Assembly: GCA_947478865.1 (NCBI GenBank)
Contig: CANJXF010000004.1
Span: 1-64,000, forward strand
Direction of reading: 5' to 3'
Length of the DNA: 64,000 bases
Source of the DNA: Verrucomicrobiales bacterium
GTDB lineage: Bacteria; Verrucomicrobiota; Verrucomicrobiia; Limisphaerales; CANJXF01
The translations under genes were made by a program, and so were the position numbers. The notes below the pieces were generated by a model. The model was not told where the DNA came from, ran no database searches, and saw only the letters and a program-made list of their open reading frames with translations. Positions within the stretch are counted from its first letter, which is position 1. Each line of letters begins with the position of its first letter. This document shows, in pieces, positions 1 to 64,000 of this stretch.

Positions 1-90
1 GGATTTGCCGCTGGCAAGCCAGTTCTGGACGGCTTCACGTTTGAACGTTTCATCGAATTTACGGCGGGTCTTAACAGATGTTTGGGTCAT
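1..90 (-). mobile_element. IS3-type transposase OrfA, N-terminal fragment at window edge
   Basis: Reading the minus strand from the ATG at 90 gives 30 uninterrupted codons that run off the left edge. The peptide contains RRKFDETFKREAV followed by WLASGKS, the usual beginning of the helix-turn-helix (HTH_Tnp_1) OrfA proteins of IS3-family elements. In that family OrfA binds the element ends and OrfB carries the DDE catalytic domain. Only the N-terminus is visible, so it cannot be said whether the element is complete. I could not define its terminal repeat in the 60 bases before the next gene. Confidence 0.7.
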
Positions 91-149
91 GGGCTTAATG
101 ATTCATTGTTCACCCAATCCTCCGTCCGTCAATTCGAAGCAACCTCAAA

Positions 150-1088
150 ATGTCCGCAAGCCGGAAAGTTCCCGCTCCGCAACCGCTCCGAACCTCCAAC
201 GCAGCCGTTGGCAAAATTCATCCAGTCGTTATCTACCCGTTCCACCAGACCAAGAGTTACGAAGATTTGCACCAGCTCTACGAGTTGGTTTCGACCCTCG
301 CGGAAACTTCCAGTATCTACGCCCGCCCGATCACGGTCATGGATCGCAAGACCTACAATGCCAACGCGAAGAGCAAACCGTTCCTTAAATTTCGCGCCAA
401 CGTCATTGAGCCGAGCTCCGATATTCTCGACGCCTGGTGCGTGGATACTTGCCAGATGTGGTATTCGGGATTGGGCATGGCCTACGAGCGCGGCGGACCA
501 AACGATGTTTATTGGCTGATCCCGGGAGATTTCAATTACGGCAGCACGGTTGGCCATGAAGTGTTAAGCCATTTACATGATCTGCCGGAAATCTGTGTCG
601 AGCTGCAACAAGACGTCTGCATCGGCGAAATTGCGGCCGATCACAATAATCCCAAGCAACTGATCGATACCTACGGAACATTCGCCCTGCTCTATCATTG
701 GTTTCCCTCTGAAGGACGGGAAATCCGCGAATACACCGAGCGCCCGCGCTCTGAATTTTTTGCGATGCGCCACTCGTTCCTCGGCGAGATGCTCAATCGC
801 CGCTGGTTCGCTTACGAGCAGACCGTTGTCACGCTCTTGCATGCGGTGTTCGACAAAAAACACATCAGCCGCTTTATGGTCGGACATATTTCCGATTTGC
901 CGGAAGGCCGCGAAAGTATCAGCTCGGCCATGCAACAGGTGGATCGCACCGAGCGGGTTCTCAAAGCGATTTGGCGCGAACGCCACCAGAGTCAACCGGA
1001 TTGGAACAAGCGCTATCGCATGCTCGAAGCCAAGTCTGACGAAGTGCGCCGAACCGCCATGACGATTTTAGAAAATTTATTAACGTGA
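150..1088 (+). CDS. Unrecognised 312-residue cytoplasmic protein
   Basis: This is a soluble protein without signal peptide or membrane segment, and I do not recognise its family. The N-terminal 20 residues are low-complexity. The core begins near KIHPVVIYPFHQTKSYEDL and includes DVYWLIPGDFNYGS and a charged helical C-terminus. The alternating beta/alpha look and the PGDF segment faintly recall GT-A-fold sugar transferases, but no DxD motif stands out, so no function is assigned. It is divergent from the transposase fragment, with 59 bp between the two start codons, and 55 bp upstream of the CBM48 gene, with which it may be co-transcribed. A link to glycogen or sugar metabolism would be inference from that neighbour only. 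Confidence 0.75.
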   Translation: MSASRKVPAPQPLRTSNAAVGKIHPVVIYPFHQTKSYEDLHQLYELVSTLAETSSIYARPITVMDRKTYNANAKSKPFLKFRANVIEPSSDILDAWCVDTCQMWYSGLGMAYERGGPNDVYWLIPGDFNYGSTVGHEVLSHLHDLPEICVELQQDVCIGEIAADHNNPKQLIDTYGTFALLYHWFPSEGREIREYTERPRSEFFAMRHSFLGEMLNRRWFAYEQTVVTLLHAVFDKKHISRFMVGHISDLPEGRESISSAMQQVDRTERVLKAIWRERHQSQPDWNKRYRMLEAKSDEVRRTAMTILENLLT

Positions 1089-1143
1089 GCCGCAACCCGT
1101 CCTCATTTTGTGCAGTAGAAACCTCCTTTTCTAAATTTCCCTC

Positions 1144-1434
1144 ATGAACTATCGGAATCAACCCAACGCGCATAACATGCGCTCGGTGAACTTTGTTTGC
1201 GACGCACCCCAAGCCAATTCAGTAACGTTGGTGGGCGACTTCAATAATTGGAACGCGCATTCGCATCCGATGAAAAAACAGCCGGACGGAGCCTGGTTGC
1301 TCCGCCCCGAACTGAAGCACGGGCATCATCGCTACGCTTTTCTGGTCGACGGAGTGCTAACGCTGGACCCTCGCGCCATGGGCGTGACGCGCAACGACAA
1401 AGACCAGCACGTTGCTCTGATCGCGGTGAGTTAA
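1144..1434 (+). CDS. Stand-alone CBM48 / glycogen-binding domain protein
   Basis: The whole 96-residue protein is one E-set/CBM48 domain of the kind found at the N-terminus of glycogen branching enzymes and in AMPK beta subunits. The diagnostic VTLVGDFNNWN segment lies near residue 28. It is followed by PDGAWLLRPEL and the HHRYAFLVDG strand, then the DPRA turn usual at the domain end. There is no catalytic domain, signal peptide or membrane anchor. Such free-standing domains may bind glycogen or act as regulatory subunits; the role here is unknown. It follows the unrecognised 312-residue gene on the same strand. No Shine-Dalgarno is obvious before the ATG. Confidence 0.85.
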   Translation: MNYRNQPNAHNMRSVNFVCDAPQANSVTLVGDFNNWNAHSHPMKKQPDGAWLLRPELKHGHHRYAFLVDGVLTLDPRAMGVTRNDKDQHVALIAVS

Positions 1435-1516
1435 TCTGGCGATCATCGAAGGTAAAAAGCCCAAAGCGTTACCCGCCCGTGATTGACGGTTCTCGGGTAA
1501 ACGAACATTCTTCGGC

Positions 1517-2803
1517 ATGCAATTCGCCTTTCTTCCGAGCGCGGTGCTGACCATTTCACCGTTGGCTCGCCGTATCAAAATAACCCGCCGCGCAGCCTTG
1601 CTCTGGTTCGGTCTTGCGGTGGTCTCGATATTCGCGACCAATTGCGCCACGTTCCCAAGCGCAAAACAAACGGGACCGTGGGACATGAAGGAGCTGTCGA
1701 AGAAGCCGAATGTGACGTGGGGTGCGACCAATGGTTTGGTGCAGGAATTATTTTACGAAGGAGAACCGTTCCAAGGAAAACCGACGCGGGTGTTTGCTTA
1801 CCTCGGCCGACCCGCAACGCGATCCGCCGGAAGAAGTCCCGCAATGGTTCTGGTGCATGGCGGAGGTGGAAAAGCATTTAAAGAATGGGCTGAGCACTGG
1901 GCGAAACGAGGTTACGTGGCACTGGCCATGGATCTGGCCGGAAACGGCGTGAACGGTCGCCTGCCTGACGGCGGACCAGACCAGGCGGACGGCGTGAAGT
2001 TTCGTGATTTCGCCGGAGCCGATGCGCACGAAATGTGGACCTATCACGCGGTCGCAGCAGCGATCCGGGCGAATTCCTTGCTCCGCTCCTTGCCGGACGT
2101 GGACGCGGAACGCATCGGCGTGACAGGAATCAGCTGGGGCGGTTATCTGACCTGCATAATCGCAGGCGTTGATTCGCGTCTGAAAGTGGCGGTGCCGGTG
2201 TATGGCTGCGGGTTCCTCGGTGATAACAGCGTTTGGAAAGATAAATCCATCGCCGCGATGACGCCGGAAGCGCGCGCTCTTTGGCTGAAACTTTTTGATC
2301 CTAGCGCGTATCTCGCAAATGTGCGCCGTCCAATTCTGTTTGTGAACGGCACAACCGATTTTGCATATCCGCTGGATAGTTATCAAAAGTCGTATCGACT
2401 CGTGCCCGCGAAGTTCCGCCACGTTTCGATTGCGGTAAACCGTCCGCATGGACATATCTGGACCTTCCCGGAAGTCGATGCGTTCGTTGACAGCGTGCTG
2501 GACACAAAGCCATCGCTCGTTGGCATCGGTGCGCCGGTCGTGGCAAACGGCCAAATCGCGGTTGAACTGAATCACGCCATCGCGCCCAAAGAAGTTTCAC
2601 TCTGTTACACCACCGATTCGGGCGTATGGCAACAGCGCAAATGGCAAACCGCATCGTCGCAACTCAAAGGAAAACAGCTAAGCGCCGCTTTGCCATCCGC
2701 GCGTCCACTCGTGGCCTTTCTGGCGATCACCGACGAGCACGGATGCTTGATGAGTTCGGAGCACGTTGAATTGTTGGTCGGCGACGGCGGCGCAACGAAA
2801 TAG
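1517..2803 (+). CDS. Exported alpha/beta-hydrolase, acetyl-xylan-esterase / dienelactone-hydrolase type
   Basis: A 428-residue secreted hydrolase. The N-terminus carries ITRRAALLW followed by a hydrophobic stretch, which resembles a twin-arginine signal. A cysteine in ATNCA could be a weak lipoprotein site. The catalytic set is visible: nucleophile elbow GISWGGY near residue 206, acid in NGTTDFAYPLD, and histidine in NRPHGHIW. The oxyanion segment VLVHGGGGKAF precedes them. The last 100 residues form an extra beta domain after the hydrolase core. By family it should cleave ester bonds of acylated sugars or polysaccharides; the substrate is not evident. It ends 27 bp before the convergent PVC-dehydrogenase gene, among other polymer-degrading genes. 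Confidence 0.85.
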   Translation: MQFAFLPSAVLTISPLARRIKITRRAALLWFGLAVVSIFATNCATFPSAKQTGPWDMKELSKKPNVTWGATNGLVQELFYEGEPFQGKPTRVFAYLGRPATRSAGRSPAMVLVHGGGGKAFKEWAEHWAKRGYVALAMDLAGNGVNGRLPDGGPDQADGVKFRDFAGADAHEMWTYHAVAAAIRANSLLRSLPDVDAERIGVTGISWGGYLTCIIAGVDSRLKVAVPVYGCGFLGDNSVWKDKSIAAMTPEARALWLKLFDPSAYLANVRRPILFVNGTTDFAYPLDSYQKSYRLVPAKFRHVSIAVNRPHGHIWTFPEVDAFVDSVLDTKPSLVGIGAPVVANGQIAVELNHAIAPKEVSLCYTTDSGVWQQRKWQTASSQLKGKQLSAALPSARPLVAFLAITDEHGCLMSSEHVELLVGDGGATK

Positions 2804-2829
2804 AAATCCCGAATTAAACGACTCCAATT

Positions 2830-5800
2830 CTACTTCGCGATCGCAGGCGTTTGCAGAAAACGGATCAGGTCCGCTATCTCCTGCTTGCTCAATCCAGCGT
2901 CCAGCCCTTCCGGCATCAGCGAAAGACTGGAGCTGTTCAGCGCTGTGATTTCGGCGCGCAAAAGCGTGCGGGTTTTTCCATCGGGCAATTTCATGACGAG
3001 GCTGTTGCCGGTTTCGGCAGCAATGATTCCATATAATTCCTCGCCGCCGGACAGTTGCGCGGAATAGGCAGTGAAACCCGGCTCGATGCTCGCATTCGGA
3101 TCGAGAATCGAGATGAGCAATTTTTCTGACGGATGATTCACGACGGATTGCAGGTTCGGCCCGATATCGTTGCCGATGGATCCCAACTTGTGGCAAGTGA
3201 CGCAAAGTTTCGCAAACAGAACTGAGCCGCGTGACGAGTCGCCTTCCAAGGCGAGAGCCGGGCGAAATTCTTCGACGACTTTGGCGCGAGTGGAAGGGAC
3301 CTTCGTGTTCAGAATAGTTTGAGCAACGGCTTTCACCCGTGCAGAAGAGTGATTCAGCAAACGCCCGCGCCGCGCCGCATCGAGTGCAGCCGAATTGATT
3401 TGTCCGCCCTCAATGCGCGTGGCCAATTCGAAGGCCCACTTTTCACGGGTGAGCAATTCATCGATGGCGGCGAGGCGTGTCTCGGGGCCGAGCGCAGACC
3501 AGGCCTTCGCAATGAGCTCGGGCACGGTTGCGTCGCCACTCGCACCGAGCGCTTTGATCGCCGCGCGTTGGGCGTCGCCGGGAGTTTTTGGGGAAAGCAG
3601 CGCCGCCAAAATCGGGAGTGCTTCTTTGCGAAACGTTTCGTCGCGGACGAGCAAACTCGCTGCAGCCACTCGTTGCGTTGCGGCCTTCCCATCATCGAAA
3701 GCTAGTTGTCTCGCTGCCGCAAAAAGTTCGGGCGCGAACTTCAGTTGGCGGGTTAGGAAATCGTTCTTCTCGTCGTCTCGCAACGCGCGCCAATCGGTTT
3801 TTCTCCGCGCCAACGTGTCAATGAATTGACTGAACACTTCCATCTGCGACACCGTGAACTGGTTTTGCGTCTGCGTTAGCGTTGGCTTGAGCAATCGAGC
3901 CAGGCAATCGCGCTGGCCGGTTGCAAGAGCCATATTAATCAGCGGCTCGGACAAAGACGCCAAGGCGGGTCCGCCGGTGGCGACCGCGGCATCAACAAGT
4001 GCAAGGCTGTGCGAGAGGGCCGAACTCATCACAGCAGCAGTAATGAATTCATCCTCGTAGTTGGCAACCGCGAGACGCCCAAGCGCCTTTCCAGCGGCGT
4101 GGTTTTTCCATTCTCCAAGGGTGCAAGCCAGTTGGAGACGAACTTTCAGATCATGGTCGTCCGTCAGCTTCGTCGCAGCCGACAACACTCCCGATGTGGC
4201 GCGAGGTTCAGCAAGGCGCAGCGCATTGATCCGCACACCGGAATGAGGATCTCCCAGCGCGCGCTCGACAAGATCAGAACTCAGCGCGCCCAATCCATCG
4301 AGGGTGCAGAGAGCATGCAAACGGGCAAGCGGATTTTTGCTTTTCCGCGCGAGCTTTTCCAGCAGCGGCACCGCGGCGGACTCCTTTTTCCACAGGAGCA
4401 TCATCTGGGCTTTATCGCGTTGCCAGCCGTTTGGTGAATCGAGCGCATTCACGAGTTGCGGCAAGGTGAGCGTGCCGAGCGGGGTTATATTGCGCGGAGG
4501 TTGGCCATGGGAATAAACCCGGTAAATGCGACCGCGCTCCTCGCCGAGGCGATAATGTGGGAGCAGATCAGCCTTGCCCTCCGGCGGCAACCACTCGGGG
4601 TGCTCGATCATGTAGCGATACATGTCCACGACCCACAGCGCGCCGTCGGGACCGGTGCGCGTCATCACCGGGCGGCACCAACGATCTTCGCTTGCGAAAA
4701 AGTCGAGCTTCTCCTCCTCGGCACGGCGCGATTTGAAACTCACGCCGTCGTCGCTGATCAAATTGTGCTGGACGAGATTGTGAAACGGTTCGCAGGTGAA
4801 CGCGTGTCGCGTTTTTTCATCCGAGCCGAACAGCAGCTCATCTCGATAAATCGTGGCCGCGCACGCCGAGGTGAAGTGGCCCGCCTCATTAAAACTGTGA
4901 AAACGTTTTTCCGCTTTGCTCGCTGGAAACACCTGCGGATTTCTCGGCGTGACAACTTGTTGAACCGGATCGGGCGCGGCCACGTGCGGATTGCGGCGAA
5001 TGTAATGGTCCTGCAAAACGTAATGCCACAGCGGCCACGAATTCATTTCGCCAAACCAATTGCCCCAGTTGTCGGGATTGCGCCCAAACTGCGACGGGCC
5101 GCTCTGCGCTTCGAGTTCTCCGGTGTCAGGCCGGAATCGAAAATCGCGACTGCCAATGGCGTATTCCTGGCCATTGCGGTGCGACTTAATTTTCGTGGCC
5201 GTGCCATAACCGCCGTGGTGCGCCCCGCTCGCGCAGTAAACCCAATTATCGAGTCCCCAGCGCAGGCCGTTCACGCGAAGCTGTTGATTGCCCTCGAGAA
5301 AACCGCTGAACAAAACCTCATGCACATCCGCCTTGCCGTCGCCGTCGGTGTCCTTGAGAAATAAAATTTCCGGCGCAGCGGTGATGATCACGCCATCGCG
5401 CCAGGTCAGAATTCCTGTGGGAAATTTCAAGCCGTCGGCAAATAGCGTGGTCTTGTCATAACGCCCATCTCCATCGGTGTCTTCGAGCACGCGGACACGT
5501 CCGCCCGGTTTGCCTTTACCATCGAGACCGAGCGGATAATCCACCATCTCGACAACCCACAGGCGGCCGCGCTCATCCCAATCGATGGCGACAGGCGATT
5601 CCAGCAGCGGCTCAGCGGCGGCCAACTCGGCGGTAAAACCGTTGCGCACGTGAATTTTGGCGAGCGATTCAGCGGGCGAAAGCGGCGGAGACGCGACGGG
5701 CGATGAAGTCATTTTGGCAACACGCGGAGGAAATCCGCTGGCCTTGTAATGCGCGGCAATTTCCTCCGGTTCCAAGGCGCGATCATAAACGGCCGCTTCA

Positions 5801-7941
5801 TCCAGTTTCCCCTCGAAGTTCGCAAAATTGTCGGAGCGGCCACCGAGGAAAAACGACTTCTCGTTCGGCGCAAAAGTGACATCCGCCTCTCCGGAAATTT
5901 CCGGAGTCGAGTTCCCGTTCAAGTAAACCGAGATGCGCTTGCCCGCGCGCACGAGCACGACGTGATGCCATTGGCGCCAGGAGATGTCGGTGTTGCCGGC
6001 AAGGATTGTGTTGCGTTCATTGCCGTTGAAGAAAATCAGCTTGCCCGCGAATTCAGGCTGATGTGTCCCGCCAATCCCAAGATGATCGCCGGGAGCAGAT
6101 TTATCACCGTCGGGACCGCGAGAAAAAATGTAGCCCGTCACCGGCCGCGCGTTGTTGGCGAGACCATTCCAAAACCAAAACTCAACGGAATAGGCCTTCT
6201 TGATTTGAGGCAGGCTTGCTTCCAAACGTCCACCGGCAAAGTGCGCAGCGCGATTGATTTGTTCGCCGCTGAAGGCATTGGGAGTCTCCGGTTGCGGCGG
6301 CTGAAAACCAATGGTTCGGCTCGCTCCCGGCAAGTAGAGCGCGACGCCGTCTTCAAATTTCGCATCAAGGCCATGACCGCTGGCGTCGTGCGCTGTTGGA
6401 ATGACGCTTTCGTTGAGCCGCCAGTAAGCCAGTGGTTTGCTTTCCAGAATGGCCTTCGCGTAACTACCGTGAGAGTCGGCCATCGCGCGGCGTGGTTTTC
6501 CGGAAACTTCTTCGAGCAAGCTCAGCAACGTTTCGATGATGCGCGGCTCGGCTTCAACTTCGAGCCCTGCGGTGCGCGCGGCCCACGTCGTGTAACCACC
6601 GAGTTTGTGCTGTTCAGGCGACGGAATATATCCTTCACCCCCGTTGGCCAGTTCGATGTTGAACGTGGTGGCGAACGGGCTCTGCGCTTTGAGCTTGAGA
6701 CCGGTGATCGCGTAAACTTCATTTGGCAACGCGGCGATGCCGAGGTCGCCGATGCGCAATGCCTGAAGTTTTAACTCGGTGCGCGGTCGCTCGTGGAGAT
6801 AAATGGATTCGAGCGAATAAATTTCCGGCAACGTTTTTGCCAGACGGCCTTCAAACGCTTTCGCCGTCTTGCGCGCCCATTCCAAACGCGCGGCATCGGG
6901 CGTGCGATAGCCCAAGGCCAGCGTTCGTTCGGCCATCTTGAGCGGAACCCAATCCTGGAATTTTATTTGGCGCACCACGTCGATGACTTTGCCGGCGATC
7001 GCTTTCGCATAAGCGTCATAGCCGATGTCTTTCGCCGGCGCGCTGTAATCCATCCACATCAAATCGCCGCTCGTGCCCTGCGACATGATCGGGACAAATC
7101 CGTTTGTGCCGATGCCTTCGGCGACATTCAGGCGCGCCGCAATCTCGCGACAGAAACGTCCGTAGTAATCGGACGAGAGCAAGGGCGAGCCGTAATAATG
7201 CTGCGAATAGTTCGCGACCAAGGCCACGGGTTTCCCATCCAACGATTGCACGGCGAGAACCGAGAGGCCGGGATCTACCGGGCCGGAAGGTCCAACGGCA
7301 TCGGGACTTTCGTGGCCGGGATGCATGTGCGCGCGGACGTTCACGACGCCGAACGGGTCGGTCAACATTTTGTCGGGACGACGAATCCAGCGGCGGTTGA
7401 AGGTGTGTTCCCAGTCGTCCACGACACCCCAACCGATGCGCGCCGGTTGAAGGCTTTTCGCCGCGCCAATAATCGCCTCCGCAATGCGCGGCACGAGGAA
7501 AGTCGCATAGTTCGTATCCATGCGGCTGCCAAGACAACCCATCGCCGATGGCGCGGAATGCGTGTGCGTCGACGAGACGAGCATTTTCTCCGTGGAAATG
7601 CCAGTGGCTTTGCTCGCCTGCTCTTTCGCCCGATCAATCAAGTCGCGCGCCATCATGCACGTGTCCACGACCGCAAAAACCAATCGCGTCGAACCATCGT
7701 CGAGCGCGAGCGCGCGGACATGCAGCGGATCAACGGCATTGGTCGCCGTGCGTTCGGTGAACATGGCGTTGACGAGCACGGGGAAATTCGTGGGCGTAAT
7801 GTCCACGATGCTGGCGCCGGCCCGGAAAAGTTTATTCTCGGCAGCGTGAGAATGAGTGATCGCCGCGAAAAATGTCGCAAACAGCACAGGCCAGTATCGC
7901 CCAAAAGCAGGAAAGGTGGAACGGATTGGATGTGCGTTCAT
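2830..7941 (-). CDS. Giant exported fusion: ceramidase-like + LamG + PVC-type haem-binding dehydrogenase + HEAT + cytochrome c
   Basis: A 1703-residue protein with a signal peptide (about residues 1-33, ending HAA). Residues about 37-490 resemble neutral/alkaline non-lysosomal ceramidase, with the zinc-type HTHS at 126-129. Residues about 500-735 are a LamG/concanavalin-like domain opening with PLAYWRLNE. About 750-1130 is the PVC-type membrane-bound dehydrogenase propeller (PVAIDWDERGRLWVVEM, DTDGDGRYD). Then come HEAT-like helices, and a C-terminal cytochrome c domain with haem site CVTCH at 1580-1584 and a possible Met ligand in SLMPEG near 1676. Dehydrogenase-HEAT-cytochrome proteins are typical of Planctomycetota and Verrucomicrobiota; their substrates are mostly unknown. 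The DUF1080 gene lies 110 bp upstream on the same strand. Long antisense frames over this gene are coding shadows. Confidence 0.92.
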   Translation of the reverse strand: MNAHPIRSTFPAFGRYWPVLFATFFAAITHSHAAENKLFRAGASIVDITPTNFPVLVNAMFTERTATNAVDPLHVRALALDDGSTRLVFAVVDTCMMARDLIDRAKEQASKATGISTEKMLVSSTHTHSAPSAMGCLGSRMDTNYATFLVPRIAEAIIGAAKSLQPARIGWGVVDDWEHTFNRRWIRRPDKMLTDPFGVVNVRAHMHPGHESPDAVGPSGPVDPGLSVLAVQSLDGKPVALVANYSQHYYGSPLLSSDYYGRFCREIAARLNVAEGIGTNGFVPIMSQGTSGDLMWMDYSAPAKDIGYDAYAKAIAGKVIDVVRQIKFQDWVPLKMAERTLALGYRTPDAARLEWARKTAKAFEGRLAKTLPEIYSLESIYLHERPRTELKLQALRIGDLGIAALPNEVYAITGLKLKAQSPFATTFNIELANGGEGYIPSPEQHKLGGYTTWAARTAGLEVEAEPRIIETLLSLLEEVSGKPRRAMADSHGSYAKAILESKPLAYWRLNESVIPTAHDASGHGLDAKFEDGVALYLPGASRTIGFQPPQPETPNAFSGEQINRAAHFAGGRLEASLPQIKKAYSVEFWFWNGLANNARPVTGYIFSRGPDGDKSAPGDHLGIGGTHQPEFAGKLIFFNGNERNTILAGNTDISWRQWHHVVLVRAGKRISVYLNGNSTPEISGEADVTFAPNEKSFFLGGRSDNFANFEGKLDEAAVYDRALEPEEIAAHYKASGFPPRVAKMTSSPVASPPLSPAESLAKIHVRNGFTAELAAAEPLLESPVAIDWDERGRLWVVEMVDYPLGLDGKGKPGGRVRVLEDTDGDGRYDKTTLFADGLKFPTGILTWRDGVIITAAPEILFLKDTDGDGKADVHEVLFSGFLEGNQQLRVNGLRWGLDNWVYCASGAHHGGYGTATKIKSHRNGQEYAIGSRDFRFRPDTGELEAQSGPSQFGRNPDNWGNWFGEMNSWPLWHYVLQDHYIRRNPHVAAPDPVQQVVTPRNPQVFPASKAEKRFHSFNEAGHFTSACAATIYRDELLFGSDEKTRHAFTCEPFHNLVQHNLISDDGVSFKSRRAEEEKLDFFASEDRWCRPVMTRTGPDGALWVVDMYRYMIEHPEWLPPEGKADLLPHYRLGEERGRIYRVYSHGQPPRNITPLGTLTLPQLVNALDSPNGWQRDKAQMMLLWKKESAAVPLLEKLARKSKNPLARLHALCTLDGLGALSSDLVERALGDPHSGVRINALRLAEPRATSGVLSAATKLTDDHDLKVRLQLACTLGEWKNHAAGKALGRLAVANYEDEFITAAVMSSALSHSLALVDAAVATGGPALASLSEPLINMALATGQRDCLARLLKPTLTQTQNQFTVSQMEVFSQFIDTLARRKTDWRALRDDEKNDFLTRQLKFAPELFAAARQLAFDDGKAATQRVAAASLLVRDETFRKEALPILAALLSPKTPGDAQRAAIKALGASGDATVPELIAKAWSALGPETRLAAIDELLTREKWAFELATRIEGGQINSAALDAARRGRLLNHSSARVKAVAQTILNTKVPSTRAKVVEEFRPALALEGDSSRGSVLFAKLCVTCHKLGSIGNDIGPNLQSVVNHPSEKLLISILDPNASIEPGFTAYSAQLSGGEELYGIIAAETGNSLVMKLPDGKTRTLLRAEITALNSSSLSLMPEGLDAGLSKQEIADLIRFLQTPAIAK

Positions 7942-8051
7942 AATTTGAAAACTGATTGATCGATGCAGCCTTAAACGGCGGCGACGAAACTTCTCCCAAC
8001 AATTAAATTTCTTAACGGAAACGTTTTTGCATTGGCGAGAGCGCCAATCAC

Positions 8052-8792
8052 TCAGGGCAACTCGCGAATCTTAATTTCTTTGAAATCGATTGGCGCGCCT
8101 TCCGATTCGATACAAACGTAACCGCTCGCCGGCTGGCAATGATTGCCGCCCGAAACTTCCTCGCCATTCACCCACAAGCGAACCTCGCCATTGATGCAAC
8201 GGACGTAATAGTGATTCCACTCACCAAATCCTTTGCTCAAATTCTTCCGCGGGTAACTGCGGCTGCCGTCTGGCGATGTCGGCGAGAACGGCTTCATTTT
8301 GCTGCCGCCGACCGGAAAGACATCGCCATTGGTCGTGAACCAGGTCGCTTTCTGCTTCGACTCTTTCTCGTATTGCTCGGTGTAACCGTGATCGAGCACT
8401 TGCACTTCGATCCCCCTCGGGAACGGCGCGTTAATCCCTTTTTCAAGGTTCGCGATCGATTCAGGCGTCGCCCAAACATAAAATCCCGAGTTCCCGCCTT
8501 TCTGGAGATGCCGCCATTGCGCGATCATTTCGAAATTGGTGTAAGCGCTTTGCGTCCGCAAAACGCCGATGGGCTGGCCGGTGCAATGAATCAGTCCATT
8601 GGTCCAGGTAAAGGTGCCAGGCTTGCAATTGACGTTGGCGAAATCTTTCTCAGCCAATTCGCGCCACCCCGGCTCACTGCCGTCAATTCTGGCTTTGGGA
8701 AGCGCGTCAGCCTGCTCGGCGCGGCTGAACAAATTGGAGAAGGTGAAAAGGGCCAAGGCAAATGATTTGGCGTAAAAAGATTTTGTTTTCAT
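8052..8792 (-). CDS. Secreted DUF1080 (3-keto-disaccharide hydrolase-like) protein
   Basis: The start is placed at the ATG at 8792 because it gives a clean signal peptide (MKTKSFYAKSFALALFTFSN, cleavage near SRAEQ); the frame stays open further upstream without a convincing leader. The body is a DUF1080 concanavalin-like sandwich: FTWTNGLIHCTGQP, the NFEMIAQWRHLQKGGNSGFY strand pair, HGYTEQYEK, and EWNHYYVRCINGEVRLWVNG. The family includes 3-keto-glucoside hydrolases and is greatly expanded in Verrucomicrobiota and Planctomycetota. It is upstream of and co-directional with the ceramidase/dehydrogenase fusion, so they may act together on one extracellular substrate. Its start lies 92 bp from the divergent propeller gene's GTG. 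Confidence 0.85.
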   Translation of the reverse strand: MKTKSFYAKSFALALFTFSNLFSRAEQADALPKARIDGSEPGWRELAEKDFANVNCKPGTFTWTNGLIHCTGQPIGVLRTQSAYTNFEMIAQWRHLQKGGNSGFYVWATPESIANLEKGINAPFPRGIEVQVLDHGYTEQYEKESKQKATWFTTNGDVFPVGGSKMKPFSPTSPDGSRSYPRKNLSKGFGEWNHYYVRCINGEVRLWVNGEEVSGGNHCQPASGYVCIESEGAPIDFKEIKIRELP

Positions 8793-8884
8793 AATGCGTG
8801 TTCGTTGATTTCTACAGAATGCAGAAGCTCCTGTCGCGGAGAAATGTCTCGGCTCGCCAAAATCTTTTTCGCAGCATTGGCCAC

Positions 8885-10483
8885 GTGAAACCCTTTTGCG
8901 CATTCCTTCTGCTCAATTTTGTTCTCGAAATTTCAGCTATTGCACAAACCAATTCAGCCCCTCGCGCAGCGCAGAATGCGGCCGGTGATCGCGTCATTCT
9001 TTTCGCTGATGACCACGCTGTCCTCTATCGTTCGGGGACGAAGCGCGTGTTGCAACCGCTTCAACGTCACCCAGCCAATCCGCTCATCAAAGGGCGCGAC
9101 AAACCGTGGGAAGTGGCGATTGCCTGGACGAGCGTTTATCGAAATCCGCAAACCGGGCGCTACCAGCTCTGGTACCAATCCTTCGCGGGCGATGCCGCCA
9201 AAGATAGAACGCGGCGGTGCACGGTCAGTTACGCGGAGTCGGAAGACGGAATTCTTTTCACGAAACCGAATCTCGGATTGTTCGATTTCAACGGCGTGAA
9301 GGAAACCTCCATCGTTTTGATCGCAAACGGAGGAACCTCAGATCGCTACGGCGTTTCCGTGTTGGTCGATCCATTGGAAAAGGACGCAAGGCGTCGCTAC
9401 AAAATGGCTTACTTCGATTTCACCAGGGCTCAAGATGGACGAGAATATCCGGGTTTGAATGTCGCGTTTTCTCCAGACGGAATTCATTGGACGAAACATT
9501 CGCAAGGTCCGTTGTCCCGCGCTTCTTACGGAGATTTCGGCGAGCCGGTTCCGTTCTCCGATGAGACGAATCACCCGTGGAGCATCCCGCTTTCGATGGC
9601 CGATGCACTGGATGTTTTTTATGATTCACCGCGCAAGATTTTCGCAATTCACGGGAAAATGTGGATCGATGGGCCAAGTGGCGGCATGTACTGGAAACAC
9701 GCGATGGGCCGCATCGAGAGCAAGGATTTCATTCATTGGTCGGCAGCGCAACTGGTGCTTGCGCCCGATGAACACGATCCGGCGTGGGTTGAATTTCACA
9801 CGGCACCGGTCTTTCTCTACAACGATCTTTATATTTGTCCGCTGCAAATCCTCGATCGCTCAACCCGAGGCGGCGTGGTCGATATCGAGCTTGCGACGAG
9901 CCGCGACGGTTTCGCGTGGGAGCGGTCGTTCCGCAAACCGTTTTGGCTGGCGCGCAGTGAAGGCGAACAGTTTGACAGTGGATCGATTTTTCTCTGCGCG
10001 CAACCCGTCGTGCTCGAAGATGAAATTCGATTTTACTACGGTGCCTATGGCCAGGGCGCGACGGGCAGCGATGATAATTCTCTCACTACCAGCATCGGCA
10101 TGGCGACCATTCCACGGGATCGTTTTGCAGGTCTGCAACCGATTGCCCGAAGCGATCAACCCACGCTGAAGCAACCTCTGGAGAACGTCGGACAAATCAC
10201 ATTAAAACCAATTCGCCGGTCTGGCATGACGCGGCTCCAACTGAACGCTGATGCTTCCGTCGGCGCCATTCGTGTCGAGGTGCTCGATCGGAATGGCAAG
10301 CGTTTGCGCGGCTTCGCTTACGATGACGCGGTTCCGATACGCGGCGATTCTCTGCGACATGTGGTCCGGTGGAAATCTCGCGCGATTTCCGACCTGCCGG
10401 ATCAAGATTATCTACTGCGCATTCATCTGGAGCGTGCCACCATCTACGCACTCACATTGACAGCATCATCGAGCAATAAATAA
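8885..10483 (+). CDS. Secreted GH32/GH43-like five-bladed propeller protein
   Basis: I prefer the GTG at 8885 because it gives a proper signal peptide (VKPFCAFLLLNFVLEISAIA, then QTN). The frame also has ATGs at 8798 and 8819, but these add an un-leader-like 29 residues overlapping the divergent promoter region. The mature protein shows the beta-propeller pattern of GH32/GH43/GH130-like enzymes: HPANPLIKGRDKPWE, YQLWYQSF, SYAESEDGILFTKP, VAFSPDGIHWTKH, and WVEFHTAPVFLYNDLYIC. A C-terminal beta domain follows. Acidic residues are present at blade positions, but substrate and catalysis cannot be assigned. It opens a plus-strand run of four probable glycan-degradation genes; the next start is 2 bp past its stop. 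Confidence 0.8.
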   Translation: MKPFCAFLLLNFVLEISAIAQTNSAPRAAQNAAGDRVILFADDHAVLYRSGTKRVLQPLQRHPANPLIKGRDKPWEVAIAWTSVYRNPQTGRYQLWYQSFAGDAAKDRTRRCTVSYAESEDGILFTKPNLGLFDFNGVKETSIVLIANGGTSDRYGVSVLVDPLEKDARRRYKMAYFDFTRAQDGREYPGLNVAFSPDGIHWTKHSQGPLSRASYGDFGEPVPFSDETNHPWSIPLSMADALDVFYDSPRKIFAIHGKMWIDGPSGGMYWKHAMGRIESKDFIHWSAAQLVLAPDEHDPAWVEFHTAPVFLYNDLYICPLQILDRSTRGGVVDIELATSRDGFAWERSFRKPFWLARSEGEQFDSGSIFLCAQPVVLEDEIRFYYGAYGQGATGSDDNSLTTSIGMATIPRDRFAGLQPIARSDQPTLKQPLENVGQITLKPIRRSGMTRLQLNADASVGAIRVEVLDRNGKRLRGFAYDDAVPIRGDSLRHVVRWKSRAISDLPDQDYLLRIHLERATIYALTLTASSSNK

Positions 10484-10485
10484 AT

Positions 10486-11790
10486 ATGAATCGAATTTTT
10501 TCCGCCCCCATCGCGTTATTGGTTCCTTTAGTTTGTTTGATCGGATGCCTCGCCACCAATCCACCTCCGGCAACTCCTGTAACTGGCGATCCCAAGAAGC
10601 TTCCAAAAGTGCAAGTCGTCGAAAACGGCGAATCGCGAGCGCGACCGGAAGAGTGTCGCGCGATTTTAGTTGGCCCCGGCATCAATCAACCAGATCCGTT
10701 TCCCGGTTACGCCGGATTCGTCGGCTGGGAGTCGCCCGTTCGATTGAAGAACGGAACCTGGTTAGTCGGGTTCAATGCGGGTTACTGGCACGCTTCCGCT
10801 CCGACGCCACTTCGCTATTCAGCGAAGTCGCTCGAAGAATATCGCAAAATGGGAATGCCAGCGGACATCGTCGCGCCCACGGGCGGACGAGCAATGATTA
10901 TCCGGTCCACCGACGAAGGAAGAACGTGGAGCAAACCGGAAACGTTAATCGACACTCCCGCTGACGACCGGCATCCCGCGTTTCTCGAGCTGCGCAACGG
11001 GACGATCCTCTGCTGTTTTTTTACCTACTCCGGCGAAGCGGAGAATGCCGACTTCACCAAATCTCCCGAACTGGCCACGCGCGTGAATCTGATTCGCTCG
11101 TTTGATGGCGGGCGCACCTGGGAAAAAAGGCCGCAGGTGATGCAAACGCCTTTTGCCTCCGACGAAACCGACGGGCCAATGGTGCAGTTGAAAGATGGCT
11201 CGGTCGTGATTCCAATGAATGGCCGCCCAAAAAGCGGTCCGCCCGAGCAGGCTGGATTACTCCGATCAACTGATCGCGGGCGAACGTGGAATTGGCTCTC
11301 AACGGTGAAGGCGGCCCACGACCTCGTCGAAACCACGGTGGCAGAATTGGCCGATGGACGTCTGGTCATGATGGCGCGGCCCGAGGGCGACATCTGGTGG
11401 TCGAGCGACCAAGGCAAGACGTGGACTGAGCCGGTGACGTTCGGGATGAGACTGTTCGCGCCCAGCCTCACCCTATTGCGCGACGGCACACTCGTTTGTC
11501 TCCACGGTTCCTATGCGCCGGGTCATTCCGGTTTGCGGGTAATCTTCAGTCGCGACGGCGGCCAGACCTGGATTGCGCCCGCGAAAGATCACGGCTTTCT
11601 CGTCGATACATCGTACGGCTATGGAAAAGCTATGGAGTTAAAAGACGGTTCCCTCTTTGTTTCCTACATCGCAACCGGCGGACATCACACAGGCGATGCA
11701 CAGCAGAATGCCGTTCGCTGTATTCGTTTTCGGATTCGGGCAGATCATTCCGGCATCGACCTGTTACCCGCGCCCAATCGCAAGCAGTGA
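10486..11790 (+). CDS. Sialidase-like lipoprotein with five Asp-box (BNR) repeats
   Basis: A lipoprotein: LVPLVCLIGCLATN has an LIGC lipobox near residue 21. Five Asp-box repeats of form S-x-D-x-G-x-T-W are present (STDEGRTW, SFDGGRTW, STDRGRTW, SSDQGKTW, SRDGGQTW), which define a six-bladed sialidase-fold propeller. The family includes exo-alpha-sialidases and other exo-glycosidases. I could not place a full arginine triad by eye, so sialic acid specificity is unproven. It is tightly linked to the propeller gene upstream (2 bp) and the DUF4038 gene downstream (12 bp), which supports one operon for an extracellular glycan. Confidence 0.88.
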   Translation: MNRIFSAPIALLVPLVCLIGCLATNPPPATPVTGDPKKLPKVQVVENGESRARPEECRAILVGPGINQPDPFPGYAGFVGWESPVRLKNGTWLVGFNAGYWHASAPTPLRYSAKSLEEYRKMGMPADIVAPTGGRAMIIRSTDEGRTWSKPETLIDTPADDRHPAFLELRNGTILCCFFTYSGEAENADFTKSPELATRVNLIRSFDGGRTWEKRPQVMQTPFASDETDGPMVQLKDGSVVIPMNGRPKSGPPEQAGLLRSTDRGRTWNWLSTVKAAHDLVETTVAELADGRLVMMARPEGDIWWSSDQGKTWTEPVTFGMRLFAPSLTLLRDGTLVCLHGSYAPGHSGLRVIFSRDGGQTWIAPAKDHGFLVDTSYGYGKAMELKDGSLFVSYIATGGHHTGDAQQNAVRCIRFRIRADHSGIDLLPAPNRKQ

Positions 11791-11802
11791 TTCATTTAGG
11801 AT

Positions 11803-13977
11803 ATGAAAAAATTCTTAGGCAATTGGCTGCGGCCAGCATCGTTCGCCACGATTTTGATTCTGGTTTTTTCCACTCCAGGCGTCACCGCGAAAGCCGCGCC
11901 ATCGAAAGCCCAGGCAAATGTTCCGGTCGAAATTTCCTTGATCGCATCGAGGCCGCACACGGATCCGTTCAACACCGTAGAGGTGAACGTTCTGTTCACC
12001 GACATGACGGGCGCTCAGAAACTTGTTCCCGCTTTCTGGGATGGCGGCAACGTGTGGAAAGTTCGTTATGCGTCTCCCATTCTCGGGACGCATCGCTGGA
12101 AAAGTCAGTGCAATGACACGTCAGACTCAGGACTCAGCGGCATCGAGGGCGTGGTCACAATTTCCAAATATCGTGGCTCGAATCCACTCTTCAAACACGG
12201 ACCCATTCAAGTCACTTCGGACAAACGGCATCTTCAACACGCTGACGGCTCGCCGTTTTTCTGGCTCGGCGACACCTGGTGGATGGGGCTGTGTCATCGC
12301 ATCCATTTCCCCGATGAATTCAAGCAACTCGCCGCAGATCGCAAACAAAAAGGATTCAACGTCGTCCAGATCGTTGCCGGTTTGTATCCCGACATGTTTC
12401 CATTTGACCCTCGCGGCGCGAACGAAGCGGGCTTGCCGTGGGAGACAAATTACACACGCATTCGTCCGGAATATTTCGACGCGGCGGACAAGCGGATCCT
12501 CTATCTCATCGACCAAGGTTTTACGCCGTGCATCGTCGGTGCGTGGGGATATTTTCTACCGATGATGGGCGAAGCGCGCGCGAAACAACATTGGCGCGAA
12601 CTCATCGGCCGTTACGGTGCGTGGCCCGTCGTCTGGTGCGTGGCCGGCGAAGCTAATTTGCCGTGGTATCTTGCGAAAAATTTTCCTTCCGACGACCGCA
12701 ACCTTGTTCACGGTTGGACCGAAATCGCCCGCTACGTTCGCGCAACCGATCCATTTCATCGCCTCACCACGATTCATCCTACCGGCATTGGCAAACTTAA
12801 CGCGCGCTGGGCCATTGATGACGCGGCGCTGATCGATTTCGATATGTTGCAGACCCCACACGGCGAGGCCGAGGCCGTCGCGCCCACCGTTGCTGCAATG
12901 AACCACGCCTATCAGCTCCCGCCGCCGATGCCGGTAATAAACGGTGAGGCTGCCTACGAAATGTTGTTGGGCAAAATTCCCGCCGAATGGCCGCGAGCGA
13001 TGTTTTGGATTTGCATGATGAACGGCGCGGCAGGTCACACCTATGGCGCCAACGGCATCTGGCAATGCAATCGCCGCGAACAACCGCATGGCGCATCACC
13101 GCACGGCGGCAACTACGGCACCATTCCGTGGGAAGAATCAATGCGCCTGCCCGGCTCACAGCAAATCGGCGGCGCCAAAAAATTCCTCGAACAATTTCCG
13201 TGGCAACAATGCGTGCCGATGCCGGAAACCGTCACGTTCGAAAATGCGCTTCCAAGAAAATGGGGCAACTGGATTTGGTTTCCGGAAGGCGATTCACGAG
13301 TCGATGCGCCGGTGGAACCACGTTTTTTCCGCCAGGAGTTTATCATTTCTGGCCAACCAAAAGGCCGTGTAAAGCTGCGGGTTGCCGCTGACGATCAGGC
13401 GCTGGTTTGGTTCAACGGAAAAAAAATTGGCGAGGTTCGTGGCTGGCAAACGCCACCCGAACTCGACGTCACTGACTTACTTCGCCCCGGGAAAAATGTC
13501 GTGGCAATCCAAGCAGACAACCGGCCCGCCCCAGTGAAGCTGAATCCCGCGGGGTTGATCACCGCGTTGGATCTGACATCCGCCCGCAGTCCGATCCTCT
13601 CTGACGAAAAATGGCACGCTTCAAAACATGCCCCGCCTGCGTGGCAGAACGTCGATTTCGACGACTCCCAATGGCCCCCGGCGAAAATCGTTGCGTCCGC
13701 CGGAGAGGGGCCATGGGGGAAGGTCGGTGACAATCAAAACGCCTTCGCGCCGTTCGCGTTAGGCATCGGCGAAAAATTGCGCATCGTTTACGCCATCTCA
13801 TCGCGTGAACTCCTCGTCACAAAACTGCGCCCGAGCGCGCGCTATGAACTCACCGAGTTCGATCCCGCCCTGGCCAGCACACACAAGGAATTCGTGCGCG
13901 CCGACGAACAAGGCCAACTCCGCCGATCCGCTCCGTCACACGGCCACGATTGGGCCGTCGCGCTAAGATTAAAATGA
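11803..13977 (+). CDS. Secreted DUF5060/DUF4038 apiosidase-like glycoside hydrolase
   Basis: A 724-residue exported protein (hydrophobic leader after MKKFLGNWLRPAS, cleavage near VTAKA). The N-terminal third is a DUF5060-type beta sandwich (VEVNVLFTDMTG, GTHRWKSQCNDTSDSGL). It is followed by a DUF4038 TIM barrel: SPFFWLGDTWWMGL, KGFNVVQIVAGLYPD, YFDAADKRILYLIDQGFTPCI, WPVVWCVAGEANLPWY with a candidate catalytic Glu, and MPVINGEAAYE with a second. The C-terminal region holds a galactose-binding-like module (RVAADDQALVWFNGKKIGE). The family includes apiosidases acting on plant rhamnogalacturonan side chains; the exact substrate here is unknown. It is in the operon-like run with the propeller and sialidase-like genes. 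Confidence 0.85.
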   Translation: MKKFLGNWLRPASFATILILVFSTPGVTAKAAPSKAQANVPVEISLIASRPHTDPFNTVEVNVLFTDMTGAQKLVPAFWDGGNVWKVRYASPILGTHRWKSQCNDTSDSGLSGIEGVVTISKYRGSNPLFKHGPIQVTSDKRHLQHADGSPFFWLGDTWWMGLCHRIHFPDEFKQLAADRKQKGFNVVQIVAGLYPDMFPFDPRGANEAGLPWETNYTRIRPEYFDAADKRILYLIDQGFTPCIVGAWGYFLPMMGEARAKQHWRELIGRYGAWPVVWCVAGEANLPWYLAKNFPSDDRNLVHGWTEIARYVRATDPFHRLTTIHPTGIGKLNARWAIDDAALIDFDMLQTPHGEAEAVAPTVAAMNHAYQLPPPMPVINGEAAYEMLLGKIPAEWPRAMFWICMMNGAAGHTYGANGIWQCNRREQPHGASPHGGNYGTIPWEESMRLPGSQQIGGAKKFLEQFPWQQCVPMPETVTFENALPRKWGNWIWFPEGDSRVDAPVEPRFFRQEFIISGQPKGRVKLRVAADDQALVWFNGKKIGEVRGWQTPPELDVTDLLRPGKNVVAIQADNRPAPVKLNPAGLITALDLTSARSPILSDEKWHASKHAPPAWQNVDFDDSQWPPAKIVASAGEGPWGKVGDNQNAFAPFALGIGEKLRIVYAISSRELLVTKLRPSARYELTEFDPALASTHKEFVRADEQGQLRRSAPSHGHDWAVALRLK

Positions 13978-13986
13978 ACGGCAAAA

Positions 13987-14035
13987 CTCCGCGCGTTGGA
14001 AGATGCCTTTCAAGGACAAAGGATGGGGCGCGGAG
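13987..14035 (+). terminator. Possible long-loop hairpin after the glycosidase run
   Basis: CTCCGCGC at 13987-13994 is exactly complementary to GCGCGGAG at 14028-14035. The loop is about 33 nt, and a T-rich stretch (GGTTTTTTAA) begins about 10 nt later. The loop is long for an intrinsic terminator, so this is only a candidate end of the upstream transcript. Confidence 0.25.
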
Positions 14036-14040
14036 AAATG

Positions 14041-14093
14041 GTGTGGTTTTTTAATCGAACTCGAAACCCAGATGCTTGCCAATTGAACCACAT
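14041..14093 (-). pseudogene. Possible decayed tRNA fragment
   Basis: On the minus strand this stretch contains GGTTCAATTGGCAAGCATC, which is very like a tRNA D-arm. It is followed within 20 nt by GAGTTCGATT, like a T-loop, and the ends GTGGTT and AACCAC can pair. The anticodon and variable arms are not long enough for a functional tRNA, and the T-stem does not pair. It lies in the 203-bp gap between two glycosidase genes. It may be a tRNA relic or a chance match. Confidence 0.25.
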
Positions 14094-14180
14094 AAATTGC
14101 ACCCCGACCTTCTCACTCCACGCTTTGAAGTTCCCGAATTGGATTGTAACCACCAACCGCTTCCATTCTTCTCTTGAGCA

Positions 14181-15440
14181 ATGAAATGTTCACGCGCCGT
14201 ATTCGTGCTTCTGGTTTTGCCGTTTTTGGCGGGCTGCTACTCTATAACGGCGCTTGCGAACAAAGCCTTCTTAAACTCCGACGGCGTGCTGGTGATTAAT
14301 GGCAAAAAGGTTTTTCCAATTGGCTTTACGACGTCGCCTGACCCCGATAGCAAAACGCCTGCGGGCAAGAACGCCATCGCCGAACTTGCCGATGCAGGCG
14401 CAACATTCTTGCGGGCCGGACCGCTGGGCTCATCCTGGGACGAGCAACGCTTCGCTTCGGAAATGGCCATGCAGAAAGCGGCCGCCAAATATGGAATGCA
14501 TTGTTGGATCAACTTGCGCGAGGCTTCGAGCTTTGAGGCAAATGACGTCGCCAGCGAAAAATTGCTTCGCCGATTAATCACCACCTTCAAGGACCACCCG
14601 GGCATGGGCGTTTACAAAGGCCACGACGAGCCGGAATGGGGCAAGGCGCCCGTGCAATCCTTGGACCGCGCTTACAAAATTTTGAAGGAGATCGACCCGA
14701 ATCATCCGCTGGCCATCATTCAGGCGCCGCGCGGCACGGTGGAAAGTTTGAGAAAATACAATCCAGTTTGTGACATCGCTGGCTTCGATGTTTATCCGGT
14801 CGGCTATCCGCCGGGAATGCATTCGCAATTCGCCGCCACGAATAGTGAGCTGAGCATGATCGGCGATTACACCCGGCGCATGGTCGAAATCCGCGAAGGC
14901 AACCCGGCGATTTGGATGACATTGCAAATCGCCTGGAGCGGCGTGACGAATCCGGGCAAGACCTTGCGCTACCCGACTTTTGCCGACCAGCGTTTCATGG
15001 CTTACCAGGCAATCATCAGCGGAGCGCGCGGCTTGATGTATTTCGGTGGCGCGATTCCGTCCGCATTGACCGATGAAGATAAGAAGGCCGGTTGGAACTG
15101 GCGTTTTTGGAACCGCGTGTTGCGCCAGGTCGTGGAAGAAATTGGAACAAAAAGTCCGCTGTATCCCGCATTGGTCGCAGCCGAATCAAAATTGCCGATA
15201 AAGGTGCAGGGTTCGGGAATCGAATTTTGTGTACGCGAAGTGGGAGATGAGATTTTCATTCTCGCCTGCAAGCGCAATCACACGACGGAAAAAATCGAAT
15301 TCAGCGGTTTGCCCAAAACCAAACCCGGCGGCGACGTGCTGTTCGAGGAGCCGCGCAAAGTGGAAGCAAAGGAGGGCCGGTTCAGCGATTGGATCGCGCC
15401 TTTCGAAGTTCACGTCTATCGCTTCCAACGCGCAAAATAA
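14181..15440 (+). CDS. Lipoprotein with TIM-barrel glycosidase-like fold
   Basis: A 419-residue lipoprotein with lipobox LAGC in VLLVLPFLAGCYS. The core resembles GH2/GH5-type barrels: SDGVLVINGKKVFPIGF at the entry strand, GATFLRAGP, YGMHCWINLRE, GVYKGHDEPEWG with a candidate acid/base Glu, CDIAGFDVYPVGYP, WMTLQIAW, and GARGLMYFGG. A small beta domain closes the protein. No family name is certain and the catalytic pair is unproven. It follows the DUF4038 gene after a 203-bp gap containing a possible hairpin, so it may have its own promoter. The extracellular location fits with the preceding glycan-degrading genes. Confidence 0.75.
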   Translation: MKCSRAVFVLLVLPFLAGCYSITALANKAFLNSDGVLVINGKKVFPIGFTTSPDPDSKTPAGKNAIAELADAGATFLRAGPLGSSWDEQRFASEMAMQKAAAKYGMHCWINLREASSFEANDVASEKLLRRLITTFKDHPGMGVYKGHDEPEWGKAPVQSLDRAYKILKEIDPNHPLAIIQAPRGTVESLRKYNPVCDIAGFDVYPVGYPPGMHSQFAATNSELSMIGDYTRRMVEIREGNPAIWMTLQIAWSGVTNPGKTLRYPTFADQRFMAYQAIISGARGLMYFGGAIPSALTDEDKKAGWNWRFWNRVLRQVVEEIGTKSPLYPALVAAESKLPIKVQGSGIEFCVREVGDEIFILACKRNHTTEKIEFSGLPKTKPGGDVLFEEPRKVEAKEGRFSDWIAPFEVHVYRFQRAK

Positions 15441-15551
15441 ATCATGTACTGCGGATTGAATTGCGTCGCCGGCACTGTGGCTGCGAACCATTCAGATGAT
15501 TGATCCGTTTTGCGCTCTGCCTAAATTTCCTTCATCTGCCGTGTTTCAAAT

Positions 15552-16484
15552 TCAACGACTGGGAGGTGGCGGCCGCTGTCCACTTGGCGGGCCTTGTCCG
15601 GGACCACGCCGCGATCCAGCGCCAGGGCCACCTGGACCGCCTTTTTGAAAGCTGGAATCTGCAGTGCCGCGCCAGAGACGCGAAATGTTCGGAAATTCTT
15701 CGGTGAGGTAATAATGGTAGCTGCCTTGGGGAAATTCCGGCGTAACGCCAAAGCGACCATTGCATTCGTCGAGGTCGCCCGAGCCTTTTACGAATTCGTA
15801 ATCCTCGGTAAATTTACCATCGTATTTTCCGCCCGGCCCGTTGGGTCGCGTCCCTTTTTTCAATTGGTAACTGGACCGCATTTTCTTCAGCGGGCTCGCC
15901 GCATTGGTCGCGTTGCTCAGTCCAAAACTCGTGTAGATGGGAAAACCATCCGCGGCATAACCGACCATCAACATTTTCTTCGCGTCACCGCCGAGTTTCT
16001 TCATCATGCCCACCGGCAAACCGTGATAATGATACGCGCCATTGGGTTGCACATGCGCATTGTATTCATCCAAACCGAGATCGACCGCACCACCTTTTGC
16101 CTCGTAATTCCATCCCGAGCGGCGGTCGTTATTCCAGAACTCTGCCGTCGCCGGATCAAACGGAACCCCGTTAAGCGCCACACCAAAAGAGGCGTGGCCA
16201 CTGGGCGTCGGTTTCTCCGCGACCTGCGGTTTCGCCGGCATGCGGAAAGCGTGGGTCTGCGCCGAAATCGCGTTGGGATTTCCACGACGCGGAAACGTGC
16301 CAGGCGTGTGGTCGGGCAATCCGTTGGCGCGAACGAACCGATAATTTACTTCCACGGTGATTGAGACGCGATTTGCCCCGAGTTGCACCGACGGGTGATC
16401 GTGATTTGGATTTCCAGAATCGTGGCCGACAGCAGCTTGAACGCATAAACTAAACGTCAGGGGCAACAGGAATTTCATTTTCAT
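15552..16484 (-). CDS. Secreted YHYH-domain protein
   Basis: A 310-residue exported protein (signal MKMKFLLPLTFSLCVQAAVG). The defining YHYHGLP motif is present with YVGYAADGFPIYTSFG-like neighbouring strands and a second GSYHYYLTEEFP near the C-terminus. After the signal an HDSGNPNHDH segment is histidine-rich. The last 40 residues are Gly/Pro/Arg-rich low complexity. YHYH proteins are uncharacterised, though the clustered histidines suggest metal binding. It lies 40 bp downstream of the metal-ABC permease on the same strand and may be the last gene of that operon, which would fit a metal-linked role; that is inference. Confidence 0.85.
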   Translation of the reverse strand: MKMKFLLPLTFSLCVQAAVGHDSGNPNHDHPSVQLGANRVSITVEVNYRFVRANGLPDHTPGTFPRRGNPNAISAQTHAFRMPAKPQVAEKPTPSGHASFGVALNGVPFDPATAEFWNNDRRSGWNYEAKGGAVDLGLDEYNAHVQPNGAYHYHGLPVGMMKKLGGDAKKMLMVGYAADGFPIYTSFGLSNATNAASPLKKMRSSYQLKKGTRPNGPGGKYDGKFTEDYEFVKGSGDLDECNGRFGVTPEFPQGSYHYYLTEEFPNISRLWRGTADSSFQKGGPGGPGAGSRRGPGQGPPSGQRPPPPSR

Positions 16485-16524
16485 AAACTAATTTTTTTAG
16501 CGACTCAAAGTCGACGATCCCAGA

Positions 16525-17412
16525 TCACTTTGGCTCCACTTGTTTTGCCCGATTTTGATCAAGAATCTTTTGCGACCCGTTCCTGCGAAAGATGTTCACT
16601 AACATGACTCCACTCAAGACGAGAACGAGCTCCCCACCCAATGTGCAAACGATGGCTGCGCCGGTCGGCAAATCAAATTCGTAGGAGGCAAATAAACCGA
16701 GAACACTCGCGAGCGTGGCGGCGATCCAACCCAACAGCAACATCCAGCGAAGTTGTGAGGCCAGGAAATTGGCGCACACCGCCGGCACGATCAGATAGGA
16801 AAAAACCAGCAGCACGCCGCCGATCTGCACAAAGGTGGTCACAACAATCCCGAACAGCGCATAAAAAATAAAATCCCACCAGCGCACGGACATTCCCTTC
16901 GCCATTGCGGTATCGGGCTCGAATGAAAGGATCATGAATTTCTTGCGGAAGATGAAATGAATAATTCCCACCAGAACATAGAGCGCGAACGGTTTTAAGA
17001 CATGCCCCGCCTGCTGCAAGTGCAACAGATCTCCGACAAGAGTGTGGCGCAACTCTTCATTGCCTTCAGGACTTCTGCTCAAAAGCAAAATTCCCGCAGC
17101 CGCCGCGACCACGTAAATGATCCCAATCAGCGCTTCCTGGGGGACGTGATGATTTTTTTTGGTGCGGGTAAGAGTGAAAATAACCGCGCCGATCAACGTG
17201 AAACTGACCGACCAGACATACGTCTGCCAGGCGTGGGCGTCGTTACCCAGCAGGATGGAAACACAAGTGCCCAGCGCTGCAACCTGGGCCAATGCCAAAT
17301 CCACGAAAATAATCTCGCGGCGAATGATGTGCAGCCCGAGGTAAACCAACAGGCCGGGCAAGAGCAAACTCGCCATCAGCGGCCACATCATGATCGAAAA
17401 AAATTCCTCCAT
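16525..17412 (-). CDS. Zinc/manganese-type ABC transporter permease (ZnuB/MntB family)
   Basis: A 295-residue integral membrane protein of the ABC-3 family, with about eight hydrophobic segments from SLLLPGLLVYLGLHI to LGGELVLVLSGVMLVN. Family signatures are FVDLALAQVAALG near the first loop and the later GGVLLVFSYLIVPAVCA helix that contacts the ATPase. It should form the inner-membrane channel for the metal delivered by the binding protein encoded 25 bp upstream. No ATP-binding subunit gene is found in this cluster or elsewhere in the window, so the ATPase must come from another locus or the system is incomplete. Zinc versus manganese cannot be settled from sequence alone. Confidence 0.92.
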   Translation of the reverse strand: MEEFFSIMMWPLMASLLLPGLLVYLGLHIIRREIIFVDLALAQVAALGTCVSILLGNDAHAWQTYVWSVSFTLIGAVIFTLTRTKKNHHVPQEALIGIIYVVAAAAGILLLSRSPEGNEELRHTLVGDLLHLQQAGHVLKPFALYVLVGIIHFIFRKKFMILSFEPDTAMAKGMSVRWWDFIFYALFGIVVTTFVQIGGVLLVFSYLIVPAVCANFLASQLRWMLLLGWIAATLASVLGLFASYEFDLPTGAAIVCTLGGELVLVLSGVMLVNIFRRNGSQKILDQNRAKQVEPK

Positions 17413-17437
17413 AAAAATCCTTTGGCTAGCTGCAGTC

Positions 17438-18343
17438 TTATTTCCTCGCTTGAAATCCTTTGGCCAACGATTTGACCAGAAAATCCATCCAGTCGATGTA
17501 GCCCTTCGTGTCCTTCATGCTGCCCGGAAAGGAGGGGAAATCCAGCACCACCGCTTCAGCGTGACTCGCGACCGCTTCAGCCGTCTTCCGATTCTGGTAG
17601 GGCTGCACAATAATCACTTTGATCTGCCCGCTTTTCATTTTCGTAATCACTTCGGCCAGATGGGATGGCGAAGGGGGAATCCCGGGTTTAGGTTCGAGAA
17701 AGATATCCATTTTCAAATCAAAACGTTTAGCGAAATACGGCCATGAGTTGTGGTAGCTCACCACATCTTTGCCTTGGTCGGGCGCGAGCAGTTTTTGCCA
17801 CTCAGCCATTTTCGCATCGAAACGGTCGTTGAATTTTTTCAAATTCGCATTGAAGTAATCGCACGACTTCGGGTCGAGTTGGCAAAATGATTTTGCAATG
17901 TGTGCCGCCACGATTTTTCCATTCAACGGGTCGGTCATGAAATGCGGGTTTCCCGCCGCGTGAATATCTCCTTTGGACCGATCAAGGGTGGTGGGAACTT
18001 CCAAAAGTGCAATGCCTTCCGCGCAGGAAACCCGCCCGGGCTTGCCACTTTCGAGTTTCGCGTTACGCGATCCTTCAATCAAAGGCGGCAACCAGCCGAC
18101 TTCCAGTTCCGCCCCGCCTTCGATCAAGGCATCGGCATGATTGAGTTTCACGATGAAGCTCGGCTTGGCGTCCACGAAATGAGGATCTTCGGTCGGCTTG
18201 GACAGCGTGGTGAGATCGATTTTTTCACCGCCAATTTCCTGGGCGATGGAACCGAAGTCCGTGGTGGTGGCGACGACATTAAGTTTGGCGAAACCGGCGA
18301 ACGGAACGAACGCGAATAGGATGATTAATTTGAAAAGTTTCAT
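17438..18343 (-). CDS. Periplasmic zinc-type metal-binding protein (ZnuA/TroA family)
   Basis: A 301-residue cluster-9 solute-binding protein with signal peptide MKLFKLIILFAFVPFAGFA. Candidate metal ligands are the His in EDPHFVDAKPS, the His in AGNPHFMTDP, the His in VVSYHNSWPYFAKRF, and a C-terminal acid near AVVLDFPSF. The family-typical EPKPGIPPSPSHL segment is present. It lacks the long His-rich loop found in many ZnuA proteins. Two extra cysteines (SFCQLDPKSCDYF) could form a disulfide. It sits between the porin (37 bp) and the permease (25 bp), so it is very probably the binding subunit of the same uptake system. Confidence 0.92.
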   Translation of the reverse strand: MKLFKLIILFAFVPFAGFAKLNVVATTTDFGSIAQEIGGEKIDLTTLSKPTEDPHFVDAKPSFIVKLNHADALIEGGAELEVGWLPPLIEGSRNAKLESGKPGRVSCAEGIALLEVPTTLDRSKGDIHAAGNPHFMTDPLNGKIVAAHIAKSFCQLDPKSCDYFNANLKKFNDRFDAKMAEWQKLLAPDQGKDVVSYHNSWPYFAKRFDLKMDIFLEPKPGIPPSPSHLAEVITKMKSGQIKVIIVQPYQNRKTAEAVASHAEAVVLDFPSFPGSMKDTKGYIDWMDFLVKSLAKGFQARK

Positions 18344-18380
18344 AAGATTTTTAGGTTGAAATCAGTTTGAGGAAAATTAG

Positions 18381-19889
18381 TTAAAATTTGTGCGCGCCAT
18401 GAGCGCCGAGCAGGAATTCGAGTTGAATCCAGACGGAATGCTCGGTGCCAAACTTTTCGCCGTGATCATGATTATATTGCAGGCTAACCTTCGAAAATTC
18501 GCTTGGAAAAAAAGTCAGCACCGGGGAAATACGATAACGCTCGCCGCGAAAAGCATCACTGGAATCGAACTGGCCTGAGTTTCCGCTGGCGTAGTCGCCG
18601 CGAATGCCTGTGACCCACCGCGGCTTGAATCCCCACAAAACCTGGGAAAAAGCGCCCCAATCTCTGAGGTTTTCCGATTGAACGGGCTCCATCAAATCGG
18701 CTCCACTTCCCGCGCCGAAACGACGGTAAATTCCTTCGGTCTGCCAGGAGACAAATGGAAAACCTTCCGTCGCGTTGGCTGGTTTCCATTTCCAATAAAC
18801 GTCGGCGCCGTAGATTTCCGTGCGGCTATGAAGACCAGTGTCGTTTGGACCAAATGCGCCGGAGAGCCCGCCGACCAAGGTTTGCGTATCGGTGACTTCA
18901 AAAGAGGAGGCTAGGCGCGGCGTGAAAAGCAAATCCTGCGGCCCGCGCAAATTACGATCAATCGTGGCGCGGCCAGCAAATCGATTCACACCAGTGCCGT
19001 CATCCTCACCCACATTGCGGAAGCTATGTGCCGTGCCGCCCTGCCCGTCGAAAATCCCGAGCGACAACTCAGTGAAAAACGGTGTCGGCGCGAGCCAGGA
19101 AAGTTGCGTTCCGATATTCCGCAAACCATCCGGCCCAAACGCGCGCGTCGAGATGATCGGCGCATCAACAAACGCCCATTGATGCGGATGTTGAGGATTG
19201 TTTCGCCCAAACGCCGAGAAAAATTGTCCGGCCTTCAATTGCAAATTCGCGGGCAGCGAAGTGGATTGCAGATATGTTTCCTCCAGTTCGATGTCGGTTT
19301 CGTTATTGTTATCCAACTTCAAGACGATATTCGCGAAACCTTTGAAATAAGGATCGACCGCACCGTCGAGCGCGATTTCCGCGTTGCGCAACGAGAACCC
19401 GCGCTTTTGCGGATCATGATCGCCGAGTTGCAATTGCGCCGAAGGATCCGACTCCGTGGACCAACCGGCATCCATCAGCGCATCAAAACTGATGTTCATG
19501 TAAGCCGAACCAGCGCGCGCGATGGTCAACGGCTGCGATGCCGACCATGGCGCCGACAAGGGTGAACTTTGCGTGGCCGATTTCGAGGCCGCATTCGTTG
19601 TCGAATCTTTGGCAAGTTCTGTCGCCAACTCTGCTTCGAGCTTTTTCTGTTCCTCAGTTTTTACGGGCGCAACCGCAATGGGCGGCAATTGCGTTCTGGT
19701 CAACTCATCCAATTTTTTCGTCAGTGCCTCGATTTGTTGCTGCTGGGCGCGAGTGACTTTGTCGAAATTTTCCTGCATCTGCTGCAATTGCTTCTTGAAC
19801 TGCCCTACTTCATTTGTCTCCTGGGCCTGAAGCGTCATTGCGCTCAGGCAAAGGGCAGAAGACCACCCTATTATTTTAAGAATCTTCAT
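18381..19889 (-). CDS. Outer-membrane porin with N-terminal coiled coil
   Basis: The start is set at the ATG at 19889, which gives signal peptide MKILKIIGWSSALCLSAMTL (cleavage at LQAQE) and has GGAG 8-11 bases upstream. A short coiled coil (QFKKQLQQMQENFDKVTRAQ) follows and could tether the protein to peptidoglycan. The rest is a beta barrel: alternating strands such as RNAEIALDGAVDPYFKGFANIVLKL and QLKAGQFFSAFGRNNPQHPHQW, ending in VWIQLEFLLGAHGAHKF. The pattern is that of phosphate-selective-porin-like or zinc-operon barrels. Its place directly before the metal-binding protein suggests it admits metal or metal chelates across the outer membrane. Confidence 0.85.
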   Translation of the reverse strand: MKILKIIGWSSALCLSAMTLQAQETNEVGQFKKQLQQMQENFDKVTRAQQQQIEALTKKLDELTRTQLPPIAVAPVKTEEQKKLEAELATELAKDSTTNAASKSATQSSPLSAPWSASQPLTIARAGSAYMNISFDALMDAGWSTESDPSAQLQLGDHDPQKRGFSLRNAEIALDGAVDPYFKGFANIVLKLDNNNETDIELEETYLQSTSLPANLQLKAGQFFSAFGRNNPQHPHQWAFVDAPIISTRAFGPDGLRNIGTQLSWLAPTPFFTELSLGIFDGQGGTAHSFRNVGEDDGTGVNRFAGRATIDRNLRGPQDLLFTPRLASSFEVTDTQTLVGGLSGAFGPNDTGLHSRTEIYGADVYWKWKPANATEGFPFVSWQTEGIYRRFGAGSGADLMEPVQSENLRDWGAFSQVLWGFKPRWVTGIRGDYASGNSGQFDSSDAFRGERYRISPVLTFFPSEFSKVSLQYNHDHGEKFGTEHSVWIQLEFLLGAHGAHKF

Positions 19890-19979
19890 AAACTTCTCCA
19901 AGTTAACTGCCTCGAATTTGCGCATTGCCGCGCTCAAAAATTAAACCGAACGGGAAACAAAATCCGCCAGAAGGCGGTT

Positions 19980-20354
19980 TTAAACCATAGGAGAAGGAAT
20001 GGAAGGTGGCGCGCGGGAAGCCGAAAAACGGTAATCGGCGGCAGAAGGATCCGAAAAATTAGCTACTTCTATGAAAACAGGCACACCAAAGTTTAAATCA
20101 ACGATGGCTGTATTTGGGTCACTCGAGAGAAGCTGATGTTGTTGAAAAAAGGTGATCGCACAGTGATGCGAAGCTTGCGAGGCGTCCTGGTGTAACTGCT
20201 CGTGAAGCGCGGGATTAACCGCGAGCAACAGCGAAGAAAACAACGTGACCGTCAGCAAGATGGCCAGAGCCAATTTACCCCACTGCGCAGGTCGAAAAGA
20301 TTTTCGTTCCAATTGCAAGTAATTCGAGGCTAGTGATGCCAAAAAAAAATTCAA
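19980..20354 (-). CDS. Small membrane protein with His/Cys cluster heading the metal-uptake operon
   Basis: A 124-residue protein with one strong hydrophobic segment (WGKLALAILLTVTLFSSLLLAV). It is followed at once by a putative metal-binding stretch, HEQLHQDASQASHHCA, then a low-complexity Ser/Pro tail. I do not recognise a named family; it loosely resembles small DUF2946-type proteins that accompany copper or zinc genes. It is the first gene of the run small protein, porin, binding protein, permease, and its start is 130 bp from the divergent purH start. The combination suggests an exported or membrane-anchored metal chaperone or sensor, which is inference. Confidence 0.65.
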   Translation of the reverse strand: MNFFLASLASNYLQLERKSFRPAQWGKLALAILLTVTLFSSLLLAVNPALHEQLHQDASQASHHCAITFFQQHQLLSSDPNTAIVDLNFGVPVFIEVANFSDPSAADYRFSASRAPPSIPSPMV

Positions 20355-20484
20355 GAGCTGAATTAATCCGTGAGCCTAAAGTGAGCGCCCAGACGGCTAA
20401 ATTTTTTTGGCAGGGCAAGATATTATTTAGGTGGGAGGCGATTTGCCAATTGACGCTGTTTCTTTCTCCGATGATTTTAGCGGC

Positions 20485-22041
20485 GTGAAAATTCAGCGCG
20501 CCCTTATTTCTGTTTTCGATAAAACCGGCTTGTTTGCGTTCGCCCAGATTTTGCGGGAGGCGGGCGTAGAAATTATTTCCACAGGCGGCACCGCGAAGGC
20601 GTTGCGCGAACAGGGAATTACCGTCAGCGACTTGAGCGCTTACACCGGCTTTCCAGAAATGCTGGATGGCCGAGTGAAAACCTTGCATCCGAAAATCCAC
20701 GGAGGACTGCTCTATGTTCGTGGCAATGCCGAACACGAGGCTGCGGCCAAAAAGCACGAAATTAAGCCCATCGATCTGGTGGTCGTAAACCTTTATCCCT
20801 TCGAGCAGACCGTGGCTAAGGCAGATGTTACATTGACTGAGGCCATTGAAAACATCGACATCGGCGGCCCATCAATGCTCCGCAGCGCAGCGAAAAATCA
20901 TGAATCAGTTACGGTGCTGATCGACCCGCTCGACTACGCGACGGTCGCCGACCAAATTGTCGCACAGGGCAATACCACCACTGAATTGCGCCAGAAACTG
21001 GCCGCCAAAGTTTTCGCGCGCACCTCGAATTACGACGGTGCCATCGCCAGCTTCTTAGAGAAACGCCTAGGCAAATCGAGCACGGAACCGAACACGTTGC
21101 CCGACGTTTTGAGGATCAATGCTGGCCAGGCGCAACCGCTTCGCTACGGAGAGAATCCTCACCAGCGCGCCGCGCTTTACGGTGATTTCTCCAAATACTT
21201 TCAGCAGCTCCACGGGAAAGAATTATCTTACAACAACATTCTTGATCTCACGGCCGCAGCGAGTTTGATCGGCGAGTTCGCTGGAGAATCACCCTCGCTC
21301 GCCATTTTGAAACACACCAATCCGTGCGGGGTCGGCCGGGGCAAGACTTTACGAGAGGCATGGGAGAAAGCGTTCGCAACAGATAAACAGGCGCCGTTCG
21401 GTGGAATTATTGCAACGAACCAAGTGCTGGATTTGGCTTGTGCGGAAGCGATCTCGGAGATTTTTAGCGAAGTGATTGTCGCACCGGATTTTGCGCCGGA
21501 TGCCCTGCTCCTGCTGCAAAAGAAGAAGAATTTGCGACTCATAAAACTTTTGCGCAATCCATCCCAAACCGGCGATCTGGATATTCGGAGCGTGACTGCA
21601 AACTCAATTCTAGTCCAGGAACGTGACCTGAAAACGGTGGCGGTAACCGACTTGAAAATTGTGACGAAACGGCAGCCGACTGAGGCTGAGTTGAACGCAA
21701 TGCTATTCGGCTGGCGAGTCGTGAAGCACCTGAAGTCCAACGCGATTGTTTATGCTTCGAGCGATTCGACCTTAGGCGTCGGCGCGGGGCAAATGAGCCG
21801 AGTCGATTCCAGCCGCATTGCGGTATGGAAAGCTGGCGAGGCAGGATTGCCGTTGACCGGCAGTGTGGTTTGCAGCGACGCGTTTTTCCCGTTCGCCGAT
21901 GGTTTGATTGCCGCAGCCAATGCCGGGGCGACCGCAGCCATTCAGCCTGGAGGTTCCGTTCGAGACAATGAAGTCATCGCTGCAGCGGACGAGCGAAACA
22001 TGGCGATGGCGTTTACCGGAGTGCGCCACTTTCGTCATTAA
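20485..22041 (+). CDS. purH: Bifunctional AICAR transformylase / IMP cyclohydrolase
   Basis: This enzyme performs the last two steps of IMP synthesis in the cytoplasm. The GTG at 20485 is chosen because purH proteins start at [15 protein letters not shown]; an in-frame GTG at 20431 would add 18 residues. The N-terminal MGS-like cyclohydrolase domain includes [12 protein letters not shown] and [16 protein letters not shown]. The C-terminal transformylase includes [35 protein letters not shown], and the ending [11 protein letters not shown]. At 518 residues it has normal length. The stop overlaps the stop of the convergent FHA gene by 4 bases. No other purine gene is present in the window. Confidence 0.97.
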
Positions 22042-22427
22042 CGAAGCAGTTTATAGATAAGAGCAATCTGGCCAAAGCATAGCGCCACTAAGGCTGACCA
22101 AGTCAGGAATTCCCGCACGGCTAGCCCTTTTTGCTTTGTGGCGCTGAGCCCAAAAAGAATTTTTGTGGTGCCGATTTCGATGGTTTCGCCGTTGCGCAGA
22201 AGGGCTTTTTGGACAGGTTTCCCTTCTATAACCACGGCTGTGTCAGCGTTCGCCATTAGCTGAAATCCTCCCGACAAAGCCAGATTGATTTGAAAATGCT
22301 GATCCCAAACACCTGGATCGGTGATCTGTAAATCGCAGGTGGAATTGCGGCCCACAGAAAAAGGAAAACGGCGGGCAACCACTTCGGTTCCCGCCGTGCT
22401 TCCAGAAAGAATCTTAAGCTGAATCAT
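22038..22427 (-). CDS. FHA-domain protein with C-terminal membrane helix
   Basis: The start at 22427 overlaps the stop of the upstream export gene (TAATG), which points to translational coupling. Residues 1-95 form an FHA domain: [15 protein letters not shown] contains the GR and S/N phospho-peptide-contact residues, followed by WDQHFQINL in place of the usual SxxH. The C-terminal 30 residues are a single membrane helix ([22 protein letters not shown]). FHA domains bind phosphothreonine peptides. Being the last gene of an exopolysaccharide operon that includes a tyrosine kinase, it may dock a phosphorylated partner at the inner membrane; that is inference. Its stop overlaps the purH stop. Confidence 0.85.
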
Positions 22428-23065
22428 TAAAACCAACGCTGCGGCACATGAATGTAATCGCCGGGATAAACCGGCAGATCCAAGCTCGGATCGGTCAACG
22501 CTTTATTACAATCAATAATAAATGTCTTTCCGTTTGCGCGAGTGAGGCGAACTTTTTTCCGATTGGCGTATTCCGTAAAATCACCTGCAGATTGAATCGC
22601 TTTGATGACGGTTGTTCCGCCAACATAGGCATCACGTTTTGGCATTTTGACGGCACCGCCGACTGAATAAAACCGATCAGGCGCAGTAACGGTGACGTTC
22701 ATCGAAACATAAAAACGCCTAAACGCTTTCTGAAGCTCGTTTTGCAAATCGCCTGTCGTCCGCCCAGCTGCCTGGACAGAACCAATCAATGGAAGGGTAA
22801 TGGTTCCGTCTTCTTTGATTTGTTCCTCTTGAGGCGGCAACTGGGTTGAGGACGAACTGACATTTGAAAACGCTACCCGAATCGTGTCTTGAACCCGAAG
22901 CTTGTCAGCAGGTTCCACGGTTTTGGGAGATTCCTTGCTGGCGATACTTGGAATTGGATATGCCTTTTCCGTAGCTTTATCTGTCGCACAACCGACCAAC
23001 CAGAGGGCCGAGAAAGCCATCACAGAGATCCACAGACAAGAATTAAAAAATCTCCGAATGTTCAT
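22427..23065 (-). CDS. Wza-like polysaccharide export lipoprotein
   Basis: Start at 23065 gives the lipoprotein leader MNIRRFFNSCLWISVMAFSA with lipobox LVGC. The frame is also open to an ATG at 23110, which overlaps the BY-kinase stop by 8 bases and has AAGGCGG upstream, so a 15-residue longer N-terminus is possible. The Poly_export domain spans LRVQDTIRVAFSN to YVSMNVTVTAPDRFYSVGG, followed by an SLBB-type domain (VGGTTVIKAIQSAGDFTEYAN, VYPGDYIHVPQRWF). In the family it forms the outer-membrane export channel that works with a BY-kinase/co-polymerase, here encoded immediately upstream. Confidence 0.93.
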   Translation of the reverse strand: MNIRRFFNSCLWISVMAFSALWLVGCATDKATEKAYPIPSIASKESPKTVEPADKLRVQDTIRVAFSNVSSSSTQLPPQEEQIKEDGTITLPLIGSVQAAGRTTGDLQNELQKAFRRFYVSMNVTVTAPDRFYSVGGAVKMPKRDAYVGGTTVIKAIQSAGDFTEYANRKKVRLTRANGKTFIIDCNKALTDPSLDLPVYPGDYIHVPQRWF

Positions 23066-23102
23066 ATTTCTATTCAGATGCGAGTCTTTCCGTTTTGAAT
23101 GA

Positions 23103-25241
23103 TTAAGCATTTGTTTTTTCCGCCTTTTTCGAAGGCTTGCTATTTATGACATCTGACTCGTCATTCTGTTTGGAATATTCGTAATAACCGCTGTAATAAT
23201 AGTAGTTTTCGTCCTGACTCATGTTGATGTTGTTCAGAACAATCCCAACAAGGTTTCCGCCAACTTTCTGAATCATCTGCTTGGCCCGCAAGGTCATCGG
23301 CTGAGGATAACGACGGTATTGGACAACTTGAAGAACCATGTCCATTTCGCTGGCCAAAATTGAAGCGTCGCTCACACCAAGCAGCGGCGGAGAATCGAAA
23401 AAGACGAAATCATAACGGCTTTTCAGTTCACGAATGAGTTCCTTCATTTTCGCCGAGCTCAAAATACCCATTGAACTACTCGGCAATTTACCGCTAGGCA
23501 AAAAGTCCAAAGTTTGAAGCGACGTGGTCTGGATGACTTCTTCGAGTGTGTTCTGTTTCAGCAAATAGTTAGTCAACCCGATTGAATTGGAAACTTTCAA
23601 TACTTTATGAATGCTAGGGCGGCGAAGATCCGAATCAACCACCAGACAGCGATTGCCATTTTGAGCAAACACCGTTGCCAGATTCAAAAGCGTGGTTGAT
23701 TTACCTTCTCCAGCACCGCCGCTTAACACGGAAATCGTGTTTAATTTCTCCTCCTTGCGTGTGAAGAGAACGTTCGTCCGCAAAACTCGATAGGCTTCTG
23801 CATGAGGGGTGTCTGGACCTTCTTCCAGCAGGCTGCCGACATTTTGAGGAATTACACCCAAGACTGGTGCTTGCAAAGCGCGCTCTACATCGTCAATTGT
23901 CTTCACGCTGGTATCGAGGTATTCAATGAAGAAAGCCAGACCAACACCAACAATCAATCCAACAATGACACCCAAACCAATGTTCAGCGGCTTGTTGGGT
24001 TTGATCGGATTAGGACTCATCTTAGCCTCATCGGTGACTGTCACGATAGACCCAAGGGGCAACTCCGTCTCAATCGCCTCAGAAGCGATTCTCAAATTGA
24101 TGGCTTCTTTCACCCGTTGAAGGTTTTCCAGTTCTCTTTTTGCGTCGAAATAGGAACGAAATTTTTCACCAGTCGATTTCATCTCGTCACGCGCAGTTCG
24201 GACTTGAGCCTCAATTTCCGTGAGGCGCGCTTTCGATCGTTCCGCGTTGGTTTTTAAGCCGATCAGAATTCCGTCAATCTTTTCGTCGAGCTGACTCTGC
24301 ACTTTTTCGACCAGTGCTTGCGCCTTTTTCACCTCAAGATGCTCTGGGGTCAACTCCTTAAGCAAGGCAATCAGTCTCTGCTGACCAGACGCTAACTGGT
24401 CTGAAAAAGTCGCAAGTTGCGGCTCAAACGGATACATGGTCGAAAGGGAGCTTCTGAGTTCCTCGCGCGAATGTTTGATAATTCCGTCTAAAAGGGTTTG
24501 GTCGTCAGTGTATTTTTGTGAAGCCGCGAGGCGGTTTTGTTCCAGAGTTCGAACAGTATCAATATTCAAAAGCGATGTGTTTTGGCTTGAGCTGTCAAGA
24601 TCAGGAATATCGTTAGTGCGACGCAAGTCATTAACAATTCGCTGCGCGCTCGTGATGCGCCCTTCTTGTTCTTGAAGATTTTTACGGAGAGCGTCAATCC
24701 CTTCTCCGCGAGCGTTTTTACGTGTGTTCACACGGCTCTCGCGATAAACATCGGCGATTTTATTCGCAATCTCCGACGCTTCAGCCATGTCTTCGCTGTA
24801 GACCCAAATTTCGATGAGGCTCGTGTTACGCGATTGGTTGACCTTGATTTGGCGCTTCAAAAGCGCATAAGCCTGCTCGGTTTTAAGCTTCCCAGGAAGC
24901 CCCATGCGGGTTGACCACTTTTCATTCAGATCAAGCTGCTTGATCACGTCGTTTAATACCGAGGAGGACTGGATCACTTCAAATTCAGTTCCAAGCCAAA
25001 ATGGATCGAACGGAGTGTACGACGGTGCTTTTTCGATTCCAGATACCACTGGATTATCCTTTTCAACTTTAATACGTGCCATGCTTGCATAAGTTTTCGG
25101 GAGCATGAAGGTCACGGCAGTCGTGGTAATGACGACAAGCAAAAACACCAGCAATATCACGGTTTTGCGCAGGCGAATGATCCGCCAATAGTCCAAAAAA
25201 TGAAGTTTCAGCTCCGGAGACTCAGGTATTTTAGTATCCAT
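23103..25241 (-). CDS. Wzc-type polysaccharide co-polymerase / tyrosine autokinase
   Basis: A 712-residue inner-membrane protein that controls polysaccharide chain length and export by autophosphorylation. Membrane helices lie at about 28-47 and 419-440, flanking a periplasmic Wzz-type coiled-coil region. The cytoplasmic BY-kinase has Walker A GGAGEGKST at 508-516, Walker A' VVDSD at 534-538, and Walker B FVFFDSPP at 612-619. The C-terminal tyrosine cluster spans 680-689 with seven tyrosines, the usual autophosphorylation tail. The gene is preceded by a terminator-like hairpin only 12 nt before its ATG, and is followed by the Wza-like and FHA genes with overlapping ends. Confidence 0.96.
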   Translation of the reverse strand: MDTKIPESPELKLHFLDYWRIIRLRKTVILLVFLLVVITTTAVTFMLPKTYASMARIKVEKDNPVVSGIEKAPSYTPFDPFWLGTEFEVIQSSSVLNDVIKQLDLNEKWSTRMGLPGKLKTEQAYALLKRQIKVNQSRNTSLIEIWVYSEDMAEASEIANKIADVYRESRVNTRKNARGEGIDALRKNLQEQEGRITSAQRIVNDLRRTNDIPDLDSSSQNTSLLNIDTVRTLEQNRLAASQKYTDDQTLLDGIIKHSREELRSSLSTMYPFEPQLATFSDQLASGQQRLIALLKELTPEHLEVKKAQALVEKVQSQLDEKIDGILIGLKTNAERSKARLTEIEAQVRTARDEMKSTGEKFRSYFDAKRELENLQRVKEAINLRIASEAIETELPLGSIVTVTDEAKMSPNPIKPNKPLNIGLGVIVGLIVGVGLAFFIEYLDTSVKTIDDVERALQAPVLGVIPQNVGSLLEEGPDTPHAEAYRVLRTNVLFTRKEEKLNTISVLSGGAGEGKSTTLLNLATVFAQNGNRCLVVDSDLRRPSIHKVLKVSNSIGLTNYLLKQNTLEEVIQTTSLQTLDFLPSGKLPSSSMGILSSAKMKELIRELKSRYDFVFFDSPPLLGVSDASILASEMDMVLQVVQYRRYPQPMTLRAKQMIQKVGGNLVGIVLNNINMSQDENYYYYSGYYEYSKQNDESDVINSKPSKKAEKTNA

Positions 25242-25253
25242 ACATCAAAAAAA

Positions 25254-25281
25254 TAAGAGGCTGACAATGTGCAGCCTCTTA
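25254..25281 (-). terminator. Intrinsic-terminator-like hairpin just before the BY-kinase start
   Basis: On the minus strand TAAGAGGCTG and CAGCCTCTTA form a perfect 10-bp stem with an 8-nt loop, immediately followed by seven T residues. The T run ends about five bases before the kinase ATG at 25241. It could end part of the transcription from the upstream outer-membrane gene, act as an attenuator, or occlude ribosome access to the kinase start. Confidence 0.8.
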
Positions 25282-25303
25282 CTGAAATATCAAATTTTTA
25301 TTT

Positions 25304-26581
25304 TTAGTAGGTCGCGCGGACGCCGAGGTAAACCCGATTGCGCGAATAGCTTCGTCCGGATTCAGAATCCAAACGATCAAAGTTGTAACCAGCTTCAGCT
25401 GAGAGATGCGGATTGAAATTGTAGGCGAAATTTATCCCAGGAAGAAAGTAATACTCGACATTGCCGTCCTCTGTTCCGCCTTGGAATTCACCGCGCTGAC
25501 CTTGAACCAGAAGGCTCCCGATTAGCTTCGAGGTAATCTTGTGACTAACGGAGGCATAAACAGCGGTAACTTGTTGATCCACGGTGATATCGTTCAACGT
25601 TTGAACGCTAAATACGTCGGTTCGAGCAAGCGTATGACTTAAACCAGCCTTAATGAAATTGCCAACGCCGTATTCATAGGTAAGATTTGCGTCTATGTAT
25701 GGACTGACATCGGTGTTATTTTGATTATAATAATCTGTATATTGTCCGCCGATGCGAGCTGAACCAGCCAGCTGCGCATTGAAACGATGATCGGCCCCAA
25801 CATAAACACGGTGCGAATGGCTATTGCGCTCTTCGCTGAAGATTTCATCGGGAGCGCCAGGATTAAGAGCCTCATTTCCCGTGAAATCAACGACGCCAAA
25901 CTGATAACCCAAAATTCCATCCGTATCTGGAAGCGCGCGCCAACGAAGATCTAGCGAGATTGCATGTTCGATGCGATCCAGCAATCCAGATCGACTCGCC
26001 TGACCAGGTTCGACGTCGTTACTATTCTTGTCCTGCTCATAATTGAAGAATGTATTCGCATAACCCAATTCAACGGCCAAAAGCTCAGTTGCCTGAGCCG
26101 AAAATTTGATTGTGCCTAAATTGCGCATGTTATCCCCTTGTGTCCTCAAAGGGGATGAAATGGCGCCACCGCCAGGGCTAAGCACTTCAGGCTCTTGAGC
26201 GACTACAAAAGAATCGTTGACCTCAACTTTATATCGCTCGCTAAATTTATGATCGAGCCGCCCGTCAAATTTGTGGTTTTGATCATACTTATTGTTGCGA
26301 CGGTCTTCAAAGTAGAGAAAAGAGTATTCGTAGCTTACACCGATAAAAGTCTGATCCAGCGGAAGATTCAGAGATGCAGAAGGCGTAAGTTGATAACCTA
26401 AGCTGGAGCGCTTTAGGTCACTAGACGAAGTGGTGTAATTGTCATCATAAAAACCACGCAACGCTGCAGAAACGCTCCAAGGTTTTGATGCTTCGATTGG
26501 CGAAAGTTCGACTGGAGAAGCTGCATGAATACCCGATGCGCCAATGGCAATTAATCCTGCGGACGTAAGGAATTTTTTCAT
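25304..26581 (-). CDS. Outer-membrane beta-barrel protein of the exopolysaccharide locus
   Basis: Start at 26581 gives signal peptide MKKFLTSAGLIAIGASGIHA. The mature 400 residues are alternating amphipathic strands without cysteines, for example SVSAALRGFYDDNYTTSS, TFIGVSYEYSFLYFEDRRNNKYD and FKAGLSHTLAR-like segments. They end in YSRNRVYLGVRATY, an outer-membrane sorting signature with terminal aromatic. Such barrels (BBP2/capsule-barrel type) are common next to Wzc/Wza genes in Verrucomicrobiota. A role in polysaccharide secretion or attachment is likely but not shown. A strong hairpin separates it from the kinase gene 62 bp downstream. Confidence 0.85.
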   Translation of the reverse strand: MKKFLTSAGLIAIGASGIHAASPVELSPIEASKPWSVSAALRGFYDDNYTTSSSDLKRSSLGYQLTPSASLNLPLDQTFIGVSYEYSFLYFEDRRNNKYDQNHKFDGRLDHKFSERYKVEVNDSFVVAQEPEVLSPGGGAISSPLRTQGDNMRNLGTIKFSAQATELLAVELGYANTFFNYEQDKNSNDVEPGQASRSGLLDRIEHAISLDLRWRALPDTDGILGYQFGVVDFTGNEALNPGAPDEIFSEERNSHSHRVYVGADHRFNAQLAGSARIGGQYTDYYNQNNTDVSPYIDANLTYEYGVGNFIKAGLSHTLARTDVFSVQTLNDITVDQQVTAVYASVSHKITSKLIGSLLVQGQRGEFQGGTEDGNVEYYFLPGINFAYNFNPHLSAEAGYNFDRLDSESGRSYSRNRVYLGVRATY

Positions 26582-26697
26582 AATTTCATTTTTCTGCAAG
26601 CAAGCAAATGCGCCACGACGCATTCACTTGTAAATTCAATTCGAGTTTTATGAATCGAACCGCCCCTTGTCAATTATTCTTTTCGGCTGTGCCTCAA

Positions 26698-28596
26698 CTA
26701 TTTGGGAGGAATTGCCCATCGGTCCCAGTCCGTCACAAAAAATTGATCCGGCAGAAATCTTTGCGGCGATTTTTTCAATGGAAAACCGTCTGGAACCTCT
26801 CCTTTGGATAAACTTTGCAAAACAAACCGGCCCCAACCCTTGTTGTCCTTGATCATTTGAGACAGAAATCGGCCGTCGATCGTTCGCGGGGTAAGATGGA
26901 GTGCTTGAACGGTCTTGATGTCATCATTAATCATGAAAAACTCTTCGGGATAGATTCGGCTCAAAGAAACGCATTGCCTGTCGCCATACCAGGCCATTGC
27001 CCATGGCACATCGGACATTACCAATTCGTTCGCCCGCATCCAACCGCCCGTTTCCTGCAAGGTGGGCGGATAGTAAGGAGGATAGGCGACCGGGTTGAAT
27101 CGCGGCGGTAGCAGGGAGAAAATCATTGGTAACGCGATGATTGTGCAAAACAGAAGGTTGGTAGCGTATTTCAATAGAAGTTCCGGGAAAACAATTCGAT
27201 CGATCAACTCGAAGTAAAATAGAAGTTCCGGGAAAACAATTCGATCGATCAACTCGAAGTAAAATACGACCCCAAACCCAAAAATCAGCGGGCCGAGGAC
27301 GATCAGCAGGTTTTCCGAGTTTAATTGCGGTGAGTCCCCCGTCAAATGAGTTCTCCCAAACGCTTGGGCCACGATCAGAACGAAAAACGAGAAGAGGAGA
27401 AAATAGCGAAGCTTTGACTGGGCGGGCTTGAGCGATGGAGCCAGCAGCCCGGCCAAGAAGAACAGGGTGAGCCAATTTCCACCTAATCTGGAAATTTCGT
27501 TTTCCACGATATCGCGGGCGTTAACAAAGAGTTTTCGAGCATAATCGGCTAGCGAAACTTTTCCGAAGACCGGTGCTGCCTGAAGCGACCGCTCCAATTG
27601 GTCTTCCTGAAAAGCGGGGGTGCTTTGACAAATTGCGTATCCGGAGATCCCGAATGCATTTCCCGTGAGTGTGTAATTGCGAATCGACCAAGGCGAAACG
27701 ACAAGCAGGAAAGCGCCCAGCGCGAGGAAACAGACTCTTGCACGCCGTTCCGAGCCGAATAGCAGAAAAAAAATCAAAACCGGACCCATCAACCATCCAA
27801 AGGAATATCGAGTCAGGCAACCAAGGCCAACGCAGACGCCCGCAAGAATCGCCGCAAGCCAAGGCGTTCGCGCCGATCCCGATTCGCGCGTTTGGCGTTC
27901 AAATCTAACCAGCGCCCAGACCGTGCAAAGGAAAATGACAACGAGCAACATCGTCGAGAGGCCGGAAATGCTGAAACGCCAAAACAAGTCGGTAGCAGCA
28001 AACAAAATTGAGGAAACCCAGGCGACGGAAGGTCCGAATAGTTCGCGCGTTATTGTGAAAAGGAGAAGGATCGCCAAAAAGAAAAGCAACTGGTTGAACC
28101 CGGCAATCCAAAGCTCTGGCCCGTAGGTTTGAAAAATCTGGAACGGAATTTTGTAGTCGATCGGTGCGATTTTCAAGAACCCGGCCAGCAAAGTCGGGTA
28201 AAGTGGCGGGTTGGCGAGATCCGGATGCGAAGTCTTGAGCGAAGCGATTTTCTCCAGTCGGGCCTGTTCGCTTTGGAGCGTTTTTTTCTCCGTTTCAGAT
28301 AAATCTTTTGCTTCCAATCGCTTGGCGATTTCAGAGACCTTCCGGTTGGTTTGGGCTTGGACCAACGCGAGGCTAAATGGTCGAATATATTTCGTGGTGT
28401 AGCCTTCCCCGCGGGATATGTTCCGCGCCAATTGCGACATATCCATGGCTTCTTCCGTGTTGAAATTCTTGAACGACACGATGTCGTAAAGCATCGCGAT
28501 CGCCACGAAAGCCAGTGCCGCCAAGGTCAACCGCAGGGTCCGAGCCCCCTCTCCCTCTTCGATGAAATGAATTACCCTTTGAAGCCACGCTTGCAT
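26698..28596 (-). CDS. Multi-pass membrane glycosyltransferase (GT-C, PMT/ArnT-like)
   Basis: A 632-residue membrane protein with about ten to twelve hydrophobic helices in the N-terminal 480 residues and a soluble C-terminal part. The first periplasmic loop contains YDIVSFKNFNTEEAMDMSQ and RGEGYTTKYIRPF, an arrangement typical of GT-C enzymes using lipid-phosphate sugars; the loop also holds a charged coiled coil. It probably transfers a sugar from a polyprenyl-phosphate donor to an acceptor outside the inner membrane. A perfect 45-bp tandem duplication gives a repeated 15-residue segment in the last membrane region. It directly abuts the stop of the upstream NtrC-type regulator gene. Confidence 0.85.
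   Translation of the reverse strand: MQAWLQRVIHFIEEGEGARTLRLTLAALAFVAIAMLYDIVSFKNFNTEEAMDMSQLARNISRGEGYTTKYIRPFSLALVQAQTNRKVSEIAKRLEAKDLSETEKKTLQSEQARLEKIASLKTSHPDLANPPLYPTLLAGFLKIAPIDYKIPFQIFQTYGPELWIAGFNQLLFFLAILLLFTITRELFGPSVAWVSSILFAATDLFWRFSISGLSTMLLVVIFLCTVWALVRFERQTRESGSARTPWLAAILAGVCVGLGCLTRYSFGWLMGPVLIFFLLFGSERRARVCFLALGAFLLVVSPWSIRNYTLTGNAFGISGYAICQSTPAFQEDQLERSLQAAPVFGKVSLADYARKLFVNARDIVENEISRLGGNWLTLFFLAGLLAPSLKPAQSKLRYFLLFSFFVLIVAQAFGRTHLTGDSPQLNSENLLIVLGPLIFGFGVVFYFELIDRIVFPELLFYFELIDRIVFPELLLKYATNLLFCTIIALPMIFSLLPPRFNPVAYPPYYPPTLQETGGWMRANELVMSDVPWAMAWYGDRQCVSLSRIYPEEFFMINDDIKTVQALHLTPRTIDGRFLSQMIKDNKGWGRFVLQSLSKGEVPDGFPLKKSPQRFLPDQFFVTDWDRWAIPPK
27173..27268. repeat. Exact 45-bp tandem duplication inside the glycosyltransferase gene
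   Basis: Two identical 45-base units start at 27173 and 27218, and the match continues a few bases past 27262. Because 45 is a multiple of three, the protein stays in frame and carries YFELIDRIVFPELLF twice in succession, near residues 445-475. It looks like a recent slippage or misassembly event. Confidence 0.95.
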
Positions 28597-29958
28597 TTAA
28601 AATCCTTCGAGTTGATAGGTGTGAAGTTTTCGGTGAAGCGTGCGGCGGCTCATTCCAACTTTTTCAGCAGCCTCAGTGCGGTTGCCATTCGTCTCTTGAA
28701 GCGCGCGGACGATCAACTGTTTTTCTGCTTCACGAATGCTTAGAGTGTTTTGCGGCGACGCTTCCACGCGCGCATTGGAAGAACTTCCGTTTCGCACATT
28801 CGCCGGCAAATCGCGAAAAGTTATCTTATCCCCGCGCGACAAAACGACGGCGTGTTCGATCGCCGTGCGCAGTTCACGAACATTTCCTGGCCACGAATGC
28901 TTCACCAATGCATCAATCGCCTCCGTCGAAATGCCGCTCACGTTCTTGTCATTTTCTTGGGCAAATTCGCGCAAGAAACTTTGCGCCAACAACGGAATAT
29001 CCGCAGAGCGCTCCCGCAACGGAGGCATGAGAATCTCCACGACGCGCAACCGGAAAAAGAGGTCTTCACGAAATATCCCCGCCTTGACCAATTCCTCCAG
29101 ATTCTTGTTGGTGGCTGTGATTAACCGCACGTCAGCCGAAATCGTTTTATTCGAGCCGACGCGTTCAAACGTTCGTTCGCCCAAAAAGCGGAGCAATTTG
29201 ACCTGGAGCGTCTGGTCGATTTCGCCGATTTCATCGAGGAAAAGTGTTCCGCCCTGAGCTTGCTCGAAACGGCCAACCCGCCGTTCATGAGCACCGGTGA
29301 ACGCCCCGCGCTCGTGGCCGAACAATTCGCTTTCCAACAACGTGGAGGCCAATGCCGCGCAATGGACCGTCACCAGCGGTTGACGAGCGCGCGGGCTGAG
29401 TTGATGAATGGCTTTGGCAATCAGTTCCTTGCCCGTGCCGCTTTCGCCCGAAATCAAAACCGTGGCCCTCGTCGGCGCAACTTGCCGGACAACATCCAGC
29501 ACCTCTTGCATGCAGGGAGCTTCGCCGATGATATTTTCCAGGCCGAATTTGGTGTGCAGCTGTTGTCGGAGCGAAACATTTTCCGTCTCCAGATTTTGCT
29601 GGCGCAATGCTCGCGCAATCCGCATTTCCAGCTCTTCGATCTGCAAACGGCCTTTGGCGATGTAATCGTCCGCGCCTTTTTTCATTGCTTCGACCGCCAA
29701 TTCCTCCGAGCCATACGCGGTCATCAAAATGCAGATGGGCGGTTTGGGAAGCGACTTGGCGCGGGCGATGAGCTTCATCCCGTCTTCCTTAGGCAAACGG
29801 AAATCGGTCAACAGCACCGCAAAATTCTCCTGCTCTAACAAATTCATGGCGGTCGCGGCATCGTCAGCGACGTAAACGTCATAATGATCCTCCAACGCCG
29901 CCCGCAAACCTTCGCGCGTCGGCTTTTCATCGTCCACAATGAGCAGCATTGGATTCAT
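28597..29958 (-). CDS. NtrC-family sigma-54-dependent response regulator
   Basis: A 453-residue three-domain regulator. The receiver has D9/D10, phospho-acceptor D52, T80 and K102. The AAA+ domain has Walker A GESGTGKE at 171-178, the sigma-54 contact motif GAFTGA at 218-223, and the LFLDEIGEID Walker B. The C-terminus is a Fis-type helix-turn-helix (RTEAAEKVGMSRRTLHRKL). It activates transcription at sigma-54 promoters when phosphorylated. The upstream histidine kinase overlaps it by 4 bases (ATGA), so they form a two-component pair. Its position right before the glycosyltransferase suggests control of cell-surface polysaccharide genes, which is inference. Confidence 0.96.
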   Translation of the reverse strand: MNPMLLIVDDEKPTREGLRAALEDHYDVYVADDAATAMNLLEQENFAVLLTDFRLPKEDGMKLIARAKSLPKPPICILMTAYGSEELAVEAMKKGADDYIAKGRLQIEELEMRIARALRQQNLETENVSLRQQLHTKFGLENIIGEAPCMQEVLDVVRQVAPTRATVLISGESGTGKELIAKAIHQLSPRARQPLVTVHCAALASTLLESELFGHERGAFTGAHERRVGRFEQAQGGTLFLDEIGEIDQTLQVKLLRFLGERTFERVGSNKTISADVRLITATNKNLEELVKAGIFREDLFFRLRVVEILMPPLRERSADIPLLAQSFLREFAQENDKNVSGISTEAIDALVKHSWPGNVRELRTAIEHAVVLSRGDKITFRDLPANVRNGSSSNARVEASPQNTLSIREAEKQLIVRALQETNGNRTEAAEKVGMSRRTLHRKLHTYQLEGF

Positions 29959-31217
29959 TCGCTTACAAAATCTTTAACATTCGCCTGAAGCAGCCTCGGC
30001 CTGCGTTCATGAAGGGGAAGCCAGATGCGAAACGTCGTCCCCTGCCCCACATTGCTTTCCAGTTCGATTCGCCCGCCGTGATCGCGCACGATTCGCTGCA
30101 CAATCATCAATCCGAGACCTGTTCCCTTTTTCTTGGTCGTAAAAAACGGCTCAAAAATTCGATTCAGCTGTTCCTGTGGAATCCCGCCTCCGGTATCAGA
30201 GACGCTAACCCAAACGCCATCCGAACTCGAACCCGTCTGCAACGTGAGCGTGCCTCCTTTGGTCATCGCTTGCACCGCATTTTTAACGAGGTTGACCAGC
30301 GCTTGTTTGATCTGGGCGGAATCAATCGGAGAACTCGGCAATCGCGTGGCCAGTTTTTCTTTTAAATTCAAACCGCGATTTTCAATTTCCGGGCGAAGCA
30401 GCCCGGTTGTTTCACTGACCACGTCGTTGAGTGAGGCAAGCGCCAGTTTTGGCGGCGATGGGCGGATGGCCTGGAGAAATTGTGTAATGATGTAATCGAG
30501 GCGAGAAATTTCCCCCTTTGCTACATCCAGATACTTTTCCAGGCGGGCGACGCTCTCCTCATGCTCGACAGCCAAGGTCGAATTCTGGCCGCGCCCGGTT
30601 TTGACAAAACGCGCCGGCGCGGGACTTGAAATCGCCTGGCGCAACTTTTTCGTTTCTCGCGTCATCAATTGCAGATGAATGTGCAACGCATTCAATGGAT
30701 TTCCAATTTCGTGCGCGACACTCGCCGCCAGCAACGTCAGCGAGTGCAATCGCTCGCTCTCGATAGCTTCGAAAGTCTTCTGCCGCTGCTCGGTGGCATC
30801 GTGCAAAATCAACGCGACACCCGCTCCGCTGGCTCCTTCCCCGTCCAGCGGCGCGACGTAAAGGCGGAAGAATTTCACCTCTGGATAATTGATTTCAAAT
30901 TCATGACGAACCACCCGTTGTCCGCTTCGTGACTTCACCAATTGGTTCCATTCCAGTTCGGGCAGGTAATGGGAAATCGATTCACCTTCCGCAATTTCGC
31001 CGTGCCAATTCAAGATGCGTGACACCGCCTGGTTGAAATAAATAATCCGCCCCTTTTCATCGAGTACCAGCACGCCATCTTCGATGGTATTAAACAGGGT
31101 TTCGAGAAAACTGCGTTCGCGAGCCAAACGCTGCACAACTGTTTGCAGGCCTTCGGCGTCGAGACGTCCGATCCGTCCGAGCACTTTATCTAAAAAACTG
31201 GATTTAGATGGCGCCAT
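29955..31217 (-). CDS. NtrB-like cytoplasmic sensor histidine kinase with PAS domain
   Basis: A 420-residue kinase without membrane segments. A PAS domain covers about 35-145 (TIEDGVLVLDEKGRIIYFNQA). The HisKA domain has phospho-accepting H169 in SVAHEIGNPLNAL. The HATPase_c domain has the N box (QALVNLVKNAVQAM), G1 (VSDTGGGIP), F box (IFEPFFTTKKKGTGLGL) and a G2 region. It should autophosphorylate in response to an intracellular signal and pass phosphate to the sigma-54 regulator encoded downstream, with which it overlaps by four bases. The signal sensed by PAS is not predictable. Confidence 0.95.
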   Translation of the reverse strand: MAPSKSSFLDKVLGRIGRLDAEGLQTVVQRLARERSFLETLFNTIEDGVLVLDEKGRIIYFNQAVSRILNWHGEIAEGESISHYLPELEWNQLVKSRSGQRVVRHEFEINYPEVKFFRLYVAPLDGEGASGAGVALILHDATEQRQKTFEAIESERLHSLTLLAASVAHEIGNPLNALHIHLQLMTRETKKLRQAISSPAPARFVKTGRGQNSTLAVEHEESVARLEKYLDVAKGEISRLDYIITQFLQAIRPSPPKLALASLNDVVSETTGLLRPEIENRGLNLKEKLATRLPSSPIDSAQIKQALVNLVKNAVQAMTKGGTLTLQTGSSSDGVWVSVSDTGGGIPQEQLNRIFEPFFTTKKKGTGLGLMIVQRIVRDHGGRIELESNVGQGTTFRIWLPLHERRPRLLQANVKDFVSE

Positions 31218-31311
31218 GTGTTTTAAACGCGAAAAACGACGGGCGAAAATGAAACGCTCGGGGTCAGGCTAATTTGCCGTCCCGCTCGCCACGGTCCAAG
31301 TTCCGCGTCGT

Positions 31312-32310
31312 TCAAAACCATTTTCGTTTTTTGAAATAGAGAAACGTCGCCCCAGTGCTGACTGCCGTCACCCCGAGCGCGAGCGGATAAGCGTGTTTCC
31401 ACTCCAGTTCCGGCATGTCTTTGAAGTTCATTCCGTACCAGGTGCCAATAATCATGATGGGCGTCGTGACCACCGTGATCAGCGTAAGCAATTTTACCAC
31501 TTCGCCGGTGTGATTTGACGACATGTTCAAATAGACCTGCAAAATGCCGGTAAGCGAGTCGGTGTAATTTTGCGCCATTTCAGAAATGTGAAAAAGCCCG
31601 TCATAAACATCGCGGTAATAGGGAACCAAATGCGGACGGATCAATTTGAATTCGCCGCGCGCAAAACGCGCCAGGACTTCTCGTTGCGGCCCGATGATTT
31701 GCCGCAGGTGCAAAACTTCCTTTTTAATCTGGAGAATGCGGTTGAGTGTCTCTTTGCTCGGATTCTGCAACGCTTGCTGCTCGACTTCGGCGATTTCCAA
31801 CGAAAGTTCGTCCAGCGCCGGTTTATAGTTTTCCACGATTCCGTCCAGCAGCGTGTGGGCGACACGATCCGGCGCACGAGCGACGTGAACCGTGCTTTTC
31901 AGGCAGCGTTCCTCCGTTAATTGAACGCTGCGCAAAGGCACTTCGTGAAAGGTGACCAGAAAATTCTTGCCAAGAAAAAAACTCAGTTCGCTCGTCGCAA
32001 AAACACCGTCCGTACGACTGTAATCGACCGCGTGAATCACAATGAAAAGATACTGTGCGAACAGATCTCCTTCTTTCGGATTGTATTCTTCCACCTTGGG
32101 AGACGGGCTGACTGTCACGCAATCTTCAATCGACAATGGATGGAAATGAAAAACGTCTTCCAACAAAAATTTTATTTCTTCCGGAGTCGGTTTCTCCAGA
32201 TCAACCCAAAGGAAAAGATTCGTGTCAGCCAGCAGCGTCGGCATCAAAAACATGTCGATGTCTTTGGTGTGCAGCTTGCCCTGAGTTGTAAAAGCGAACG
32301 AGCGAATCAT
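31312..32310 (-). CDS. corA: CorA-family magnesium/cobalt transporter
   Basis: The start at 32310 (MIRSFAFTTQG) is chosen over the open frame to 32388, which adds 26 untypical residues. The long acidic cytoplasmic domain is followed by two C-terminal membrane helices. The invariant pore motif YGMNF occurs in GTWYGMNFKDMPE, and the positively charged tail ends KKRKWF. In the family a homopentamer imports magnesium or other divalent ions down the membrane potential. At 333 residues it is of normal length. No magnesium-sensing leader RNA was recognised. Confidence 0.95.
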   Translation of the reverse strand: MIRSFAFTTQGKLHTKDIDMFLMPTLLADTNLFLWVDLEKPTPEEIKFLLEDVFHFHPLSIEDCVTVSPSPKVEEYNPKEGDLFAQYLFIVIHAVDYSRTDGVFATSELSFFLGKNFLVTFHEVPLRSVQLTEERCLKSTVHVARAPDRVAHTLLDGIVENYKPALDELSLEIAEVEQQALQNPSKETLNRILQIKKEVLHLRQIIGPQREVLARFARGEFKLIRPHLVPYYRDVYDGLFHISEMAQNYTDSLTGILQVYLNMSSNHTGEVVKLLTLITVVTTPIMIIGTWYGMNFKDMPELEWKHAYPLALGVTAVSTGATFLYFKKRKWF

Positions 32311-32481
32311 GCTAAACTGAACCGCAACGGAATTGAAATAATTGAGCCAAGATGACGCTAGTTTTAGGGAGAAGCCGCCGCGACGCAAGTGTCTTTGAAT
32401 TTTCGCCTTCTTGTGGAAACAACCTTGACCCTCTTTGGTTTGAGTTATTCAATCAGACGTCAGCTAATGCACTAATAAAAT

Positions 32482-33351
32482 ATGAAAAACTCTCGCCCAT
32501 TCGCGAAACGGTTCAGCCGAACATTTTCCGCTACCAAAATCATCGCCGCGCTCGCAATCTTGTTTTGCTCGCTCGCCGTTCCAGCCCAGGCCAAAGAACC
32601 TAAAAAAGTTTTGGTCGTCACGGTTACGGTCGGTTTCCCCCACAGCTCTGTCCCAACCGCCGAAAGAGTTTTGACGGAACTCGGCAAATCGAGCGGCGCG
32701 TTCACAGTCGTTGACATCGTGCACAGCGGCCCACGGCCGAAAGATGAAGGTGAAGCGAAGATCTGGTTGGAGAAACTCACCCGCGGCCTGGCGGATAAAA
32801 TGTCCGCCACCGCTCTGAAAAACTACGACGGAATCATCTTCGCCAACACCACGGGTGATCTGCCGCTGCCAGACAAAGAGGCATTCTTGAACTGGATCAA
32901 GTCCGGCAAAGCGTTCATCGGAATGCATTCAGCAACCGATACTTTTCGCGGACACACCCCGCTCGATTCTTACACTGATATGATCGGCGCCGAATTCAAA
33001 ACTCACGGCGCACAGGTCGAAGTTACCTGCCTGAATCAAGACCCCAAACATCCGGCGTGCAAAAATTTCGGCCCGACTTTCACCGTCAAGGACGAGATTT
33101 ACATTATGAACGGGTTTGAACGCGCAAAAGTTCACGGCTTGCTTGGCTTGGACAAACATCCAAACACCGGCGAAGCGGGCGATTATCCGGTTGCGTGGAG
33201 CAAGAAATATGGCAAAGGCAACGTCTTCTACACTTCTCTCGGCCATCGCGAAGACGTCTGGGAAAGCCAGTCGTATCAAAAGCATATTCTAGGCGGCATC
33301 AAATGGGCGCTCGGCATGGAAAAAGGCGATGCCAAACCGCAGACAAAATAG
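32482..33351 (+). CDS. Secreted ThuA-domain protein
   Basis: A 289-residue protein with a long signal peptide (cleavage near VPAQA). The ThuA/trehalose-utilisation domain is recognisable from KKVLVVTVTVGFPHSS, YDGIIFANTTGDLPLP, SGKAFIGMHSATDTF and NVFYTSLGHREDVWE. The fold is related to class I glutamine amidotransferases but lacks the catalytic cysteine elbow, and biochemical function is not established for most members. ThuA proteins are numerous in Verrucomicrobiota and Planctomycetota, often with PVC-type dehydrogenases and DUF1080 proteins as in this window. It is a single gene divergent from corA. Confidence 0.9.
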   Translation: MKNSRPFAKRFSRTFSATKIIAALAILFCSLAVPAQAKEPKKVLVVTVTVGFPHSSVPTAERVLTELGKSSGAFTVVDIVHSGPRPKDEGEAKIWLEKLTRGLADKMSATALKNYDGIIFANTTGDLPLPDKEAFLNWIKSGKAFIGMHSATDTFRGHTPLDSYTDMIGAEFKTHGAQVEVTCLNQDPKHPACKNFGPTFTVKDEIYIMNGFERAKVHGLLGLDKHPNTGEAGDYPVAWSKKYGKGNVFYTSLGHREDVWESQSYQKHILGGIKWALGMEKGDAKPQTK

Positions 33352-33398
33352 TCTGGGCGGAATCCCCGCTCGAAAGACGGATTAGCAAAGTCGCCTTG

Positions 33399-34013
33399 TC
33401 AGAAAAACCACGAGACGCTCAAGGCTACGCCTTGGGCGTTTATTCCTAAATTATGTTCGGCGATGTTGGCGTTGGAAATATGTTGAAAGCGAAATTCCGC
33501 ATTCAGCGAACAGCGCGGAGAAACCAAGTAGCGAACTCCCGCCGCAAAATCCAAATTGAAATTGAAGTCCTGCCCGAAAATGTCGTGATTAACATCGGTT
33601 AAGGTGACACCGCCGCCGAGTTGCATGTATGGAACCCATTTCCAGCCGGATTTCACCAGGTTGTAGCGCAACCAAAAAGTCACGCTCGCCACATAAGTGC
33701 CATCGCCCACGAATACCCCAGAACCACAAAGCTCTCCGAGAACCTCGAAATTGCCTCGCAATGGCCCCGATTCCTTGAGGTCGCTGAGCATGTGTCCATA
33801 TTGGATGAATCCACCTGAGTAATTAACCGTTGGCCGGTTATGGGTGGCGATGGAGGGGGAAAACAGAACCAAGCCGCCCGCCGACACCTCGGCTTCCCCG
33901 GAACGAAAATTCGTTTCATGATCGGTCTGCGGCGAATCAGAAATTTCAGCAGCTCCGGCCAATGCAAAACTGGCCGAGACAACGAGAATTCCAAGCGTCC
34001 TCAAGAAAGTCAT
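33399..34013 (-). CDS. pagL: PagL-like lipid A 3-O-deacylase (acyloxyacyl hydrolase)
   Basis: Start at 34013 (MTFLRTLGILVVSASFALAG) gives a signal peptide; the frame is open to 34199, but that extension overlaps the SNF2 gene and is not leader-like. The mature protein is a small outer-membrane barrel of the PagL family. The catalytic His-Ser pair is in FRFQHISNANI and a conserved acid follows in AEHNLG. The protein ends in SVSWFF, an outer-membrane sorting signal. It should remove the 3-linked acyl chain of lipid A in the outer leaflet. It lies 74 bp downstream of the SNF2 gene on the same strand. Confidence 0.87.
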   Translation of the reverse strand: MTFLRTLGILVVSASFALAGAAEISDSPQTDHETNFRSGEAEVSAGGLVLFSPSIATHNRPTVNYSGGFIQYGHMLSDLKESGPLRGNFEVLGELCGSGVFVGDGTYVASVTFWLRYNLVKSGWKWVPYMQLGGGVTLTDVNHDIFGQDFNFNLDFAAGVRYLVSPRCSLNAEFRFQHISNANIAEHNLGINAQGVALSVSWFF

Positions 34014-34087
34014 CAATCGTTTGTAGAAGAGTAGCGGAATCTCGTCAACCGCCGTTCCGCCTCCAAATTTCCCTGAGGGTTCGCGAA

Positions 34088-37000
34088 TTAGTCTTCGGAG
34101 AAGAGATATTCCAAATCGATCTGTGAGAGATTTCGGGCAAACCCTTCTTCGCCGAGCACATCCGCGATAGTCTGCGCCTTGCGTTGTTGCAGGTCCCAAA
34201 TTTTTTCTTCCACAGTGCCAGGAGCGATCAGGCGGTAGGCATTCACGGTGCGCGTCTGTCCGATACGATGCGACCGATCGATCGCCTGCGCTTCAACTGC
34301 GGGATTCCACCACGGATCGTAGAGAACCACGTAGCTGGCTTTGGTCAGGTTCAATCCAGTTCCCGCAGCGCGAAGGCTGAGCAAAAAGACCGATCCCTTT
34401 GGGTCGTCCTGGAAAGCATTTACAACGGCCTGCCGGTCCTTAGTTTCGCCAGTCAAAATATGCGTGGAAATGTGACGTTGCTGACATTCTTTTTCCAACA
34501 AGCGGAGCATTTGGACAAACTGGCTGAACACCAAGACTTTTTGGTTATCGGCGAGGAGCGGCTCCAACAACTCGAAGAGCGTATCCGTTTTTCCAGAAGC
34601 GGAATCACTGCCGACCAACTGAGGATGGCAGCAGATTTGCCGAAGCCGAGTAAGCGCAGCGAGCACGTGAATGGCACTTTTGCCCAAACCTTTCTCGGAA
34701 ACATTTTGCATCACCTGCTCGCGACTGCGCCGCAGTTCGGCCAGATAAAGTTTGCGCTGCGCCTCGCCCAAATCGCAATCGCGCCTCTCTTCGATCCGGT
34801 CCGGCAAATCACGCGCCACTTGCTTCTTCAAACGACGCAGCATCAGCGGCCGCAGCTTCGAGGAGAGACGGCGCCGGGCGATGCGCTGTTCGCTTTCCGC
34901 ATTTTCGCCGCGCGGTTCGTATTTCTCTGAAAAATTTTCCTTGGTGCCCAGGAAGTTGGGTTGAATGAAATCGGTGATACTCCACAGATCGAGCAGGCGA
35001 TTTTCGAGCGGCGTGCCAGTCAGCGCGAGCCGTTGTTCGGCGCGCAACTGCTTCACGGATTGGGTGATCTGCGCCTCGGGATTCTTGATGAATTGGGCTT
35101 CATCAAGAACGGCGGCGCGGAATGAAAATTTTTGCAACGCCTCCAAATCGCGCCGCAACAAGGCGTAATTCGTCACGATCAAATCGTGTTGTGGAATTTG
35201 GTGGCGCAGATTGTGCCGGGCCGCGCCACTTTCCAGCACGAGAACTTTCAAATGCGGCGTGAATCGCTCGGATTCACGACGCCAATTGTGCAACACCGAA
35301 GCCGGGCAAATCACCAAAGCAGGCTTGTGGTCTTTGGGATGTTGCGAGTGCAACCAAGAAAGCCAGGCCAATGTCTGCAAGGTTTTGCCGAGCCCCATGT
35401 CGTCCGCTAGGATTCCGCCGAGTTTGTGGCGCGTAAGGTGGCAGAGAAAATCAAAGCCGTCTTTTTGATAGGGACGCAATTCTGCCTGCGTGTTCGGCGG
35501 CAGCGGGATAGAAGGAATGCCGGCGAATTCCGCGAGGCTTTCGCGCAGCGCGCGCGCCTGGGGAGAATCAACAAAACGTTGCAAACCCGCTTCGTCCAAA
35601 TGCGCGGCGTGCTCCAGTCCGAGGCGCTGCGGAATCGCGCTGAGCCCATCCAGACCCAAATCGGCAAACGCTTCGTGCGCGTTTTGCACGGCGGCAGAAT
35701 CCAGTTCCAGCCAGCCTGCGTCGGGCAAATTAACAAACCGGCCCGTGGCGGTGGCGAGGCGTTGCAAATCAGCCGGCGTGAGTTTGAGCCCTTCAATCTC
35801 CCACTCGGTGGAAACGGAGAACCAATCGATGCCGCTGCCTTTGACCACCAGGTGCGGCCTGATTTGTCGGGGTGCTAGAAACAAACGGTGAAACGCCGTG
35901 TCACCCAGATAATCGGCATCAGCCGGGCGATCCTGCCAAGCGCTGGCGAGTTTACCAAGGAACCCTTCGTTGGCATCGCCCAGCCATAACCCGTGTTCCG
36001 GGGTGAACCAATCCAATCGGCCGAGCCATTGCGCGGCGGGATCCAAGCGCGGGTCATCCAGAATTTCAGGTTTGGCGTTGGCACGAACCATGGATCCGTC
36101 CATCTGCCATTCATGACCATTCCAGTTCCAAAGCGTTTGGTCGCGCTCGCTGATCGCCTGCAAGCGAAGCCGTACCGTTTCATTGGCCAATTCAAACGTG
36201 AAGCGCGGCTTGGCGGCGTGAGCGGTGCAAAGCTGTTCCCAATCGACTTCTTTGCTCGGCTTGGTCTTGCGCAACTTGGTCAGAAGGCGGTGACTGAGTT
36301 TACTAACCGGAACGGATTTCTTCCTGGCCCACGCATCCAAGAGATCGGTAGGCGGACCGTTACGGAGCAAATAAAACGTATCTTCGATCAGGACCAACGA
36401 AGGTCGTCCGGTGAAAAACTTCGCCTGATTCAACGGACGCAGTTCGCCGGCGGGCAATTGCAGATTGTGCGTGAAGGAAAGTTCGTTCTCGATGTTCTCG
36501 AGATCCGGCTTCAATTCGGCCAAATGCCCGTGGAATTTGGCGAAGTTCTGGTTTTCCTGAAATTGGAGGCGCGAATTCTCACCCCAGCGCACGAGCCATT
36601 GCAAGAGTTCCAGCCCCGTCAAAGTAAGCGTGTCCCACAGCCCTTCCGGATCCGCGTGCGTTTCGGCCAGCCACTGAATAAATTCCCAATCGGCTGGAGA
36701 AAAAAGTTCCTGCTCATGAGCCGAACGCGTGGTCAGCTCGAGGATTTCGGAAAGCGTCTTGGGCTTTTCACCGGTGCGGGGGCGGAAGAGATAAAACTTC
36801 ACCGCCAAGGCAAAGAGCGTTGAATCCTCACCCGCCGGCTGTAACGCGCAAGCGACGCGCAAAAGAGCGCGGGGGGAATCCAAGTGAACGGGCGACGGCG
36901 GGAAGAGCCAGTGCTCCAGTTTCTGAACCAGCTTTTGGTCCTCCTCGGCTTGCTCGACTTCGGCGAAGCGATCCAGATTGGCGTGCGTGGTCAACTCCGT

Positions 37001-37354
37001 TGGCAGCGGACGATTGGCGCGCAGAAACAAAATGGCGGTCTCTTCGAGGCGCTTCTTGCCTTTGACCGACATGAGGCGAGGCCACCATTCCTGCCCGGCG
37101 AAATCTTTGCGAGAGAGAGAAAGTTTTTCGAAATAATCTTCCAGCAATAGCCAGGCGCGCTGGGAATCGGTGCAGTCGGAAAAAATGCGAAGCAGCTCCG
37201 TTCGCTCAGCAACGGCGGCTTTGGAATCGGATAATTCACGACGCAAATCCGCGAGGGCACCGTAGGTTTTACTCAAAACCGTGTGATGCGCGTCATACTT
37301 TGTGGTATTCCCCGATCGAGTCCCCGAAGCGTTTTTGCGTGTGGTCTTGGCCAT
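34088..37354 (-). CDS. SWI2/SNF2-family DNA translocase / helicase
   Basis: A 1088-residue protein. The N-terminal half is a bacterial SNF2-associated region, with an ARK-rich start and the HYDAHHTVLSKTYG-like segment. The ATPase core begins near residue 630 with LRPYQKDGFDFLCHL, Walker A DDMGLGKT near 652, and DEAQ in VLDEAQFIKNPEA. Motif III is LTGTPLENRL, and the C-terminal helicase domain has VFSQFVQML, LSLRAAGTGLNLT and DRSHRIGQTRTV. Such proteins translocate on duplex DNA and remodel protein-DNA complexes; bacterial members include RapA-like and phage-defence-associated enzymes. No methylase, nuclease or other defence gene flanks it, so a defence role is not supported. Confidence 0.94.
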   Translation of the reverse strand: MAKTTRKNASGTRSGNTTKYDAHHTVLSKTYGALADLRRELSDSKAAVAERTELLRIFSDCTDSQRAWLLLEDYFEKLSLSRKDFAGQEWWPRLMSVKGKKRLEETAILFLRANRPLPTELTTHANLDRFAEVEQAEEDQKLVQKLEHWLFPPSPVHLDSPRALLRVACALQPAGEDSTLFALAVKFYLFRPRTGEKPKTLSEILELTTRSAHEQELFSPADWEFIQWLAETHADPEGLWDTLTLTGLELLQWLVRWGENSRLQFQENQNFAKFHGHLAELKPDLENIENELSFTHNLQLPAGELRPLNQAKFFTGRPSLVLIEDTFYLLRNGPPTDLLDAWARKKSVPVSKLSHRLLTKLRKTKPSKEVDWEQLCTAHAAKPRFTFELANETVRLRLQAISERDQTLWNWNGHEWQMDGSMVRANAKPEILDDPRLDPAAQWLGRLDWFTPEHGLWLGDANEGFLGKLASAWQDRPADADYLGDTAFHRLFLAPRQIRPHLVVKGSGIDWFSVSTEWEIEGLKLTPADLQRLATATGRFVNLPDAGWLELDSAAVQNAHEAFADLGLDGLSAIPQRLGLEHAAHLDEAGLQRFVDSPQARALRESLAEFAGIPSIPLPPNTQAELRPYQKDGFDFLCHLTRHKLGGILADDMGLGKTLQTLAWLSWLHSQHPKDHKPALVICPASVLHNWRRESERFTPHLKVLVLESGAARHNLRHQIPQHDLIVTNYALLRRDLEALQKFSFRAAVLDEAQFIKNPEAQITQSVKQLRAEQRLALTGTPLENRLLDLWSITDFIQPNFLGTKENFSEKYEPRGENAESEQRIARRRLSSKLRPLMLRRLKKQVARDLPDRIEERRDCDLGEAQRKLYLAELRRSREQVMQNVSEKGLGKSAIHVLAALTRLRQICCHPQLVGSDSASGKTDTLFELLEPLLADNQKVLVFSQFVQMLRLLEKECQQRHISTHILTGETKDRQAVVNAFQDDPKGSVFLLSLRAAGTGLNLTKASYVVLYDPWWNPAVEAQAIDRSHRIGQTRTVNAYRLIAPGTVEEKIWDLQQRKAQTIADVLGEEGFARNLSQIDLEYLFSED

Positions 37355-37480
37355 GATTACCCATTTAAGGCCCTGTATTCGGGCATAGAACGGGAGCTGT
37401 GGTCAATGAGAAAGCAGAAAAAAGTGGGTTGTGCCAAGCAAAAAGTTCCTCGAAGCCGCTAATTAATCCGAATTTTTGAG

Positions 37481-38632
37481 CTAAACCTTGCCAATCCACT
37501 TGCGATCGTCCCAAACCGCTTTGAGCGACGTCAAATTGCGGCCGTCAAAAACGTTTTTCGCAGCGGCGATTACTTCACCTTTTTTCAAATTGTTGTAGGC
37601 ATCGCTGGCACTGATCGCCACGAACTGAAGCACGCTCGGATCGCGGTAGCAGTCGATCATGCATTTGGTGCAGCCGTCGCGAATAATTTTGCTCTGATCA
37701 AATTCGTAAATGTTGCACATGGGCGATTCCCAAGCATGGCAACGGTAGAGATTCAAATTCCAATCGAGATAAAAATATTTGTGACCGCCGAGGCAGCCGA
37801 ACTTTTCCGGTTCCTTGCGCAGATGCCGCTGCATTTCGGAGAGCGATTCGGTCGGGTTCACCACCGGATAGCCGCTGTGCCGCTTCATCTCTTTGATTTT
37901 TTCAAAAACCTGGATGAGCTCCTCTGTTTTGTAATTCACCAGGCTGGAGTCACTAAAACTCAAATAACTCGAAGCCAGCGACGTCAGCGGATAACTAAAT
38001 GTGCAACTCGTAAAGCCCAGCGTCTGCAAAAAGTCCGGGAGCTTTTCGTAATCATCGATGAGCTTGCTCGCAGTAACGCTCGCGGTGGTTTGAATTCCGA
38101 GCTCCTTGAAAACTTCGTTGGCGCGTTTGATTTTTCGGCAAACATCGGGAAGCCCGCGGTTTTTCTCGTGTTTCGCCACGTCATGCGAATCGATCGACAT
38201 GATCACACTGCTCATGCCATCGCTCGCCAACTCGCGCATGTTTTGCTCGGTCCAAAGCGAACCGTTGGTGCAAACCATCGCGTTGATGCCGGATTCCGTC
38301 GCATACCGAATCATCGCGCGAAGTTCCTTGTGAACGAGCGGTTCGCCACCGACAAAAAGCAAGTAGCCGATGTGATTCTTTACGGCGATATCAATGACAT
38401 CTCTAGCCTCCTTCAACGTGACACTGCGACGTTGTTTCGGATCAAATTTATCCACAGCAAAGCCGCAGAAATCGCATTTTGCATTGCACAGATTGGTGAT
38501 CGCAAACTGCAAGTAACCTGGCCCGCCATGTTCGAGAACTTCGCCGAAAAGTTTGAAAACGCTTTTCTTCGGCCTGACCACCGGACGCGAAAAGTCCACC
38601 GCTGCCTGAGAATTATCGTTGAGAGCAACCAC
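37481..38632 (-). CDS. Radical SAM protein with SPASM-like C-terminus, third enzyme of the Hpn cassette
   Basis: A 383-residue radical SAM enzyme. The cluster motif C-x3-C-x2-C is C49, C53, C56 (CNAKCDFC), followed by the GGEPL SAM-binding motif. The C-terminal region carries extra cysteines (FGCLGGHKYFY, YRCHAWESPMC, and the group GCTKCMIDCY) that probably bind one or two auxiliary iron-sulfur clusters as in SPASM proteins. Its closest architecture is again HpnH-like, but I cannot name its reaction. It begins 13 bp downstream of hpnJ on the same strand, so co-expression with hpnH and hpnJ is likely. A role in modifying the same hopanoid or other polyprenoid substrate is inference. Confidence 0.85.
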   Translation of the reverse strand: MVALNDNSQAAVDFSRPVVRPKKSVFKLFGEVLEHGGPGYLQFAITNLCNAKCDFCGFAVDKFDPKQRRSVTLKEARDVIDIAVKNHIGYLLFVGGEPLVHKELRAMIRYATESGINAMVCTNGSLWTEQNMRELASDGMSSVIMSIDSHDVAKHEKNRGLPDVCRKIKRANEVFKELGIQTTASVTASKLIDDYEKLPDFLQTLGFTSCTFSYPLTSLASSYLSFSDSSLVNYKTEELIQVFEKIKEMKRHSGYPVVNPTESLSEMQRHLRKEPEKFGCLGGHKYFYLDWNLNLYRCHAWESPMCNIYEFDQSKIIRDGCTKCMIDCYRDPSVLQFVAISASDAYNNLKKGEVIAAAKNVFDGRNLTSLKAVWDDRKWIGKV

Positions 38633-38645
38633 GATGTTCAGTGGT

Positions 38646-40091
38646 TTACGCGGACGCTTTGGCTGAAGCCAAATCGGTTCTGCGTTGCGCCATGGATTTG
38701 AAGAATTCGTAGCCTTCGCGCAAACGGCGAACGCACACGTCTTTATCTTCCAGCATGGTTTTGATGATACGCAGAATCGGCTTCGGACGCAGATAGTAGC
38801 GGCGATAAAACATTTCTACCGACTCGAAGATTTCATCTTTGCTCAATCCAGGATATTCCAATGCGCTCTGCTGGAATCCGTCACCGTGAACGATGTCCGT
38901 TTTGTCTTTCTTGGCGAACCATCCATTTTGCCGGGCCATATCGAAAAGCTCCGTGCCGGGATACGGCGCCGCAAGCGAAACCTGAATGCTGAACACATCC
39001 AAATCCATCGCGTAACGAATCGTCTGCTCGATGGTTTCTTTCGTTTCAATCGGCAGACCGAGAATAAACGTTCCGTGAATAATCACGCCAAGCTCTTTGC
39101 AGGCCTTGGTGAAATTCTTGGCTTCGTCGATGTTGATTCCCTTTTTGATGCGATCCAAAATTTGTTGGTTGCCGGATTCATAGCCGACGAGGAACAAACG
39201 CAAGCCGCAATCTTTCATCAGCTTGATCGTTTCGTAATTCACGTTCGCACGGCTGTTGCAGCTCCAGGTCATGCCAAGCGGCTTCAATTTTTGTGCGATT
39301 TCACGGGCGCGCGGAAGGTTCGCGGTGAAGGTGTCGTCATCGAAGAAAAATTCCTGCACTTGTGGAAAAAGTTTTTTGGCATGCGCCATTTCCGCTGCAA
39401 CATTTTCCGGCGAGCGAACGCGATATTTGTGTCCTCCAATGGTCTGCGGCCACAAACAAAAGCTGCATTGCGCAGGGCAGCCACGACCCGTGTAGAGCGA
39501 AAGATACGGATCTTTAAGGTAACCAATCGAATATTTTTCAATCTGCAGATCGCGTTTATAAACATCACTCACCCATGGCAAAACATCCATGTCATGAATC
39601 AATGCGCGTTCTTTGTTGTGAATGATTTTCCCGTCTTTCCAAAACGAGAGGCCATCCACTTCAGCGAGCGGCCTGCCTTCCGCCACTTCTTTGCAGGTGA
39701 AATCAAATTCTTTGCGACCCACCCAATCAATCGACTGTGACGCCTTTAATGTTTCCGTGGGCAAAACCGCCGCGTGCGCACCGACGAACCCGATGGTCGT
39801 GCCGGGCTTCTGGGACTTGATCGCCTCGGCTACTTTGCAATCATTTTTCAGCGAAGGAGTCGAGGTATTGATGATGACATGATCATATTGCTTCGCTTCG
39901 GCGAGACAGGTTTTCACGTCGATGTCATGAGGAGGGCAATCCATCAACTTGCTGTTGGGAACGAGCGCGGCGGGTTGAGCAAGCCAGGTCGGATACCAAA
40001 ACGAACGAATCTCGCGCTTAGCCTGATACCGCGCACCGGCACCGCCATCGAAACCGTCAAAACTGGGCGGGCTTAGAAAAAGTGTTTTCAT
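38646..40091 (-). CDS. hpnJ: HpnJ-family B12-binding radical SAM enzyme
   Basis: A 481-residue protein whose opening (MKTLFLSPPSFDGFDGGAGA then RYQAKREIRSFWYPTWL) is the hallmark of HpnJ. The N-terminal 150 residues are a cobalamin-binding-type domain. The radical SAM motif is C205, C209, C212 (CPAQCSFC), followed by WPQTIGGHKYR, FFFDDDTFT and VGYESGNQQIL, all typical of HpnJ. In other bacteria HpnJ is needed to turn glucosaminyl bacteriohopanetetrol into the cyclitol ether form. It stands between the hpnH homologue (53 bp upstream) and a third radical SAM gene. No squalene-hopene cyclase, HpnI or HpnK gene is present in the window. Confidence 0.88.
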   Translation of the reverse strand: MKTLFLSPPSFDGFDGGAGARYQAKREIRSFWYPTWLAQPAALVPNSKLMDCPPHDIDVKTCLAEAKQYDHVIINTSTPSLKNDCKVAEAIKSQKPGTTIGFVGAHAAVLPTETLKASQSIDWVGRKEFDFTCKEVAEGRPLAEVDGLSFWKDGKIIHNKERALIHDMDVLPWVSDVYKRDLQIEKYSIGYLKDPYLSLYTGRGCPAQCSFCLWPQTIGGHKYRVRSPENVAAEMAHAKKLFPQVQEFFFDDDTFTANLPRAREIAQKLKPLGMTWSCNSRANVNYETIKLMKDCGLRLFLVGYESGNQQILDRIKKGINIDEAKNFTKACKELGVIIHGTFILGLPIETKETIEQTIRYAMDLDVFSIQVSLAAPYPGTELFDMARQNGWFAKKDKTDIVHGDGFQQSALEYPGLSKDEIFESVEMFYRRYYLRPKPILRIIKTMLEDKDVCVRRLREGYEFFKSMAQRRTDLASAKASA

Positions 40092-40144
40092 TTTTAATTT
40101 GTTAGAAACTGATTAAGACATTCCGAAGAAAAACCTGACCGACG

Positions 40145-41554
40145 CTAAACGTCCTTCTTGGCGATTTTCGAGAGCAACTCATCACGCTGAGTTGTATCGC
40201 CACTGCCGCAACCGCCGGAGGTTTCATGCGTGTGACTCTCCTCTTTCCGGGAGAAAACCGATTGCGCGCCATTCATCGCTGCGCGAGGAGAGTTGATGGC
40301 AGCCTTGGCTTCGGCTAAGTGACCTTTGCCAATGGAAGTGCCATTGAACGCGAAAACTTCGCGACCCTTGAGATACGGCTTTGGTTTCGCGCCAAAATTG
40401 TAACGAAAGTTTTTCCAGTTATCGCCACGCTGATAATTCGTACCGAGCGCGCCGCTTGGATCGTATCCGCAGTGGACCATGCAGTTCTCACATCGGGAGT
40501 CGCGGGCCACGCCGTCCACGACACCATATTTTTCCCAATCTACCTTCTCCAACATTTCAGCGTATTTGGGATAATGACCATCGGTCATCAAATAGCAGGG
40601 CGCTTTCCAGCCTTTGACATTGCGAGTGGGAATGGCCCAAGCGGTGCAGGTCAGCTCGCGTTTCCCAGCGAGAAACTCCTGATAAACCGGCGTGCCGAAA
40701 ATCGTGAAGCGTTCGCCCCATTCCTGAATTTTCGCGAACTTTTGCCGCGTCATTTTGCGCGTCAAAAAGAAATCTTCCGGCTGTTTGTTCAGGCGCGAAA
40801 CCATGTCCTTCTTGGCCGCATCGTATTCGTAACCAGGTGAGATCGTGTGCCCATCCACTTCCATGGAAGAGAAAAACTCAAACATCTGCTCGATCTCTTT
40901 GACGTCGGTCTCTTTGTAAACCGTCGTGTTTGTCGCAACTTGATATCCGAGGATCTTCGCCATCTTGATCGCTTCAACGCATTCCTTGAAAACCCCTTCC
41001 CGTTCCACAATCAAGTCGTGGGTGTATTCGAGTCCGTCCACATGAACGTTCCAATACATCCACTTCGTGGGCCCGATCACGGGACGTCCGTCGCTCTTGC
41101 CCTTGCGAATGCCTTCCGCGTCTTTTTCTGAAATCAATTTTTCTGCGAGCAGCTTGGAAAGCTTTGCTTCCAATTCCGGCGAGTAAATGCTCGCCATGTA
41201 ATCACGCATTTTTTTCCGCATGAACATTCCATTTGTGCAGACGTAAACGATGCGGCCCTGCTCCAAAATGCCCGCGATCAACTCCTCGATCTTCGGATAG
41301 ATTAACGGCTCTCCGCCGCAAATTGAAACCATCGGCGCATCGCATTCATCAGCGGAACCGAGACAATCTTCCAGGGACATCATGTCTTTGAGGCTGGTGG
41401 AGTATTCGCGAATGCGTCCGCAGCCGGTGCAGGTCAAATTGCAGGTGTGCAGCGGTTCAAGCTGTAGAACCAGCGCAAACTTCGGCGTTTTGCGCAACTT
41501 GTGTTTGATAATATGGCGGGCAATTTTTGCCGTCAGCCCCAATGGAAATCGCAT
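40145..41554 (-). CDS. hpnH: HpnH-family radical SAM protein with insertion and C-terminal extension
   Basis: A 469-residue HpnH homologue. HpnH couples a 5'-deoxyadenosyl radical to diploptene to make adenosylhopane. The signature motif is C38, C42, C45 in LEPLHTCNLTCTGCG, with the CGGEPL motif, the HVDGLEYTHD segment and the DUF3463-type tail (GWKAPCYLM, CENCMVHCGYD). Two differences from canonical HpnH are visible. About 40 extra residues lie between KKMRDYM and WNVHVDG (about 122-162), and an extra tail of about 90 residues contains HTHETSGGCGSGD. The extension makes its product less certain. It starts only 3 bp after the small lipoprotein gene and leads the three-enzyme run. Confidence 0.82.
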   Translation of the reverse strand: MRFPLGLTAKIARHIIKHKLRKTPKFALVLQLEPLHTCNLTCTGCGRIREYSTSLKDMMSLEDCLGSADECDAPMVSICGGEPLIYPKIEELIAGILEQGRIVYVCTNGMFMRKKMRDYMASIYSPELEAKLSKLLAEKLISEKDAEGIRKGKSDGRPVIGPTKWMYWNVHVDGLEYTHDLIVEREGVFKECVEAIKMAKILGYQVATNTTVYKETDVKEIEQMFEFFSSMEVDGHTISPGYEYDAAKKDMVSRLNKQPEDFFLTRKMTRQKFAKIQEWGERFTIFGTPVYQEFLAGKRELTCTAWAIPTRNVKGWKAPCYLMTDGHYPKYAEMLEKVDWEKYGVVDGVARDSRCENCMVHCGYDPSGALGTNYQRGDNWKNFRYNFGAKPKPYLKGREVFAFNGTSIGKGHLAEAKAAINSPRAAMNGAQSVFSRKEESHTHETSGGCGSGDTTQRDELLSKIAKKDV

Positions 41555-41557
41555 AAT

Positions 41558-41803
41558 TTAGTTGGATTGAGCCAAATGCTTGACTGGCTCAGACTGTGAA
41601 CTATTCGAGGAAACCTTTTCGGAACCGGCCGGCTGTGCAACCGGTTTATTTTGAACCAAGCCCGGCAAAAAGAAGCTCAAGGGCGAAACTCCTTGTGAAG
41701 CACTAATGCCACTGCATCCTGCACCCAACAAAACTATGGCTGGGAGAATTGCAAGCTGGCAAAAAATCCGGTTCAATCTCACATCCGTAAGTATAAATTC
41801 CAT
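41558..41803 (-). CDS. Small lipoprotein heading the radical SAM cassette
   Basis: Start at 41803 gives a lipoprotein leader, MEFILTDVRLNRIFCQLAIL, with lipobox LGAGC and about 50 mature residues rich in Ser, Gln, Pro and Val. An ATG at 41809 and a longer frame to 41902 also exist. No domain is recognised. It sits 3 bp before the hpnH homologue and on the same strand, so it is probably translated from the same message. It may localise to the outer membrane, but no function can be read from the sequence. Confidence 0.6.
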   Translation of the reverse strand: MEFILTDVRLNRIFCQLAILPAIVLLGAGCSGISASQGVSPLSFFLPGLVQNKPVAQPAGSEKVSSNSSQSEPVKHLAQSN

Positions 41804-41807
41804 CAAC

Positions 41808-42662
41808 ATGATAGCAATATTTAATTGGCCGTTGCCTGGAGATTTTCGCCGGTTTTCTTCACTCAGGGAATGGCTGATGGGATTGATTTTAGCTGGAAGC
41901 ATCTGCCTGTTTTTTTCGATGAGCGCAAGCGCCGCGGAATCCGAACTTTCCCAACAGAACGCGGCGGCGGCGGTTTTTGCGGCGCGGGCGGAAAAAGCCC
42001 TTCAAGCTGCCCGAGTCCGGCTGAAGTCCGAGTCGACCAATTCGGAAGCTGCCTGGCAATTTGGCCGAGCGTGCTTCGACATGGCCGAATTCGCGGAAAA
42101 TAACAAGCAGCGCGAGGATTATGCGGCGGAAGGAATTGATGTCTGCCGCCAGTTAAGCCTACGCCAGCCGCAATTGGTTGCCAGCCATTACTACTTTGCG
42201 ATGAACCTCGGCCAGCTTGCACGGACCAAAACCCTCGGCGCTTTGAAATTAGTGAGCGAAATGGAATTTGCCTTTCAACGCGCGCATGATCTCGATGAAC
42301 GCTTTGATTACGCGGGACCGGATCGAAATCTCGGATTGCTCTACCTCGAAGCGCCGGGCTGGCCGACGAGTATTGGCAACCGCAGTAAGGCTCGTCACCA
42401 TCTCCAACGCGCCGTGCTGCTCAGTCCAAGTTTTCCCGAAAACCGCCTCAATTTGATCGAAGCCTACCTTAAGTTCGGAGACAAAACCGCAGCACAAGGC
42501 GAATTCAAAGAGCTAAAAGAGTTTTGGCCAGCCGCAAAAAAACAATTCTCGGGAGAGCAATGGGAGAAAAGTTGGGGCGATTGGGAAAAAGGCCGGCAGA
42601 AGATTGAGTTGAAATTATCCGAGTCCTCCAAGGCATTAACCTCTCCCGGCGGCCAGAAGTAA
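41808..42662 (+). CDS. Exported TPR-like helical protein
   Basis: A protein of about 285 residues with a leader LMGLILAGSICLFFSMSASA preceded by RRFSSLR. The frame allows starts at 41706, 41808 and 41877. I give 41808 because it keeps the basic leader end, while 41877 has AGGGA at a good distance and would leave 73 bp to the divergent lipoprotein gene. The body is paired helices like tetratricopeptide repeats (ARAEKALQAARVRLKSESTN, NLIEAYLKFGDKTAAQGEFK). It is probably periplasmic. Partners are unknown; it is divergent from the radical SAM cassette and followed by a small lipoprotein gene. Confidence 0.75.
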   Translation: MIAIFNWPLPGDFRRFSSLREWLMGLILAGSICLFFSMSASAAESELSQQNAAAAVFAARAEKALQAARVRLKSESTNSEAAWQFGRACFDMAEFAENNKQREDYAAEGIDVCRQLSLRQPQLVASHYYFAMNLGQLARTKTLGALKLVSEMEFAFQRAHDLDERFDYAGPDRNLGLLYLEAPGWPTSIGNRSKARHHLQRAVLLSPSFPENRLNLIEAYLKFGDKTAAQGEFKELKEFWPAAKKQFSGEQWEKSWGDWEKGRQKIELKLSESSKALTSPGGQK

Positions 42663-42722
42663 TTTCCACGAGCCCCTTTGTTTTTACCGTGTTCAGATTA
42701 ACCCTGTGCAAACCAATTAATC

Positions 42723-43073
42723 ATGAGAATCGTTACAGTTGGTCTATTGAGCGGCCTTCTCTTCTCGGGATGTGCGAAGATGAAAAACATTATGCCGTCG
42801 GGGCCATCGCCCGCTGAAGCCGAGGCGCACGCGGACACAGGTCCCGTCCTTCTAGATGTTGGAAAAATTGCAAAGGTCAATCCCAGCGCCCGTTTTGTGG
42901 TCATCACTTTTCCCCTTGGCGGCGTCCCTCCCATTGACCGCCGATTGAGCGTTTATCGTAAAGGCGCCAAAGTTGCCGAAGTCAAAATAACCGGGCCTCA
43001 ACGCGACGTGAATACGATCGGCGACATTATTTCCGGCGAAGTTCAAGTAAACGATGAAGTCCGCTCCGAGTGA
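42723..43073 (+). CDS. Small lipoprotein of unknown function
   Basis: A 116-residue lipoprotein: MRIVTVGLLSGLLFSGCAKM has lipobox FSGC. The mature part has a Pro/Glu/Ala linker, then about 75 residues of predicted beta strands (RFVVITFPLGGVPPIDRRLSVYR, KVAEVKITGPQ, DIISGEVQVNDEVRSE) that resemble a small OB or SH3-like barrel. It shares strand with the TPR-like gene 60 bp upstream and converges with the next gene 6 bp downstream. I do not recognise a family. Confidence 0.75.
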   Translation: MRIVTVGLLSGLLFSGCAKMKNIMPSGPSPAEAEAHADTGPVLLDVGKIAKVNPSARFVVITFPLGGVPPIDRRLSVYRKGAKVAEVKITGPQRDVNTIGDIISGEVQVNDEVRSE

Positions 43074-43079
43074 TGAAGT

Positions 43080-43385
43080 TTAACCGGCTTTCGCCGTTTT
43101 AGAGGTCGCCTTCTTACGGTAGGGCGACGAGAGGTTGAAATAGATTCCACAGAGCGGCTTGTCATTTTCCGTCTGGCTTAAAATAATCGTAACCTGATTA
43201 TCCAAAGCGATGCCGTGGCGTAGGTTGGCACCTCGACTGACGTAGGCTTTGATCGCTTTTTCCACGAGCCGCTGGAGCGCGTCCTGACATTCCTCCGGGG
43301 TCTTGTCCAGGCAGACGATGTATTTCTCAAAGCTCTTCAGCGCTTCAGAAATTTCAGCCTTAAATAAATCGACGGTCAGGTCCAT
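43080..43385 (-). CDS. Small hypothetical protein
   Basis: A 101-residue soluble protein. The N-terminal half is helical with acidic-amphipathic character (FKAEISEALKSFEKYIVCLD), and the middle has strand-like VTIILSQTENDKPLCGIYFNL. The C-terminus is Lys/Ala/Thr-rich. Two cysteines and no signal or membrane segment are seen. It lies 51 bp downstream of yggS on the same strand. No family is recognised. Its composition and codon use look like a real gene rather than a shadow. Confidence 0.6.
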   Translation of the reverse strand: MDLTVDLFKAEISEALKSFEKYIVCLDKTPEECQDALQRLVEKAIKAYVSRGANLRHGIALDNQVTIILSQTENDKPLCGIYFNLSSPYRKKATSKTAKAG

Positions 43386-43436
43386 AAAATGAAAGTAAAA
43401 CCGCCCGCGCCAGAAGTAAATTCAATACCCACCCAA

Positions 43437-44141
43437 TCACGTCTCCATTGATTTTTTGTAGCTTTGCCGCTCTCCAAAAATAGCGGTGCCGACACGCACC
43501 ATCGTGGATCCTTCTTCGATCGCAACCTCGAAATCACCACTCATCCCCATGCTCAAATGCGGCAATGGAGCGCCGAGAATCTGTTCGCACTCCGATCTCA
43601 GTTCCCGCAAACGGCGAAAAAAAGGCCGCACTTTCTCCACTTCCGCCGCCCACGGCGCGATCGTCATCAGCCCATGGATTTCAATCCGCTCCAGCGCGTT
43701 GATCTTTTCCAGCTCAGCGAGCAGGCGTTCAGGTGGAAAACCAAACTTGCTCGCTTCACCCGCGACATTTACCTCGAGCAAAATCGGCATCGTCTTGGCC
43801 GAGGCACGTGAAAATTTATCAATTTCCTGCGCAAGGGATAAACTGTCCACGCTCTGGATCATTTGAAAGAGATGAACGGCGTCGCGACACTTGTTGGATT
43901 GCAAATGGCCGATCATTTGCCAGCGGAGGTGGCCTGGGCAGAGCGAAATTTTCACCTTGGCTTCCTGCACTTTACTTTCGCCAAACAATGTTAATCCCGC
44001 GTCGACGGCGGCGAGAATGGCCGCAGGCGGTTGCCCTTTGCTGACAGCCAGCAGCGTGACTGAGGCCGGGTCGCGATTCACCCGCGCACACGAGGCGTCA
44101 ATACGATTTTGAATCGCTCGGAGATTTTCGGCAATTTCCAT
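43437..44141 (-). CDS. yggS: YggS/PROSC-family pyridoxal-phosphate homeostasis protein
   Basis: A 234-residue PLP-binding barrel protein. The PLP lysine lies in VTLLAVSKGQP, and the family signatures LFGESKVQEAKVKI, WQMIGHLQSNKCRDAV, IQSVDSL, LMTIAPWA and LSMGMSGDFEVAIEEGSTMVRVGTAIFG are all present. In the GEN motif of typical members the Asn is replaced by Ser here. Members control free PLP and amino-acid homeostasis and have no known catalytic activity. The start codon overlaps the stop of the DUF1080 gene by one base (TAATG), so the two are translationally coupled. Confidence 0.95.
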   Translation of the reverse strand: MEIAENLRAIQNRIDASCARVNRDPASVTLLAVSKGQPPAAILAAVDAGLTLFGESKVQEAKVKISLCPGHLRWQMIGHLQSNKCRDAVHLFQMIQSVDSLSLAQEIDKFSRASAKTMPILLEVNVAGEASKFGFPPERLLAELEKINALERIEIHGLMTIAPWAAEVEKVRPFFRRLRELRSECEQILGAPLPHLSMGMSGDFEVAIEEGSTMVRVGTAIFGERQSYKKSMET

Positions 44142-44785
44142 TAAGGAAGCTCCTGGATGAAAACATCTTTGTACGACGCTTCGGCTTGGCCGCCGCCATG
44201 GATTTGCAACGCGATCGCTCCGCCCGGCTCCACCGAATCGTCCGTCTCGGTGAAGTCAAACGTTTGCAACCCGTTGAGCCAGGCTTGAAGACGTTTTCCA
44301 TCGCAACGGATTTCGTATTCGTTCCAATCGTTGCGCTTGAGAACTTTGTTAACCTGTTCGATGTCGGACTGCACAAGCACCTTATTTCGGCGCGATTCGT
44401 CGTAGAGACACCCCCACCAGGCTGGATCGCCCAGATCCGCCTGATAACCGCTCACTTCAAAATGGTTTGGAACCCGTTTGCTGCGCACTTGAACTCCGCC
44501 ATTCACAAAACCAACATCGCCGGCGAGCTTGCATTTAACGCGCAGCACAAAATTAGTGAAGGACCGCGTGCTGCAAATGAATTCGTTGTGCGGCACTTGT
44601 TGTTTCAAGCTGCCACCGACCAGCGCACCGTTCTCGATGCGCCAGGTCTTGTTCGTGTCCCCTTCCCAACCGCGAAACGAAGTTCCATCGAATAATGAAA
44701 CCGCTTTTTTGTTGGAGACTTTGGAATTTGAAACGCAGCCACCGGCGAAGACCGCACAAACGACCAGAGAAATAAGAATTTTCAT
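44141..44785 (-). CDS. DUF1080 lipoprotein
   Basis: The start at 44785 gives MKILISLVVCAVFAGGCVSN, a lipoprotein leader with lipobox AGGC. The DUF1080 domain is clear: SLFDGTSFRGWEGD at the first strand, WRIENGALVGGSL, NFVLRVKCKLAGDVGFVNGGVQVRS, GYQADLGDPAWWGCLYDESRRNKVL, and EWNEYEIRCDG-like strands. The family includes 3-keto-disaccharide hydrolases. It is the second DUF1080 gene in the window; the two differ in export type (lipoprotein versus secreted) and share only domain-level similarity. It is coupled to yggS downstream and is 19 bp after the NfeD-like gene. Confidence 0.88.
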   Translation of the reverse strand: MKILISLVVCAVFAGGCVSNSKVSNKKAVSLFDGTSFRGWEGDTNKTWRIENGALVGGSLKQQVPHNEFICSTRSFTNFVLRVKCKLAGDVGFVNGGVQVRSKRVPNHFEVSGYQADLGDPAWWGCLYDESRRNKVLVQSDIEQVNKVLKRNDWNEYEIRCDGKRLQAWLNGLQTFDFTETDDSVEPGGAIALQIHGGGQAEASYKDVFIQELP

Positions 44786-44804
44786 TTTTAGGTTTGGGGA
44801 AATC

Positions 44805-46208
44805 TCAAGCAACCACTTCCACGATGGCTTCGGTCCCGCTGTGCCCGATGATTCGGACCCGTTGACCTTTCGCTACCAGGTCCCCTTGCGAAATCACATC
44901 GAGAATCTCGTCGCCGAATTGCGCTTTGCCTCCGGGGCGCAACGCTGAAATCGCCACACCCACCCGTCCTTCGTGCAGAATCCGTTTTTGCATCTGTTGC
45001 AGGTCGGATTGAACCCCGCTGGCCGATTGCGAAACCAGCGCGCCGTAGAAAGACGTTTTTGGAAAAAATCGCATGATCAAAATCGCGATGATGGCCGAGG
45101 CGACTAAAGAAATCCCCACTTCTTGCAATGGAACTTTTAATTGCGGCAGCGTTGGAATTTTGGGTGCGCCCGGATAGATGTCCACCATCGCCATGACAAG
45201 GGAAACCAGAATCAGCATGGCGCCGATCAATCCCGGAATCATCGTGCCCGGAAAAATGAAAATCTCCGTGGCAACGAGCGCAAGCCCGATGACGAAAACG
45301 GCCACCCATTCCACGCCAGACAGTCCCGCGACATAGCCACCGAGAAAATAAATTGCGAACGCTGTGATACCCACAATTCCCGGCAGGCCGAATCCCGGAG
45401 TCTTGAATTCAATGTAACAACCGATCACCCCGATGATCAGCAGAATTGGACTGATCGCGTTGATCCACGTGGCGACCGTCTCTGCGCCAGTGGGCTCGAC
45501 TTTTGTGACGCTAGCCTGGTTGAGATTCAATGCTTTCAGCAACTCATCAAGGCTTTCCACTGTTCCGCTGGAAAGCAATGGCTTGGGTGGCGCGCCGTAT
45601 TCCTCTTTGGCTTCCTGATCCGTCAGGGTGAGAATCTGGCCCTTTTCGTTGAGAACTTTGCCGTCAATTTTAAGCTCCTTCGTTTTCTTCACCATCGCAT
45701 CGGCCACCTCGACGTTGTGCCCGTTTTTTTGCGCATTGGCGCGGACGAGCGCGCTGATTGCGGAACTCATCTTCGCCTCGACCGTGTCTGGCATTGATTC
45801 GATTCCGCCACCCCCAGGCGAAAGCATCACCGGAGCCGCTGCGCCGATGACGCTCTGAGGCGCCATATAAATTTTCTGCGTGGCAAATGAAATAAATGCG
45901 CCGGCCGAAAACGCCTTTCGATTCACAAACGTTACGGTCTCGCCTTTGAACTGGTTGAGAATTTCGATGATCTCCTCGGTCACATCCACACGTCCGCCAT
46001 TTGTGTCCATATCGACAATCAGAACGTCGGCATTCGCCTGCATAGCTTCCTTTACTCCTCGACGAACGAGATAGACGAGAGGCGGCATGATGTCTTCACG
46101 AATGGGAAGCACATAAACCTTCTTCGCCCCGCTTTCATCTGCAGACGACGAGTTGGAGCCAGGAATCAACCCTAGAATGGAAAAAAAAAGGACCCGCCAA
46201 AATTTCAT
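44805..46208 (-). CDS. NfeD-family membrane serine protease (ClpP-like plus NfeD domain)
   Basis: Start at 46208 gives signal peptide MKFWRVLFFSILGLIPGSNS. The periplasmic ClpP-like domain shows DVLIVDMDTNGGRVD, the serine region KAFSAGAFISFATQKIYM, and IGAAAPVMLSPGGG. Four to five membrane helices follow (ISPILLIIGVIGCYIEF to LILVSLVMAMVDIYPG). The C-terminal OB-fold NfeD domain ends GQRVRIIGHSGTEAIVEVV. Full-length members partner with SPFH/stomatin proteins, cleave their C-terminal tails and take part in membrane quality control. No stomatin gene lies beside it here. It is first in the run NfeD, DUF1080, YggS. Confidence 0.92.
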   Translation of the reverse strand: MKFWRVLFFSILGLIPGSNSSSADESGAKKVYVLPIREDIMPPLVYLVRRGVKEAMQANADVLIVDMDTNGGRVDVTEEIIEILNQFKGETVTFVNRKAFSAGAFISFATQKIYMAPQSVIGAAAPVMLSPGGGGIESMPDTVEAKMSSAISALVRANAQKNGHNVEVADAMVKKTKELKIDGKVLNEKGQILTLTDQEAKEEYGAPPKPLLSSGTVESLDELLKALNLNQASVTKVEPTGAETVATWINAISPILLIIGVIGCYIEFKTPGFGLPGIVGITAFAIYFLGGYVAGLSGVEWVAVFVIGLALVATEIFIFPGTMIPGLIGAMLILVSLVMAMVDIYPGAPKIPTLPQLKVPLQEVGISLVASAIIAILIMRFFPKTSFYGALVSQSASGVQSDLQQMQKRILHEGRVGVAISALRPGGKAQFGDEILDVISQGDLVAKGQRVRIIGHSGTEAIVEVVA

Positions 46209-46344
46209 AAAAAAACCGTAGGGCATTTACCAGGCGCAATCAAGGGGCCAGAAAACATCCAATAGAGATGCGTTGCGGTTGCTGTTTAACTTTTGAGATC
46301 TCGCAGAGAAAACCTCCATCGAGCATCAGCGAATGACGTTGGGA

Positions 46345-47091
46345 TCAGTCCTTCGGCAAGTCAAATTCGAGCACTGTTTCTGATTCTGTTTGAGGCGAAC
46401 TGATTTTCATTTTCTTCAACTGCCAGCGCCCGTTGACTTTTTTGAAACTGCTCCCCGCCAGCGAAAATTCTTTTACTATTTTCTTATTCCGATCATACGC
46501 TTCCGCGATGAGCAGCCCGCCGCTCTCCTTTTCAATCCAGGACTTCACCCGCACAACCAATGGCGCCTCGGGATTGATGCTCTCCAAAACATAGCAAGGC
46601 TGGCCGATGCGCATTTCGCCGGGAAGCTTTCGCTGGATTGGCCAACGCAAAAATTCGAACCCCAGCTCTGTCAGCCAGAAATCGGACCCGGCAAAGGGAA
46701 TGTTCGCATCGCTGGAAACGAGCGGTTTTGGATCCGGCAAAATGCCGCCCGGACTCGGCGCGCAGGAATATAAATATTTGTTCGGCTGATTGACCGAGCG
46801 GATCACGATCAACTTTTCCGCGCCGCAGCTCGCCGTCGGACGCGTTTCGTAAATCACCTGCCAGGAATTCCCATTGGTGACAACCCTGCATAAAACCGGA
46901 ATGTCCGCCCGCCGTTTTGATGCTCGAATCTTCAGCACGCCGGTTATTTCCGTGCTTTCCTCGGGCTGCATCGAGCGCAATTGCTCGGCAAGCGCATCGC
47001 CTGTTTCCGGCTCGGATTGAGTTGCCTGAGCGAACGCCCAGTTCGCACTGAAGACTACTACGAGGATGAAAACGAATCGGCGAAACATCAT
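46345..47091 (-). CDS. Periplasmic LolA-like outer-membrane lipoprotein-sorting protein
   Basis: A 248-residue exported protein (MMFRRFVFILVVVFSANWAFA signal). The mature part has the half-barrel LolA/LppX-like pattern of the outer-membrane lipoprotein-sorting family: ITGVLKIRASKRRADIP, NSWQVIYETRP, KLPGEMRIGQPCYVLESI, VRVKSWIEKESGGLLIAEAYDR and a closing strand. Such proteins bind acyl chains; cargo is unknown. Its start overlaps the stop of lon by four bases (ATGA), so it is translated with the protease. This suggests an envelope-stress link, which is inference. Confidence 0.82.
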   Translation of the reverse strand: MMFRRFVFILVVVFSANWAFAQATQSEPETGDALAEQLRSMQPEESTEITGVLKIRASKRRADIPVLCRVVTNGNSWQVIYETRPTASCGAEKLIVIRSVNQPNKYLYSCAPSPGGILPDPKPLVSSDANIPFAGSDFWLTELGFEFLRWPIQRKLPGEMRIGQPCYVLESINPEAPLVVRVKSWIEKESGGLLIAEAYDRNKKIVKEFSLAGSSFKKVNGRWQLKKMKISSPQTESETVLEFDLPKD

Positions 47092-49484
47092 GCTGGGCGC
47101 AAGGCTAACGGAATTAACTGCGAAATCGTGCGCACAAAATGCACTTTCATTTTACTGCGCACTTCAGCCGGAACTTCCAGCCAGTCATTTTTATTTTGTT
47201 CCGGCAAAATGACTTGCTTCAGGCCGGAGCGCGATGCTGCCAAAACTTTTTCTTTGATTCCACCCACGCGCAAAACGCGGCCGCGCAAACTGATCTCGCC
47301 GGTCATTGCCAGATCTGAACGCACCATGCGATGCATCATCAGGCTCGCCAGCGCGGCGACGATGGTCACGCCCGCGCTCGGCCCGTCTTTTGGCGTGGCG
47401 CCAGCGGGAACATGCACGTGAATGTCCTGAGTCGAAAAGTCGCTCATGTTGATCTTTAAATTGTCGGCCTGGCTGCGGAGAAAACTTAAAGCGGTTTGCG
47501 CGCTTTCCTTCATTACTTCGCCAAGCGAACCGGTCAAAATCAAACTGCCTTTGCCGGGCATCCGCGTGGCTTCGATGAACAAAATTTCGCCGCCGACCGG
47601 GGTCCAGGCCAACCCAATGGCGATTCCATATTCGGTGATGCGCTCGGCTTCTTCCGAAATAAACTTCGCCGGCCCAAGGTAATCCGGCAGTTGCTTGGGC
47701 CAGATGATCAACGGTTCCGTTGGATTTTTTTGGGAAACAATTTTGCGAGCGGCTTTGCGGGTAAGCGACGCGATCTCGCGGTCAAGTTGGCGCACTCCGG
47801 CTTCACGCGTGTAATCCTGAACAACGTGACGCAACGTGGCGTCGGGAAAGCGCACCAATTTTTTCTTCAGACCGTGTTCTTCCAATTGCCGGGGAACGAG
47901 GTGACGCCGGGCAATTTGCACTTTTTCAGCCGCGGTGTAACTAGGTAGCTCGATCACTTCGAGACGGTCGCGCAACGCGGGATGAATTGGATCGAGCCAG
48001 TTCGCCGTCGTGATGAAGAGCACCCGGGAAAGGTCAAACGGCAAATCAAGATAATGATCGGTGAAGGTGCTGTTCTGAGCCGGGTCCAGAACTTCCAGCA
48101 ACGCGGACGCGGGATCGCCGCGAAAGTCAGAACCAACCTTGTCAATTTCATCGAGCAGCAAAACGGGATTGCGGCTTTCCACGCGACGCAACGTTTGAAT
48201 GATTCTGCCGGGCAACGCGCCGACGTAAGTGCGTCGATGCCCGCGAATCTCCGCTTCGTCCCGCATCCCTCCGAGCGAAATCCGCGCAAATTTACGCCCC
48301 AGCGCGTCGGCCACGCTCTTGCCGAGCGAGGTTTTTCCGACGCCGGGCGGACCGACCAAACAAAGGATGGGCCCCTTGAGCTGCTGCTTGAGTTTGATGA
48401 CGGCAAGAAATTCGAGCAGCCGATCTTTGATTTTGCTGAGGCCAAAATGTTGCTCGTCGAGAATGCGCGCGGCTGCGGCAAGGTCGAGCTTGTCCTCAGT
48501 CGATTTTGACCAGGGCAAATTGATCAGCCAATCAAGATAGTTGCGCGTCATCGTGTATTCGGCGACGGCGGGCGACATCTGCTGAAGGCGTTCCAATTCT
48601 TTGAGCGCTACGGCTTTGACCTCCTCTGGAAGCTGGTTGCGATCGATCTGTTCCCGCAGGGAAACGGCTTCCGTGCTGGCGGCGTCACTCTCGCCCAGTT
48701 CACGCTGGATCGCGCGAATTTGTTCGCGCAAAAAGAAATCGCGCTGGCTTTTGGACATGGAGCTGACGACTTCGTTTTGAATCTTCGAACCCAGCGTCAG
48801 GACTTCCAGCTCGCGGCTTAGCAGGGGCAAAAGTTTCGTCAAACGCTCCTTAATTGAGGGCGTCTCGAGCAAATGCTGGCGTTCTTCGAGGCTGAGATTG
48901 AGGTTCCCCGCAATCAAATCAGCGAGTTTGCCAGGCTCTTCGGTGTTGAGCGCCGCGACTTTGACTTGCTCTGAAAGCGCGGGTGAAAGTTTGATGATTT
49001 CCTGGAATTGTCGCTCGGCATTGCGGCTGAGGGCGGTGATCTCCAGAGAGTTCTCAGCGACATCTTTGATTTTTTCGATTTTCGCAACGAGATACGGGTT
49101 GTTCGACGTGTATTCTGCCACGCGAAAACGGCGCAATCCCTCGACCAACACGCGGACGGTGTTGTCAGGGAATTTCAGCATCTTCAACACGCGCGCCGCG
49201 CAACCATGCGTCCACAAATCTTCCGGAACAGGGTTTTCGACATCCGGGTTGCGCTGCAAAATCAGTCCAAGAAAACGGTCGCCTGCCACCACGTCATCGA
49301 TCAAACGAATGCTTTGGTTGGTTTCGACGAGAAGTGGGGAAACCATTCCCGGGAAAATCACGATGTCAGAAAGGCCGAGGATTGGCAGATTTTCGGGAAG
49401 ACTTTTCGACCAGACTTTCGTGCCCGTGGCATCACCGGTTCCGGGAGAACCGAGAATATCGATAAATTGCGTATCGGGCGTCAT
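47088..49484 (-). CDS. lon: ATP-dependent protease Lon
   Basis: A full-length 798-residue Lon. It has the N-terminal substrate domain (LPILGLSDIVIFPGMVSPLLV), a central coiled coil, and an AAA+ module with Walker A GPPGVGKT at 378-385 and Walker B VLLLDEIDKV. The serine-lysine protease domain has catalytic Ser703 in KDGPSAG and Lys746 in GGIKEKV, spaced 43 residues as in E. coli Lon. It degrades misfolded and specific regulatory proteins in the cytoplasm. It is preceded by the Hsp20 gene (51 bp) on the same strand and overlaps the LolA-like gene, forming a likely stress-protein operon. Confidence 0.98.
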   Translation of the reverse strand: MTPDTQFIDILGSPGTGDATGTKVWSKSLPENLPILGLSDIVIFPGMVSPLLVETNQSIRLIDDVVAGDRFLGLILQRNPDVENPVPEDLWTHGCAARVLKMLKFPDNTVRVLVEGLRRFRVAEYTSNNPYLVAKIEKIKDVAENSLEITALSRNAERQFQEIIKLSPALSEQVKVAALNTEEPGKLADLIAGNLNLSLEERQHLLETPSIKERLTKLLPLLSRELEVLTLGSKIQNEVVSSMSKSQRDFFLREQIRAIQRELGESDAASTEAVSLREQIDRNQLPEEVKAVALKELERLQQMSPAVAEYTMTRNYLDWLINLPWSKSTEDKLDLAAAARILDEQHFGLSKIKDRLLEFLAVIKLKQQLKGPILCLVGPPGVGKTSLGKSVADALGRKFARISLGGMRDEAEIRGHRRTYVGALPGRIIQTLRRVESRNPVLLLDEIDKVGSDFRGDPASALLEVLDPAQNSTFTDHYLDLPFDLSRVLFITTANWLDPIHPALRDRLEVIELPSYTAAEKVQIARRHLVPRQLEEHGLKKKLVRFPDATLRHVVQDYTREAGVRQLDREIASLTRKAARKIVSQKNPTEPLIIWPKQLPDYLGPAKFISEEAERITEYGIAIGLAWTPVGGEILFIEATRMPGKGSLILTGSLGEVMKESAQTALSFLRSQADNLKINMSDFSTQDIHVHVPAGATPKDGPSAGVTIVAALASLMMHRMVRSDLAMTGEISLRGRVLRVGGIKEKVLAASRSGLKQVILPEQNKNDWLEVPAEVRSKMKVHFVRTISQLIPLALRPA

Positions 49485-49535
49485 AGTTCCATTCCACCAT
49501 TAGATGCCTGAGCTCCTGAAAAGTTCAGAAGAAGA

Positions 49536-49949
49536 TTATGCGCCCGAGATCGTGACCGATAATTTCTTGGCCGTCGCGTCGCTAGCCATCGGCACGTCGA
49601 TTCGCAAAAATCCATTTTGATAAGCGGCCCTCGCCTGACTCAAATCATAACCCGGGGGCAGTTCAATCACATTTTCAAAAGCACCGTAGTTGATCTCCAT
49701 CACCAAGAATTTACATTTCGGCGAGCGGCAGCCATCCGGGCGCTGCCCGCTAATTTTCAGCCGGTTTTCCTCTATGGTCAGCTCGAGATCTTCCCGGCGC
49801 ATGCCAGCCAGTTCCACTTTGATGACCAAACCACCTTCCATGGCGTAAACATCGGTGTTGGGGACCCAATGAGCTTCAGTTTCTCTGCTGCTGGACGTCT
49901 GCAAACGTTTTGAAAAATGCAAGGTGGAACTAACTTTGCACATGGCCAT
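49536..49949 (-). CDS. Hsp20 / alpha-crystallin small heat-shock protein
   Basis: A 137-residue small heat-shock protein. The alpha-crystallin domain runs from TDVYAMEGGLVIKVELAGMR through LELTIEENRLKISGQRP to the GFLRIDVP beta9 strand, with a short C-terminal tail containing KLSVTI in place of IxI. These ATP-independent chaperones hold unfolding proteins, which can then go to the Lon protease encoded just downstream. Start at 49949; a second ATG lies two codons further in at 49943, and the nearby promoter-like match leaves a very short leader. Confidence 0.93.
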   Translation of the reverse strand: MAMCKVSSTLHFSKRLQTSSSRETEAHWVPNTDVYAMEGGLVIKVELAGMRREDLELTIEENRLKISGQRPDGCRSPKCKFLVMEINYGAFENVIELPPGYDLSQARAAYQNGFLRIDVPMASDATAKKLSVTISGA

Positions 49950-49955
49950 ATCGCG

Positions 49956-49984
49956 ACAATATCTTAGAGGTTAAAGGTTTTCAA
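49956..49984 (-). promoter_or_regulatory. Candidate sigma-70-type promoter before hsp20-lon
   Basis: On the minus strand TTGAAA (49979-49984) and TATTGT (49956-49961) are separated by 17 bases, close to housekeeping consensus. The -10 box ends only 6 bases before the first ATG, so if real the message would be almost leaderless or start at the second ATG. No CIRCE inverted repeat was seen. The match could be chance. Confidence 0.3.
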
Positions 49985-49986
49985 TA

Positions 49987-50193
49987 TTACTTCATTTTCA
50001 TGATGATCTGCCCGCGCTCACCTTTGCGCGCATGAAAAATGATGGAACTTCTCGGGGAGGAGCCTTCGGGACTGGCACAACCGCAGTGCGTGTCCCGCTT
50101 GAAATCAAATTTCTTCCGCCGGAATTTATTCCACGCAAACAACACGACCGTTGCGGCCACGATGCTCAGCGCTGTAAAATCCTGCCAGTCCAT
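49987..50193 (-). CDS. Small one-helix membrane protein with CGC motif
   Basis: A 68-residue protein with one N-terminal membrane helix (FTALSIVAATVVLFAWNKF), a basic RRKKFDFKRD stretch, then HCGCASPEG. The arrangement helix-basic-CxC resembles the small FeoB-associated cysteine-rich membrane proteins, though no feoB is near and the motif is short. It lies 37 bp upstream of the Hsp20 gene on the same strand and could be the first gene of that run. Confidence 0.6.
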   Translation of the reverse strand: MDWQDFTALSIVAATVVLFAWNKFRRKKFDFKRDTHCGCASPEGSSPRSSIIFHARKGERGQIIMKMK

Positions 50194-50304
50194 GGGGCCA
50201 ACATACTCGCAATGATTTAGGGCGCAACCGGATGTTTTTACACAGGCATTCGCGGCCGGTTAATTGAGTTCGACTTTGTGCGCCCGCCCACCAGAATCGG
50301 AATC

Positions 50305-50730
50305 ATGTCTGGAGCCATTTTTCGACACACCCATCGCGTGGTTTACGCGGATTGCACTGATGGGAATCACATTTACTACGCGCGCTATCTGGATTTGCTC
50401 GAAGCGGCGCGCGGCGAATTGTTCCGCTCGCTACAGGTCCCGTTTTTAAAATTGCAGAGCGCAGGAATGATTTTCCCTGTGATCGAATGCCGCCTCCGCT
50501 ACAAATCGCCGGCGCGCTACGATGACCTGCTCTCGATCGAACTTTGGCTGACGAAAGCGCAAGGCGTCCGGATGAATTTTTCGTATCGCGTGCTGAACCA
50601 GCGCGGCACATTGCTGCTGGAAGGCGAAACGCTTCACGTCGGCACTGACCTGGAGGAAAAGCTGAAACGCCTGCCCAAAGAACTAATCGAACGGCTGCAG
50701 CCCCATCTGCGCGAGAACACGAGCGAATGA
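50305..50730 (+). CDS. Acyl-CoA thioesterase, 4HBT (YbgC/FadM-like) family
   Basis: Start at 50305 (MSGAIFRHTHRVVYADCTDG) is preferred; the upstream ATG at 50278 adds nine residues without family similarity. The single hot-dog domain contains VVYADCTDGNHIYYARYLDLLEAAR, the active-site region where the catalytic Asp of the usual DTDxxG is represented by YADCTDGN. MIFPVIECRLRYKSPARYDD and MNFSYRVLN follow. The family hydrolyses acyl-CoA thioesters, with substrate range from short-chain to hydroxybenzoyl. It lies 45 bp before the cyclophilin gene. Confidence 0.85.
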   Translation: MSGAIFRHTHRVVYADCTDGNHIYYARYLDLLEAARGELFRSLQVPFLKLQSAGMIFPVIECRLRYKSPARYDDLLSIELWLTKAQGVRMNFSYRVLNQRGTLLLEGETLHVGTDLEEKLKRLPKELIERLQPHLRENTSE

Positions 50731-50775
50731 ATTGTTGCGTGACTTTGCGAAAACTTCGTGGCAAATGTCCCGAAT

Positions 50776-51453
50776 ATGAAAATGACTTTGCTATCCAGTT
50801 TGTTGGCGCTCGGCTTGAGCCTGACCGCAAACCCAACTTTTGCCCAAACAGCATCTAAAACGGATACGGCCAAATCAGCCGATGACAAATCTGCAAAAAC
50901 TCAATCGGGAAAAACCGAAACCAAAGAAGGAAACAAAACAGTGAATAACGAAGCAAATGAAGTAGCCGTGATCAAAACCACGGAAGGCGAAATGGTCGTC
51001 GAGTTCTGGCCCGACGTCGCGCCCGAGACGGTCAAGAATTTCAAAAAACTCGCCAAAGAAGGATTCTATGACGGCACCGCGTTCCATCGCGTCATCAAAG
51101 GATTCATGATTCAAGGAGGCGATCCGTTGACCAAGGATGCGAAAAATGAAGCGCGCTGGGGCACGGGCGATCCAGGCTACAAAATCAAAGCCGAATTCAA
51201 CGAACGCTCCCACAAACGCGGCGTGCTCTCGATGGCTCGCTCCAACGATCCAAATTCCGCTGGCAGTCAGTTTTTCATTTGCCATGGCGACCCGAGTTTT
51301 CTCGACCGCCAATACACGACCTTTGGCAAACTGATCAAAGGCGATGATGTGCTGGAAAAGATCGCGACCACCAAAACGCATCCTCCCGATCGCCCGGACA
51401 CACGGATGGGCGTGGAGAGCGTCAAAATCGTTTCTCGCGACTCGATCAAATAG
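50776..51453 (+). CDS. Secreted cyclophilin-type peptidyl-prolyl isomerase
   Basis: Start at 50776 gives signal peptide MKMTLLSSLLALGLSLTANP with cleavage at TFAQT. A 45-residue Lys/Thr/Asp-rich linker precedes the cyclophilin domain. Active-site features are present: FYDGTAFHRVIKGFMIQGGDP with the catalytic Arg, and SQFFICHGDPSFLDRQYTTFGK. In the family it speeds proline isomerisation during folding in the periplasm. The linker is much longer than in the minimal enzyme and may span from membrane to peptidoglycan. A strong intrinsic terminator follows the stop. Confidence 0.95.
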   Translation: MKMTLLSSLLALGLSLTANPTFAQTASKTDTAKSADDKSAKTQSGKTETKEGNKTVNNEANEVAVIKTTEGEMVVEFWPDVAPETVKNFKKLAKEGFYDGTAFHRVIKGFMIQGGDPLTKDAKNEARWGTGDPGYKIKAEFNERSHKRGVLSMARSNDPNSAGSQFFICHGDPSFLDRQYTTFGKLIKGDDVLEKIATTKTHPPDRPDTRMGVESVKIVSRDSIK

Positions 51454-51464
51454 ATCTTTGTATC

Positions 51465-51494
51465 AACGCGAACTGATTCATTTCAGTTCGCGTT
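51465..51494 (+). terminator. Strong rho-independent terminator after the cyclophilin gene
   Basis: AACGCGAACTGA (51465-51476) and TCAGTTCGCGTT (51483-51494) form a perfect 12-bp stem with a 6-nt loop, followed by TTTTCTTTTC. The next start codon is at 51505, only 10 nt after the stem. Confidence 0.92.
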
Positions 51495-51504
51495 TTTTCT
51501 TTTC

Positions 51505-51705
51505 ATGAAACCCGCCGAACTTGCTCTGGTTCTTGTCGCGCTGGGTTGCCCTAGAGAAAAATCCCCAGAAATGGCCTCGCAACTCGACAAGCGCGCGCAA
51601 CAATTGGCTGAGCAAAAGAACAAGAGCTACGAAGAGGCGCTGGCTCATCTGCTCAACTTGATGAAACAAGGGTGGGCGGCTCAGGAAAAAGGATTTCCGG
51701 AATGA
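51505..51705 (+). CDS. Small helical protein upstream of the Nudix gene
   Basis: A 66-residue mainly helical soluble protein (MASQLDKRAQQLAEQKNKSY, EEALAHLLNLMKQGWA). I do not recognise a family. It starts 10 nt after a strong terminator stem and has no Shine-Dalgarno, so how it is expressed is unclear. Its stop overlaps the Nudix start by four bases (ATGA), which supports a real, coupled gene. Confidence 0.6.
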   Translation: MKPAELALVLVALGCPREKSPEMASQLDKRAQQLAEQKNKSYEEALAHLLNLMKQGWAAQEKGFPE

Positions 51706-52265
51706 TTCATCCCTGGAAGAAAATTTCCACGAAAAAGCTCGGGGACTTTCGCATCTTTACGATTCGTTCCGACGCCAAAGTTTCCCCACGCACGGGCAAG
51801 GAACACGATTTTTTTGTGCTCGATTCCGTGGATTGGGTAAACGTCATCGCCATCACGCCACAAAACGAAATCGTGTTGGTTGAGCAATTCCGCCACGGCT
51901 CGGAAACCGTTGAACTGGAAATCCCAGGCGGGATCATGGATTCCACCGACGAATCTCCAATCGCAACCGGGGTGCGGGAATTGCGTGAAGAGACCGGTTA
52001 CGAGGGGGAAAACGCGGAACTGATTGGAAAAGTCTTTGCCAATCCCGCCATCATGAGCAACACCTGCTTCACGGTGCTCGTGCAAAACTGCCACCTGCGC
52101 CACAACGTCCAGTTCGATAGCGGTGAAGATTTAATCACGCGGCTGGTCCCGATCTCTCAGATTCCCGACTTGGTTTCCTCCGGCAAGATTGCCCATTCGC
52201 TTGTCGTGGTTGCCCTGTATCATTTCGAATTGTGGCGTAAGAAAAAATCGCTTCCGTCCTGCTAA
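51702..52265 (+). CDS. Nudix hydrolase, ADP-ribose-pyrophosphatase type
   Basis: Start at 51702 overlaps the previous stop (ATGA); the frame is open 30 bases further up without family similarity. The Nudix box is present in GIMDSTDESPIATGVRELRE then ETGYE. The E-x7-REL-x-EE-x-G core is intact, with six rather than five residues between the first Gly and Glu. VNVIAITPQNEIVLVEQFRHG is typical of ADP-sugar pyrophosphatases. It should hydrolyse nucleoside diphosphate linked compounds with magnesium. At 187 residues it has family length. Confidence 0.92.
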   Translation: MIHPWKKISTKKLGDFRIFTIRSDAKVSPRTGKEHDFFVLDSVDWVNVIAITPQNEIVLVEQFRHGSETVELEIPGGIMDSTDESPIATGVRELREETGYEGENAELIGKVFANPAIMSNTCFTVLVQNCHLRHNVQFDSGEDLITRLVPISQIPDLVSSGKIAHSLVVVALYHFELWRKKKSLPSC

Positions 52266-52330
52266 GCCCCATCAAGGCGCCGCAAAAAACTTCGTCGGCA
52301 AATATTCAGGCGCCGGACAATCCTCGCCCT

Positions 52331-52350
52331 TTCCCTGATTTTCCCTGATT
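52331..52350. repeat. Two tandem 10-bp units in the gap before the DUF892 gene
   Basis: TTCCCTGATT occurs twice in direct succession. The 205-bp gap between the Nudix and DUF892 genes otherwise holds a 6-bp-stem hairpin at 52397-52412 without a T run. No gene is seen there. Confidence 0.7.
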
Positions 52351-52470
52351 CGTTTCCACGCGAAAGGCGGAAGGAGAAACGAGGCTCCCTGCGGATTGAG
52401 GATTATTCCTCAGCACGGATATTTTTGCGCGTCATCGGACACAAACCACGAACCAGAAGGAAAACAGTCT

Positions 52471-53031
52471 ATGAAAATTAATACGTTACAAGACCTCTAT
52501 ATCGAAGAACTTCGCGACATCTACAACGCAGAACAACAATTGGTCAAAGCCCTCCCCAAAGTTGCCCAGGCCGCCAACTCGGACGAACTGCGCTCGGCGA
52601 TCGAAGATCATTTGGAAACGACCCGGGAACAAATCGAACGTCTCGACCAGATTTTTGAAAACATCGGCAGCTCCAGCAAAGGGAAAAAATGCAAAGCAAT
52701 GGAAGGCTTGATCGAGGAAGTCAATGAATTGCTCGAAGAAGACATTGCAGACTCGGTTCTGGATGCCGCGCTCATCGCCGCTTGCCAGCGCGTCGAACAT
52801 TACGAAATTTCCGTCTATGGAACACTCGCCACGTTCGCCAAATTGCTCGGTCGCGAAGACGATGCTGATCTGCTGGTCCAAACGTTGGATGAGGAAAAAG
52901 AAGCCGATGAAAACCTGACCGACATCGCCGAAAGCACGATCAACGTCGAGGCAAAAGAAGAAGGATCGAGCGAAGCAGAAGAGGAAGAGGAAAAAGCTTC
53001 CTCCAAGAAATCCGCAAGAGGGAGTCACTAA
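52471..53031 (+). CDS. DUF892 / YciF-like ferritin-fold stress protein
   Basis: Start at 52471 (MKINTLQDLYIEELRDIYNA) matches the family N-terminus and has AGAAGG upstream. The four-helix ferritin-like fold includes AEQQLVKALPKVAQAANS, EDHLETTREQIERLDQIFE, and AALIAACQRVEHYEISVYGT with the metal-type Glu/His positions. The C-terminal 40 residues are an acidic and lysine-rich low-complexity tail (EEEEEKASSKK). YciE/YciF proteins are induced by osmotic and other stress in enterobacteria; biochemical role is unknown. It is a single gene. Confidence 0.92.
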   Translation: MKINTLQDLYIEELRDIYNAEQQLVKALPKVAQAANSDELRSAIEDHLETTREQIERLDQIFENIGSSSKGKKCKAMEGLIEEVNELLEEDIADSVLDAALIAACQRVEHYEISVYGTLATFAKLLGREDDADLLVQTLDEEKEADENLTDIAESTINVEAKEEGSSEAEEEEEKASSKKSARGSH

Positions 53032-53279
53032 TTCTTATATTGAGGCGTTGACCGTCCGGCGATTCCCTCTCGTCCGAAAGATGGAGAGAGTCGTCCGGGC
53101 TGTTTCATCTTCCGCTTTGGCCAAAATCTCTCTCGATGCAGGCATCACAAAACAGCGTAATCGATGCTCCTTTGATTCCCCGAAAACACGGTTGCGCTAA
53201 AAGAGGCATTCCACCCAGTGATTTTCAGGGCGTCTCCCGATTATCGCGACGATTCCAGCAGCCTATCTTTAATTTGAGA

Positions 53280-54224
53280 ATGCGCCACGAATCTGAATTG
53301 GATGTCGCAGGCAGACGTTTGCGACTTTCGAATCTGGAGAAACTTTTTTATCCGAAAGTCGGATTCACCAAAGGCCAGATCATTGATTATTACATTCGCA
53401 TTTCGCCGGCCCTTCTTCCGCATCTGGAGAGCCGGCCGTTAACTTTGAAACGATATCCAAATGGGGTGGAAGCCGACTATTTTTATGAAAAACAATGCCC
53501 GTCCCACCGGCCCGGGTGGGTCAATACGGCCAGGGTTTGGAGCGAAGGAAACCGGGCGGACATAAACTTCTGCCTTGTGAACGATTTGCCCACGCTCGTC
53601 TGGGTGGCGAATTTGGCGGACATCGAGTTGCACACCTCGCTCTCGCGCTATCCGCAGATTCATTCGCCAACGATGTTGGTCTTTGACCTGGACCCCGGAC
53701 CGCCGGCGGACATTGTTCAATGTTGCGAGGTCGGAATTTGGTTGCGGGAAATTTTGGATAAGTTTGGCCTCAATTGTTTTCCAAAAACTTCCGGTTCAAA
53801 AGGACTGCAGATTTACGTGCCACTAAACACGCCAACAGATTATGAGATCACAAAAGATTTTTCCAAAAACATCGCCGAGAGCCTCGAACGTGCGCATCCA
53901 GAGTTGGTCGTATCTAGAATGGCAAAAGCCCTTCGCTCGGGAAAAGTTTTCGTCGACTGGAGCCAGAACGATGACCATAAGACTACGATTTGCGTTTACT
54001 CATTACGCGCAAAGGAGACTCCCACTGTTTCAACTCCGGTGACGTGGAAAGAAGTTCAGGCGGCACTTGCCCAGCGGAACGGACACAAGCTCACATTTCA
54101 ATCTGAAGACGTTTTGCAGCGCGCGGAAAAAATGGGGGACCTTTTCGCGCCGGTTTTGAAATTAAAACAGCACTTGAATTGGACACCATCCGATGCGCAA
54201 GGCGTTATTTGGAATGAGCCATGA
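53280..54224 (+). CDS. ligD: LigD polymerase-domain protein (NHEJ primase-polymerase)
   Basis: Start at 53280 (MRHESELDVAG) fits the domain; an in-frame ATG at 53136 adds 48 untypical residues. The protein is a stand-alone POL domain of bacterial ligase D. NLEKLFYPKVGFTKGQIIDYY opens the domain, LVFDLDPGP carries the catalytic DxD, KTSGSKGLQIYVPL is the nucleotide loop, and VFVDWSQNDDHKTT supplies the third Asp. It fills ends with ribo- or deoxynucleotides during double-strand break repair. The stop overlaps the next ATG (ATGA). No Ku gene is present in the window. Confidence 0.92.
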   Translation: MRHESELDVAGRRLRLSNLEKLFYPKVGFTKGQIIDYYIRISPALLPHLESRPLTLKRYPNGVEADYFYEKQCPSHRPGWVNTARVWSEGNRADINFCLVNDLPTLVWVANLADIELHTSLSRYPQIHSPTMLVFDLDPGPPADIVQCCEVGIWLREILDKFGLNCFPKTSGSKGLQIYVPLNTPTDYEITKDFSKNIAESLERAHPELVVSRMAKALRSGKVFVDWSQNDDHKTTICVYSLRAKETPTVSTPVTWKEVQAALAQRNGHKLTFQSEDVLQRAEKMGDLFAPVLKLKQHLNWTPSDAQGVIWNEP

Positions 54225-54703
54225 GAAATGCGGCTTTCGAAGACATGGGGTTCAAGGCTTACAAAGCCAAACGCAATTTCCGCCAGACTGCCGAACCGGA
54301 TCCGCGCGTCATAAAACGTTCGGGAGAAAACGCGTTGTTATTCGTGATACAAAAGCATGAAGCAACGCGGCTCCATTATGACTTTCGCCTGGAAATGGAT
54401 GGCGTGCTGAAATCGTGGGCGGTTCCGAAAGGAATTCCAACGAAGCATGGCGAAAAACATCTGGCCATCCGGGTCGAAGATCATCCGATGGAGTATGCGG
54501 ATTTTGAGGGAACCATTGCGGAAGGGAACTATGGGGCGGGCACGGTCATGGTCTGGGACACGGGCACCTACGAGATCCTCGGGACTGGTCCTGCGACTGC
54601 TTTGCGAGAGGGAAAACTACATTTGCGGATGTTCGGTAAAAAATTGCAAGGCGAGTGGACGCTGGTGCGTTTGAAGCCGTTGCCTGGCAAAAGGGAAACC
54701 TGA
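54221..54703 (+). pseudogene. ligD: LigD PE domain, 5' part of a PE-ligase gene split by an in-frame TGA
   Basis: The 160 codons encode the 3'-phosphoesterase domain of ligase D: FVIQKHEATRLHYDFRLEMD with the active-site histidines, WAVPKGIP, and EDHPMEYADFEGTIAEGNYG. The frame stops at TGA 54701-54703 after GKRET. The very next codons, still in the same frame, read LLFKSGAD and continue without a stop into the ligase domain. The family has a conserved Trp at this point (K-x-NWLLIK), so the TGA replaces TGG. The gene is either recently broken, read through, or affected by a sequencing error. An alternative start is ATG 54245. Confidence 0.85.
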
Positions 54704-54781
54704 CTGCTCTTCAAAAGCGGCGCCGACGTCAGGCCAATTTCTACAAAGAAGAATGATGAATCGGTTCTCACCCAGCGCTCG

Positions 54782-55915
54782 ATGGAGCAAATTGCCGCAG
54801 ATAACCACGCGCCAGGGGCGAGTCACGGAAAGACGCCAGGCGCAAAGAATGTCGGACAGGTTGTCTCAGATATAAAAACGACTTCCGCCGCTCAAGAGAA
54901 AGGAACGGCGCAAATTTTAAAAACCCTACCGAGGAGCAAAATTGCGTTTGCCACGCCGATGCAATGTCGCCTGGTAAAGTCCTTGCCGAAGGGTGAGAAG
55001 TGGATTTACGAAATTAAGTTCGATGGCTTCCGCGCACTCGCGCTCAAGCGCGGCAAGGAGGTCGAGTTGCTGTCGCGCTCGGCCAAAGATTTGACGGCAC
55101 GGTTCCCGGAAATCGCCGCCGCCGTGGGAAAATTGCCGATGCAAAACGGAGTTTTGGATGGGGAAATCGTGGCCGTGGATGAGAAGGGCCGCTCATCATT
55201 TCAATTGCTGCAGAGGGCCAACCTGCCTGGAGCCGCGCGCGCGCCGATTTGCTTTTACGTCTTTGATTTGTTGAATCTCGAAGGCAAAAACCTGGCTGAC
55301 TTGCGCCTTACACAGAGGAAAGATCTTCTGCAGAATCTGATTCAGCCTGCGCACGAGCCCATTCGTTTTTCGGCGGACATCAAAGGCGATTCCAAAAAAT
55401 TGTTGGCAGAAATTCGTCGTCTTGGGCTGGAAGGAATTATAGCCAAGCGGGTGGATTCCAATTACGAGGCCGGCTTGGGGACTGGCTCATGGAGCAAGAT
55501 TAAAGTTATTAACGCACAAGAATTTGTCATTGGCGGCTACACCGCGCCGAAAGGTTCGCGGGATTTTTTCGGCGCAATTCTTGTCGGGTATTTTGAGAAC
55601 GAGAGATTCCTTTTCGCGTCCAAAGTCGGGAGCGGATTCAATCAGATATTGCTCTCAGCGCTGAACCAGGAATTTCAAAAAATCAGACGCGATCGATGTC
55701 CGTTTATCAACCTTCCGGAGCAGCGATTCAGACATTCGGACCACGGCGTGACGGCCGCGGAAATGAAACGGTGTACCTGGGTTGAGCCTAAGTTGGTTTG
55801 CCAGATCCAGTTCAGCGAATGGACGCGCGATGGACACCTACGGCAACCGGTCTTCATTGGATTGCGCGAAGATATAAAGCCGAGGGACGTGGTGAAAGAA
55901 GTTGTCGCGGAATGA
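54782..55915 (+). CDS. ligD: LigD ATP-dependent DNA ligase domain, 3' part of the split gene
   Basis: A 377-residue ligase portion starting, if at all on its own, at an internal Met in the PE-ligase linker; there is no ribosome site before it. The adenylation motif is KFDGFRAL, followed by VLDGEIVAVDEKG, CFYVFDLLNLEG, LEGIIAKRVDSNYEAG and WSKIKVINAQEFVIGGY, and a complete OB domain ending QPVFIGLREDIKP. All catalytic motifs are intact, so the domain has not decayed. It lies in the same frame as the PE domain, 26 codons after the TGA; the reading frame from 54221 to 55915 would encode one 564-residue protein if the TGA were sense. Confidence 0.9.
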   Translation: MEQIAADNHAPGASHGKTPGAKNVGQVVSDIKTTSAAQEKGTAQILKTLPRSKIAFATPMQCRLVKSLPKGEKWIYEIKFDGFRALALKRGKEVELLSRSAKDLTARFPEIAAAVGKLPMQNGVLDGEIVAVDEKGRSSFQLLQRANLPGAARAPICFYVFDLLNLEGKNLADLRLTQRKDLLQNLIQPAHEPIRFSADIKGDSKKLLAEIRRLGLEGIIAKRVDSNYEAGLGTGSWSKIKVINAQEFVIGGYTAPKGSRDFFGAILVGYFENERFLFASKVGSGFNQILLSALNQEFQKIRRDRCPFINLPEQRFRHSDHGVTAAEMKRCTWVEPKLVCQIQFSEWTRDGHLRQPVFIGLREDIKPRDVVKEVVAE

Positions 55916-56077
55916 ATGATTCACGGAGTGAAAAAGGCGCAAAATCAATTGATCAATCTGAAAAACACCTCTGAATACGAGCTGGCAAAAGTGCAGGAAC
56001 AATTTCGCCAATTGAGCCACCCAAAGTCTAGCCAGCTCATTCCCGCCCTCCGCCAACGCCGCAAAACAGGGTGGTGA
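55916..56077 (+). CDS. Possible 53-residue basic helical ORF after ligD
   Basis: An ATG directly after the ligase stop opens a 53-codon frame (MIHGVKKAQNQLINLKNTSE ... RQRRKTGW) of hydrophilic, probably helical residues. It is too short and featureless for recognition, and lies in the 182-bp gap between convergent genes. It may be a small real gene or chance. Confidence 0.3.
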   Translation: MIHGVKKAQNQLINLKNTSEYELAKVQEQFRQLSHPKSSQLIPALRQRRKTGW

Positions 56078-56097
56078 AAACCCTTTTTGGTTTTGGC

Positions 56098-57996
56098 CTA
56101 AATCGAAATCATTGAGTCGGAGTCCCGCACGTCCAGGAATTCTATGACCCGCGCCACGGATTCAGCGACGGTCATTTTATCCGTGCGCAATTCGACTTCC
56201 GGATTTTCGGGCGACTCGTAGGGAGCTGAGATTCCGGTAAATTCTTTGATCTGATTTGCGCGCGCTTTTGCGTAAAGACCTTTGGTATCGCGCTGCTCGC
56301 AAATTTCCAACGGCGCGTTGACGAACACTTCAACGAACTGGCCTGCAGGGGTGATCTTTCGCACCAATTCGCGATCGGATCGATACGGAGAAATAAATGC
56401 GGTGATGACAATATTTCCGGCGTCGGCCATGAGCTTGGCGACTTCCCCGACGCGTCGAATATTTTCTTTCCGATCTTCCGGAGAAAAGCCCAGGTCAGAG
56501 CAAAGTCCGTGGCGCATATTGTCGCCATCCAGGACGTAAACATGTTTGCCGAGATTAAATAGCTCTCGCTCCAGTTCGGTGGAAATCGTCGATTTACCGG
56601 AGCCAGAAAGCCCCGTCAGCCAAATCACACAACCGCTATGGCCGTTGCGCAATGCGCGCTGCGCCGAAGTGACCTTGCCGTGACTCCAATAAATATTTTC
56701 GCTCTTGTGCGCCGAATCGGAAGAACGGCGCGGGTAATTGTCGGCAGCTATAATTCCGCCGCCAGAAACTTCAAAGCCATCAACGATGACGAATCGGCCG
56801 GTCGCGACGATTTCCGAATGCGCATCAAACGCAACCGGGCGTTTTGTTTTCAACGTCAGCTCGGCGACCTCATGCCTTCCGACGCGCAGTTCTTTTCCTT
56901 CGCGTTGCACCGTATCAAGCGTCGATGCGTCGATGATTTTTTGAATGTCATCGATCTCGCAATCCACTTCCTGGGTGGCGAGTTTGAGTTTGTAACTGCG
57001 ACCTTTGCGAAACGGCTCGCGCCCCAGCCAAAAAAGACGCGCTTTGAATCGTGTCAGTTCGTAAGGCGGTTCCGCTTCCAGCGCGGCAATCGCTCCGCGT
57101 TCAACGAAAATCTGCTCGGTCAGTGTGACGCCGATGGACTCACCGGCACTGGCAAAATCACTTTTCGGCGCGCTCCAACGCTCGATTGATTTCACCGTGC
57201 TTGATTTATTCGTCGGAGCAAAAATGAGTTTGTCACCAACTTTGATCGAGCCGGATTCGATGCGTCCGGCAAGAATTCGCCGCTCGTCGAACCGGTAAAC
57301 ATCCTGAATCGGAAAGCGCAGCGGCTGATTGAGCGGAAGATCGGTGACGTTGAATTGATCCAACGTCGCCAGAACCGTCGGACCATTCCACCACGGCATA
57401 TTATTGCTGAGCGAGGCGATGTTGTCGCCGTGCTTAGCCGCAATTGGGATAAAAATTTTTGGTGTGACGCCGAGGCTTTGCAGAAACGCGCGATATTCTT
57501 TTTCGATCGAGTCGAACCGCTCCTGGGAATAACCCGCGAGATCCATCTTGTTCACGAGCACGGCGATTTGCCGGATGCCGAGCAGATTCAGTAGATATCC
57601 GTGGCGCCGCGATTGTTCCTGCACGCCCTCGCTCGCATCAATCAAGAGCAGCGCCGCCTCGGCATTGGCTGCACCGGTGATCATGTTTTTGAGAAATTCT
57701 TTATGACCCGGCGCATCGATAATCACGTACTGCCGCTTGGGTGTTTGAAACCAGATTTGCGCGGTATCGATGGTGATGTTTTGATCGCGCTCGGCCTGCA
57801 AACCATCCATGAGATTCGCCCATTCAAACGGCACGCCACGTCGCTCGGCAATTTTCTGAAGTTGCTCGAGTTTACCTTCCGGCAACGAGCCGGTGTCGTT
57901 GAAAAGGCGGCCGACAAAAGTGGATTTGCCATGATCGACGTGGCCGACGATGACGATTTTAAGTTGTTCGCTTGGTGCAGATGAACCGTTGTTCAT
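56098..57996 (-). CDS. cysNC: Sulfate adenylyltransferase subunit 1 / APS kinase fusion
   Basis: A 632-residue two-domain enzyme. The N-terminal GTPase (CysN) has G1 GHVDHGKS at 18-25, DAPGHKEF, and NKMD, followed by EF-Tu-like beta domains. The C-terminal APS kinase (CysC) has the P-loop GLSGSGKST starting at residue 462, with DGDNMRHGL, and [10 protein letters not shown]. With CysD it forms APS from sulfate and ATP, GTP-driven, then phosphorylates APS to PAPS. It is the last gene of the cysI-cysH-cysD-cysNC run, 82 bp after cysD. Confidence 0.97.
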
Positions 57997-58078
57997 AAAA
58001 ATAATCTAAACGTGGAGAGGAAAAGCTGCGGAGATGGAGAAAACATGACCTGGTTTCCTTGCCATCTCCGCGGTCAAG

Positions 58079-58891
58079 TCACATGTATCCGTCTCGGCGG
58101 AGCTTCTCAAAAGCATCTTCGCTTTCTTTATCTTGCGCGCGACCGGCGCGCTCTGAGGTTTTTGTGGTGCGAAGTTCTTCGATGATTTCGCGAATGGTGC
58201 TGGCCTTGGACTTCACCGGAAAAGTGCAGGGATAACATCCGAGACTTCGATAGCGTTCGCCTTTTTCGTTGGCGTAATAGAGCGGACTGACTGTGATGTT
58301 TTCGCGTTCGATATACTCCCAAATATTCAACTCCGTCCAGTGCAACAGAGGATGAATGCGAATGTGCGTTCCCTTGTCGTAATCGGTTTTGAATTGGTCC
58401 CAAAGTTCCGGAGGTTGGTCCTCGACGTTCCACTCCATGTTTTTATCGCGGGGGGAAAAATAGCGTTCTTTGGCGCGCGTTGGATCTTCATCGCGACGCA
58501 CGCCGACGATTACGCCGCTGTAATTATGCTTATCAAGCACAGCCTTGAGCCCGTCCTTTTTCAAAGTGCCGCAGCATTCGACGCGAGTGGCTTTTCCGTT
58601 CGGGAAAGTCCGCCCTTCGGCGAGAACCGCTTCGTTTTTTCCGACGACCAATTCGAGATTCCATTCCTTCACGAGTTTGTCGCGGTACTCAATCATCGAA
58701 GGAATTTTATAAGTCGTGTCGACGTGGACGAGCGGAAATGGCACGTGACCGAAAAAGGCTTTGCGCGCCAGCCAGAGCAGCACGGTGGAATCTTTGCCGA
58801 TGCTCCAAAGCATGGCGAGGTTCTCGAATTTCGTGAACGCCTCGCGCATGATGTAGATGCTCTGGTTTTCTAGTTTTGAAAGGTAATCCAT
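58079..58891 (-). CDS. cysD: Sulfate adenylyltransferase subunit 2
   Basis: A 270-residue PAPS-reductase/ATP-sulfurylase superfamily enzyme. The PP-loop is [12 protein letters not shown], followed by [56 protein letters not shown] and [18 protein letters not shown]. It catalyses adenylyl transfer from ATP to sulfate in complex with CysN. It is 270 residues against about 300 for E. coli CysD, with a full set of motifs. It lies between cysH (35 bp) and cysNC. Confidence 0.97.
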
Positions 58892-58926
58892 AGAAATTTA
58901 ACCACGCATGGTGGCCGAAACAGAAC

Positions 58927-59709
58927 TCAGATTTGAAAATCCACTTTCTTGGACATGAACGTGTGGATGCCGCATTCCACCTTCTTGAAACCGGTCCAAC
59001 GCCCGGCGCGCTCGTCTTCGCCGCCCGCAACTTTCTGCGTGCATGGAAAACATCCGATCGAGCGAAATCCTTGATCGTGAAGCGCGTTGTAAGGAATTTT
59101 GTAATCGGCGATGTATTTCCAGATGGCTTCGCGCGACCAGTTTGCCATTGGATTTAATTTCACGATGTCGCGATCGGACGACTCATCGGCATTGTAAAGC
59201 TCGATCACGCCGACATCAGCGCGCGTTTGAGATTGTTGCCGGCGCAATCCCGTCATCCAGCAATCCAATTCCGATAATTTATTTCGCAGCGGCAAAACTT
59301 TGCGCATCGTGCAGCACAAATCGGGATTGCGCTTCCACAGCTCCGGTCCCTGTGCTTCCGCTTGTTGTTCAATCGTCAAATCGGGAACCAACGATTCGAT
59401 TTTGAAGCCGAAAAACGATTCGAGCCGATCTTTCAATACAACCGTTTCGGGAAAGAGCAGTCCGGTATCGAGAGTAAAGACCGGGAATGATAAATTATTT
59501 TGTTTAGCCAGATGCATCATCACTAGCCCAGCTCCTTGAAAACTGGTGCCAATTGCCGCCCGTGCGCCGAATCGTTCATGCGCCCACTGAAGAATTTCCT
59601 CCGTGGGCATTGCATCAAACTGCTCGTTCAATACCCGAACAACGGCAGGCGTGATGGCCGTTGTTTCCGGCAAGTTGAGGGCTAATGCGTTAGAAGCTGG
59701 AGCACTCAA
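58927..59709 (-). CDS. cysH: Iron-sulfur APS/PAPS reductase
   Basis: A CysH family reductase giving sulfite from APS or PAPS. Two conserved cysteine pairs, DLCCTM and GCFPC, mark the [4Fe-4S] type usually specific for APS, and the catalytic Cys lies in VECGIH. The substrate loop FPVFTLDTGLLFPET is present. I place the start at TTG 59709, one base after the cysI stop, because an ATG start at 59805 would overlap cysI by 95 bases and add 32 residues that look like shadow translation. The choice is uncertain. Downstream is cysD. Confidence 0.9.
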   Translation of the reverse strand: MSAPASNALALNLPETTAITPAVVRVLNEQFDAMPTEEILQWAHERFGARAAIGTSFQGAGLVMMHLAKQNNLSFPVFTLDTGLLFPETVVLKDRLESFFGFKIESLVPDLTIEQQAEAQGPELWKRNPDLCCTMRKVLPLRNKLSELDCWMTGLRRQQSQTRADVGVIELYNADESSDRDIVKLNPMANWSREAIWKYIADYKIPYNALHDQGFRSIGCFPCTQKVAGGEDERAGRWTGFKKVECGIHTFMSKKVDFQI

Positions 59710-59710
59710 G

Positions 59711-61402
59711 TTAGTTTGTAGCGGCTGGCGCCGGCGGTTGTTCCGCCCACAAAACGCGCGCGCAGAAATCGCCGAACCGTTCCGCCCCATCACGCTCTTG
59801 GACAAAACGGCTCAACAGGGGGCGCAGTTCGTTGACGATTTCCTCATTCTTCACGCCTTCCTTGTAGAGCCGGTTGAGCCGGGTGCTGGCTTCATTTCCG
59901 CCGAGGTAGATTTGATATTTGTTGGGAGCCTTGCCGACAAAACCGATTTCAGCCATGTAAGGTCGCGCACAGCCGTTAGGGCAACCGGTCATCCGAATCA
60001 CAATTTCATTTTCCATCAGGCCAACCTCATCGAGCAAGCCCTCAATGCGCCCCAAAATGTCGGGCAGGACCCGTTCGGACTCCGCCAAGGCCAAGCCGCA
60101 GGTGGGCAACGCGGGGCAAGCCATCGAGGTGCGCCGGAGCAAGCTGCCCTGGTTTTCGACGGCGACACCGTGATCAGCCAGGATTTTAGTGATCGCGTCG
60201 CGATTCGCCGGATCGATGTTGGCGAGAATTAAATTCTGCGACGGCGTGAGGCGGAGCTCCGCATGGAATTGGTCTGCGATTTTCCGCAATGCCGATTTTA
60301 ACTTGTGGGTTTCGGTGTCTTTGATGCGGCCGGTTTCGACGTAAAGACCGAGAAAATCCTTCCCGTCGAACTGCCGATGCCAGCCAAATAAATCACCTTG
60401 CTTGGTGAATTTGTGCGGGCGTGCAGCTTCAAATTTAATTCCGACGCGCTTTTCCACTTCGGCGCGGAACCATTCGACGCCACGATCTTCCAAAACGTAT
60501 TTCAGACGAGCATGTTTGCGATTGGTGCGATCACCGAAATCGCGATGAACCGTCAAAACCGCTTTTGAAACCGCTTCGATGTGTTCGGGCGTGAAAAATC
60601 CAATCACGTCGGCGATACGCGGGAAAGTTTCTGCATTTCCATGGCTCATTCCCAAACCACCGCCAGCGACTAAATTGTAGCCGTCCAAACGGTCGCCTTC
60701 GCCGATCGCGACGAAGCCGAGGCAATTTGTGAAAACATCCACGTCATTTAACGGCGGAATAGCAAACGCGACCTTGAATTTCCGGGGCAAATACGTCTTG
60801 CCATAGAGCGGATCGACAAAGTCTTTGACCTTTTCGTCTTCAAGATTGAGTTCCTGACCTTCCACCCAAATCTGATGATAGGCAGGCGTCAAAGGAAGAA
60901 GCGCAGTGGACAATTTGCGCGCGTCCTGCAAAACGCGCTCCACGAGACAACTCGTCGCCGGCGTGGAAGGCGCCATGACATTGCGATTCACGTCACCGCA
61001 AGCCGCCAAAGTTGTAATGAGCGCGTCGTTGATGGCCCGCATCGTTTTACCCAAACCAGATTTTACGATGCCGTGAAATTGGAAGCCCTGCCTCGAAGTA
61101 ATCCGCAGCGTGTTGTTTGCGTATTTCGACGCAATGTCATCGAGCGCAATATATTGCTCAGATGGAATCACACCGCCCGGAAGGCGGGTGCGGATCATGA
61201 ACATATAATGCTTGGCAACTTTGCGCTTATCGCGATCGTCCTGCTGATAAATCCCGTGAAACTTCAGGAACTGAGAATCATCTTCTGAAAATCGATCGAT
61301 TTCCGGATTGGCAAGTGTTTGCGCAAGCGTTCCCGCCAACGTCGGGTTGGCGTCTTTGATTACCTCGTTGTGGGCTAATTTGATTGTGGTTGCTGGAATC
61401 AT
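59711..61402 (-). CDS. cysI: Assimilatory sulfite reductase haemoprotein
   Basis: A 563-residue siroheme enzyme reducing sulfite to sulfide. Two ferredoxin-like domain repeats and the cluster/siroheme cysteines are visible: ACPALPTCGLALAESER and TGCPNGCARPYMAEIGFVG. The substrate-contact motif TSRQGFQFHGI is near residue 100. The length and signatures fit CysI-like or ferredoxin-dependent Sir enzymes; no flavoprotein cysJ is present in the window, so the electron donor is open. It is the first gene of the sulfate operon, divergent from the desulfurase gene. Confidence 0.95.
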   Translation of the reverse strand: MIPATTIKLAHNEVIKDANPTLAGTLAQTLANPEIDRFSEDDSQFLKFHGIYQQDDRDKRKVAKHYMFMIRTRLPGGVIPSEQYIALDDIASKYANNTLRITSRQGFQFHGIVKSGLGKTMRAINDALITTLAACGDVNRNVMAPSTPATSCLVERVLQDARKLSTALLPLTPAYHQIWVEGQELNLEDEKVKDFVDPLYGKTYLPRKFKVAFAIPPLNDVDVFTNCLGFVAIGEGDRLDGYNLVAGGGLGMSHGNAETFPRIADVIGFFTPEHIEAVSKAVLTVHRDFGDRTNRKHARLKYVLEDRGVEWFRAEVEKRVGIKFEAARPHKFTKQGDLFGWHRQFDGKDFLGLYVETGRIKDTETHKLKSALRKIADQFHAELRLTPSQNLILANIDPANRDAITKILADHGVAVENQGSLLRRTSMACPALPTCGLALAESERVLPDILGRIEGLLDEVGLMENEIVIRMTGCPNGCARPYMAEIGFVGKAPNKYQIYLGGNEASTRLNRLYKEGVKNEEIVNELRPLLSRFVQERDGAERFGDFCARVLWAEQPPAPAATN

Positions 61403-61436
61403 TAGTTACTTACTCAGGTTGCTTAGTTTACTTTAC
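61402..61436 (-). promoter_or_regulatory. Candidate operator: two direct repeats before cysI
   Basis: TTAGTTACTTAC (61402-61413) and TTAGTTTACTTTAC (61423-61436) are near-identical direct repeats spaced 21 bp, two helix turns, directly before the cysI start within the 159-bp divergent cysI/desulfurase region. They could bind a regulator of sulfur genes, for example an Rrf2- or LysR-type protein. No regulator gene is adjacent. Low-confidence visual finding. Confidence 0.3.
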
Positions 61437-61561
61437 GGGAGTTCGCTGTCAAATCATTCTTCGAAAATCTTCAGTCTCGGTTTCACGTAGATTTAATCAG
61501 CGCGCACTTGCGATTTAAACTTCAAAGCCTAGAGTGTGGACGCAGGTAAAGAAAACAAAAT

Positions 61562-62824
61562 ATGACTCAGCGAAAATTTTATTATTTCGACAACAACGCC
61601 ACGACACGAATTGCACCTGAAGTTGTTGATGCGATGATTCCATTTCTAAAGGATTTATGGGGAAATCCTTCCAGCGCCTATTTTTTCGGTTCTCAAGTGG
61701 GCAAACATGTCGAGGATGCCAGGAAAAAGGTGGCAGCACTGATCAATGCAGACCCCAAGGAAATCGTTTTCACCAGCTGCGGAACGGAAAGCAATAACTC
61801 GGCAATTCATAGCGCTCTGGCAACCAATCCAGGGAAACGCCACGTCATCACCACGGCCGTTGAACATTCTGCCAATATTAATTTCGGAGAATATCTTCGA
61901 AAAATGGGATTTGAGGTCACATTTCTGCCGGTTGAACCAGACGGTTCGCTCGACGTTCATCTTTTAGAAAAATCGATTCGACCTGATACGGCCATTGTTT
62001 CGGTGATGTACGCAAACAACGAAACCGGCGTCATCTTCCCTATTGAGGAAATTGCGGCGATTTGCCGGAGTAAAGGCGTGCTGTTTCACACCGACGCCGT
62101 GCAAACACCTGGAAAACTGAAGCTGGATGTAAAAAACCTGGGCTGCGATTTTTTGTCGCTTTCCGCGCATAAACTCCATGCGCCCAAGGGCATTGGCTGC
62201 CTCTATGTGAAACGCCGCACAAAATACCAACCGTATGTCATCGGCGGACATCAGGAGCGCGGCAAACGGGGCGGAACGGAAAACGTCGCGAACATCGTGG
62301 CATTCGGACGGGCCGCGGAACTAGTCATGGAAAAATTGAATGAAGAGAACACTCGCGTTCGTGCCCTGCGTGATCGATTGGAAAACACCATTCTTGCAAC
62401 CATTCCAAACACGATTCGAAATGGCGCCAAGGAATCTCGTCTCCCCAATACTACCAATATCGCTTTTGAATTCGTCGAAGCGGAAGCCATTTTACTGCTG
62501 CTCGACGGGTTGGGAATCTGTGCGTCCAGCGGTTCGGCTTGCACGACCGGCTCCCTTGATCCGTCGCATGTTTTGACGGCAATGGGCTTGAGTCCGATGC
62601 GGGCGCGCGGTTGTGTGCGGTTCAGCCTCGGAATTTACAATACGGACGAAGATATTGATCACCTCCTAAAGCATTTGCCGCCAATCATCAAACGGCTGCG
62701 CGATATTTCGCCGCTCAATCCATCTCATCCGGACAACGACAAATACGATATCGAAGCAGCGCGCGAAAAACACGAGCAGGATTTGGCCGAGGCCATGTCC
62801 GACAAAGACGAAAAAGCCGCGTAA
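61562..62824 (+). CDS. Cysteine desulfurase, NifS/IscS family
   Basis: A 420-residue PLP enzyme releasing persulfide sulfur from cysteine. The start MTQRKFYYFDNNATTRIAPE is typical. The PLP lysine is in SLSAHKLHAPKG near residue 204, and the catalytic Cys327 is in SSGSACTTGSLDPSHVL. The loop is of the longer type seen in IscS/NifS. A C-terminal extension of about 35 charged residues (EAAREKHEQDLAEAM) exceeds the usual end. Its divergence from the sulfate reduction operon suggests shared sulfur regulation. No IscU, IscR or NifU gene follows. Confidence 0.95.
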   Translation: MTQRKFYYFDNNATTRIAPEVVDAMIPFLKDLWGNPSSAYFFGSQVGKHVEDARKKVAALINADPKEIVFTSCGTESNNSAIHSALATNPGKRHVITTAVEHSANINFGEYLRKMGFEVTFLPVEPDGSLDVHLLEKSIRPDTAIVSVMYANNETGVIFPIEEIAAICRSKGVLFHTDAVQTPGKLKLDVKNLGCDFLSLSAHKLHAPKGIGCLYVKRRTKYQPYVIGGHQERGKRGGTENVANIVAFGRAAELVMEKLNEENTRVRALRDRLENTILATIPNTIRNGAKESRLPNTTNIAFEFVEAEAILLLLDGLGICASSGSACTTGSLDPSHVLTAMGLSPMRARGCVRFSLGIYNTDEDIDHLLKHLPPIIKRLRDISPLNPSHPDNDKYDIEAAREKHEQDLAEAMSDKDEKAA

Positions 62825-62867
62825 CGCGTAATTCTCAGGTCGTTTTTTTGTAACAAATCCAAAACGC

Positions 62868-62888
62868 GCACCGTCTAAACGACGGTGC
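62868..62888 (+). terminator. Hairpin after the cysteine desulfurase gene
   Basis: GCACCGTC (62868-62875) and GACGGTGC (62881-62888) form a perfect 8-bp stem with a 5-nt loop followed by only TTT. It is 10 nt before the next ATG at 62899. It may be a weak terminator or a translation-affecting hairpin. Confidence 0.6.
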
Positions 62889-62898
62889 TTTCCATATT

Positions 62899-64000
62899 AT
62901 GAAAACAATATTGTCGGTCTTGCTGGCGGCTGGAATCGGATTTGCCGCGGCTTATGCATTCGTTTCCAACAAAAATGAAGCGGCACTGGTCAGCGAGCGC
63001 GCCAAATTGGAAGCCCAATGGCAGGAGGAGAAGCAGAGTTTAGAAGCAAGCTTGGCCGCGGCCAAAAATAAAAAAGCCCGGGTTGAACAAGTCACCACCG
63101 AAGTCGCCGTGCCGGTCCGGCGTTCGCCCAAAGAAATTCTCGAAAACCTGCTCAAGCTTCAACCCTCTGGAACGACTCGGATTTATACCATCCGCAAAAT
63201 TGTTCACGAATTGGAAGACCTTGCCGAATGGAAAGATCAGGCGCTTCCCGACATCCGCGAATTCCTCGCAAAGAATTCAGACCTCGATTATTCCGTAACA
63301 CGAGAGCGCTCAGACGAGGGCGACCGCCGCAATTTCACCCCGCCTTGGCAACGCTCCGGTCCATCCACGGAATTTACCCTTCCACCTTCGTTACGCATTG
63401 GGCTTTTTGACGTTCTGAAAGACATTGGGACACAAGCTGCGGAAAAACTCATGAGCGAAGTTTTGGGAAGCTCAGCCCGTGCGGTCGAAGTCGCTTATCT
63501 CACTCGCATGCTTGAAGAAATGGCTCCGGGAAAATACCGTGAGATTGCACTCAACGCGGCGAAGGATTTATTGCGAAACCCAATTGCAATTACCAGTCCC
63601 AACCGGCTCGACGAACAAGCTGAGGCTTATCTCTTCGGAATCCTGGAATTGTATAACGACCAAACGTTTGCCGAAGAGGCGAAAAAGATGCTGGTTAGCG
63701 CTGACGGACGTCTCGACCGAAATGCTCAACAATATTTAACTAAAGTCATGGGGGAAAACATGGTCAGCACTTACTACGATTTGTATAAGAAAGATTCGAT
63801 CACAAACAACTGGGACAAGATGTCAGTGGCGACCAAAATCCTCGATTACGTTGGGCCCAATCAGCAGGCCAATGCTTTTCTGAGCGAAGTCATCGGAAAC
63901 ACCAATCTTGATTCCCGCATGCGATCCTTTGCCGTGATGCGACTAGCCGGCGGGTTTGGCGGCGAAGACACCCCTAAGGATCCAAATATTGTCCGCCAGC
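62899..64000 (+). CDS. Exported helical-repeat protein, truncated by window end
   Basis: The frame begins at ATG 62899 (MKTILSVLLAAGIGFAAAYA), a signal or membrane anchor, and stays open to the window edge (at least 367 residues). A coiled coil (AALVSERAKLEAQWQEEKQS) is followed by helical pairs resembling HEAT or armadillo repeats (TRIYTIRKIVHELEDLA, AYLFGILELYNDQTFAEEAK, DKMSVATKILDYVGP). No enzyme motif is seen and the family is not recognised. The probable place is the periplasm. It follows the desulfurase gene by 75 bp with a hairpin between. Confidence 0.75.
   Translation, partial: MKTILSVLLAAGIGFAAAYAFVSNKNEAALVSERAKLEAQWQEEKQSLEASLAAAKNKKARVEQVTTEVAVPVRRSPKEILENLLKLQPSGTTRIYTIRKIVHELEDLAEWKDQALPDIREFLAKNSDLDYSVTRERSDEGDRRNFTPPWQRSGPSTEFTLPPSLRIGLFDVLKDIGTQAAEKLMSEVLGSSARAVEVAYLTRMLEEMAPGKYREIALNAAKDLLRNPIAITSPNRLDEQAEAYLFGILELYNDQTFAEEAKKMLVSADGRLDRNAQQYLTKVMGENMVSTYYDLYKKDSITNNWDKMSVATKILDYVGPNQQANAFLSEVIGNTNLDSRMRSFAVMRLAGGFGGEDTPKDPNIVRQ

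Follow-up and report, generated by a model that had tools for sequence, protein, structure and literature searches.

R3, a radical SAM enzyme encoded beside two hopanoid genes in a verrucomicrobial genome, occurs only with HpnJ, the BHT cyclitol ether synthase, within the limits of the assemblies. We read the locus as part of a scattered BHT cyclitol ether pathway in which R3 would act on the product of HpnJ, or on the glucosamine-bearing precursor, by means of a thiol-quenched radical, and we put the probability of this reading at about 0.6. The initial annotation had proposed that the third enzyme of the locus modifies bacteriohopanepolyol or another polyprenoid. The dependence of R3 on HpnJ supports the bacteriohopanepolyol role, and the other polyprenoid is not needed.

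Genes of the locus

The window, the whole 64-kb stretch of DNA that was analyzed, belongs to contig C4 of a 4.4-Mb assembly in 114 contigs that is 97% complete (genome G000). The features of interest were as follows, with R3 naming the third radical SAM enzyme of the minus-strand run.

34088..37354, minus strand: SNF2-family helicase (PF00176, 230 bits), which follows R3 in the window
37481..38632, minus strand: R3, radical SAM enzyme of 383 aa with a GTG start and one auxiliary-cluster-like C-terminal domain; candidate cyclitol-ether tailoring enzyme
38646..40091, minus strand: HpnJ, BHT cyclitol ether synthase, 481 aa, radical SAM with an N-terminal B12-binding-like region (TIGR03471)
40145..41554, minus strand: HpnH, adenosylhopane synthase, 469 aa (TIGR03470, DUF3463)
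41558..41803, minus strand: small lipoprotein with lipobox LLGAGC and motif SGISASxGVSPLSFFLPG, directly upstream of HpnH
41706..42662, plus strand: TPR-like protein (weak TPR match), divergent from the lipoprotein-HpnH unit

The lipoprotein, HpnH, HpnJ, and R3 genes are separated by gaps of 3, 53, and 13 bp, respectively. The initial annotation had described these four packed genes with the same gaps, and all of the open reading frames were present where it had placed them. Its names for HpnH and HpnJ were correct, as both proteins passed curated NCBIfam cut-offs. HpnJ scored 759.7 bits against TIGR03471 (cut-off 577.6) and covered positions 1-471 of the 472 in the model, and HpnH scored 371.4 bits against TIGR03470 (cut-off 225). 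The Pfam matches were PF04055 and, weakly, the B12-binding PF02310 (26.3 bits, cut-off 32.1) for HpnJ, and PF11946 (DUF3463, 134 bits) and PF04055 (46 bits) for HpnH. By eye, a sulfate-assimilation-like run of CysN, CysD, CysH, and a sulfite-reductase-like gene was also seen in the window at 56098-61402 on the minus strand.

At 469 aa, HpnH is longer than the 318-position model. An insertion at about residues 119-165 splits the TIGR03470 match, and a tail of approximately 100 residues follows it; both are common across the order, and the model was matched as two stretches in other genomes too. The predicted structure of HpnH had a mean pLDDT of 68, too weak for comparison.

The lipoprotein is not a chance open reading frame. 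With a strict pattern, 17 of 25 HpnH loci (L039 and L093 are the same contig) had a cysteine-lipobox followed by GC[SG]GIxxSxSVSPxxFLLPG immediately upstream of HpnH, and several of the remaining loci had SISP variants or blast matches. In most loci of the order (L039, L040, L069, L115, L172, and others), HpnH is immediately preceded by a lipoprotein of 70-90 aa with GCSGINxSxSVSPxxFLLPG. In the window its start may be at 41803, as first annotated, or at about 41782 if judged by homologues. Because the longest frame of the TPR-like gene runs into the lipoprotein, that gene probably has its true start further downstream. Another reading, in which R3 is a peptide maturase and the lipoprotein its substrate, was rejected because the lipoprotein goes with HpnH, including where R3 is elsewhere or absent.

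Hopanoid pathway genes in the genome

The known route to BHT cyclitol ether uses the Hpn steps given here (PMC12583986), which are known in other bacteria and were assigned in this genome by family. Squalene-hopene cyclase would form diploptene, and HpnH would attach a 5'-deoxyadenosyl radical, yielding adenosylhopane, from which an HpnG-like phosphorylase would take off adenine, with the conversion to BHT coming after. HpnI would place N-acetylglucosamine onto BHT, HpnK would deacetylate it, and HpnJ would convert the glucosamine to the cyclitol ether.

The initial annotation had noted that squalene-hopene cyclase, HpnI, and HpnK were missing from the window. None of the three is within the 64-kb window, but all are in the genome on other contigs, so their absence is only a window effect. 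The cyclase is on contig C65 (691 bits, cut-off 431), HpnI on C40 (312 bits, cut-off 310), and HpnK on C88 (284 bits, cut-off 232.6). An HpnG-like gene 0.45 kb from HpnK scored 100 bits, below the cut-off of 187. None of the 58 genomes in a panel with one genome per family reached this HpnG cut-off, and the HpnG-like gene was often beside HpnK or the cyclase. The pathway genes are scattered over contigs, and the set is nearly complete; the route to BHT cyclitol ether lacks only the enzyme that converts ribosylhopane to BHT, which has been established in no bacterium (PMC12583986).

The presence of the cyclase in the genome also removes the earlier hint that its absence pointed to another polyprenoid substrate. 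Lack of any cyclase in related genomes had been named as a sign of such a substrate; the cyclase was present, fragments included, in 52 of the 58 one-per-family genomes, which argues against it.

Two further observations were made on these genes. A second, divergent terpene-cyclase-like gene with a 629-aa frame lies on contig C77 of this genome (9461-11218, L034), where its score against the hopene cyclase model was 78 bits, short of the cut-off; such a gene is also present in many related genomes, and C77 carries a radical SAM gene as well. Two genomes of the order, G013 and G052, had HpnI and HpnK with no HpnJ found and no R3. These may stop at BHT glucosamine, or HpnJ may be missing from the assemblies.

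Sequence, family, and range of R3

That the third enzyme belongs to the radical SAM proteins was upheld by general Pfam matches, which consisted of the radical SAM and 4Fe-4S models only. No curated family claimed R3, and no cut-off was reached among the NCBIfam families shown. The CxxxCxxC motif of R3 (C49/C53/C56) was invariant in 31 homologues, as were C121, C165, C280, C298, C321, C324, and C328. The seven-cysteine SPASM spacing (CX9-15GX4C, CX2CX5CX3C, C) was not found in R3, which has C-x17-C followed by C-x2-C-x3-C with five invariant cysteines.

Homologues with 60-88% identity were present in 31 further families of the order, and a 32nd family has a broken copy. Overall, 155 of the 320 genomes from the order, the Limisphaerales-type Verrucomicrobiota, carried R3. 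A sample of 387 other genomes of the phylum gave only matches to the radical SAM core, with scores up to 84 bits. A scan of 85,000 species returned 238 relatives of R3. Among the best 80 of the 238, nearly all had verrucomicrobial titles, a few were titled only 'bacterium', and one was titled Bryobacterales. The nearest named sequences among the relatives listed (88%) were from MAGs titled Pedosphaera sp. and others of Limisphaerales, by which the host's order is taken to be Limisphaerales in the Verrucomicrobiota. No full-length match was found on plasmids, and searches of viral protein families gave general radical SAM matches only. Judged by these comparisons, R3 is an undescribed radical SAM subfamily that, among the genomes searched, is so far known only from the Limisphaerales-type order; it may occur rarely in another phylum, as the range is that of the best 80 of the 238 relatives.

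Gene neighborhoods across the order

The common unit in the order was lipoprotein-HpnH-HpnJ with the divergent TPR-like gene, and the latter was beside HpnH in most HpnH loci. In the window, G016, G004, G253, and G259, R3 is linked directly to HpnH-HpnJ, and it was within a few kb of them in G133 and G014. It adjoined HpnI in G055 (61-79 bp before HpnI) and was about 5 kb from HpnI in G010. Most R3 genes had no hpn neighbor at all. The initial annotation called the four genes a 'cassette', but they are not a fixed unit: R3 joins lipoprotein-HpnH-HpnJ only in some genomes.

The most frequent neighbor of R3 was the SNF2 helicase, found within 10 kb in 15 non-identical loci. A functional R3-SNF2 pair was rejected because most R3 loci have no SNF2 nearby, and their proximity is probably passive synteny. 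In G042, an SNF2 helicase is close to HpnJ, with no R3 there. Together with the 15 loci, this suggests that the window retains an older order, HpnH-HpnJ-R3-SNF2, that was later broken between HpnJ and R3 in other genomes. An 88-residue HpnJ-like stretch was also seen 2.5 kb from R3 in G128 (contig C34, 93618-93881; L200, 8618-8881), with the full HpnJ 15 kb away; it may be what is left of an earlier HpnJ-R3 pair.

Co-occurrence of R3 with HpnJ

In the one-per-family panel, HpnJ was present in all 33 genomes with R3, in some of them as fragments at contig ends or with frame breaks, and R3 was present in none of the 18 genomes without HpnJ (p = 1e-9). Association of R3 with HpnI and HpnK was at p values of about 1e-5, compared to 0.02 for HpnH and 0.05 for the cyclase. 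Among HpnH-bearing genomes alone, R3 still tracked HpnJ (p = 3e-7). In the 320 genomes of the order, 136 had both R3 and HpnJ, 19 had R3 only, 54 had HpnJ only, and 111 had neither (p = 5e-25). Relatedness of the genomes inflates all of these p values, that for the whole order especially, and the one-per-family panel reduces this effect without removing it. Sequence distances of R3 correlated with those of HpnJ (r = 0.74, 19 genomes), as is expected for any vertically inherited pair.

The number of genomes with R3 and no HpnJ, 19, was close to the 17.6 expected from the summed stated incompleteness of the 155 R3 genomes, and these 19 were less complete (82% vs 90%). Two of them, G029 and G047, have known HpnJ fragments. 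Three R3 genomes with completeness of at least 93% (G029, G154, and G307) had no HpnJ above the threshold used, and G029 is the one with a fragment. In G025, G028, and G047, HpnJ was seen only in pieces due to frame breaks, contig ends, or assembly faults, and R3 of G047 is broken too.

R3 could instead belong to another pathway, such as cofactor, heme, or peptide maturation or cell-wall sugar metabolism, and merely share the life style or ancestry of genomes with HpnJ. In general searches it matches heme, cofactor, and peptide enzymes best, its commonest neighbor is the helicase rather than an hpn gene, and the co-occurrence would also fit a different substrate that is confined to organisms with HpnJ. 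However, R3 did not reach the cut-off of any heme, cofactor, or peptide family, and no small peptide gene was seen alongside it, the lipoprotein following HpnH. A shared life style also does not easily explain a weak link to HpnH and the cyclase alongside a strong link to HpnJ. We consider this alternative unlikely.

Even less probable, in our judgment, is that R3 is an accessory of HpnJ, serving its activation or repair or as an alternative way to the same conversion, with no product of its own. The restriction of R3 to genomes with HpnJ and the 13 bp between the two genes in the window would fit such a role. However, R3 was not detected in 54 of the 190 HpnJ genomes of the order, which exceeds what incompleteness alone gives, and for the alphaproteobacteria that have hpnI, hpnJ, and hpnK and form the cyclitol ether, no additional partner has been described (PMC12583986). 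HpnJ is common without R3 and so does not need it, which places R3 as a tailoring enzyme, like a downstream step.

Comparison of R3 with known radical SAM enzymes

R3 and HpnH, neighbors in the window, share the radical SAM core, a CTNG cysteine, and two spaced cysteines followed by CxxCMxxCxxDPS. The order of the C-terminal cysteines is alike (C280, C298, C321, C324, and C328 in R3; C303, C320, C355, C358, and C362 in HpnH). A profile alignment placed Cys121 of R3 with Cys106 of HpnH, and a cysteine was at the CTNG position in 31 of 31 R3 and 22 of 22 HpnH sequences compared to 0 of 21 other radical SAM proteins in which a TNG/SNG motif was readable. The HpnH cysteine (VCTNG), invariant in the 22 homologues, corresponds to Cys106 of the Zymomonas enzyme. 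Sato et al. in 2021 reportedly found that the HpnH cysteine reduces the radical intermediate. The importance of Cys106, which bears on adenosylhopane stereochemistry, has been cited (PMC12583986).

In contrast to HpnH, R3 had no DUF3463 match, was far below the TIGR03470 cut-off, and had a distribution that tracks HpnJ instead. The list from the HpnH search contained a single R3, from G004, at 32.5 bits vs the cut-off of 225, and TIGR03470 was not among the best 25 families for R3 of the window. We rejected R3 as a paralogue of HpnH because the profile match was limited to the radical SAM core and a tree placed the two in separate, well-supported clades. With 22 other radical SAM proteins in the tree, the R3 and HpnH clades were not joined, and their mutual place was unsure because of long branches. 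The label 'HpnH-like' in the initial annotation is therefore suitable for the architecture of R3 but not for its orthology.

HpnJ and R3 are both radical SAM enzymes of the same proposed pathway, and the range of R3 falls within that of HpnJ in the order. Unlike R3, HpnJ appears to be of the B12-binding type, and a profile comparison of the two found the cluster motif only.

BlsE is a radical SAM decarboxylase that acts on a sugar acid. This cytosylglucuronate decarboxylase (TIGR04466, PDB 7vob) was the best solved match of R3 by sequence, at 71 bits. The AlphaFold model of R3 (mean pLDDT 82.5, pTM 0.86) also matched BlsE best (VIA-align Z 23.6 over 286 residues at 3.5 A; Foldseek E 4e-14), with viperin, SkfB, and MoaA ranking behind it. 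The two differ in that identity is 18%, BlsE has ITNG in place of CTNG, and R3 scored 65 bits against TIGR04466 (cut-off 400). R3 has the overall fold with a C-terminal auxiliary-cluster domain that is found in the SPASM/twitch enzymes MoaA, PqqE, NirJ, and SkfB, although it does not have the SPASM spacing.

The motifs common to R3 and HpnH could also mean that R3, in the manner of HpnH, attaches a second deoxyadenosyl group to an unsaturated hopanoid, yielding a new nucleoside-bearing lipid, but we regard this as very improbable given that R3 depends on HpnJ rather than HpnH, that its sequence relation to HpnH is confined to the radical SAM core, and that its closest solved fold is the sugar-acting BlsE.

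Proposed role of R3

In the cyclitol ether pathway, R3 would cleave SAM at its CxxxCxxC cluster, and the resulting 5'-deoxyadenosyl radical would attack the polar head group. A hydrogen atom from Cys121 would then quench the substrate radical, giving a redox-neutral or reductive change, for example epimerization, and not an oxidation. The expected product is a modified cyclitol-ether hopanoid. The CTNG cysteine common to R3 and HpnH leads us to propose that a thiol quenches the head-group radical, and alignment to HpnH together with the published role of Cys106 points to Cys121 as the putative hydrogen donor.

A more specific claim is tentative, and we rate it somewhat short of even odds: R3 may be a further dedicated hopanoid radical SAM step, found only in the Limisphaerales-type Verrucomicrobiota, that uses a cysteine-thiol-quenched radical to produce a BHT cyclitol-ether head group of an undescribed kind. 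Cyclitol-ether hopanoids serve as biomarkers; reports include isomers whose structure is unknown and a form methylated at an unknown position (PMC12583986). R3, present in about half of the genomes of the order and only with HpnJ, provides a named candidate gene for an undescribed cyclitol-ether modification and could tie a lipid to poorly cultured verrucomicrobia. It would also be a second case for how the cysteine of HpnH steers radical quenching. If the proposed role is true, the R3 lipid would specifically mark a group from soils and lakes that is mostly uncultured.
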